From Helicobacteraceae bacterium (GTDB lineage: Bacteria > Campylobacterota > Campylobacteria > Campylobacterales > SZUA-545), in the NCBI GenBank assembly GCA_031268655.1, contig JAIRWX010000051.1, forward strand, positions 1-34,375: 34,375 bases of DNA, written 5' to 3'. Below are positions 1 to 34,375 of this stretch, one piece after another. The notes under the pieces were generated by a model. That model was not told the origin of the DNA. It saw only the letters and a list, made by a program, of their open reading frames with translations, and made no database searches. A program made the position numbers and the translations under genes. The first letter of the stretch is position 1. Each line of letters opens with the position of its first letter.

Positions 1-2
1 GA

Positions 3-2039
3 CAGGTACAGATGGTCTACATTGACCCGCCCTACGGCATAAAATACGGCTCAAATTTCCAGCCTTTTGTCAACAAACGGGACGTAAAAGACAAGAAAGA
101 CGAGGACTTAACCAGCGAAACGGAGATGATAAAAGCCTTCAGGGACACATGGGAATTGGGTATCCATTCGTATTTGACGTATCTGCGGGACAGGCTCTTG
201 CTTGCGCGGGAGTTATTGTCTGACTCAGGCAGCGTGTTTGTGCAGATTAGCGATGAGAACGTGCATTTGGTACGGTGTATTTGTGACGAGGTGTTTGGAA
301 AAGAGAATTTTGTGGCACAGACTGTTTTTAGAACACGGAGTACTTCTACAACAAAATACTTGTCAACTTTGAATGATTATATTATTTGGTATACAAAAAA
401 TATTGATTTGTTAAAATACCATCAAATATATGAAAACAAAACCCCAGACTTAGATAGATTCAATTATGTTGAAATTAACGGTGAAATAAAAAATATTCAT
501 TCTATAAATGATATTGTAAAAAATCAAAAAGTTTTTTCAAGTAGTAGTATGAATTCAACAACAGCATCTAGTAATTCTGAAAATCAAGAATTTGAATATA
601 ATGGGAAAAAGTATCGCCCCGCACAAAGTCGAAGTTGGCGTTGTTCATTAGAAGGGCTTGAGAGATTAAAACGAGCAAATAGAATTTTTTTACAAGGGGA
701 CTCATTACGTTATAAATATTATTATGACGATTTCCCATTTATAGAATTGACCAATTTATGGGTGGAGCAGTTATCTGAACAAAATAAGCAATATGTTGTT
801 CAAACTGCTGTAACAGCTATTCAACGTTGCCTCCTTATGACCACCGACCCCGGCGACCTTGTGCTGGACATCACCTGCGGCAGCGGAACCACCGCCTACG
901 TTGCCGAGCAGTGGGGCCGCCGCTGGATCACCTGCGACACGTCCCGCATCGCCGTTACCCTTGCCAAGAAGCGGCTGATGACCGCAACTTTCGACTATTA
1001 CAAATTGGCCCGCCCCGAACAGGGCGTATCAAGCGGCTTTGTTTACAAAACCGTCCCCCACATAACTCTTAAATCAATCGCCAACAACGAGCCGCCTGAA
1101 ACAGAAACCCTCTACGATCAGCCAGAAATCGACAAAACGAAAGTCCGCATCTCTGGTCCCTTTACCGTGGAGGCTCTGCCCGCGCCCGTTGTTCAACCGC
1201 TGGATACAACCGCGGAAGCGTTGCCGACGGACTATGCGGCAAAGCTAGCCGATTGGCGCGACGAACTGCTGGCGACGGGTATTATTGGGCGCGGCGGCGC
1301 GAAAATTGAGTTTTCCCGCGTCGAGCCGCTTTCTGGTACCGCCTATCTGCAAGCGGAAGCGGAAACAAAAGAGGAAACGCCAAGACGGGCGGTTATATGT
1401 TTCGCCGGCGAGACCAAGCCGATGGATTCGCGTATGATCGATCTGGCGCTAACCGAAACGGAGAGCCTGAGACCTTCGCCAAAGCTGATTGTATTTGCCG
1501 CTTTTCAGTTTGATCCCGAAGCCGCCAAAATGATCGACGATACGAAGTGGTCGGGCGTAACCTGCCTGAAAGCGCAAATGAATCCCGACCTTATGACCGA
1601 CGATCTGAAAAAGAAACGTTCCTCCAATCAGAGTTTCTGGCTGGTTGGACAGCCCGACGTTGAGCTTATTCGGATTGAGCAAGGCGACGACAAGGGCAAA
1701 TACAAAGTCAAAGTGAAAGGTTTCGACTACTACGACGCGAAAAAAGGCGTTGTGGAGAGCGGCGATACGGGACGAATCGCCATGTGGATGCTGGATACGA
1801 ATTACGACGGCATGGCGCTAGAACCAATGCAGGTATTTTTTCCGATGGGCGGGCAAAACGACGGCTGGAATAAACTCGCCAAAACGTTGAAAGCGGAGAT
1901 CAACGTCGAGCTAATTGAGCGCTACGAAACAACAGAATCGCTCCCCTTTGCCCTGCCAGACAAAGCTATGGTGGCGGTGAAAATCATCGACGATCGGGGT
2001 ATCGAGAGCTTGATAGCGTTGAAAGTGAGCGATCTCTGA
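3..2039 (+). CDS. Mod-type site-specific adenine DNA methyltransferase (5' partial)
   Basis: Probable N6-adenine methyltransferase subunit of a two-gene restriction-modification system. The reading frame is open to the left edge (codons for Q-V-Q precede the first ATG at 12), so the N-terminus is missing. Counting from that ATG, the catalytic motif DPPY is at residues 5-8 and the SAM-binding motif LDITCGSGTT is near 285-294. Motif IV before motif I, with a variable region between them, is the beta-class order used by type III Mod proteins. A long C-terminal extension (about 340-675) is not a standard methylase domain. Residues about 97-275, the expected target-recognition region, are encoded by much more AT-rich DNA than either side. 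The stop codon overlaps the start of the restriction gene by one base (TGATG), so the two are translationally coupled. The recognition sequence cannot be read from the protein. Confidence 0.88.
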   Translation, partial: QVQMVYIDPPYGIKYGSNFQPFVNKRDVKDKKDEDLTSETEMIKAFRDTWELGIHSYLTYLRDRLLLARELLSDSGSVFVQISDENVHLVRCICDEVFGKENFVAQTVFRTRSTSTTKYLSTLNDYIIWYTKNIDLLKYHQIYENKTPDLDRFNYVEINGEIKNIHSINDIVKNQKVFSSSSMNSTTASSNSENQEFEYNGKKYRPAQSRSWRCSLEGLERLKRANRIFLQGDSLRYKYYYDDFPFIELTNLWVEQLSEQNKQYVVQTAVTAIQRCLLMTTDPGDLVLDITCGSGTTAYVAEQWGRRWITCDTSRIAVTLAKKRLMTATFDYYKLARPEQGVSSGFVYKTVPHITLKSIANNEPPETETLYDQPEIDKTKVRISGPFTVEALPAPVVQPLDTTAEALPTDYAAKLADWRDELLATGIIGRGGAKIEFSRVEPLSGTAYLQAEAETKEETPRRAVICFAGETKPMDSRMIDLALTETESLRPSPKLIVFAAFQFDPEAAKMIDDTKWSGVTCLKAQMNPDLMTDDLKKKRSSNQSFWLVGQPDVELIRIEQGDDKGKYKVKVKGFDYYDAKKGVVESGDTGRIAMWMLDTNYDGMALEPMQVFFPMGGQNDGWNKLAKTLKAEINVELIERYETTESLPFALPDKAMVAVKIIDDRGIESLIALKVSDL

Positions 2040-4795
2040 TGTCTGGTATCGACAAGTTAATCATCAACTCGGCATTTCAAGAACCGCGTTACCATTGGAA
2101 ATATAGCCATCAGGGGCAGACCTTCATTAAAGAGACGGGGCGGCGACCCGCGGGGTATTTTGTCGCCGGTCAGGGTTCTAACGCGTACAACGATATTGGT
2201 CGGTTTATAGAGTTGCCGCTAGTCAATATGATTCGCCCTCGAGTCAAGGCGTGGCGCGAAGCGGGCTATCCCGGCGCGACGGGCGTAACGAGAAGGCTGC
2301 TTGCGCACTGGAGCGACAAAGAAGAGCGCCAATATCCATTTTTCTGGTGCCAATTGGACGCGATCGAAACGTTTATCTGGCTCGCGGAGGCTCCAGCCGC
2401 CGATCGCGTTGGCGTTGATATTCCAAGCGACGGCGGCGCGTTTGCCCGCATCTGCGCTAAACTTTGCACCGGCGGCGGCAAAACCGCCGTTATGGCTATG
2501 CTGATTGTATGGCAGATTTGCAATAAGGCAACCTATCCGCGCGATACGCGCTTCAGTAAGAACGTCTTTATTGTCGCGCCCGGACTAACGGTCAAAAGCC
2601 GCCTCCAAGTACTGCTCGCCGGCGGCGGCTACTACAATCTGTTTAGCGTTATCCCCGTCGGATTGAACGATAAGCTCAATCAGGGTAAGGTGATCGTCAA
2701 CAATTGGCAGGCGCTGGCTTGGGATTCGAACGAAGCGATCAAGAGGCGCAAAGGCGTGGATAAACGCGGCGCAAAGAGCGATGAAGCCTATACCCGCGAA
2801 GCGCTGGGCGAAATGGCGCATGCCCGCAATCTCCTTGTTATCAACGACGAAGCGCACCACGCTTGGCGCAAAAATCCTGAAATCAAAGTAAAGGGCAAGG
2901 AGGCGAAAGAAGCCGAGAAAGAGGCGACGATCTGGATCGGCGGGCTTGATCGTATTCATAAAACGCGGGGAATCCTCGCCTGCTATGATTTTTCGGCAAC
3001 GCCCTTTGCGCCCTCTGGCAAAAAAAACGACGAGGAAGCGCTGTTTGGGTGGATCGTCAGCGATTTCGGGCTGAACGACGGTATTGAATCCGGACTAGTG
3101 AAAACGCCGCGGGTTGTTGTCCGCGACGATAATATTCCGTCGGCGAAAACCTACCGCTCAAGGCTATATCATATTTACGCCGACGAAGAAGTAAAAGACG
3201 ACGTAAACCGATCGGCAGAAGCGGAAGTACCGTTACCCGATCTGCTAACGCAAGCCTATTATCTGCTTGGCAAGGATTGGCTGGAAACATTCAAGGAATG
3301 GCGATCGCTTGGCAGTCCCGTACCGCCGGTCATGATCACGGTGGCGAATAGAACGGAGACGGCCGCTCGTATCAAGTATGCTTTTGATCGCAAGCGAATT
3401 TTGATCGACGAGCTATGCGAGCCGAAATATACGATACATATCGATTCAAAAACGATAGAAACCGCCGAAAGCGTTATTACTGAAGACCTAGACGACGAAA
3501 ATGACGGCGCGCGCAAAACGGGCAGGAAAGAAGCCGCCGTAATTATGCGCGATATTGTAAATACGGTTGGACAAAAAGGCAAGCGCGGCGAACAGATACG
3601 CAACGTTATCTCCGTCGGTATGCTATCGGAGGGTTGGGACGCGAAAACGGTTACGCATATTCTCGGCTTGCGGGCGTTTTCGAGTCAACTGCTCTGCGAG
3701 CAGGTCGTAGGACGCGGACTTCGCCGCGCATCTTACGATTCGGACGATAACGGTATGTTCGCGCCGGAATATGTGAATATCTTTGGTATCCCGTTTACCT
3801 TCCTGCCGCATGAATCCAACGAGACGGACGTTCCCCCGCCTAAACCCAAGACGCAGATAGAGCCGCTACCCGAAAAATCCGAATACGAAATCAGCTTTCC
3901 AAACGTCATTCGTATTGATCGTATCTTAAAGCCAAAGCTCTATTTGGATTTAGACAATATAGATCGGTTGACGCTGGAAGCCTCGCATACGCGCTTAAGA
4001 GCCGATCTCGCGCCGATCGTGGACGGACAGACCGATCTTATGAAATGCGCGGAGATTGATCTGCAAAAACTCGACAAAGAGCTCCGTATGCAGAAAATCG
4101 TCTTTGAGACTGCCGGGCAGATTTACGATCTGACGAAAGCCTCCTGGCAAAGCGAGGCGACTAAATTCGCGCTTATCGGGCAGGTCATACGATTAACTGA
4201 ACGTTACATAACTTCCGACGCGATAACGATTGACCCGCCATTATTCAATACAGACCCGATTCGTCGGCGCATTACTTTGATGATGAATATGAGCAAAATT
4301 GTTCAACACATTTGGGGATTTATCAAGCTGGAACATACGGAAAGCCTTATCCCATTGTTTGATCGAAATAGAAAAACGCGAAGCACGGGCGATATGGCGA
4401 CATGGTACACGAGTAGACCCTGCTCTGCCGTTCAACGTTCGCATATCAGCCATTGCGTTTTTGACAGCGCGTGGGAAGCGACGGAAAGCTACGCGCTTGA
4501 AAAAAATCCGAATGTAGCGGCTTGGGTGAAAAACGACCATCTTGGCTTTGAGATCCTATATATCTTTGACGGCGTGGCGCGCAAGTACTACCCCGATTTC
4601 ATTGTGAAACTAAAAAATGGCAAAACGCTTATCCTTGAAACGAAGGGGCAAAAATCGCGCCAAGCCGATGCAAAACGAAAAGCGTTAGACGAATGGGTTG
4701 CCGCCGTCAATCAAGCGGGCGATTACGACGAATGGCTTTGCGATACCTCGTACAACATTGCGGACGTGGACGGAATTATCGCCAAAAACCTGTAG
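2039..4795 (+). CDS. Res-type restriction endonuclease (SF2 helicase + PD-(D/E)xK nuclease)
   Basis: Restriction subunit partnering the upstream Mod protein; ATP-dependent DNA translocation and cleavage is the family role. Visible motifs, in order: Walker A TGGGKT at 144-149, the DEAH box at 270-273, a motif V-like stretch SEGWDAKTV, and motif VI QVVGRGLRR at 555-563. These form the two RecA-like lobes of a superfamily 2 helicase. Near the C-terminus, YPDF (D853) followed by LETKG (E867, K869) fits a PD-(D/E)xK nuclease site. Length (918 aa) and domain order resemble type III Res proteins, more precisely the group annotated as BPTD_3080-family restriction endonucleases. All catalytic motifs look intact, so the enzyme is probably active. 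CGATCG is sparser here (about 5 copies) than in the neighbouring housekeeping genes, consistent with acquisition by transfer. Confidence 0.88.
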   Translation: MSGIDKLIINSAFQEPRYHWKYSHQGQTFIKETGRRPAGYFVAGQGSNAYNDIGRFIELPLVNMIRPRVKAWREAGYPGATGVTRRLLAHWSDKEERQYPFFWCQLDAIETFIWLAEAPAADRVGVDIPSDGGAFARICAKLCTGGGKTAVMAMLIVWQICNKATYPRDTRFSKNVFIVAPGLTVKSRLQVLLAGGGYYNLFSVIPVGLNDKLNQGKVIVNNWQALAWDSNEAIKRRKGVDKRGAKSDEAYTREALGEMAHARNLLVINDEAHHAWRKNPEIKVKGKEAKEAEKEATIWIGGLDRIHKTRGILACYDFSATPFAPSGKKNDEEALFGWIVSDFGLNDGIESGLVKTPRVVVRDDNIPSAKTYRSRLYHIYADEEVKDDVNRSAEAEVPLPDLLTQAYYLLGKDWLETFKEWRSLGSPVPPVMITVANRTETAARIKYAFDRKRILIDELCEPKYTIHIDSKTIETAESVITEDLDDENDGARKTGRKEAAVIMRDIVNTVGQKGKRGEQIRNVISVGMLSEGWDAKTVTHILGLRAFSSQLLCEQVVGRGLRRASYDSDDNGMFAPEYVNIFGIPFTFLPHESNETDVPPPKPKTQIEPLPEKSEYEISFPNVIRIDRILKPKLYLDLDNIDRLTLEASHTRLRADLAPIVDGQTDLMKCAEIDLQKLDKELRMQKIVFETAGQIYDLTKASWQSEATKFALIGQVIRLTERYITSDAITIDPPLFNTDPIRRRITLMMNMSKIVQHIWGFIKLEHTESLIPLFDRNRKTRSTGDMATWYTSRPCSAVQRSHISHCVFDSAWEATESYALEKNPNVAAWVKNDHLGFEILYIFDGVARKYYPDFIVKLKNGKTLILETKGQKSRQADAKRKALDEWVAAVNQAGDYDEWLCDTSYNIADVDGIIAKNL

Positions 4796-4840
4796 CAAAA
4801 GCGTCGGGCAACTGCAACGCGCCGAAAGACGTTGGTTTGT

Positions 4841-6220
4841 CTATTTCGCGTTGGTCATCGCGGCTGGATCGATAAGTTTATCAAACTCTTTCGCGTCGAT
4901 AAATCCCAAATCCAGCGCCGCTTGTTTTAGCGTCAAACCCTCTTTATGCGCTTTTTTGGCGATCTGCGCGGCTTTATCATAACCTATTGCGGGCGTTAGC
5001 GCGGTTACAAGCATAAGCGAGCCGTCAAGATATTTCGCTATCGCCTCTTTATTCGCCTCTATCCCGATCGCGCAATGTTTGTTAAAGCTGTTCATAGCGT
5101 CGCCAAGCAGTCTTACCGATTGCAAAAAGTTATAGATAATCACGGGCTTGAAAACATTCAATTCAAACGCGCCTTGAGCGTTCGCAAACCCGATCGCCGC
5201 GTCGTTGCCCATCACCTGCGCGGCTACCATCGTCAGCGCTTCGGCTTGAGTGGGATTGACTTTGCCGGGCATAATAGAGCTGCCAGGCTCGTTCTCGGGG
5301 ATCGTCAGCTCGCCCAAACCGCATCGCGGTCCCGACGAGAGCCAGCGAATATCGTTGGCGATTTTGGTCAAAGCGCCCGCGAGCGTCTTTAACGCGCCAT
5401 GCAGATTGGTAAGCGCGTCGTGGCTTGTCAGCGCTTGAAACTTATTGGGCGCGGGCGTAAATCGTTCGCCTGTCAGACCGTTCAACTCCTCGCAAACCGC
5501 CTTATCGAAGCCCATCGGAGCGTTCAGTCCCGTACCGACCGCCGTCGCGCCGATCGCAACCTCGCGCGCGAAATCCAGCGCCGATCGTATCTGTTTCGCG
5601 CAGGTTTTCAGCGTCGCCGCGTAGCCGGAAAACTCCTGCCCAAGCGTAAGCGGCGTAGCGTCCTGCAAGTGAGTGCGTCCAACCTTGACGATCGGCGCGA
5701 ATTCGCGCGATTTTGCCTCCAACGTTTTCTGTAAATCCTCGATCGCGGGCAAAAGCAGGCGATTAATTTCAAGAACGGCGGCTATATGCATTGCCGTTGG
5801 AAAGGCGTCGTTAGAGCTTTGACTCATATTTACTTCGTCGTTGGGGTGAACCGCGCGCCCGATCAGCCTGCCGACCATAGAAGCGATCGTCTCGTTGAGA
5901 TTCATATTAGTATGCGTGCCGCTGCCCGTCTGCCAGACGCTTAGCGGAAATTCGTCGTCGAGTTTTCCCGATAAAATCTCCTCGCAGGATTTCGCGATCG
6001 CGCTTGACAGCCGCTCGTCCATCTTGCCAAGCCGCCAGTTGGCGATCGCGGCGGCTTTCTTGAGTAGCGCAAACGCGCCGATCAGAGGCTGCGGCATACG
6101 TTCCGTTCCGATTTTGAAGTTCTCCAGACTTCGCTGCGTTTGCGCGCCCCAAAGCCTATGGGCGGGAACTTTGATTTCGCCCATCACGTCTTTTTCAAGG
6201 CGGTAATCGGAATCAGGCAT
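4841..6220 (-). CDS. fumC: Class II fumarate hydratase
   Basis: Catalyses reversible hydration of fumarate to malate in the TCA cycle, in the cytoplasm. The 459-residue length fits oxygen-stable FumC. Fumarase/aspartase superfamily motifs are visible: TGSGT at 98-102, SSND at 135-138, GRTHLQDA with the presumed catalytic H184, and the signature loop [13 protein letters not shown] at 313-325 with its catalytic serine. Combined [10 protein letters not shown] and GSSIMPGK sequences favour fumarase over argininosuccinate lyase or adenylosuccinate lyase; aspartase is the nearest alternative. The ATG at 6220 overlaps the end of mdh by 8 bases, so mdh and fumC form one operon covering fumarate-malate-oxaloacetate. 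Its 3' end converges on the restriction gene with only 45 bases between, and I see no clear hairpin there. Confidence 0.95.
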
Positions 6221-7160
6221 AAAAACCCTTCTCTTTCAGTTTGTCGATCAGTTTACTGACAGATTGCACCGATCGCCTGAACTCCGCCGTCTCCGCGTCG
6301 CTCAGCGTTACCTCGATCACCTTCTCCGCGCCGTTTGCGCCAAGTACGATCGGCACGCCCGTAACGACGTTTTCGTAGCCGTACTCGCCTTCCAGCAATA
6401 CGGCGCACGGATATATCTGTTTCGCGTCGCGTAAAATTGTCTCGCACATCATCGAGGTGGCAAGCGCGGGCGCGTAATAAGCCGAGCCGCTTTGCAGATA
6501 GCCCACAATCTCCGCGCCGGCGTTTTTGGTGCGCCTGACGATTTCGTCTATGTCCGCTTGGCTCAACAGATCGGTGATAGGTACGCCGGCGACGGTGGAG
6601 TAGCGATGAAGCGGCACCATATCATCGCCGTGTCCGCCAAGCACGGTGGCGCGAATCTGCCCCGAACCGTAACCGAGTTTTTCATAGATGAAACTCGCCA
6701 TTCTGCTCGAATCCAGCAATCCCGCCATACCAATCACCTGACGCTTGTCGAATCCCGTCTCTTTAAGAGCTACATAGGTCATAGCGTCAAGCGGATTGGT
6801 GATCACAATCACGAACGAGTTGGCGCAGTACTCTTTTATACGTTTACAGATGCCGCTAACGGCTTCGGCGTTGATAAATAGCAGATCGTCGCGGCTCATG
6901 CCGGGCTTGCGCGCCGCGCCGGCGGCTATAATAACAATATCGCTGTCGGCAATATCACTATAATTTTCGGCTACTCGCGCAATGGTATGGGCGCGAATCA
7001 CCGCGGCGGCTTGCGACATATCCAGCGCCTTGCCCCATGCAATATCAGTCTTGGAATCAAGCAGGACTATCTCGTGAACCGTGCCTTGTACCGCAAGAGA
7101 GTACGCCACGGTAGAGCCGACGTTGCCAGCCCCGATAATGGATATTTTCTTGCCGCGCAT
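6213..7160 (-). CDS. mdh: Malate dehydrogenase (LDH/MDH superfamily)
   Basis: NAD-dependent malate/oxaloacetate interconversion. The Rossmann motif GAGNVG is at residues 10-15. The substrate loop reads RKPGMSR at 84-90, the form typical of malate dehydrogenase; a lactate dehydrogenase usually has Gln at the first of these positions. The catalytic His lies in GGHGDD (H177) and the paired Asp/Arg in LLDSSR (150-153). At 315 residues it is full length. The start is supported by AGGAG 9 bases upstream of the ATG. It is the first gene of the mdh-fumC pair, which is separated from accA by a 209-base gap that probably holds the promoter. Confidence 0.95.
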
Positions 7161-7209
7161 GAATTATGCTCCTAACGATTCGGTTATCTGAATTTTTAGC
7201 GATATTTAG

Positions 7210-7215
7210 ATTATG
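7210..7215 (-). promoter_or_regulatory. Possible -10 box for mdh-fumC
   Basis: In the accA-mdh gap (7161-7369), the minus strand carries CATAAT preceded by TGTGG, about 45 bases before the mdh ATG. It is a fair but not perfect sigma-70 -10 element with no clear -35, as is usual in Campylobacterota. I see nothing else interpretable in this gap. Confidence 0.3.
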
Positions 7216-7369
7216 CCACATAGACGATTAGAAGCCGCGACCGGTTTATATTGGTGCGTTATTTCGCAAAGCGGCGGCGAAAATAAAAGCCGACGCGAAA
7301 AAGCCAAAATATGCGTCGTCGCGGTGAGCGCAAACAGAGCTAGCGAGAAAAATAACGGCTTTAGATTCG

Positions 7370-8314
7370 TTAAGCGGGGCTGTCGCTAAAGCGTCCCGTA
7401 TTCATCAGCTTTTCGTAGCGAACGGCTAATCTTTCGGATTTATCCTGCCGTTTAAGAACCGCGACATTGTCCAGAAAGTAACGTTTGATCGCGTCGGCGG
7501 CGCCCTTTTTGTCGCGGTGAGCGCCCACGATCGGTTCGGCGATAACGTCGTCGATCAAACCATAGCCAAGCAGAGCGTCGGGGGTGATTTTGAGCGCTTT
7601 CGTAGCCGCCTCCGCCTTTTCGGGATCGTTCCATAAAATTGCCGCGCACCCTTCGGGCGATATCACGCTGAAAATCGAATAACTAAGCATAGCCAAACGA
7701 TCGGCGACTCCCACCGCCAAAGCGCCGCCGCTACCGCCCTCGCCTATCACCACGCTGATCGTAATCGTTTCAATATCGCTTAATTCGTACAAGTTTCTGG
7801 CGATCGCCTCGCTTTGTCCGCGCTCCTCCGCGCCCACGCCAGGATACGCTCCCGGCGTATCCACAAGCATCAGAATCGGCAGATCAAACTTCTCGGCAAA
7901 CTGCGCCGCTCTCAAGGCTTTACGGTAGCCTTCCGGATGCGGCATTCCAAAATTGCGCGCGATTTTTGTTTTCGTGCCGCGCCCTTTTTCTTCGCCGATC
8001 GCAACGCAGGCTACGCCGTCAATCTCGCCCGCAAAGCAGACGATCGCCGAATCGTCTCTGAAGCGGCGATCGCCGTGAAGCTCGTACGCATTGTCCAATA
8101 TCAGTTTGATATAATCAAGCGCGTAGGGACGATCCTGATGGCGCGCAAGCTGTAACTTTTGGTAATCGCTAAGATTGCCGTAGGCTTTTGAAATAGCTTT
8201 GTTCAAATTTTTCTCAAAACCTAAAACCGCCTTTTCATCCTTGCGGATTTTGGCGAGCTCAAGCTCCTCCTCGATTGACTTCAGCGGTTTTTCAAAATCC
8301 AGATAGAAAGGCAA
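7370..8314 (-). CDS. accA: Acetyl-CoA carboxylase carboxyltransferase subunit alpha
   Basis: Alpha subunit of the carboxyltransferase that moves CO2 from biotin carboxyl carrier protein to acetyl-CoA, giving malonyl-CoA for fatty acid synthesis. The N-terminus YLDFEKPL and the segments [28 protein letters not shown] and [10 protein letters not shown] are characteristic of AccA; 314 residues is full length. The start is a TTG: no ATG lies nearby and TTG puts the conserved N-terminus in the usual place. It begins 2 bases after the fabF stop, with GGG of the ribosome-binding region lying inside the fabF end, so translation is probably coupled. It is the last gene of the gpmI-fabG-acpP-fabF-accA run. 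Confidence 0.95.
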
Positions 8315-8316
8315 AC

Positions 8317-9555
8317 TTAGACCCTTTTGAAAATGATTACTCCGTTTGTGCCGCCAAAACCAAAGCTGTTGCTCATCACCGCCTCGATCTTCGCCTCTCT
8401 CGCCGTATTTGGAATGTAGTCTAAATCCAGATTGCGTTCCACGTCGCGGTTTTCAAAGTTGATCGTTGGCGGTAAAACTCCTTTTTCAAGCGCGCTGACC
8501 GCGATTACCGCCTCGATTCCGCCGGCGCCGCCCAAGCAGTGACCTGTCGCTCCTTTTGTGGAGCTAAGAGGCGGCACGTCGCCTCCAAACACCTTTTTCA
8601 GCGCGAGCGTTTCGTACCAATCGTTATAAACGGTGCTTGTGCCGTGCGCGTTTACGTAACCGATTTTTACGCCGCTTGAGTTTTTGTCCGCCATTGTTAA
8701 CGCGGCTCGCATGGCGCGGTACGCGCCTTCGCCTTCGGGCGCGGGCGTGGTGATGTGATTCGCGTCGCCGCTTTCGCCAAAACCGATCAGCTCGGCGTAT
8801 ATTTTTGCGCCGCGTTTTTTGGCGCGTTCATACTCCTCCAGCACAAGCGCGCCGCCGCCCTCGCCCATAACAAAGCCGTCGCGGTCGCGATCAAACGGAC
8901 GCGAGGCGCGTTGCGGCGCGTCGTTGCGCGTAGAAAGCGCGCGCATAGCGGCGAAACCGCCCACGCCTACCTCGCAGATCGCCGCTTCCGCCGCGATAGC
9001 GAGCATAGCGTCCGCGCCGTCTAGGACGATCGTTTTGTAGGCTTCGCTGACGGCGTGCGTTCCCGCGGTGCAGGCGGTTACGCAGGCGAGATTAGGTCCT
9101 TTCAGTTTATGCTCTATGCTGACAAAGCCGCCAAGCATATTGGCAAGCGCGCTTGGAATAAAAAAGGGCGATATGCGTTTTGGACCCTTTGCGCCGCAGA
9201 CAATCGACTGCTCCTCGATACGCGGCAGACCGCCTATGCCGGCGGCGGAGCTAACGCCAAAACGTTCCGATAGCTCCTCGTCAACGACAAGAGAGCAGTC
9301 GTCCATCGCCTCTTTTGCGCACTTCAAACCAAGCTGAATAAAGCGATCGGCTTTTTTAATCTCTTTAGCGTCCATCGCCTCGGAAGGATCGAAATTTTTA
9401 ACTTCGGCCGCAATCGTAACGCTCAAACGCGAAGGATCAAAGAGCGTAATAGTTTCAACGCCGCATTTGCCGTTAACAATCGCCTCGAACGAACAAGCGC
9501 GATCTTTGCCCAGCGCGGTGATCATACCCAGCCCGGTAACGACAACCCGTCTCAA
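8317..9555 (-). CDS. fabF: 3-oxoacyl-[acyl-carrier-protein] synthase II
   Basis: Condensing enzyme that extends acyl-ACP with malonyl-ACP in type II fatty acid synthesis. The Cys-His-His triad is visible: C162 in [10 protein letters not shown]304 in NAHGTST, and H339 in [10 protein letters not shown] with K334. The terminal glycine-rich [10 protein letters not shown] is also typical. The length of 412 residues fits FabF rather than FabH, and the His-His triad excludes FabH. The start is TTG at 9555 with AAAGG six bases before it, giving the canonical RRVVVTGLG opening. It lies 15 bases after acpP. Confidence 0.95.
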
Positions 9556-9570
9556 AATAAGCCTTTAGCT

Positions 9571-9804
9571 CTATTTCTTGATGTTTTCGATGTATTGGAT
9601 CGCATCGCCCACGGTCTTAATCTTTTCCGCGTCTTCGTCGGGAATCTCGACGTCAAACTTCTCTTCGAGCGCCATCACAAGCTCGACAACGTCGAGGCTG
9701 TCCGCGTTTAAGTCCTCGACGAATCTCGCCGACTCTTTCACATCGTCCTCGTGGACGCTCAACTGCTCCGCTACTATCGCTTTAACCTCGTCAAACAACG
9801 CCAT
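9571..9804 (-). CDS. acpP: Acyl carrier protein
   Basis: Small acidic carrier of growing acyl chains during fatty acid synthesis. At 77 residues it shows the helix II motif [14 protein letters not shown], in which S36 is the site of 4'-phosphopantetheine attachment. A strong AGAGGAG precedes the ATG, as expected for a highly expressed protein. It sits between fabG and fabF as in Campylobacter jejuni, and the 57-base gap before it carries a candidate promoter of its own. Confidence 0.97.
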
Positions 9805-9833
9805 GTAATCGCTCCTCTTAAAAATTTCGTCGC

Positions 9834-9839
9834 ATTCTA
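9834..9839 (-). promoter_or_regulatory. Candidate -10 box for acpP
   Basis: The minus strand reads TGTAGAATGCG, with TAGAAT about 30 bases before the acpP start. The same TGTAGAAT string precedes the gene at 15588, which supports its use as a promoter element here. It would allow acpP to be made in excess of the fab enzymes. Confidence 0.4.
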
Positions 9840-9861
9840 CAAAACAGGCTCTTAATGCCGC

Positions 9862-10605
9862 TCACATATAAAGCCCGCCGTTGATTTTGAGCGTTTCGCC
9901 GGTGATATAGGAGGCGTGGTCGCTCAGCAGAAACGCGACCGCGTCGGCGACCTCCGCGGATTCGCCAAAACGTCCAAGCGGAATGGCTTTGAAGTAGCTC
10001 TCCTTGATCTCGGGCGTTAGCGAGTTTGTCATATTGGTCGCGATAAAGCCTGGAGCGACCGCGTTAAAACGCACGGAACGTCCGGCGCTCTCTTTTGCAA
10101 AACTTTTTGTCAAAGCGATCATGCCGCCTTTGCTCGCCGCGTAGTTGGACTGCCCCGCGTTGCCCGTTTCGCCGACGATCGAAGCGATGTTGACGACCGC
10201 GCCAAAACGCGCCTTGCTCATTGTTTTAAGAGCCTCGCGGCAACCGATGAAACAGCTTTTAAGATTTGCGTCGATCACGCGCATAAACTCTTCCGTTTTC
10301 ATACGAATCGCAAGTTTGTCGCTGGTAACGCCCGCGTTGTTTACCAGATAGCTCAGCTCGCCGTCGCAATCTACGATTGTTTTAATCCCGTCGGTAAACG
10401 CCGCTTCGTCCGTCGCGTCAAAACCGATAACGGCGGCTTTGCCGCCTTCGGACTCGATTGCCGCTTTCAGCTCGTCGGCTTCTTTCGCGCCGCTTCTGTA
10501 GTTGATCCAAGTTTTTAGCCCGTACGCGGCGAGAGTTTGCGCAATCGCCTTTCCAATACCCCTGCTGGCGCCCGTAACAAGCGCGTTTTTGCCGCTGAAT
10601 TTCAT
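9862..10605 (-). CDS. fabG: 3-oxoacyl-[acyl-carrier-protein] reductase
   Basis: NADPH-dependent reduction of 3-oxoacyl-ACP, the first reductive step of the fatty acid cycle. It is a short-chain dehydrogenase with the cofactor motif TGASRGIG near residues 11-18, the NNAG motif, the catalytic Ser in NIASIVGE and the YAASK pair. I choose ATG at 10605 (247 residues) because AAGGA lies 7 bases before it; a TTG two codons upstream gives a longer frame but worse spacing. The FabG assignment over other SDR enzymes rests on its place between gpmI and acpP-fabF and the typical C-terminus GETLKINGGLYM. Confidence 0.94.
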   Translation of the reverse strand: MKFSGKNALVTGASRGIGKAIAQTLAAYGLKTWINYRSGAKEADELKAAIESEGGKAAVIGFDATDEAAFTDGIKTIVDCDGELSYLVNNAGVTSDKLAIRMKTEEFMRVIDANLKSCFIGCREALKTMSKARFGAVVNIASIVGETGNAGQSNYAASKGGMIALTKSFAKESAGRSVRFNAVAPGFIATNMTNSLTPEIKESYFKAIPLGRFGESAEVADAVAFLLSDHASYITGETLKINGGLYM

Positions 10606-10621
10606 ACGCAAGTCCTTAATG

Positions 10622-12115
10622 TCAATATAAAGGCGGATCCATTTCGCTTGGAATGTTAAGCCCCATCATTTTCAGTATGGTCGCCGCCGCGTTCGACAAG
10701 CCTCCGTTTGAGATCGAATCCACGCCGCTCGCTTTTACAAAGCAGAATACGTCGCCCACCGTGTGGTTGGTCAAAACGGCGCCCGCCGCGTCGCGCATCT
10801 CCTCGCAATTGCCGTGATCGGAAACAATCATATAGCAGTAATTCGCTTTATCCGCCGCCGCGATAATTTTGCCGATATTGCGATCAACCGCCTCGACCGC
10901 TAGTAGAGCGGCTTCGTAATTGCCCGTATGTCCCACCATATCGCCATTTGCAAAATTGACGACAATAAAATCAAAACCGCCTTCGATCGCCTTTACAACC
11001 GCGTCGCCTACGGGATCGGCGCTCATCTCCGGCTGGAGATCGTAGGTCGCCGCTTTGGGAGACGGGATCAAAACTCTCGTTTCGCCTTTAAGCGGCTCCT
11101 CGATTCCGCCGTTGAAAAAGAAGGTAACGTGCGCGTATTTTTCGGTCTCGGCGACGTGAAACTGCTTGAGCCTCGCTTTGGCGATTACCTCGCACAATGT
11201 GTTTTTAGGGTTGTCTTTAGGAAAAAGTATGGGAAATTTGAACGCGTGATTGTATTCGGTCATCGTAGCGACGAAAACGTCTCTTTTTTCTACGTCGATT
11301 GGTCTGAAATCAGGATCGCCGATCAGTTGCGCGATCTCGCGCATACGATCGCTGCGAAAGTTAAGAAACAGCGCCGCGTCGCCGTCGCGCATGCCGTCGT
11401 AGCACGGCGAGGCGATCGGCTCGATGAATTCGTCCGCGATCCCGACGGCGTGTTGTTCGGCGATATGCTGTTCCGCGGACAGACGCGCCGATCGAGGCAA
11501 GCCGAGCGCGATCGCGTCGTAAGCGCGTTTTACGCGCTCCCAGCGGTTGTCGCGATCCATTCCGTAGTATCGCCCGCCAATGCTGGCTAAAACTACATGA
11601 TCGCTTAAAATTGGCTTTAGATCGTTTAGGTATAGCGGCGAAGAGGTGGGCGAAACGTCGCGTCCGTCGGTGAACATATGCAGAAACGCCGTTTTTCCCG
11701 CCTCCTCGGCAAGACGCGCCGCGCCCATAATGTGATCGATATGCGAATGCACGCCTCCGTCGCTTAACAGCCCAATCAGATGAACGCGATCGCCGCGTTC
11801 GAGCAGATCGTTGAACGCTTTGTTTTGCGTCAGCGCGGATTCGTCGATCGCTTTGGATATTTTGACCAGGTCCTGATACAAAACCCGTCCGGACCCAAGC
11901 GTCAAATGTCCCACCTCGCTGTTGCCCATCTGTCCCTGCGGCAGACCGACCGTTAGCCCGTGCGTGGTCAGAAGCGAATGCGGCGTTTCGGCAAACAGCT
12001 TGTCGTACGTCGGCTTTCTCGCGTTCTCAAACGCGTTGTAAGGACCTTTTGGCTTGTCGCCAATCCCGTCGGTAATGATCAAAATCGTTTTTTTAATTTT
12101 TCTTCTGGTACTCAT
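10622..12115 (-). CDS. gpmI: 2,3-bisphosphoglycerate-independent phosphoglycerate mutase
   Basis: Interconverts 3- and 2-phosphoglycerate using two metal ions (Mn in related enzymes), without a bisphosphoglycerate cofactor. It belongs to the alkaline phosphatase superfamily: the metal ligand Asp is in TDGIGD (D16), the phosphoserine nucleophile is S66 in GNSEVGH, and SDHGNCEEM supplies further metal ligands near the C-terminus. I take the ATG at 12115 (497 residues) because GGAG lies 5 bases before it; an in-frame GTG two codons upstream overlaps that GGAG and is unlikely. It is the first gene of the fab operon and diverges from mraY. The same gpmI-mraY-murD neighbourhood is known in Campylobacter, but there the three genes point the same way. 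Confidence 0.95.
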   Translation of the reverse strand: MSTRRKIKKTILIITDGIGDKPKGPYNAFENARKPTYDKLFAETPHSLLTTHGLTVGLPQGQMGNSEVGHLTLGSGRVLYQDLVKISKAIDESALTQNKAFNDLLERGDRVHLIGLLSDGGVHSHIDHIMGAARLAEEAGKTAFLHMFTDGRDVSPTSSPLYLNDLKPILSDHVVLASIGGRYYGMDRDNRWERVKRAYDAIALGLPRSARLSAEQHIAEQHAVGIADEFIEPIASPCYDGMRDGDAALFLNFRSDRMREIAQLIGDPDFRPIDVEKRDVFVATMTEYNHAFKFPILFPKDNPKNTLCEVIAKARLKQFHVAETEKYAHVTFFFNGGIEEPLKGETRVLIPSPKAATYDLQPEMSADPVGDAVVKAIEGGFDFIVVNFANGDMVGHTGNYEAALLAVEAVDRNIGKIIAAADKANYCYMIVSDHGNCEEMRDAAGAVLTNHTVGDVFCFVKASGVDSISNGGLSNAAATILKMMGLNIPSEMDPPLY

Positions 12116-12155
12116 TTTCACTCCGCCTTTCGCGTAAACCGCGATATAGGAGCAA

Positions 12156-12166
12156 TATAATATAAT
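12156..12166 (+). promoter_or_regulatory. Twin TATAAT -10 boxes ahead of mraY
   Basis: Two overlapping copies of TATAAT (12156-12161 and 12161-12166) lie about 30-40 bases before the mraY ATG, between divergent gpmI and mraY. On the minus strand the same bases read TATATTATA and could also serve gpmI. No -35 is obvious. Confidence 0.45.
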
Positions 12167-12196
12167 CGCCGCCTTAAATCAGACTTAGGTTTTTGT

Positions 12197-13261
12197 ATGC
12201 TTTACTTCTTTTCGGAGTGGCTTCCTTTCAATCTTTTTTCATACATTACGGTCAGAGCTGGAGCGGCTTTCTGCGCGGCGTTCGCGCTCGCGCTGTGGCT
12301 TTTTCCGCGTTTTATTATCTGGGCAAAACGCCAAGGCGCCACGCAACCGATATTCGCGCACGCGCCCGGAGGACACAAAAGCAAACAAAACACGCCGACT
12401 ATGGGCGGCGCGGTCTTTTCCGCCTGCGCGCTGATCGCCACCTTTCTTAGCGTCAATCTGGGCAACGTTTTCGCGTGGGGCGCGATCTTAACCATAACGC
12501 TGTTCAGCGCGATCGGCGCGATTGACGACATAGGAAAAATCTACCACAAGCAAAACGACAGAGGACTTTCGGTTAAACCAAAATTTATCTTGCAGATTGC
12601 CGCCGCCGCGATCATATCGGCGGCGCTGCTGTTCGCGAGCAATCTCAACACGTTGCTTTACCTGCCGTTTATCAAAGAACCGATCGTCGATTTGGGATTG
12701 TATATGGCGCTTTTTTGGACGTTTGTCTTCGTAAGCGCGAGCAACGCGGTTAATATCACCGACGGGCTGGACGGGCTGGCGGCTGCGCCTAGCGCGTTTG
12801 CGATCGCCACCCTGACCGTGTTTGCGTATATATCGGGACACGCGCAGATGAGCCAGTCGCTTTTGCTGCCAAGCATATCGGGCGTGGGCGAAACGGCGGT
12901 AATCGCCTCCGCTATGCTTGGCGCGTTGCTTGGCTTTTTGTGGTTCAACGCCAATCCCGCGGAAGTTTTTATGGGCGATAGCGGCAGTCTTACGATCGGC
13001 GCGTTTATCGCCTATCTCGCCATCGTCTCCAAAACCGAGGCGCTGCTTTTGCTGATCGGCTTTATATTTGTCGTGGAGACCGCCTCGGTTATTTTGCAGG
13101 TGGGCAGTTACAAGCTCAGGCGGCGAAGGATATTTCTGATGGCGCCGCTTCATCATCATTTCGAGTTGAAACGTTGGGCGGAGAACAAAATTATCGTGCG
13201 GTTCTGGATTATCGCGCTGCTATCCAATGTACTGGCGCTAATTACGATCAAAATCAGGTGA
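12197..13261 (+). CDS. mraY: Phospho-N-acetylmuramoyl-pentapeptide transferase
   Basis: Integral membrane enzyme that transfers phospho-MurNAc-pentapeptide from UDP to undecaprenyl phosphate, forming lipid I. The 354-residue protein has about ten hydrophobic segments and all family signatures: the DD pair at 110-111 (AIDDIGK), NITDGLDG at 186-193, the catalytic Asp in MGDSGSL (D261), and PLHHHFE with H319-H321. The start is ATG at 12197 with TAGG upstream. It is followed after 4 bases by murD, forming a small peptidoglycan operon. Confidence 0.97.
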   Translation: MLYFFSEWLPFNLFSYITVRAGAAFCAAFALALWLFPRFIIWAKRQGATQPIFAHAPGGHKSKQNTPTMGGAVFSACALIATFLSVNLGNVFAWGAILTITLFSAIGAIDDIGKIYHKQNDRGLSVKPKFILQIAAAAIISAALLFASNLNTLLYLPFIKEPIVDLGLYMALFWTFVFVSASNAVNITDGLDGLAAAPSAFAIATLTVFAYISGHAQMSQSLLLPSISGVGETAVIASAMLGALLGFLWFNANPAEVFMGDSGSLTIGAFIAYLAIVSKTEALLLLIGFIFVVETASVILQVGSYKLRRRRIFLMAPLHHHFELKRWAENKIIVRFWIIALLSNVLALITIKIR

Positions 13262-13265
13262 ACGT

Positions 13266-14459
13266 ATGCGAATGACGCTCTTTGGCTACGGCAAGACGAC
13301 TGCGGCGATCGCGGAGCGATTTGGCGACTGCGATATTTTTGACGATAAGTTTGAGCGCGAGGAGCGGTTTGGCGCAAACAAATTGCTGCCTATGAATCGT
13401 TTTGATCCGCAACGCTCGACGATGGAGGTCGTCTCTCCGGGCATACCGCCAAACCACCCGCAGATTAAAATGGCTAAAAACCTGATCAGCGAATACGATC
13501 TGTTCGCGGAGAGCTCGCCTTTTTCGATCTGGATCAGCGGCGCAAACGGCAAGACGACGACGACGGAGATGATCGGGCGACTGCTCAAACGCAGAGGCGC
13601 GATCGCGGGCGGCAATATCGGATCGCCGCTCGCGGCGCTGGATATGCAAGCGAGTATATGGGCGCTTGAGACCAGCAGTTTCACGCTTCACTACACGACC
13701 AGAGCGCGTCCTAACATCTACGCGCTTTTGCCGATCACGCCCGATCATATCGCATGGCACGGGAGTTTCGAGGCGTACGAAGCCGCGAAGCTAAAGCCGC
13801 TGAAATGGCTTGCGGAGGGCGAATTGGCGATTATCCCCGCAAAATATAGAGATATTACGACGAAGGCTTTTGCCTGCTATTATGAAACCAACGAAGATAT
13901 AGCCGAATTTTTCGATCTGGATATTGAAAAAATCAGGTTCAAAGGCTGCTTTTTACAAGACGCTCTGATCGCGCTCGGAATCGCCAAGGCGCTGTTTAAC
14001 GAAACCGAATACGATCTGTTAAACGGATTTGTTCTGGATCCGCACAAAATCGAAGAGTTCAAAGACGGGCGCGGGCGACTGTGGATCGACGATTCAAAAG
14101 CGACGAATCTCGACGCGGTTTTACAGGCTTTGGAGATTTACAAAGATCGCCGCGTTCATCTGATACTTGGCGGCGACGATAAAGGCGCGGATTTAACGTC
14201 GCTTTTTACGCGCCTGGCAAATCTGAACGTTACGATCTACGCGATCGGCGCTAATCGCGATCTGCTTATGCAAATGGCGAGCGATCGCAAAATCGACGCG
14301 GTTTTATGCGGTTTTCTCGACGTCGCCGTCGCCAAGATATCCGATCGGTTGAGTTTGAAAGAGGTCGCGTTGCTATCCCCCGCCGCCGCGAGTTTGGATC
14401 AGTTTAGCGGCTATAAGGAACGAGGAGAAAAATTCAAATCGCTGGTTGGCGCGCTGTAG
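13266..14459 (+). CDS. murD: UDP-N-acetylmuramoyl-L-alanine--D-glutamate ligase
   Basis: Cytoplasmic ATP-dependent ligase that adds D-glutamate to UDP-MurNAc-L-alanine. The P-loop is SGANGKTTTT at 91-100, where the common GTNGKTT has Ala in place of Thr. GGNIGSPL (114-121) and TPDHIAWHGS are further Mur ligase motifs. At 397 residues it is compact, as in Campylobacterota, with a short N-terminal uracil-binding domain (MTLFGYGKT). It starts 4 bases after mraY. MurD is preferred over MurC, MurE or MurF by the mraY neighbour and the GGNIG motif. Confidence 0.93.
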   Translation: MRMTLFGYGKTTAAIAERFGDCDIFDDKFEREERFGANKLLPMNRFDPQRSTMEVVSPGIPPNHPQIKMAKNLISEYDLFAESSPFSIWISGANGKTTTTEMIGRLLKRRGAIAGGNIGSPLAALDMQASIWALETSSFTLHYTTRARPNIYALLPITPDHIAWHGSFEAYEAAKLKPLKWLAEGELAIIPAKYRDITTKAFACYYETNEDIAEFFDLDIEKIRFKGCFLQDALIALGIAKALFNETEYDLLNGFVLDPHKIEEFKDGRGRLWIDDSKATNLDAVLQALEIYKDRRVHLILGGDDKGADLTSLFTRLANLNVTIYAIGANRDLLMQMASDRKIDAVLCGFLDVAVAKISDRLSLKEVALLSPAAASLDQFSGYKERGEKFKSLVGAL

Positions 14460-14554
14460 TCGCGCTTGTTAAATTTTTAAGTTCGCTCAAGTTACAATTA
14501 TAGTTTTGTTAAGGAGATTTTAAGCGCCAACTCAACTCAACGTCAACTTCGGAT

Positions 14555-15463
14555 TTGGCAAAGAATATCAGGCAAAAAGGAGAAGCCGTTCTGTCGCCGA
14601 CTCCGTCCTGCGATAAATGCCGAATAAGCATAGAAATAACCAATATCTGTAATCACAAATGCGTATTCTGCCCAAGCGCCCGCTTAACAAGAAAACGGCG
14701 CTTTATTGACGAAGATTTATGCTATAGAATCATAAAAGAGGGCTATGATCTCGGCGTTAGAGAAATTACTTTTCACATGTTAGGCGAGCCGTTCTTAAAT
14801 AAAAATTTGGCAAACTACATACGCGCGGCTAAATCAATCGGCTATTCGTATGTTTACGAAACTACTAACGGCGCTTTGGCGACTCCTGATAAATTACGCG
14901 ACGTTTTTTCCGCCGGTCTCGACAGCGTCAAATTTTCTATAAACGCCTCTACAAGAGAGAGCTATTTGTCGACGCACGGCAAAGACGACTTCGAGATCGT
15001 TAAAAAGCATATTGCCTATTGCCGCGAGTATAGAGAAAATAGCGGTAAGCGATTCAATATATTTGTCTCATATGTAGCTACAAGTCAAACTATCGACGAC
15101 GCGAAACAGTTCAAAAACGAGTTTTCCAACTACGCCGATAGCGTCGCGTTTTACGCGGCGACGGCTAGAAGCGGAGTCGCGTCGGGTAATCAATTACCGA
15201 TAAACCGCGACGAAAATAGATCATGTATGCAGCCGTTCAACGCTATTTGCGTTTCGTGCGAAGGTATTTTAACGCCGTGTTGTATAGATCCGCATTTGGA
15301 GTTAGCTATGGACGATCTTCATAACATTTCGCTGAAAGACGCTTGGTACTCAAGCAAAATGACAAAGTTCAGACAAATGCATATAGATAAAAAACTTGAC
15401 GGATCGCATTGCGAAAAATGTCTAAGAGACGGATCGAATTGGCTGCAATTGCTAGACCTGTAA
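14555..15463 (+). CDS. Radical SAM/SPASM domain protein of unknown substrate
   Basis: Radical S-adenosylmethionine enzyme. The cluster motif CNHKCVFC gives C32, C36 and C39, with LGEPF at 76-80 as the SAM-contact GE motif. The C-terminal third is SPASM-like: C224, C232, C235, the CC pair at 242-243, and C286/C289 could bind auxiliary clusters. Such proteins modify peptides, sugars or cofactors; nothing here names the substrate. The start is uncertain. TTG at 14555 has no good ribosome-binding site, while AAGGAG at 14511 is too far upstream and another AAAGGAG (about 14576-14582) lies just inside the frame ahead of a possible CTG. The DNA is clearly more AT-rich than its neighbours and holds no CGATCG, so recent transfer is likely. 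No precursor peptide is visible beside it. Confidence 0.85.
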   Translation: MAKNIRQKGEAVLSPTPSCDKCRISIEITNICNHKCVFCPSARLTRKRRFIDEDLCYRIIKEGYDLGVREITFHMLGEPFLNKNLANYIRAAKSIGYSYVYETTNGALATPDKLRDVFSAGLDSVKFSINASTRESYLSTHGKDDFEIVKKHIAYCREYRENSGKRFNIFVSYVATSQTIDDAKQFKNEFSNYADSVAFYAATARSGVASGNQLPINRDENRSCMQPFNAICVSCEGILTPCCIDPHLELAMDDLHNISLKDAWYSSKMTKFRQMHIDKKLDGSHCEKCLRDGSNWLQLLDL

Positions 15464-15553
15464 CCCGCCTTAAGCGTCGCCAAGAAGCGCATTCTTCCGC
15501 TGTATTTAGCTTATGAAAACCCGTTTTGCTCCGCAAGCTAATTGAACGCTCTG

Positions 15554-15559
15554 TAGAAT
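15554..15559 (+). promoter_or_regulatory. Candidate -10 box for the 15588 gene
   Basis: TAGAAT within TGTAGAATACG, about 29 bases before the GTG start and followed by AAGGAG at 15577-15582. It matches the string in front of acpP. Confidence 0.35.
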
Positions 15560-15587
15560 ACGCGCGCAATTCAGGCAAGGAGCGCGA

Positions 15588-16310
15588 GTGGATCACGGCA
15601 TGCATAACGCAATAAGCGAGATGGCGGGCATGAATTTTTCGTTGATCGGGGTCGTAATCTTCGGATTAAGCGCCTCTTTTGGACACTGTATTGGAATGTG
15701 TTCGCCGATTGTCGTCGCGTACGCGAGCGTAAAGCTGAACGGCGCGGGGAAGTTACGGCAGATCTCGGCGCATCTGCTCTACGCGCTGGGACGGATAAGC
15801 GTCTATGTTTTGCTTGGTCTGATTTTTGGGCTGCTGGGCGAGCTTTTTACGCCGTCGCCAACCGCAAAATCAATATTTTTGCTGGCGTTAAGCGCGGCGA
15901 TGATAGCGATCGGTCTCGCGCTGTTTTTTAGATCGTCGCGGCTGTTTTTAGCGCTTGAAAACGGCGCGCTAATCAGATCGGAGCGTTACAAGCGGACTTT
16001 CGGCGCGCTGTTTGGCTCGAAGAATATGGCGAGTTTTTACGCGATCGGCGCGCTAAACGGGCTGTTGCCATGCGGCATGGTTTACGCGGCGCTGGCTATG
16101 GCTCTTAGCGCTTCAAGCGCGATCAAAACGGCGGGCGCGATGGCGGCTTTCGGTCTCGCAACCGCTCCGTCGTTGTTTGCGTTCGGGTTGTTGGCGGGCG
16201 CGATGGCAAACTCGCAATTGCGGGGAATTCTCTCGAAGGCCGCGGCTCTGTTTGTGATTGTTATGGGTTTTTGGACGCTTTATCGCGCTTTAACCGCGCT
16301 GATCGTATAG
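15588..16310 (+). CDS. DsbD_2 / TauE-SafE-like transmembrane protein
   Basis: Membrane protein of 240 residues with about six hydrophobic segments. The first segment carries GHCIGMCSP (Cys at about 34 and 38) and a later one GLLPCGMVY, the arrangement of conserved cysteines seen in the DsbD_2 / sulfite exporter TauE family linked to thiol or metal transfer, often near cytochrome c oxidase maturation genes. No such partner genes are visible here, so thiol, copper or sulfur transport are all open. The GTG start is set by AAGGAG at 15577-15582, five bases upstream. The gene carries CGATCG like the native genes around it, unlike the radical SAM gene before it. Confidence 0.8.
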   Translation: MDHGMHNAISEMAGMNFSLIGVVIFGLSASFGHCIGMCSPIVVAYASVKLNGAGKLRQISAHLLYALGRISVYVLLGLIFGLLGELFTPSPTAKSIFLLALSAAMIAIGLALFFRSSRLFLALENGALIRSERYKRTFGALFGSKNMASFYAIGALNGLLPCGMVYAALAMALSASSAIKTAGAMAAFGLATAPSLFAFGLLAGAMANSQLRGILSKAAALFVIVMGFWTLYRALTALIV

Positions 16311-16352
16311 CGGCGCAATGTAAAGCTACGATTTTTACGAAAGTATAAACAA

Positions 16353-16637
16353 ATGGAAGATTCAACTAAAAAAAACATTCGCGCCGTTAATAACAAGCCT
16401 GATATAAGCTATCCGTGCGAGTGGAGCTATCACCTGATCGGGCGCGACGAAAGCGCGATCAAAGAGGCGGTCAAACAGACTATTAGCGATAAAGATTACG
16501 CGCTAGACAACTCCCGCCAAAGCTCTAAGGGCAGTTTCGTCAGTATGAAACTGATCGTAATAGTAGCCGACGAAAATGAACGGCTTAATCTGTTTGACTC
16601 GCTAAGATTGCGCAAAGCGATCTTGCGTATTTTATAA
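16353..16637 (+). CDS. DUF493 family protein (HP0495-like)
   Basis: Small protein of 94 residues. The motif YPCEWSYHLIG near residues 20-30 and the C-terminal beta-alpha layout resemble the Helicobacter pylori HP0495 / YbeD group (DUF493), which adopts a ferredoxin-like fold. The molecular role is not known; a small-molecule-sensing or regulatory role has been suggested from the fold. It lies 42 bases after the membrane protein gene, could share its transcript, and is convergent with queA. The ribosome-binding site is weak. Confidence 0.8.
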   Translation: MEDSTKKNIRAVNNKPDISYPCEWSYHLIGRDESAIKEAVKQTISDKDYALDNSRQSSKGSFVSMKLIVIVADENERLNLFDSLRLRKAILRIL

Positions 16638-16693
16638 CGCCTTTGCGAGGCATAGCAATTTTCTGATTATATTAAACAATTAACAGCGCGTTT

Positions 16694-17707
16694 TTATATA
16701 ATCAGCATCGCGTCTCCGTAGCTGTAAAACCGGTAATTGCTTTTGATAGCGAGCGCGTACAGCTCTTTTGTTTTTTCAATACCTATAAGCGAGCATACCA
16801 GCATAAACAGCGTCGATCTAGGCAAATGAAAATTGGTCATTAGCGCGGCAAGTCGGCGAGGCGGGTTACGCGGATATAAAAACAGATCGCATTCGCCGCC
16901 AGCCATTCTTGTTCGATCGTAATATTCTATCGCTCTAGCGACGGTTGTGCCAATCGCTATAAGCGGCGTTTTTGAATCGATTAGCGCTTGCGCGACCGGC
17001 GGGATCGAGTAACTTTCAGCGTGCATTTTGTGATCGCGTATGTCGTCTGTTTCTACCGCCTTAAAAGTGCCAAGCCCGACATGAAGCGTGATTTCCGTCC
17101 ATCTGTAACGCGATCTGACGCGCTCTAAAAGGGGCGGATCAAAATGCAAGGAGGCGGTCGGCGCGGCGACGCTGCCCGGCGTTTTGGCGAAACAGCTCTG
17201 ATAACGTTTGTCGTCGTCAGCGTCCGCGGCGCGTTTGATATAGGGCGGCAAAGGCGTTTTGCCGATCCGATCCGCGATTATCAGCAGTCTTGAAAAACCG
17301 ATCGTCTCGTTCGCCTCAAAAAATCTGACAAGCCGTTCGCCGCCGCCGTTTAGACTTAACGTTTCAGCGCTCAGGTCGCGATCGAAAATTAGCCGCGTTC
17401 CTTCGCCGACTTTGCCTTTTATTAGCGCTAAAACTCCTTCTTTCGTCTCTTTGATTATCAGCAGCTCAATTTTGCCGCCGCTTAGTTTTTTGCCAAACAG
17501 CCGCGCTTTGATTACTTTCGCGTCGTTAAAAATAACCGCGTAATCGGTCGGCAGAAAATCGCACAGATCGCTAACGATCGCGTGATCGACGCGATCTCTT
17601 TTGCGATCATAAACCAGCATTTTCGCGCCTGATCGCGGCTTGGTCGGTTGTTGCGCGATCATACTTCCGGGCAGATGATAATCGTAATCAGACAGCAAAA
17701 CGCTCAA
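16694..17707 (-). CDS. queA: tRNA preQ1(34) S-adenosylmethionine ribosyltransferase-isomerase
   Basis: Transfers and rearranges the ribosyl group of SAM onto preQ1 at tRNA position 34, making epoxyqueuosine. Typical QueA sequences include the N-terminus LSDYDYHLPGSMIAQQP, the segment FNDAKVIKARL, a mid-protein LHVGLGTFKAV and the C-terminal NFHLPRSTLFMLV. The 337-residue length is normal. The start is TTG at 17707, overlapping the tatC stop (TTGA) with AAGGAG 8 bases upstream. The link to tatC is conserved in Campylobacter, though the enzymes have no known functional tie. Confidence 0.95.
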   Translation of the reverse strand: MSVLLSDYDYHLPGSMIAQQPTKPRSGAKMLVYDRKRDRVDHAIVSDLCDFLPTDYAVIFNDAKVIKARLFGKKLSGGKIELLIIKETKEGVLALIKGKVGEGTRLIFDRDLSAETLSLNGGGERLVRFFEANETIGFSRLLIIADRIGKTPLPPYIKRAADADDDKRYQSCFAKTPGSVAAPTASLHFDPPLLERVRSRYRWTEITLHVGLGTFKAVETDDIRDHKMHAESYSIPPVAQALIDSKTPLIAIGTTVARAIEYYDRTRMAGGECDLFLYPRNPPRRLAALMTNFHLPRSTLFMLVCSLIGIEKTKELYALAIKSNYRFYSYGDAMLII

Positions 17708-18429
17708 ACGTTTTGCTCCTTGGAGGACGGATTAACCATCTTGACGATCAAAATCGAAACGGCGTATAATAAAATCATCGGGATCGCCATCAGAAACTGC
17801 GTTAATACGTCTGGCGGCGTTAAGATGGCGGCAACTATAAATATAATCACGATCGCATAGCGAAAAAAAGCCTTGAGCGAATTATCGTCAATCAGCCCAA
17901 TTTTAGCTAAGAAAAAACAGACCACCGGCAGTTCAAAAGAGAGTCCAAAACCAAATATCAGTTTAAGAAAAAAGCTAAGATATTCGCCTATGCTGATCAT
18001 AGAGGTTACAATGCCTTCGCCAAAATTAACCAGATACTTAAAGCCGTATGGAAACACCGCATAGTAGGCAAACGCCGAGCCGAGTAAAAACATAATGGTA
18101 GCGCAGATTACAAACGGCGCGGCGAAACGCTTTTCGCTGGCGTAAAGACCCGGCGCGACAAACGCCCAAATCTGATAAAAAATAATCGGCAAGCTGATTA
18201 AGAGCGCGGCAAAAAAGCTGACGACAACCGCCGTGAAAAACTGCTCGCCCATTTTATACGCAATCACGTCGCCGCCTTGACCAAGCGCCTCCTTAAGCGG
18301 CTGGCTGATCCACGCCAAAATAGGCTCCCAAAAGGCGAAACAAACAGAAAACACGATAAAAAGCGCGGCTATAATTTTGATAAGACGATTTCTTAGCTCG
18401 GCTATGTGAGGCTTAAGGTCTTCAAGCAC
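17704..18429 (-). CDS. tatC: Sec-independent protein translocase TatC
   Basis: Membrane receptor for twin-arginine signal peptides that exports folded proteins. The 241-residue protein has six hydrophobic segments and the family features: an N-terminal HIAELRNRL, FYQIWAFVAPGLY after the second segment, and an F-E-L-P sequence near the fourth. The start is GTG at 18429, overlapping tatB by 8 bases, so the two are translationally coupled. No tatA is in the window; it must lie elsewhere. Confidence 0.95.
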   Translation of the reverse strand: MLEDLKPHIAELRNRLIKIIAALFIVFSVCFAFWEPILAWISQPLKEALGQGGDVIAYKMGEQFFTAVVVSFFAALLISLPIIFYQIWAFVAPGLYASEKRFAAPFVICATIMFLLGSAFAYYAVFPYGFKYLVNFGEGIVTSMISIGEYLSFFLKLIFGFGLSFELPVVCFFLAKIGLIDDNSLKAFFRYAIVIIFIVAAILTPPDVLTQFLMAIPMILLYAVSILIVKMVNPSSKEQNV

Positions 18430-18757
18430 GTTTAATCTCGTCTTCGGTTTTTTTAACGTTTGTCGTCAAATCGCTAAACAGATCGCGCGCCTCTCTGGAA
18501 GTTTCGTTTAATTTCGGCGTTTCAAGCGCTTTGACGCTCTCTTTGGTCAATTTTTCTTTGTATTCAAGCGCTTCCGATTTTAGCTCGTTAAGGTTAATCT
18601 CCTGTTCAAAAGCGGTTTTCGCCTCCGTCAGATGTTTTTTGACGACGCGAAAAAATTTAGCCGTTTTCATCATCGTCTCAGGCAATTTATCCGGACCCAA
18701 AAAGACAATCGCCACAACGGCTATCAGCAAAAGCTCGCCAAGACCTATTCCAAACAT
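18422..18757 (-). CDS. tatB: Sec-independent protein translocase TatB
   Basis: Partner of TatC in recognition of twin-arginine substrates. After the start the protein reads FGIGLGELLLIAVVAIVFLGPDKLPE, one transmembrane helix, a Gly-Pro hinge, then a long charged amphipathic and coiled tail (to residue 111). I place the start at ATG 18757: the mature-like FGIG opening follows at once and AAGGAT sits 5 bases upstream. A longer in-frame extension upstream is Arg-rich and unlike the family. TatB is preferred over TatA because of length and the adjacent tatC. Confidence 0.92.
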   Translation of the reverse strand: MFGIGLGELLLIAVVAIVFLGPDKLPETMMKTAKFFRVVKKHLTEAKTAFEQEINLNELKSEALEYKEKLTKESVKALETPKLNETSREARDLFSDLTTNVKKTEDEIKRA

Positions 18758-18801
18758 CTGTATCCTTATCGGTAATACTTTGCCGCGCATACGTCGGCGC
18801 A

Positions 18802-18807
18802 ATTGTA
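18802..18807 (-). promoter_or_regulatory. Candidate -10 box for tatB-tatC-queA
   Basis: The minus strand shows TACAAT within TTTACAATTG about 45 bases before the tatB ATG, in the 67-base gap after the amidohydrolase gene. The same hexamer precedes the HU gene. Confidence 0.33.
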
Positions 18808-18824
18808 AACGCGCAAATATTACG

Positions 18825-19706
18825 CTACTCGATAAACCGCTTTGTTATGTCCGCGTAGCAATCCGCGCGGCGATCTCGCAAAAACGGCCATATTCTGCGT
18901 ACCGTTTCCGTGCGATGAAAGTCCAGATCGGCGTACAGAATAGTCTCGTTTTGATCCGCTTTGGCTAAAAATTCGCCCTGCGCTCCGCATATAAAACTAG
19001 CGCCCCAGAAATCAATTCCGTCGCCTTCGCCATTTTGTCCCTTTTCGTATCCGACGCGATTTGCCGCGATCGTCGGCAGAGCGTTCGCCGCCGCGTGCGA
19101 TCGCTGGATTATTCGCCAAGCGTCGAGTTGCCTTAACTTCTCGTCGTCCGAGTCTTCCGCGTTCCATCCGATCGCCGTCGGGTATATCAAAATATCGGCG
19201 TTAGATAGCGCCATCAGCCTCGCCGCCTCAGGAAACCACTGATCCCAGCAAACTAAAACGCCCAGCCGCCCAACGCCGGTTTCAATAGGCTTGAAACCGA
19301 GATCGCCGGGCGCAAAATAAAACTTCTCGTAAAAACTCGGATCGTCCGGAATATGCATTTTACGATATTTTCCGGCAACGTTTCCGTCAAAGTCTATAGC
19401 GACCGCCGTATTATGATAAAGCCCTTTCGCTCGTTTTTCAAACAGCGACAAGACCAATACTACGCCAAGCCTCTTGGCGATAGCGCCAAAATACTCCGTC
19501 GATTTGCCCGGAATCGTCTCTGCCAACTCAAAAAAGGCGGGATTTTCGCTCTGACAGAAATAAAGCGAGTTGTGCAGTTCGCTCAAAACGATAAGCTTCG
19601 CGCCGTTTTTCGCCGCCTCTTCAACGCGCTTTGCCGATCGCGCCATATTTTCCCGAACGTTTGCCGTAAACGATTGCTGTATTAAAGCCGCCTTCATAGC
19701 CGTCAT
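18825..19706 (-). CDS. aguB: N-carbamoylputrescine amidase (carbon-nitrogen hydrolase)
   Basis: Probably hydrolyses N-carbamoylputrescine to putrescine, the last step from arginine via agmatine. The nitrilase-family triad is visible: E43 in SELHNS, K116 in YRKMHIPDD and C153 in VCWDQWFPEA. The stretches FYEKFYFAPGDLGFKP and DQWFPEAARLMALSNADIL closely match AguB enzymes, including that of Campylobacter jejuni, rather than nitrilases or beta-ureidopropionases. I use ATG at 19706 because GAGGG lies upstream; ATG at 19697 aligns better with the usual MKxALIQ start. The gene diverges from valS and precedes tatB. Confidence 0.88.
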   Translation of the reverse strand: MTAMKAALIQQSFTANVRENMARSAKRVEEAAKNGAKLIVLSELHNSLYFCQSENPAFFELAETIPGKSTEYFGAIAKRLGVVLVLSLFEKRAKGLYHNTAVAIDFDGNVAGKYRKMHIPDDPSFYEKFYFAPGDLGFKPIETGVGRLGVLVCWDQWFPEAARLMALSNADILIYPTAIGWNAEDSDDEKLRQLDAWRIIQRSHAAANALPTIAANRVGYEKGQNGEGDGIDFWGASFICGAQGEFLAKADQNETILYADLDFHRTETVRRIWPFLRDRRADCYADITKRFIE

Positions 19707-19727
19707 TATAAGCAATCCCTCTTTTGA

Positions 19728-19733
19728 TAAAAT
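19728..19733 (+). promoter_or_regulatory. Candidate -10 box for valS
   Basis: TAAAAT within TTTTGATAAAATCG, about 25 bases before the valS ATG, in the 51-base divergent gap with aguB. The sequence upstream is T-rich, as in Campylobacterota promoters. Confidence 0.4.
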
Positions 19734-19757
19734 CGCGTCGCATTATGGGGGTCGTTG

Positions 19758-22337
19758 ATGTCGTTGGGAAATAACTACAATCCTAAAAATATAGAGAGCG
19801 GGTTATACGAAGAGTGGGAAAAGGCGGACTTTTTCAAGTCGAATAAGGGCGGCAAGCCTTTCACTATTATGATGCCGCCGCCAAACGTAACCGGCAGTCT
19901 GCATATCGGGCATGCGCTAAATCATACTTTGCAGGACATTATCGTCCGCTATAAGCGAATGGACGGCTACGACGTTTTATGGCAGCCGGGGCTTGATCAC
20001 GCCGGAATCGCCACGCAAAATATAGTCGAAAAGCGGTTGCTTGCCGAAGGCGTCAAAAAAGAGGATATAGGACGCGAGGAATTTATTCTTAAAACGTGGG
20101 ATTGGAAAAATCAAAGCGGCGGCGCGATCATAAGCCAACTGCGACGGCTTGGAACAAGCCCCGATTGGTCGCGCGAGCGTTTTACGATGGACGACGGCTT
20201 GCGGCGGGCGGTAAAACAGGCGTTTGTCAGGCTCTACGACGAAGGGCTGATCGTGCAGGGCGACTATATGGTCAATTGGTGTACGCACGACGGCGCGTTA
20301 AGCGATATCGAGGTCGAACATGAGGAGGTCGAGGGCGCGCTCTATCATATTCGCTACCCCTTATCCGACGGCGACGGGGCGATCGTGGTGGCGACTACGC
20401 GCCCGGAGACTTTTTTCGGCGACGTCGCCGTGATGACGCACCCATGCGACGAGCGCTATAAACATCTCGTTGGCAAAAGCGTTAAGCTGCCGCTAATCAA
20501 CCGCGAGATCGGCGTTATCGCCGACGATTGCGTGGATATGAGTTTCGGCTCCGGCGCGGTCAAGGTTACGCCCGCGCACGATCAGAACGACTACGAGGTC
20601 GGCAAGCGGCGCGGTTTGGAGTTTATAACGATTTTTGACGAGGCGGGAATGTTAAACGAAATGTGCGGCGAGTTTGAAGGGCTCGAGCGGCTACAGGCGC
20701 GCCCAAAAATCGTAGAGGCTTTGCGCCAAGGCGGTTTTATCGAAAAGATCGAAAAACATACCCATCAGGTCGGACGCTGCTATCGCTGCCATAACATCGT
20801 GGAGCCCTATATATCAAAGCAGTGGTTTGTGAAAAAAGAGATCGCCGTCGAAGCGATAAAAAGAGTGAACGACGGCGAAACGAAATTTATTCCGTCGCAG
20901 TGGAAAAACAACTTTGACGCATGGATGAGCGAATTGCGAGACTGGTGCATATCGCGTCAATTGTGGTGGGGGCACCGCATTCCGGTGTTCTACTGCTCGG
21001 AGTGCCGCAACAAATGGGCGACGATCGAAGACGATCCGCCGCGCTGTCCCAGATGTCATTCGCTCGGCATAGTTCAAGATCCCGACGTGCTGGACACATG
21101 GTTTAGTTCTGGTCTTTGGGCGATCGGCACGCTGGGCTGGGGCAACGAGAACGACAAAAAAGTCGAGCCGAACGATCTGTCCAACCGATCGCCCAACGAT
21201 CTGTTGATCACAGGCTTTGATATTCTATTTTTCTGGGTGGCGCGAATGCTGATGATGGGCGTTCGTCTGACGGGTAAAACGCCGTTTAGGGAGGTCTATC
21301 TGCACGCGCTGGTGCGCGACGAAAACGGGCGAAAGATGAGCAAATCCAAAGGCAACGTGATCGATCCGATCGAGACGATCGAATTGTACGGCGCGGACAC
21401 CCTGCGCTTCACGCTTGCCGCGCTGTGCGCGCAAGGACGCGATATCAGACTGTCGCGCAAGATTCTCGAAACCTACAAACATTTCGCGAACAAGATATAC
21501 AACGCGGCGAAATACCTTTTACTGAAACGCGACCTGTACGCCGAGCTAGACGAAATAACAATCGAAACCGAGCTGGGGCGGTATATGAACAGCCGCCTTA
21601 ATGCCGCGATCGCCGAAATACGCGGCGATCTGGACGGCTATCGCTTCAACGACGCGGCGGTCGCGCTCTACAGATTTATCTGGACGGAGTTTTGCGATTG
21701 GGGCGTAGAGTTGAGCAAAGCGGACGAACGAAGCGTGGGCGAGATCGGCGCGGTATTTATCGAAGCGCTGAAACTGCTCTCGCCGTTTATGCCGTTTTTA
21801 TCCGACAGGCTGTACAGAGCGCTTTGCAAAAAAAGCACGAGCGTTACAGTCGCGCCTTTTCCCAAAGTCGCCAAGCGCGATTTGGAGATCGAAGAGAGTT
21901 TTAACGTCGCAATCGAGGCGATCGCGTCGATCAGAAGAGCTAAGGCTTTGATTGATCAAGCCAACAAGCCAATCGAAAAAGCCTATGTGCGGCTGTATAA
22001 AAACGTCGCCCTGCCGCCGACTCGCTTCATCGAGAAACTTGCGCGAGCGAATAAGGTGGAAATTACGGACAAAAAGCAAAGCGGCGCGAGCGATATTAGC
22101 GAAAATCTTGAGACCACGATTCTGATCGAAAATTTTGATCTCTCTTCGCTGATTATCCGCCTGCGGGCGCAAAAAGAGAAAATCATAAAAGAGCGGGATA
22201 AACTGCAGGGCTTGCTAAACAACGTCGATTTCATCGCTAACGCGCCGCTGCAAACGCGGGAGAAAAACCGCGCCGCCTTGGCGGAGGTTGTGAAAATACT
22301 CGAAGAGCTGGACGCAAGATTGAAGGCGCTAAGTTAA
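19758..22337 (+). CDS. valS: Valyl-tRNA synthetase
   Basis: Class I aminoacyl-tRNA synthetase charging tRNA-Val. HIGH is at residues 49-52 (in PPPNVTGSLHIGHAL) and KMSKS at 526-530. The editing (CP1) domain lies between them. Two Cys-rich clusters, CYRCHN and CSECRNKW followed by CPRCHS, are likely zinc sites. The C-terminus is a charged coiled coil typical of ValRS. The start is ATG at 19758 with GGGGG six bases upstream; the codon before it is TTG and extends the frame by one. The 859-residue length is normal. Confidence 0.97.
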   Translation: MSLGNNYNPKNIESGLYEEWEKADFFKSNKGGKPFTIMMPPPNVTGSLHIGHALNHTLQDIIVRYKRMDGYDVLWQPGLDHAGIATQNIVEKRLLAEGVKKEDIGREEFILKTWDWKNQSGGAIISQLRRLGTSPDWSRERFTMDDGLRRAVKQAFVRLYDEGLIVQGDYMVNWCTHDGALSDIEVEHEEVEGALYHIRYPLSDGDGAIVVATTRPETFFGDVAVMTHPCDERYKHLVGKSVKLPLINREIGVIADDCVDMSFGSGAVKVTPAHDQNDYEVGKRRGLEFITIFDEAGMLNEMCGEFEGLERLQARPKIVEALRQGGFIEKIEKHTHQVGRCYRCHNIVEPYISKQWFVKKEIAVEAIKRVNDGETKFIPSQWKNNFDAWMSELRDWCISRQLWWGHRIPVFYCSECRNKWATIEDDPPRCPRCHSLGIVQDPDVLDTWFSSGLWAIGTLGWGNENDKKVEPNDLSNRSPNDLLITGFDILFFWVARMLMMGVRLTGKTPFREVYLHALVRDENGRKMSKSKGNVIDPIETIELYGADTLRFTLAALCAQGRDIRLSRKILETYKHFANKIYNAAKYLLLKRDLYAELDEITIETELGRYMNSRLNAAIAEIRGDLDGYRFNDAAVALYRFIWTEFCDWGVELSKADERSVGEIGAVFIEALKLLSPFMPFLSDRLYRALCKKSTSVTVAPFPKVAKRDLEIEESFNVAIEAIASIRRAKALIDQANKPIEKAYVRLYKNVALPPTRFIEKLARANKVEITDKKQSGASDISENLETTILIENFDLSSLIIRLRAQKEKIIKERDKLQGLLNNVDFIANAPLQTREKNRAALAEVVKILEELDARLKALS

Positions 22338-22346
22338 ACGCCTTCA
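22321..22346 (+). other. Hairpin spanning the valS stop codon
   Basis: TGAAGGCG (22321-22328) pairs perfectly with CGCCTTCA (22339-22346) around a 10-base loop holding the valS stop codon. There is no T-run, so it is more likely a transcript-stabilising or attenuating stem than a terminator by itself. Confidence 0.5.
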
Positions 22347-22362
22347 ACGTTCGCGTTCACCA

Positions 22363-22397
22363 AAGAGGCGGTCTCAGACCGCTTCTTTGAGTTTTTT
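22363..22397 (+). terminator. Intrinsic terminator of valS
   Basis: An 11-base-pair stem (22363-22373 with 22377-22387, one G-T pair) with a 3-base loop is followed by TGAG and six T residues at 22392-22397. It overlaps the 3' end of the convergent HU gene; the loop TCA is the HU stop codon on the other strand. In the minus direction the stem is followed only by a short T stretch, so it may also terminate HU weakly. Confidence 0.8.
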
Positions 22398-22658
22398 GCC
22401 TACTTTGAAAGCGACCGCCTTTTTAGAGGGGATCTTGATCTCTTGCTTTGTTTTGGGATTGATACCCGTTCTAGCCGCGCGGGTGCGGACCTCAAAAGAG
22501 CCGAAACCGACAAACTGAACGGAATCGCCCTTAGAAAGGGTCGATAGGATTGTTTCAAGCGTCGCGTTAAGCGCTTTCTCAGCGTCGGCTTTGCTAAGTT
22601 TAGACGCTTCCGCGACTTTTGCTACAAACTCTGGCTTGGTCAATGTTTTGCCTGCCAT
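22374..22658 (-). CDS. hup: DNA-binding protein HU
   Basis: Nucleoid-associated histone-like protein that bends DNA and compacts the chromosome. The 94-residue sequence shows the HU/IHF layout: two N-terminal helices (TKPEFVAKVAEASKLSKADA), then VQFVGFGSFEVR, and the DNA-contact arm with RTGINPKTKQEIKIP. The conserved Pro at the arm tip is present. It has a good AAGGAT ribosome-binding site. As a single HU-like protein it is more likely HU than IHF. The gene converges on valS and its stop codon sits in the terminator loop. Confidence 0.95.
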   Translation of the reverse strand: MAGKTLTKPEFVAKVAEASKLSKADAEKALNATLETILSTLSKGDSVQFVGFGSFEVRTRAARTGINPKTKQEIKIPSKKAVAFKVGKKLKEAV

Positions 22659-22691
22659 TGATGATCCTTGAATTGAGATATGGACGGCAAG

Positions 22692-22697
22692 ATTGTA
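22692..22697 (-). promoter_or_regulatory. Candidate -10 box for HU
   Basis: The minus strand reads TACAAT inside an AT-rich stretch, about 34 bases before the HU ATG. No -35 is evident. Confidence 0.45.
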
Positions 22698-22794
22698 ATG
22701 ATAATTTCTTAAATAAACCGCGCAAGGCGGCTTTTTTGCTAAAATTTCTCGACGACAGCGGTTAAATTAAAAATTTTACTTAATGTTGCGGCTT

Positions 22795-22800
22795 TATAAA
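22795..22800 (+). promoter_or_regulatory. Candidate -10 box for the bax-glsA pair
   Basis: TATAAA at the end of an AT-rich run, about 20 bases before a strong AAGGAAG ribosome-binding site and the small leader ORF at 22820. Confidence 0.3.
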
Positions 22801-22819
22801 CGATAATTAAGGAAGTCAA

Positions 22820-22852
22820 ATGATCAAAGTTACGAGAGCGATCGGGCGATAG
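22820..22852 (+). CDS. Possible 10-residue leader peptide
   Basis: ATG at 22820 follows AAGGAAG at the right distance and opens a 10-codon frame (MIKVTRAIGR) ending in TAG, two bases before the ATG of the glucosaminidase gene. The main gene has no good ribosome-binding site of its own, so this frame may exist to feed ribosomes to it by termination-reinitiation. It has no run of rare or repeated codons to suggest attenuation. Confidence 0.35.
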   Translation: MIKVTRAIGR

Positions 22853-22854
22853 TA

Positions 22855-23757
22855 ATGGCTCGAACAGAATCCCGCGCGGCGAGAACGAAGGCGGCGAGCG
22901 TCGATCGCGTTTCAAAACTTAGCCGCGCGGTACTTGCCCTGGTTGCAATAGCCGTTATTTTGCAGATCGCGCCCGCGTATATCTATTGGTTCGGCGATAT
23001 TAGCTCGCTCAAAATATACGAAGCGGCGACCGAGAAGCGCTATATCGATCAGGGCGGCGCGCCGGAGCCGATCGAGAGCAAAATCGTCAAGCCGATCGCC
23101 TATCTAAACGCGCCGCAACTGAAGGATTTGAACTCGTCGGAACGAAAAAAACGCTTTATAGAGACGATTTTGCCGTCGATTTTGATAGTTAAACACAAGC
23201 GCGAGCAGGAGAGGCTGTTGGCGATCGCTATTGCGGGTAAATTTTATCCGACCCGTTTGGAACGACGGTTCATGCGCGATTTGTTTGAAGGTTATCGCGT
23301 AAAAAACATAGACGATCTGTCGCTGAAAATGCTAACTCATCCAAACAGCGTCGCTATAGCGCAAGCGGCGTTAGAGAGCGCGTGGGGAACTTCAAACGTA
23401 TTTCTTGAAACCAACAATATGTTTGGCGTGTGGTCGTTTAACATCAACGAACCGCGCCATATGATAGTCGTTCGCGGCAATAAGCGCCAGATTTTTTTCA
23501 GGCGCTATGATAGTATCTATAGCTCGATTGAGGACTATTTTAAGGTCGTGGCGATCGGCAAAGCGTTTGAAGGGTTTCGCAAGGCGCGCGCGGAGAGCAA
23601 CGATTCTATCAATCTGGTCGGCTTCCTTGAGGCGTATTCCGTGCAACGCAAAGAGTATGTCAGAAAATTGCGCTATGTTATTGAAAGCAACGATCTGACA
23701 AGATTTGACGACTATTCGCTCGACAAGGAGAGCTTGTTTTTGAAGGCGGCGTTATGA
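22855..23757 (+). CDS. Bax-like membrane-anchored glucosaminidase
   Basis: Probable peptidoglycan hydrolase of the glucosaminidase (GH73-like) domain family. The first 25 residues are Arg/Lys-rich, followed by one hydrophobic helix (about 24-46), so the enzyme is anchored with its catalytic part in the periplasm. The catalytic domain starts near residue 155 and holds SVAIAQAALESAWGTS with the presumed catalytic E174, then ETNNMFGVWSFN. This matches E. coli Bax-type proteins rather than lytic transglycosylases. At 300 residues it is complete. The ATG at 22855 is two bases after a small leader frame, and the 3' end overlaps glsA by four bases. Confidence 0.82.
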   Translation: MARTESRAARTKAASVDRVSKLSRAVLALVAIAVILQIAPAYIYWFGDISSLKIYEAATEKRYIDQGGAPEPIESKIVKPIAYLNAPQLKDLNSSERKKRFIETILPSILIVKHKREQERLLAIAIAGKFYPTRLERRFMRDLFEGYRVKNIDDLSLKMLTHPNSVAIAQAALESAWGTSNVFLETNNMFGVWSFNINEPRHMIVVRGNKRQIFFRRYDSIYSSIEDYFKVVAIGKAFEGFRKARAESNDSINLVGFLEAYSVQRKEYVRKLRYVIESNDLTRFDDYSLDKESLFLKAAL

Positions 23758-24671
23758 ACTTGCAACTAATATTGAACGAAGTCGCCGACGAAGTTAGAAA
23801 TTCGCTCGGCAAAGGCGGCGTGGCAAACTATATTCCCGCCCTCGCCATAGCCGATCCGACCAAATTCGCTATGGCGATCGCCACCGTCGAAGGCGAAATT
23901 TACGGCGTAGGCGACTACGGAGAGCGATTTTCAATTCAAAGCGTTTCTAAAATTTTCGCGTTGACGCAAGCCTTTGGGATACTCGGCTCCGATCTGTGGC
24001 GCAGAGTCGAACGCGAAAACGCCGGCAGCGAGTTTAATTCGCTACTGCTTTTAGAGCTTGGCGGCGGGATACCAAGAAATCCGTTGACAAACGCCGGCGC
24101 GCTTGTTACGACGGATATTATTCTGACTGAAAAAGGCAAAGAGGCTAAAGCGGCGGTGTTGGAATTTTTGCGCGAAAGAAGCGACAATCCCGCGATCGGC
24201 TTTAACGAAGAGATCGCGCAACTTGAGATTGAACATGGGCATCGCACAAAAGCGTTAGCCCATCTGATCGCCAGCTTCAAGAATCTTGAAAACCACCCGC
24301 AAACCGTCGCTATGCTCTATTTTTATCAGTGCGCTATGGAGGCTTCCTGCGTTGATCTGGCGCGATCGCTGTTGTTTTTGGCGAACAAAGGCGAGTGTCC
24401 CGTCAGTAAAAAGCGCGTGATCAGCGCTTCGCAGGCAAAACGGATCAATTCCATTTTACTCACCTGCGGACATTATGACGTTTCGGGAGATTTCGCCTTC
24501 AAGGTCGGTTTGCCGGGCAAAAGTTGCGTAAGCGGCGCGATCGTCGTCGTCGTCCCTGGAAAAATGGCGATCGCCGCGTGGTCGCCCGCGCTGAATAAAG
24601 ACGGCGTGTCGCTTGCCGCAAGCGAAGCGCTGGAAATTTTCGCGCAAAAAAGCGGCTTATCGATATTTTAA
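23754..24671 (+). CDS. glsA: Glutaminase
   Basis: Hydrolyses L-glutamine to glutamate and ammonia. It belongs to the beta-lactamase-like serine hydrolase fold: S63-V-S-K66 in FSIQSVSKIF is the SxxK nucleophile motif, and ELGGGIPRNPLTNAGAL is a strongly conserved glutaminase segment. At 305 residues it is normal length and has no signal peptide. The ATG overlaps the stop of the glucosaminidase gene (ATGA), so the pair is cotranscribed and coupled. Why a cell-wall hydrolase and a glutaminase are coupled is not obvious. Confidence 0.94.
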   Translation: MNLQLILNEVADEVRNSLGKGGVANYIPALAIADPTKFAMAIATVEGEIYGVGDYGERFSIQSVSKIFALTQAFGILGSDLWRRVERENAGSEFNSLLLLELGGGIPRNPLTNAGALVTTDIILTEKGKEAKAAVLEFLRERSDNPAIGFNEEIAQLEIEHGHRTKALAHLIASFKNLENHPQTVAMLYFYQCAMEASCVDLARSLLFLANKGECPVSKKRVISASQAKRINSILLTCGHYDVSGDFAFKVGLPGKSCVSGAIVVVVPGKMAIAAWSPALNKDGVSLAASEALEIFAQKSGLSIF

Positions 24672-24766
24672 TAAACAAAATTTGGGGCGTTACGGCGCGA
24701 AAATACATCGGCGGCGGCGATTGTGTTGCAATTCGTCCCGCTAGCGTAATAACAGTAGACGATAGA

Positions 24767-24783
24767 TTGATTTATAAAATCAA
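24767..24783. repeat. Short inverted repeat between convergent glsA and ROK genes
   Basis: TTGATTT and AAATCAA form a perfect 7-base stem with loop ATA in the 148-base gap 24672-24819. A second imperfect element, GGCGG (24791-24795) with CCGCC (24809-24813), lies next to it. These may end transcripts from both sides, but neither has a T-run. I see no gene in this gap. Confidence 0.35.
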
Positions 24784-24819
24784 CAGAAGCGGCGGAATCG
24801 ACAGAAAACCGCCTGATTT

Positions 24820-25662
24820 CTACCCCTGCAACATCGAAGCGCCGAGCAAATTGGCTTTGTCGCCAAGCCGCGTTAGTTCTACCGTTACGGCGGATCTAAA
24901 TGCGTTGTTTGCCGCCGCTCTGGCGCGCGCTAAAACGCTCTTTTCGGATACCGCCACGCCGCCGCCAAGAACGATTGCTTGCGGATTAAAAAGCGCGGCG
25001 CTCGTCCGAACGGCGCGATCAACGCCGCGATAGAACCGCGACGCTACCTCCTTCGCCTTCGGCTCGTTCGACGCGTTAAGCTCGCTTAACGTCCGCTCTT
25101 GCAAGCCGTAATAGTCGCGCCATTTTCTTAACGCCGTTCCGCTCGCGCTGGATTCCAAACAATCCTCGCCGCCGCAACCGCATAAAAACGGCGTTTTTTC
25201 AAACGGAATATGCCCTATTTCGCCCGCGTTGTTATTCGCGCCGCGAATCAGTACGCCGTTTTCAATATACGCGCCGCCGATACCCGTACCGATATAGAGC
25301 GTAAATAGCGCCGAAACCTGCGATCTGTCGGCGGCTTCGGCTAAAGCGGCGCATTTAAGATCGTTGTCGATCGCGCCGTTTATGGAAAAACGCCGCCTTG
25401 TCCATTCGGTAAAATCCGCGCCCTTTAGCTCGCCCAAATCAATATTTGGCGCGGAGGAAATTTTGTTGTCCGTCGTTTGTCCCGCGAAACTAACGCCGAT
25501 AAAACCGATCGGATATTTGGCGATTGTCTCCGCGATCAGCGATTTAAGCTCCGTTTGCAGATCGCCCTGAATCAAGCGATCGTCAATCGAGACAAACCCG
25601 CCGCGATCGTCCAAAACGCCGCGCTTCAGCCGCGTAGCGCCAATATCGAAAACGAGCTTCAT
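24820..25662 (-). CDS. ROK family sugar kinase (glucokinase-like)
   Basis: Probably phosphorylates free glucose or a related sugar with ATP. The ATP motif DIGATRLKRGV is at the N-terminus, the presumed catalytic Asp is D101 in IDNDLKCAAL, and GTGIGGAY at 125-132 is the second phosphate motif. Zinc ligands typical of ROK proteins are seen: H151 in GEIGHIPF and C161, C163, C168 in CGCGGEDC. There is no helix-turn-helix domain at the N-terminus, so it is a kinase and not a ROK repressor. The start abuts the branching enzyme stop (TGAATG). As the last gene of the glucan operon it could capture glucose freed by the GH57 enzymes. Specificity for glucose is inferred. Confidence 0.85.
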   Translation of the reverse strand: MKLVFDIGATRLKRGVLDDRGGFVSIDDRLIQGDLQTELKSLIAETIAKYPIGFIGVSFAGQTTDNKISSAPNIDLGELKGADFTEWTRRRFSINGAIDNDLKCAALAEAADRSQVSALFTLYIGTGIGGAYIENGVLIRGANNNAGEIGHIPFEKTPFLCGCGGEDCLESSASGTALRKWRDYYGLQERTLSELNASNEPKAKEVASRFYRGVDRAVRTSAALFNPQAIVLGGGVAVSEKSVLARARAAANNAFRSAVTVELTRLGDKANLLGASMLQG

Positions 25663-27237
25663 TCAGTTCCAGACGTTGAAATGCGCGTCCCGAAACGCCG
25701 AATCCCTGCTCTCAAGCTCGCTCAAACAGCCTTCGTCGATCGCGCCGTCAACCATCGAAAGCAGTTTATTGAAATTGGCTATATGCGTTTTCGTGCGTTT
25801 AAGCGCGTATTCTACCGCCGTACCAGCGGTAATCAGAAAGGCCCAATCGCTCGCCTGCGCCAGCAACAGTTCGCGGCTCATCTGATCCAGCAGTCTGCAA
25901 ATAAGCGGGCTTGTCTCGCGCTCAAAACGCGCCGCAAGCTCGCTCATAGTATCCGCCATTTTGTGCAGGTGTTGGTATATCCAGTCGTTATGCGGATTGA
26001 TCCAGACGTCAAAGTAGCCGTCTTTGCCCCAGCTTGACGGGCTTGGATGTATCATCTGGTTTGTTTGATAGATTTCAAGATATCCGCTAGGCGTAATAGG
26101 CTCGATCTCCCTATGCTCGTCGATCGTCTTGAAAAGGCGGTAAATAAAATCGGGGCCCTCAAACCACCAATGCCCAAACAGCTCCGCGTCATAAGGCGAA
26201 ACAATGATTGGCGGACGATCCATAAACGCCGAAAGATGTTCGATCTGCTTCACGCGGTTAAAGTGAAAGTTCTCCGCGTGTTCTTTAGCCTTCGCGGCGG
26301 CTACGCTTGGCGCATAGACCTCTTTATATTCGCCGCCGCCCGTAATGCGATGGTATTTCAACCCCGTAAATACCCGCGTTCCATCCGGACAGATATACGG
26401 CTTAATATATTCGTAATCAAGATCGTAACCTATGTCGCGGTAAAAATCGCGGTAATCCACATCGCCGGGGTAGCCGCTAACGCTGCTCCACACCTGCCGA
26501 GAACTTTCGGGATCGCGTCCGAACGCCGCCACGCCGCTTGGCGTAAAAATCGGAGCGTACAGACCAAATCGCGGAGTGGGACGACCGTATATCAATCCGT
26601 GCGATTCCAAATAAAAAAACTCTATGCCGACCTCGGCGAGAAGTTTATCCACTCCTTCGTAGTAAGCGCATTCGGGCAGCCAGATTCCTCTGGGTTTTAC
26701 GCCAAAGAGCTTTTCGTGCGTCTGAACCGCCACGCGAAGCTGTACGCGCACCGCCTGTTCGTTGACGCTTAACAGCGGCAGAAATCCGTGCGTCGCGGCG
26801 CAGGTGATAATCTCGATCATACCCGCGCGCATAAACTTGCGATACCCGTTTAACGCATTGCCGCCAAGATTGTCGATAAAAAAACGTCTTATATTTTCCA
26901 ACCGATCGCGGTAAAAGTACGCCACGTCCCGATAAACGACGTCGTTTTCAAGCCGATCGCACTCTTTGCGGCTTAACTCGATCAACTTGTCTAGGTGCGC
27001 GGCAAACTTCTCGCGCAAAGTAAAATCCGCCAGCATTTCGCACAACGTCGGCGTCAGCGAAACGGTTATGCGCGTCTTTACGCCCTCGTTTTGGAGTCGT
27101 TCAAGATTCATTAAAAGCGGCAGATAACTCTCTATAATCGCCTCAAACAGCCAATGTTCCTCGAGAAAGTACTCGTGATCAGGGTGCTTTACAAACGGCA
27201 GGTGCGAATGAAGCGTTAAGGCGAAATAGCCCTTCAT
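25663..27237 (-). CDS. GH57 1,4-alpha-glucan branching enzyme
   Basis: Makes alpha-1,6 branches in an alpha-glucan. The opening MKGYFALTLHSHLPFVKHPD and the whole first domain match GH57 branching enzymes such as those of Thermococcus and Thermus. The nucleophile E189 is in GIWLPEC and the acid/base D350 in SPYDAELFGHWWFEG. A C-terminal helical domain follows, as in the 524-residue family form. It is not a GH13 GlgB: no DxxxNH or other GH13 motifs are present. The start overlaps the stop of the DUF4912 gene by four bases and the ROK kinase abuts its 3' end. Confidence 0.9.
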   Translation of the reverse strand: MKGYFALTLHSHLPFVKHPDHEYFLEEHWLFEAIIESYLPLLMNLERLQNEGVKTRITVSLTPTLCEMLADFTLREKFAAHLDKLIELSRKECDRLENDVVYRDVAYFYRDRLENIRRFFIDNLGGNALNGYRKFMRAGMIEIITCAATHGFLPLLSVNEQAVRVQLRVAVQTHEKLFGVKPRGIWLPECAYYEGVDKLLAEVGIEFFYLESHGLIYGRPTPRFGLYAPIFTPSGVAAFGRDPESSRQVWSSVSGYPGDVDYRDFYRDIGYDLDYEYIKPYICPDGTRVFTGLKYHRITGGGEYKEVYAPSVAAAKAKEHAENFHFNRVKQIEHLSAFMDRPPIIVSPYDAELFGHWWFEGPDFIYRLFKTIDEHREIEPITPSGYLEIYQTNQMIHPSPSSWGKDGYFDVWINPHNDWIYQHLHKMADTMSELAARFERETSPLICRLLDQMSRELLLAQASDWAFLITAGTAVEYALKRTKTHIANFNKLLSMVDGAIDEGCLSELESRDSAFRDAHFNVWN

Positions 27238-27920
27238 CTATCTCCCTTTGACGACGCGGAGTTGAAAAGCCGCCAACCGGAGGAGGTTTCGCCGGAACTA
27301 AAACTTGAAAACGGATTTAACGACATATCGCCGATACGCGCTTTTAGCCTCTCCTCCCGTACGACAATATCCAGACTCGACGGATTGACGAGCGCGTCCG
27401 GCGCCTCAAATTCGCTTGCGCGGGATTCCAGCTTCTGGCGATCGCCGTTTTTGGTCATCCAGATCTCCCAAGGACTTGAATGCATTCCCGAAGAGGGCGT
27501 GGATATGCGATTAGATGTTAAAATTTTGCGTTCGCCGTTTTCGTCGGAGACATACATCTCCGCTTCCATCTCCAACGTGTTTGGCGCGTGATAAGCGTAA
27601 TAGTTGCCCTTTGGAACGCGGACATAGACGCTCTCCACCTCTTGCCTTCTATCGTTTACGATGTAATATAAGCGAATAATCAAATTTGCGTTATTTTCGC
27701 GCGTAGCTATTTTGCGTTCCAAAACTTCGTCCGCGATCTCCCAGTAAAAATGCTGCGTTTCAGAGTTTACGGGCAATAAAACGAGTCTGTTTTCGTAATA
27801 GCGATCCGCGATAGGCGCGTCGTTTGAATCCGCCGACTGCGCGGCGGTTACGGCTGCGTCGCCTCCGCTTGATACGGACAATCGATCAAACTTAATCAGC
27901 GGATTGTTGTTTTCGCTCAT
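27234..27920 (-). CDS. DUF4912 domain protein
   Basis: Protein of 228 residues with no known catalytic motif. The segment from about residue 40 to 165 (YENRLVLLPVNSETQHFYWEI, VRVPKGNYYAYH, SSPWEIWM) matches the DUF4912 domain, which looks like an immunoglobulin or carbohydrate-binding beta fold and is often found next to GH57 and glucan genes. The N-terminus (1-35) and C-terminus (190-228) are low-complexity, Ser-rich and probably disordered. A strong AAGGAAAGGAAA precedes the ATG. It sits between galT and the branching enzyme in one operon, so a glucan-binding or scaffold role is plausible but unproven. Confidence 0.75.
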   Translation of the reverse strand: MSENNNPLIKFDRLSVSSGGDAAVTAAQSADSNDAPIADRYYENRLVLLPVNSETQHFYWEIADEVLERKIATRENNANLIIRLYYIVNDRRQEVESVYVRVPKGNYYAYHAPNTLEMEAEMYVSDENGERKILTSNRISTPSSGMHSSPWEIWMTKNGDRQKLESRASEFEAPDALVNPSSLDIVVREERLKARIGDMSLNPFSSFSSGETSSGWRLFNSASSKGDR

Positions 27921-27941
27921 ATCTATTTCCTTTCCTTAAGT

Positions 27942-28958
27942 TTATATGATAATATCTTTCAAATACGACGCGTAGGTCTCCGGCGCGATCGGATTGATTC
28001 TGCAACCGCTTGCAAGTTCAAAGCCGCCGCTCGCCCTCGATCGCGGAAGCAATTCGATATGCCAATGAAAAAACCGATCTATATGATGAAAATAATCTGC
28101 TTTATAGTGGTCGCGTTTGGGCGGCTCGGTGAAAAGCAGCAGATTCATATCGGGATTTTCCAAAGCGATTCCAAGCCGTTTAGCGCACCATTCCAGCGTC
28201 TCGCCAAGATCGCTTAGCGAGTCCTTGGTCAGCAAAGTAAAAGAGCTGTTATGTACGTTTGGAGCGATCCACGCCTCAAATTCAAAGCGAGACGCAAACG
28301 GCGCGAAGGCGGTAAAATAGCGACCTCGCGTCAAAACGCGCAGCTTCTTCTCCTCCTCGCTCGCGATCTGATCGCATAAAAGGCATCGCCCAACGCGGTT
28401 GTAGTGTTCTCTAGAGGTTTCAATCTGCTTCGCCAGATTAGGCGCGATAAACGGCAGCGCGACAATCTGCGAGTGACTATGCGCGATCGTGTTGCCCGCC
28501 TTTATCCCCTGATTTTTGAACGCCGTTACCGACGCGAATCGCCGATCCTGATAGAGCGCGCTGAAACGTTCCCGAAAGGTGAGCATAAGGTCTCGAAACT
28601 CCTCGGCGCTAAAAAGGCAGAGATGCTTATTTGGTTTTTGCTGGTCGATCACCATCTCGTGCGCGCCAAAGCCGCCAATGGAGGAGTAAACGCCGTTCAT
28701 AGAGCGAACGGGCGGCGTTTCTAAAGCCAATAGCGGAAATTTGTTTGGAAAGACCCGCGTCTTCCAGCTTGCGGCGATCGACTGGTTTTCGCGGATCGCG
28801 TAGATTTCTGGCGGAGTTTTACCTTCGTTGCCGGACAGAAACGGATCGCTTATCTCCGTTTGCGTCGGCGGTTCGGATTCGATCGGCGGCTTTCTCGTCC
28901 GATTAGGCGCGATCACAACCCATTCGTCATATAACGGTTGATGGCGAAATTCGTTCAT
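27942..28958 (-). CDS. galT: GalT-like nucleotidyltransferase (hexose-1-P uridylyltransferase or ADP-glucose phosphorylase type)
   Basis: HIT-superfamily enzyme that would exchange a nucleotidyl group between sugar phosphates. The active-site stretch AHSHSQIVALP holds H160, H162 and Q164; H160/H162 with a second FHWHIELLPR His-pair later match GalT. The N-terminal zinc pair of most relatives (C-P-F-C before GNE) reads D-P-F-L here (residues 38-41), while a later CLLC pair (C192, C195) remains. The residue before the HSHSQ run is Ala and the preceding triplet GNT replaces the more usual GAS. In an alpha-glucan operon, release of glucose-1-phosphate from ADP-glucose is as reasonable as galactose metabolism. 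I keep the galT symbol only as a family label. Its ATG overlaps the glucanotransferase stop by four bases. Confidence 0.8.
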   Translation of the reverse strand: MNEFRHQPLYDEWVVIAPNRTRKPPIESEPPTQTEISDPFLSGNEGKTPPEIYAIRENQSIAASWKTRVFPNKFPLLALETPPVRSMNGVYSSIGGFGAHEMVIDQQKPNKHLCLFSAEEFRDLMLTFRERFSALYQDRRFASVTAFKNQGIKAGNTIAHSHSQIVALPFIAPNLAKQIETSREHYNRVGRCLLCDQIASEEEKKLRVLTRGRYFTAFAPFASRFEFEAWIAPNVHNSSFTLLTKDSLSDLGETLEWCAKRLGIALENPDMNLLLFTEPPKRDHYKADYFHHIDRFFHWHIELLPRSRASGGFELASGCRINPIAPETYASYLKDIII

Positions 28959-30910
28959 AGTTTTTCCTCGACGATCAGCTTGATCACAACCTCGTCGCCC
29001 GCTTTCAGTTCGCCAAAATCAAGCGCGATCGCCGCGCCTTGGCAGGTTAAATCTATGCCGGCTTCGTTCTGGCTGACGGTGTATAGCGGATGCGACAAGG
29101 CGATAAAGTCTCGATCGGCTTTGAGCGCGATCGTCAAGTTCAGATAGGAATCAAAAAGCTCCAGCGTAGCAGACGGCGCGAACGAGGAGAATTCAATCGC
29201 GCTTTTAGCGTTGATCGTAGAGCGCGCCAGATCGGCGACGTGAAAGTTATGCTCCTGCGCATAGCGAGCGTCAATCTTAATCTTGCTCGATACGACTATC
29301 GCGCCGCCGTTAAACGTAATTGATTTATCGACGTAATCGCTTGTAAACAGCGTTTTATTCGGCGAGGTCTCGATGTTGTAGATCGCGTTAGCCAACGTCT
29401 CAATCTCGTCGAAACGCTGCGAAAAGAAGCGATCAAGATCAAACTCGCCCGCGATTATATGATCGATAAATCCTGCGCGAACGTAACGATCGATCGTCAG
29501 ATGTTTCAGCGCGCGCTCGTCGGCGCTAAAGGTCGTCTCGTGAATGGTTTTAACGCCGCTTTCGCCCTCTTTCTCGCCCTCTTTTTTCTGAATTTTATCG
29601 TGATAGGCTTCCAGTCGGCGCGTCAAGGTATTGAGCAGATTAAATTCAGCCGATCGGATATGCAAGCCGATCAGCGCCGCGCCTTTGGATTCAAAATCCG
29701 CTATAAAGCGATCGGAGACGATTCTCGCCTCCAAATATCCGTCCAGATTCCAATCCTCGTAGTAAAAACCGTTTTTAGGTTTAAGCGCGTTTTCGGCGGC
29801 GATAACGTAACGCCAAGCGTTATCGCGCAAATTTGGCAGATAAAGTCCGCCAAACGCTCCGTGCCACAGGCAGTCGTTGCACTGCGCTTTTAATAGCGCG
29901 TCCTGAAACTCGGCGTTATCGGACGGATTTTTCGCCGAAAGCGCGAGTATGCGGCGGTGAATCCTGGCGCTCTCTTCGTATTTGACGAGAAAATTTTTCC
30001 ACGACGCGCCGCGCGTGAAACGGCGATCCTCTTCGGATAGCCGGTTTTTGATCTCTTCAAATCGAATCGCGTCTTTGGCGTTGAGACTCCATTCGCCCAT
30101 CTCCGGATATGAAACCTCCGACGGATAGATCAGTCCCAGCGGCGCGACGTTCGCCTTGTATTCGCCGTAATGCGCGGTTTGAATGGTATCGCGCTCCAAA
30201 ACGGCTTGCGCAAAATTTTCCAGCCAGCCTTTTTCATAAACCCACTCGTACGTGCCTGGCCACACGCCAAATTTTTCGCCGTCGTCAAACAAAATCGCCG
30301 CGCCGTCAATTTGCGCGATATTTTCAACGACCGCGTGATGTTCCCAAAACGGCGCTTGATAACGCAGCGCCTTGCTGATAGGAAAAACGCCTATCGTCTT
30401 ACCGCCGCTTTCGGTCGTATACCAGCCGTTTAATCGCTCTTGCGGCGCGCCGGCGCATAGCAGATGATAGTCGTCTATGATCGCGTATTCAATGCCGCAA
30501 TCAACCATATCGCCCACGATCGAAGCGTCCCAAATCCGTTCGGTAAGCCATAACCCCTTTGGTCTTTGATAAAAATGCGTTTGCAGAAAATCGCCGAGTT
30601 TGTCGATTTGCGCCCTGCGATCGCGAGATGGTATCGAAGCTAAAATCGGCTCGTAAAAACCGCCGCCAAACCACTCGATTTGTCCGCGCTCGCTCATCGA
30701 TCGCATCAGCGTAAACATCTTTGGATCGCGTTTTTGGATAAATTCCAGCAGCCAGCCGCTAAAGTGCGCGCTGAACTTAAAGTTGGGAAAACGATCCATC
30801 GTCTCAAAAAACGGGCGATACGACTTTGCCATAGCGCTCAACACTACATTGTCAAAATTGTCGATCGGCTGATGCGAGTGCGCGCCAAAAAGCAATGCGG
30901 TCTTTTTCAT
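28955..30910 (-). CDS. GH57 4-alpha-glucanotransferase
   Basis: Transfers alpha-1,4-glucan segments between chains. The 651-residue length and sequence match the Thermococcus litoralis 4-alpha-glucanotransferase type: GAHSHQP near the start, GLWLTERIWD with the nucleophile E124, and FDDGEKFGVWPGTYEW with the acid/base Asp at about 209-210. The second half holds the DUF1925/DUF1926 beta-sandwich domains. I place the start at ATG 30910, where the upstream gene ends (TGATG); a GTG four codons earlier is less likely since family members begin right before the HxHQP motif. It works with the upstream GH57 amylase and the branching enzyme on one polymer. Confidence 0.88.
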   Translation of the reverse strand: MKKTALLFGAHSHQPIDNFDNVVLSAMAKSYRPFFETMDRFPNFKFSAHFSGWLLEFIQKRDPKMFTLMRSMSERGQIEWFGGGFYEPILASIPSRDRRAQIDKLGDFLQTHFYQRPKGLWLTERIWDASIVGDMVDCGIEYAIIDDYHLLCAGAPQERLNGWYTTESGGKTIGVFPISKALRYQAPFWEHHAVVENIAQIDGAAILFDDGEKFGVWPGTYEWVYEKGWLENFAQAVLERDTIQTAHYGEYKANVAPLGLIYPSEVSYPEMGEWSLNAKDAIRFEEIKNRLSEEDRRFTRGASWKNFLVKYEESARIHRRILALSAKNPSDNAEFQDALLKAQCNDCLWHGAFGGLYLPNLRDNAWRYVIAAENALKPKNGFYYEDWNLDGYLEARIVSDRFIADFESKGAALIGLHIRSAEFNLLNTLTRRLEAYHDKIQKKEGEKEGESGVKTIHETTFSADERALKHLTIDRYVRAGFIDHIIAGEFDLDRFFSQRFDEIETLANAIYNIETSPNKTLFTSDYVDKSITFNGGAIVVSSKIKIDARYAQEHNFHVADLARSTINAKSAIEFSSFAPSATLELFDSYLNLTIALKADRDFIALSHPLYTVSQNEAGIDLTCQGAAIALDFGELKAGDEVVIKLIVEEKL

Positions 30911-33012
30911 CAGATATACCACATTGCGTCAAAATCGGGAGTGCTAAGCGTAAGCGTGTTGTACAACGGTACGCGTTGAATAAGCGTATTTTGTTTATAG
31001 AGCAAAAACGCGACCTCCAGACGATCGCTTGGTTTTGTCAGCGGCGCGTAGAGCGCGATCTCCAGATTAGCGCCAAAAGCCGCTTTGATTCCCTCGTTTT
31101 GATAAGGTCGCCGAAGAATATCGCCGCTTAAACGCAGTCGGCGACTATAGGCAAACCCGCCCTGCGTTTCGATCGCAAGCTCATAACCGCCCGTTTTTAT
31201 CGGCTCTAAATTACCGCTTAGCGAAAAGTAGTAAAACCGCCCGTCCGTTCCGTATTGCAAGGTCTTAAATAACGCCGCCGAACTGTCCATAGCGGAGAAA
31301 ACTCTGCTTAGATCCAAGCTGCCCGCGCCGATCCATTCGTAGTAGCTGCTCTTGCGTCCGTCGATCGACGGAGAGATGAGCGCGCTCTGCGCGACGCGAT
31401 CCGTCGCCGACTCGACGCGCTTGATAGGTTCGGTCAAAGCGGGGTGCGGCTTTAGCCCTAAAAGTCTGTAAACCTGAATAAGATGGCTTCTGAAAATCTC
31501 GTCAAACTCGCCGGCAAGCGGCGTGTAGTGATCGTCGCCATACCACCAGAACCAGTCCGATCCTTCGGCGATCATCAACTCTTTAACAATCTGCGCTTTG
31601 GTCTTTTCATCGGCGTCGTTTAAGTTTTGCTTAGCCGTCTCCCGCGTTTGCGCCAGAAGCTCCCAGGCGCGGTTTTTCTCGCTGTGCCCCATCCATGTGC
31701 TGAACGAGCCGTATATCCAACTGCCCGGTTGCAACGCGCTTAACTCGATCTTGGGCAGATCTTTCAATCGATAAGCCTCTGGAATAGTTACCGTTTGCAG
31801 CCAGTCGGCGGCGCTAAGGCGCTCGTACAACGCGTTGAAAAAATCAAAGGCGTTGTTTTCGTAAAATTCCCACGCGTTTTCGCCGTCCAAAAACACGGGG
31901 ACAATCGCGTCGAAATCCACCGAATCGTATATGCCTTTTAACTTAGCCATAAAATCGTCGGCGGCGGCTTGCGCGTTAGAGCTGGAGTAATTAAAGCCAA
32001 TCAGATCGCTTAACGCTTTATCGCGGAACAGCACGCCGATCTCGCCGCTTTCGGTTTGCAAAAAGTAGCGCTTGTACAGGTCGATGCGATAGCGCGGACT
32101 GGGAAGACTCTTAAACAGCACGTCCTCGTCCGTACACGCAAATTCCGCGCCATATTTCGCAAGCAGATTCAAAGCTAAAACGCTTACCGATCCTTCGGCT
32201 GGCCAGAAGCCCCGCGGTTTTTTTTCAAAAATTTTCTCATACCACTCGACCGCGCTTTTTACATGGCGTTCGGCGTCCTCGCTAAAATCGCTCCACTTGT
32301 TTGGCGTGGCGATGTTGGAGTCGCTCTCGTTGGCGGCGTTAATATCAAGCAGAAGCGGCAAGATCGGGTGGTAAAACGGCGTGGTAAAAACGGCGATCCT
32401 GCCTTGTTCCTGCATTGATTTGTACAGCGGCAAAATGCCGCCGCAAAAAGCTACGAGCGTCTCTAACAGCTCGGTTTTTTCTAATTGGCTGAAACCGGTG
32501 CCTTTGGTAATCAGGCTCTTGATAAGCGCGTTTTCGCTTCTAAGCTGATTACCGCACCAGCTTAATAAAAAGAGAACGCTTAGATCGGTCAGCTCGTCGT
32601 CGTTGAAGTTGCGGATCGAATCTTTCGCGGAGTGAAAGCGGGTGCGCTTCTGGTACAACTCGTTGAACCGCCAGAGCGGCGAGATCATCGTGCGTGGATT
32701 GGCGAAAAAGCCTTTCTCCAGCAGATCGGTCCTCTCGTCCTCGCTAAGTTCTACCGACTCCTTCGCCAACAGCGCCAAAAACCGATCGTTTTGCCAGCCG
32801 TTTTCCACATAGCTTTCAAGTTGCGTCATCAGCGACGGCACAAGGTTGTAGGTGGCGCGTATATTTGGATAACGCGCCTGAATCCACAAAAGCTCCGCAT
32901 AATCTTTGATCGCGTGCAAAAACACCCACGGCATTAAAAAATCGCCGTTTCGCTCGTCGCGGTACCAAGGCTGATGCATATGCCATAAAAACGCTAGCCG
33001 CAGCTTTTTCAT
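30910..33012 (-). CDS. GH57 alpha-amylase/amylopullulanase-like protein
   Basis: GH57 glycoside hydrolase of 700 residues. The opening LAFLWHMHQPWYRD, the segment NLVPSLMTQLE, GFWPAEGSVS with the presumed nucleophile E273 and VFLDGENAWEFY with D376 are typical of the amylase/amylopullulanase branch of GH57. The C-terminal third (about 510-700) is a beta-rich domain. There is no signal peptide, so it acts in the cytoplasm on an internal glucan. The start is ATG at 33012, which overlaps the stop of the upstream gene (ATGA); an upstream in-frame start exists but lacks support. It may remove alpha-1,6 branches; exact activity cannot be read from sequence. Confidence 0.85.
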   Translation of the reverse strand: MKKLRLAFLWHMHQPWYRDERNGDFLMPWVFLHAIKDYAELLWIQARYPNIRATYNLVPSLMTQLESYVENGWQNDRFLALLAKESVELSEDERTDLLEKGFFANPRTMISPLWRFNELYQKRTRFHSAKDSIRNFNDDELTDLSVLFLLSWCGNQLRSENALIKSLITKGTGFSQLEKTELLETLVAFCGGILPLYKSMQEQGRIAVFTTPFYHPILPLLLDINAANESDSNIATPNKWSDFSEDAERHVKSAVEWYEKIFEKKPRGFWPAEGSVSVLALNLLAKYGAEFACTDEDVLFKSLPSPRYRIDLYKRYFLQTESGEIGVLFRDKALSDLIGFNYSSSNAQAAADDFMAKLKGIYDSVDFDAIVPVFLDGENAWEFYENNAFDFFNALYERLSAADWLQTVTIPEAYRLKDLPKIELSALQPGSWIYGSFSTWMGHSEKNRAWELLAQTRETAKQNLNDADEKTKAQIVKELMIAEGSDWFWWYGDDHYTPLAGEFDEIFRSHLIQVYRLLGLKPHPALTEPIKRVESATDRVAQSALISPSIDGRKSSYYEWIGAGSLDLSRVFSAMDSSAALFKTLQYGTDGRFYYFSLSGNLEPIKTGGYELAIETQGGFAYSRRLRLSGDILRRPYQNEGIKAAFGANLEIALYAPLTKPSDRLEVAFLLYKQNTLIQRVPLYNTLTLSTPDFDAMWYI

Positions 33013-34375
33013 GTCTGCGCGCCTTGCTTCCACTTTGAGATTTTCGCGGCGTATTCGGTAAGCGTTCGGTTGCCGGAATCCTCGTTTTTCGCTTCGATGT
33101 ACAGATGTATCGCCTCTTCATATTGATCGGGAATCATTACGATAAATCCGTCTTCCGTAACGATCTTAACGCCGTCGGCAAAGCTCACCTCTTTACCCAT
33201 AGCGTCCTCGCTGAATTTGCGCATCATCGTTCCTTTGAGCGAGATATCGCATGGAATCTGCTGATGCGCGAAATGGTATCTGCCGTTTGATACCACAAGG
33301 TTGCTCAAGGTCTCGGCGCTCTTTGACAAAAGCTCCACGATCTTCACGCTGGAATACATCGCGTCGAAGCTAAGCCCAAAGCGGGTAAAAGCGAACTCGC
33401 AATCTAGCGTGGCGACCGCGTCGTAATTGCGAAGCGTATCGGAACTAAGGTTGTGCATTTTGCCGCGCGTAATCGCCAGATTGGTTAATTTAGCGTCAAG
33501 CACGTCGGGGGCGAATACCGGCAGATACACCTTCAGTTTTTCGTCCGGTTTGCCTACGAAGTTGAGCAGTTGCAACAATACCAGCAACGCTTCGTGTCCT
33601 TCCAGAATTTTGCCCTCGTCCGTAAAAATTTCCAGCTTTTGCCCGTGCGGATAGATCAGAAATCCCGCCGTCAGTTTAAGATTCTTAACGATCTGCGCAA
33701 TGTTAAAACGCGCGCTATCGATATAAGCGGACAGGCGAGAGAGCTTGCGATCGTCAAAATAGGCGTCGAGCATTATGTTCTCCAGCCCCAGATTGTTAAG
33801 CGCCGCGGGATAGACCATCGAAGTGTTGCCAAATAGCAGATCGACGGCGATCTTGGGCTTCGCCGCGCCAATCGCCTCTATGTCGATCGTCTCGGCAAAC
33901 GCGGCTAGATATTCGCCGCTCATCGCCTGCGCCTCGTAGATATTGCCAAGCTCGTCGTTGCCAACCCTGCGAAAATTCTCTCTGAAGAAGATTCGCTCCA
34001 CGTTCTTTTCCGCGCTTGTGTTGATCGGCAGCCCCGCTTCGTCGTAAAACAAAATTTCGGTTTGCTGCCCAAGGTTTTCCGACTGTCTGAAATGAACGCC
34101 CGCAATCACGTCTCTGTGCTTGCTCAGGCTATAGCGCAAAACGGCGGAGGGAACAAAGTGCGGGTTTAAGATGCTCGCGCCCGCGCTCATCAAGCCCGAC
34201 ATAAACGCGCGCTTGAGCATTCGAGACGCTCGATGATAGTCGCGGCTGACATAGATGCGCGAATTGACCGGAAGCGTGCTGGCAAACGCGCTGGCGAGCT
34301 TGGTAGCCATTTCGCAGCTAAGCTCGATATTGGTGCGTCCTTTGACCTGTCCGCCTTCAAACAACGCCTTTTTGT
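33009..34375 (-). CDS. Phosphomannomutase-like domain protein, 5' part beyond window (likely NTP-transferase fusion)
   Basis: The frame is open to the right edge, so the start is not visible. The visible part, GGQVKGRTNIELS then SRDYHRASRMLKRAFMSGLMSAG, matches the phosphohexomutase half of the nucleotidyltransferase/left-handed beta-helix/PMM fusion proteins labelled mannose-1-phosphate guanyltransferase. The place of the catalytic phosphoserine loop reads AGVHFRQSE (34077-34100), without the T-A-S-H-N-P-type serine. The metal loop reads IYPHGQKLE near 33633-33656, without the D-x-D-x-D-R motif. The domain is therefore probably inactive as a mutase and may be regulatory or binding. It leads into the GH57 amylase by a four-base overlap, so it is cotranscribed. 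The missing N-terminal half would settle whether it is a sugar nucleotidyltransferase. Confidence 0.8.
   Translation of the reverse strand, partial: KKALFEGGQVKGRTNIELSCEMATKLASAFASTLPVNSRIYVSRDYHRASRMLKRAFMSGLMSAGASILNPHFVPSAVLRYSLSKHRDVIAGVHFRQSENLGQQTEILFYDEAGLPINTSAEKNVERIFFRENFRRVGNDELGNIYEAQAMSGEYLAAFAETIDIEAIGAAKPKIAVDLLFGNTSMVYPAALNNLGLENIMLDAYFDDRKLSRLSAYIDSARFNIAQIVKNLKLTAGFLIYPHGQKLEIFTDEGKILEGHEALLVLLQLLNFVGKPDEKLKVYLPVFAPDVLDAKLTNLAITRGKMHNLSSDTLRNYDAVATLDCEFAFTRFGLSFDAMYSSVKIVELLSKSAETLSNLVVSNGRYHFAHQQIPCDISLKGTMMRKFSEDAMGKEVSFADGVKIVTEDGFIVMIPDQYEEAIHLYIEAKNEDSGNRTLTEYAAKISKWKQGAQT

Follow-up and report, generated by a model that had tools for sequence, protein, structure and literature searches.

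The 24820-34375 stretch of the window, by which we mean the whole 34,375-nucleotide contig of a Helicobacteraceae bacterium, carries an operon that is likely devoted to making and turning over glycogen, a storage alpha-glucan, in the cytoplasm, with NDP-glucose supplied by a fusion protein and/or a GalT-like enzyme in place of GlgC, through which bacteria usually control entry into glycogen synthesis. That these neighbouring genes make and break down glycogen is very probable. The enzyme types are mostly known ones; what seems distinctive, in a phylum (Campylobacterota) better known for Helicobacter and Campylobacter, is an apparently sugar-activating gene fused to a conserved, dead mutase, with no GlgC found in the phylum genomes searched.

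ORF calls and Pfam searches bear out the seven-gene, same-strand set with three GH57 enzymes described in a first-pass annotation of this DNA: seven minus-strand ORFs lie in near contact, with junctions of 0, -4, +21, -4, -13 and -25 bases (Table 1). Taking the internal ATG starts at 30910 and 33012 reduces the last two overlaps to -1 and -4. Domains and best solved relatives agree with a GH57-rich alpha-glucan operon. The density of CGATCG, previously put at about 10 per kb, comes to 3.2 per kb for the operon versus 2.9 across the remaining window, so that the figure falls but the conclusion that the operon resembles the rest of the contig stands.

Table 1. Genes of the operon and its continuation on contig C22 (positions in the window unless C22 is given)
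Feature	Position	Strand	Evidence
ROK-family sugar kinase (probable glucokinase), 280 aa	24820..25662	-	PF00480 7.6e-44
GH57 branching-enzyme homologue, loop-less AmyC type, 524 aa	25663..27237	-	PF03065+PF09210 (GH57+BE_C)
DUF4912 protein, 228 aa	27234..27920	-	PF16258 1.3e-13
GalT/HIT-superfamily nucleotidylyltransferase, ADP-glucose-phosphorylase-like, 338 aa, HSHSQ	27942..28958	-	best PDB 1z84
GH57 4-alpha-glucanotransferase, 655 aa, likely ATG start 30910	28955..30922	-	PF03065+PF09094+PF09095 (AmyA-gluTrfs middle/C domains)
GH57 amylase/amylopullulanase-like enzyme, 707 aa, likely ATG start 33012	30910..33033	-	PF03065 1e-61
Fusion gene 3' part (PGM_PMM_I), open at contig end	33009..34375	-	~835-aa orthologues, domains, PGM fold
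Fusion gene 5' part, 381 codons	C22:1-1143		frame continues across contigs
glgP, 5' of fusion gene 5' part	C22:1325-2980		TIGR02094

The right edge of the window cuts through a gene. The earlier proposal to read past it fails within the window, which is an entire contig, but another contig, C22, gives the continuation: its start holds the other half of the fusion gene, preceded by a short-type alpha-glucan phosphorylase (446 bits against a TIGR02094 cut-off of 191.7). The C22-C67 join of the halves is a probable one, based on reading frame and synteny with no overlapping sequence. Comparison with relatives identifies the ORF first called 'PMM-like' as the C-terminal half of this fusion, whose intact orthologues of about 835 aa combine an NTP_transferase domain, a left-handed beta-helix (LbH) and a phosphohexomutase fold. 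The N-terminal half matches PF00483 at 1.8e-54, and its GGFGTR, PKP and EKP motifs, the first two being the GG.GTR and PKP signatures of an NTP_transferase, are more than 95% conserved. Its closest solved relative is 8x7s, annotated as a UTP-glucose-1-phosphate uridylyltransferase (175 bits), and it is also related to the GDP-mannose pyrophosphorylases 7x8j, 8yre and 7d72, so its sugar or nucleotide could differ. Against the GlgC model TIGR02091 the fusion scores 141 bits, and its relatives 92-148, far below the cut-off of 424.9. Because the genome's GlgA matches a model named 'ADP-glucose type', it might be unable to use a UDP-glucose product.

The mutase half has the PGM fold (TM 0.87-0.88 to the Thermococcus kodakarensis and Pyrococcus horikoshii enzymes) without the active site of an alpha-D-phosphohexomutase (PMM/PGM/GlmM). 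Four loops define that site, namely phosphoserine TASHNP, metal DGDxDR, sugar GExSGH and phosphate RxSGTE. Across 78 homologues of the fusion the three metal-binding Asp residues are kept in 3, 0 and 0, the sugar-loop Glu and the phosphate-loop Arg in none (0/78 each), and the serine position is variable (40/78). These losses rule out an active mutase, the enzyme that the 'PMM-like' label implied; the half seems catalytically dead yet conserved. It has motifs of its own, H/YFRQ, YPxGQ and IPDQY. Where the serine and metal loops once were, FRQ and YPxGQ are largely conserved, and IPDQ, in place of the phosphate-binding loop, keeps its PD in 77-78 of the 78.

All three GH57 enzymes score over their Pfam cut-offs and have the Glu nucleophile and Asp acid/base, which are invariant among homologues of the branching-enzyme homologue (E189/D350, 17/17), the 4-alpha-glucanotransferase (E128/D214, 58/58) and the amylase-like enzyme (E280/D383, 78/78). 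The protein first described as a branching enzyme is indeed a GH57 homologue of one, but its nearest solved relative, nearly gapless, is the loop-less, weakly branching Thermotoga maritima AmyC (2b5d, 539 bits), and it lacks the insertions of the Thermococcales enzymes. The 'true' high-branching GH57 type has a flexible loop of 17-20 residues with a tyrosine (PMC10346327), whereas the loop-less AmyC type shows little branching activity (PMC10346327, PMC6616209) and is partly hydrolytic (PMC6616209). The 4-alpha-glucanotransferase combines the GH57, AmyA-A_glucT_m and AmyA-gluTrfs_C domains, and its sole PDB match is the Thermococcus litoralis 4-alpha-glucanotransferase 1k1w (441 bits); the amylase-like enzyme is closest to 9jlq (345 bits).

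The GalT-like enzyme does belong to the GalT family, but we set aside a galactose-type GalT as first choice: it scores 181.6 bits against the plant ADP-glucose phosphorylase homologue At5g18200 (1z84), its closest homologue, versus 47 bits against E. coli GalT. The HxHxQ active site is present as HSHSQ (H160 64/64, H162 63/64, Q164 64/64), and the enzyme is ADP-glucose-phosphorylase-like; an activity of that kind would convert ADP-glucose and Pi to glucose-1-phosphate and ADP. Nearly all homologues of the ROK kinase have the ExGH and CGC..C motifs. In the DUF4912 protein, residues 38-140 or so are predicted to form an Ig/FN3-like beta-sandwich (AlphaFold core pLDDT 82-92; Foldseek finds FN3 folds at E about 1e-4), with the remainder disordered; we propose a glucan-binding or scaffold subunit.

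Does this set stand in for a GH13 system? The all-GH57 picture of the first-pass annotation fits the window, which lacks GH13 GlgB, but is wrong for the genome: a canonical GH13 GlgB lies elsewhere in it, at C63 (NF003811 931 vs 741 bits; TIGR01515 869.6 vs 464 bits), and in all six same-genus genomes. GlgB and GlgA (at C50) are lone genes outside the operon, not parts of a separate full GH13 glycogen operon. The genome has no GH77 and no other GH13 enzyme, and neither GlgX nor MalQ was found in it. PF00483 matches only the fusion and two further ORFs, ManC-like and RfbF-like by our own reading, so the genome shows no GlgC or GalU. Since the assembly is 90% complete, GlgC, GalU and GlgX may be missing by chance, which is less plausible for GlgC across the 40 relatives and 298 phylum genomes, where no protein exceeded the TIGR02091 cut-off (0/40 and 0/298). 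The phylum search is imperfectly sensitive, as a Bacillus subtilis control went unmatched at 1e-25 although strain 168 carries glgC. The genome also has an intact PMM/PGM.

The operon looks native, as the first-pass annotation held: all six same-genus genomes carry it, and the fusion tree follows phyla, placing the window's family basal in the Campylobacterota clade (SH-aLRT 97). From conservation in genus and family together with the tree, we reject recent import. The same gene set with GlgP, often with GlgA and GlgB, occurs in Campylobacterota, Aquificota and Deferribacterota, and the fusion is the immediate 5' neighbour of the GH57 amylase-like gene at 75 of 77 testable loci (these phyla and Geobacter). 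Fusion and GlgA are both present in 24 of 40 genomes and both absent from 12, with 2+2 discordant (Fisher p 1.3e-6, uncorrected for kinship). Local clusters carry a branching enzyme of either family, GH57 only at 16 loci, GH13 only at 29 and both at 0; whole genomes of the window's genus contain the two together. Vent Epsilonproteobacteria have been reported to carry 'Glycogen production and utilization' clusters (PMC3958643). Open-access literature on GH57 and Campylobacterota, on the fusion and on glycogen in termite Campylobacterota does not describe the operon, a weak negative.

We infer the activities of these proteins, and the nucleotide specificity of the fusion, from sequence. Transcription would run from glgP through the fusion, the GH57 amylase-like and 4-alpha-glucanotransferase genes, the ADP-glucose-phosphorylase-like gene, DUF4912 and the GH57 branching-enzyme homologue to the ROK kinase. 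The N-terminal half of the fusion would convert glucose-1-phosphate to NDP-glucose for GlgA, replacing GlgC; GlgA would elongate chains, GH13 GlgB would do most of the branching, and the loop-less GH57 enzyme would remodel and hydrolyse chains. In breakdown, GlgP would release glucose-1-phosphate, limit dextrins would, with no GlgX or MalQ present, be trimmed by the amylase-like enzyme and glucanotransferase, and freed glucose would be phosphorylated by the ROK kinase. The GalT-like enzyme would interconvert ADP-glucose and glucose-1-phosphate, and DUF4912 may bind glucan or keep the enzymes together. Why keep a dead mutase? We infer a role as an assembly domain or sugar-phosphate sensor; a tentative extension, which we regard as possible, is that Campylobacterota, Aquificota and Deferribacterota share a GlgC-less glycogen route in which it is a built-in glucose-phosphate sensor gating the fused nucleotidyltransferase and so taking over GlgC's allosteric role.

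Other readings deserve weighing. The mutase half might be alive, its own motifs forming a new active site for another chemistry or ligand; their conservation suggests a kept pocket, but with the metal Asp and sugar Glu residues gone and no catalytic machinery recognised, this seems doubtful. The operon might instead degrade imported or host-derived dextrins, as a maltodextrin or starch utilisation operon without a storage polymer of its own. Maltodextrin catabolism, too, typically draws on a GH57 amylase-like enzyme, a 4-alpha-glucanotransferase, a phosphorylase and a kinase, and a branching-enzyme homologue of the AmyC type, which is partly hydrolytic (PMC6616209), would fit. Such a role is nonetheless quite unlikely: the operon carries no transporter or secreted enzyme, the GH57 catalytic domains begin at about residue 10-20, too early for a signal peptide to precede them, the operon embeds a nucleotidyltransferase beside GlgP, and GlgA co-occurs across genomes.

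It is very unlikely that the fusion supplies GDP-mannose or a similar nucleotide sugar for surface polysaccharide, with its glucan neighbours coincidental. The kinship with GDP-mannose pyrophosphorylases and the phosphomannomutase-like architecture would fit, but the neighbour is the same at 75 of 77 loci in at least four phyla, GlgA and the fusion tend to occur together, a ManC-like enzyme and an intact PMM/PGM are encoded separately in the genome, and the mutase half lacks a mutase active site. Bacteria that, on the scale of a phylum, retain GlgA and GlgP but show no GlgC, and that have this fusion beside their glucan genes, would offer a second regulated entry to glycogen and show clearly how an enzyme can become a sensor. 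The glycogen reading also gives free-living Campylobacterota and their gut relatives a storage pathway that can be tested, and the automatic label 'phosphomannomutase' is corrected for the fusion's mutase domain.

Like the classical E. coli-type pathway (GlgC-GlgA-GlgB-GlgP-GlgX), this genome has GlgA, GH13 GlgB and a glycogen phosphorylase; by contrast, searches of it found no GlgC, GlgX or MalQ, we assign the activating step to the fusion and/or the GalT-like enzyme, trimming and transfer fall to GH57 enzymes, and the phosphorylase is of the short type. Those GH57 kinds are shared with the Thermococcales and Thermotogales sets (branching enzyme, 4-alpha-glucanotransferase, short GlgP), whose T. 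maritima and T. litoralis members are the nearest solved relatives, whereas here the fusion, a GalT-like enzyme and DUF4912 share one operon. Petrotoga mobilis likewise has GH13 and GH57 branching enzymes in one genome (PMC6629080, PMC10708623), while here the two families alternate in the local cluster. In domain order and length the fusion matches nucleotidyltransferase-LbH-PMM proteins presumably annotated as mannose-1-phosphate guanylyltransferase/phosphomannomutase, from which it differs in having lost the key mutase-loop residues and in its fixed location in glycogen clusters. Eukaryotic GMPPA/GMPPB also pair a nucleotidyltransferase with a presumably non-catalytic sugar-binding partner, but their partner is a second nucleotidyltransferase subunit, whereas here it would be a fused, dead phosphohexomutase.

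Why does a gene run off the end of the contig? The seven minus-strand genes at its right edge form a real operon, and the alpha-glucan function proposed for it in the first-pass annotation largely stands, but the idea that GH57 enzymes replace GH13 ones does not. Junctions span 0 to 25 bases (0-4 with internal ATG starts, plus one 21-base gap), and from the 24820 side the Pfam families are ROK, GH57 with BE_C, DUF4912, the GalT family, GH57 with 4-alpha-glucanotransferase domains, GH57 and PGM_PMM_I. The contig is complete at 34,375 bases (genome 1.63 Mb, 90% complete, 76 contigs). In relatives, the counterpart of the last ORF is a fusion protein of about 835 aa, with a short glycogen phosphorylase 5' of it. 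A frame on contig C22 ends ...SSNITWGDKY, the window frame starts ...KKALFEGGQVKG, and an intact relative reads ...SNNIAWGDKYKKALFEGGQVKG; thus the operon is cut in two where the assembly breaks within the fusion gene. The glgP gene also lies on C22, and the full order, pieced together across the two contigs, is glgP, fusion, GH57 amylase-like (AMY57), GH57 4-alpha-glucanotransferase (GT57), GalT-like, DUF4912, GH57 branching-enzyme homologue (BE57), ROK.

Locations of the operon and related genes
Feature	Location	Strand	Remark
Operon genes	34375 down to 24820	minus	seven genes
Fusion, 3' part	33009-34375	minus	last ORF
GalT-like	27942-28958	minus	
Fusion, 5' part	C22		open frame of 381 codons, leaves C22 at base 1
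glgP	C22:1325-2980		5' of fusion frame
GH13 GlgB	C63		931 bits, lone gene
GlgA	C50		lone gene

Among named relatives, those nearest are MAGs labelled 'Helicobacteraceae bacterium', with 81-73% identity in the GH57 amylase-like protein; going by isolate codes, they presumably come from termite gut. With 103 copies (3.0/kb), CGATCG outnumbers every other 6-mer of the window; this is about 12-fold over the mononucleotide expectation but does not exceed a maximal-order Markov expectation. Among 8-mers the most frequent, with 21 copies, is GCGATCGC, known as HIP1 in cyanobacteria. CGATCG is also dense in same-family loci (L039-L051) and absent from low-GC relatives. At locus L119, the GH57 amylase-like gene and one GlgA gene each lie in two ORFs and the glucanotransferase is short, reflecting either decay or assembly indels.

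The fusion comprises an NTP_transferase domain, a left-handed beta-helix and a phosphohexomutase-like half, and its structure model agrees with solved structures of phosphohexomutases, at TM 0.87-0.88 over the target, as well as of nucleotidyltransferases. With the intact GlmM and PMM/PGM of the same genome as reference, we scored in 78 fusion homologues the mutase-half residues by which the enzyme family is defined. The metal-binding Asp residues are kept in 3/78, 0/78 and 0/78, the sugar-loop Glu and phosphate-loop Arg in none, and the serine position is S in 40 but within FRQS, not TASHNP; judged by these residues, this half is without a mutase active site. Conserved family motifs replace the lost residues (H/YFRQ, YPxGQ, ATxDGNFAFTEF and IPDQY, the last with P in 78/78 and D in 77/78), and such conservation where the active site used to be suggests that a pocket or interface has been retained, so that 'dead' describes mutase chemistry only. 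Signature motifs of the nucleotidyltransferase half are kept at over 95%. Unfused nucleotidyltransferases of ~390-412 aa, scoring like the fusion's N-terminal half, occur at G220:C159, G201:C19, G257:C14, G232:C54 and G018:C70 (genome:contig), mostly alongside a fused copy in the same genome, and are good material for dating the fusion event.

Across Campylobacterota, Aquificota, Deferribacterota and Geobacter-type bacteria, a GH57 amylase-like gene lies directly 3' of the fusion in 75 of the 77 loci with enough sequence; in many loci the cluster also includes one or two GlgA genes. The fusion tree follows phyla, with the window's family at the base of Campylobacterota. GlgA and the fusion are both present in 24/40 genomes and both absent from 12/40, counts that ignore kinship; the two genomes with GlgA but no fusion are 60% and 83% complete. 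GlgC exceeded the cut-off in 0/40 relatives and 0/298 genomes of the phylum that are at least 90% complete; the phylum-wide search was not perfectly sensitive, since the B. subtilis control gave no match at 1e-25 although strain 168 carries glgC. In the window's genome, PF00483 is confined to the fusion, one ManC-like protein and one RfbF-like protein. Given genomic context, GlgA co-occurrence and the lack of a GlgC match, the glucosyl donor is likely supplied by the fusion, or by the GalT-like enzyme. The latter is closest to At5g18200 (1z84, 181.6 bits, versus 47 bits for E. coli GalT), which we take to be an ADP-glucose phosphorylase, and its HxHxQ site is intact. Its first metal-binding pair, CPFC, is lost (DPFL) and the second CxxC kept; D at the first position of that pair occurs in only 5/64 homologues. 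By sequence reading, the neighbours of glgA (L039 2674-8435, on G000:C50) resemble a nonulosonic (sialic-type) acid and glycosyltransferase cluster, with NeuB/NeuA-like and two heptosyltransferase-like genes.

Against a GH57 stand-in for GH13, a canonical GH13 GlgB is present in this genome and in 6/6 same-genus genomes. Many fusion loci carry as local branching gene either GH13 GlgB (29) or a GH57 branching-enzyme homologue (16), never both. BE57 aligns almost gap-free to T. maritima AmyC, without the insertions of Thermococcales enzymes. Enzymes of the AmyC type have weak branching activity, and hydrolysis can account for as much as 30% of their activity (PMC6616209); GH57 branching enzymes that lack the loop favour alpha-1,4 transfer (PMC10346327). 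We therefore infer that GlgB would do most branching and the GH57 enzyme remodelling. GT57 best matches T. litoralis 1k1w, and no GH77 MalQ was found in the genome. Because GlgB is its only GH13 protein, debranching would have to be performed by AMY57 or by an enzyme outside the families searched. DUF4912, a predicted Ig/FN3-like beta-sandwich with disordered ends, is compatible with, though not specific to, glucan binding or scaffolding. Deferribacterota and Aquificota DUF4912 proteins (L068, L069, L076, L081, L085, L088, L099) carry a short Rho_N/SAP-like helical N-terminus (e.g. MKLDKLTKKELMDLAAAKKIKGRSKMGKEELIAAL), missing in the window's family.

Searches of the open-access literature gave no account of what the fusion does, and this gene cut off by the contig end, in which a nucleotidyltransferase is joined to a conserved but non-catalytic phosphohexomutase and which is tied to glycogen genes, is to us the more interesting element. 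Glycogen clusters as such had already been noted, in one sentence, in vent Epsilonproteobacteria (PMC3958643).
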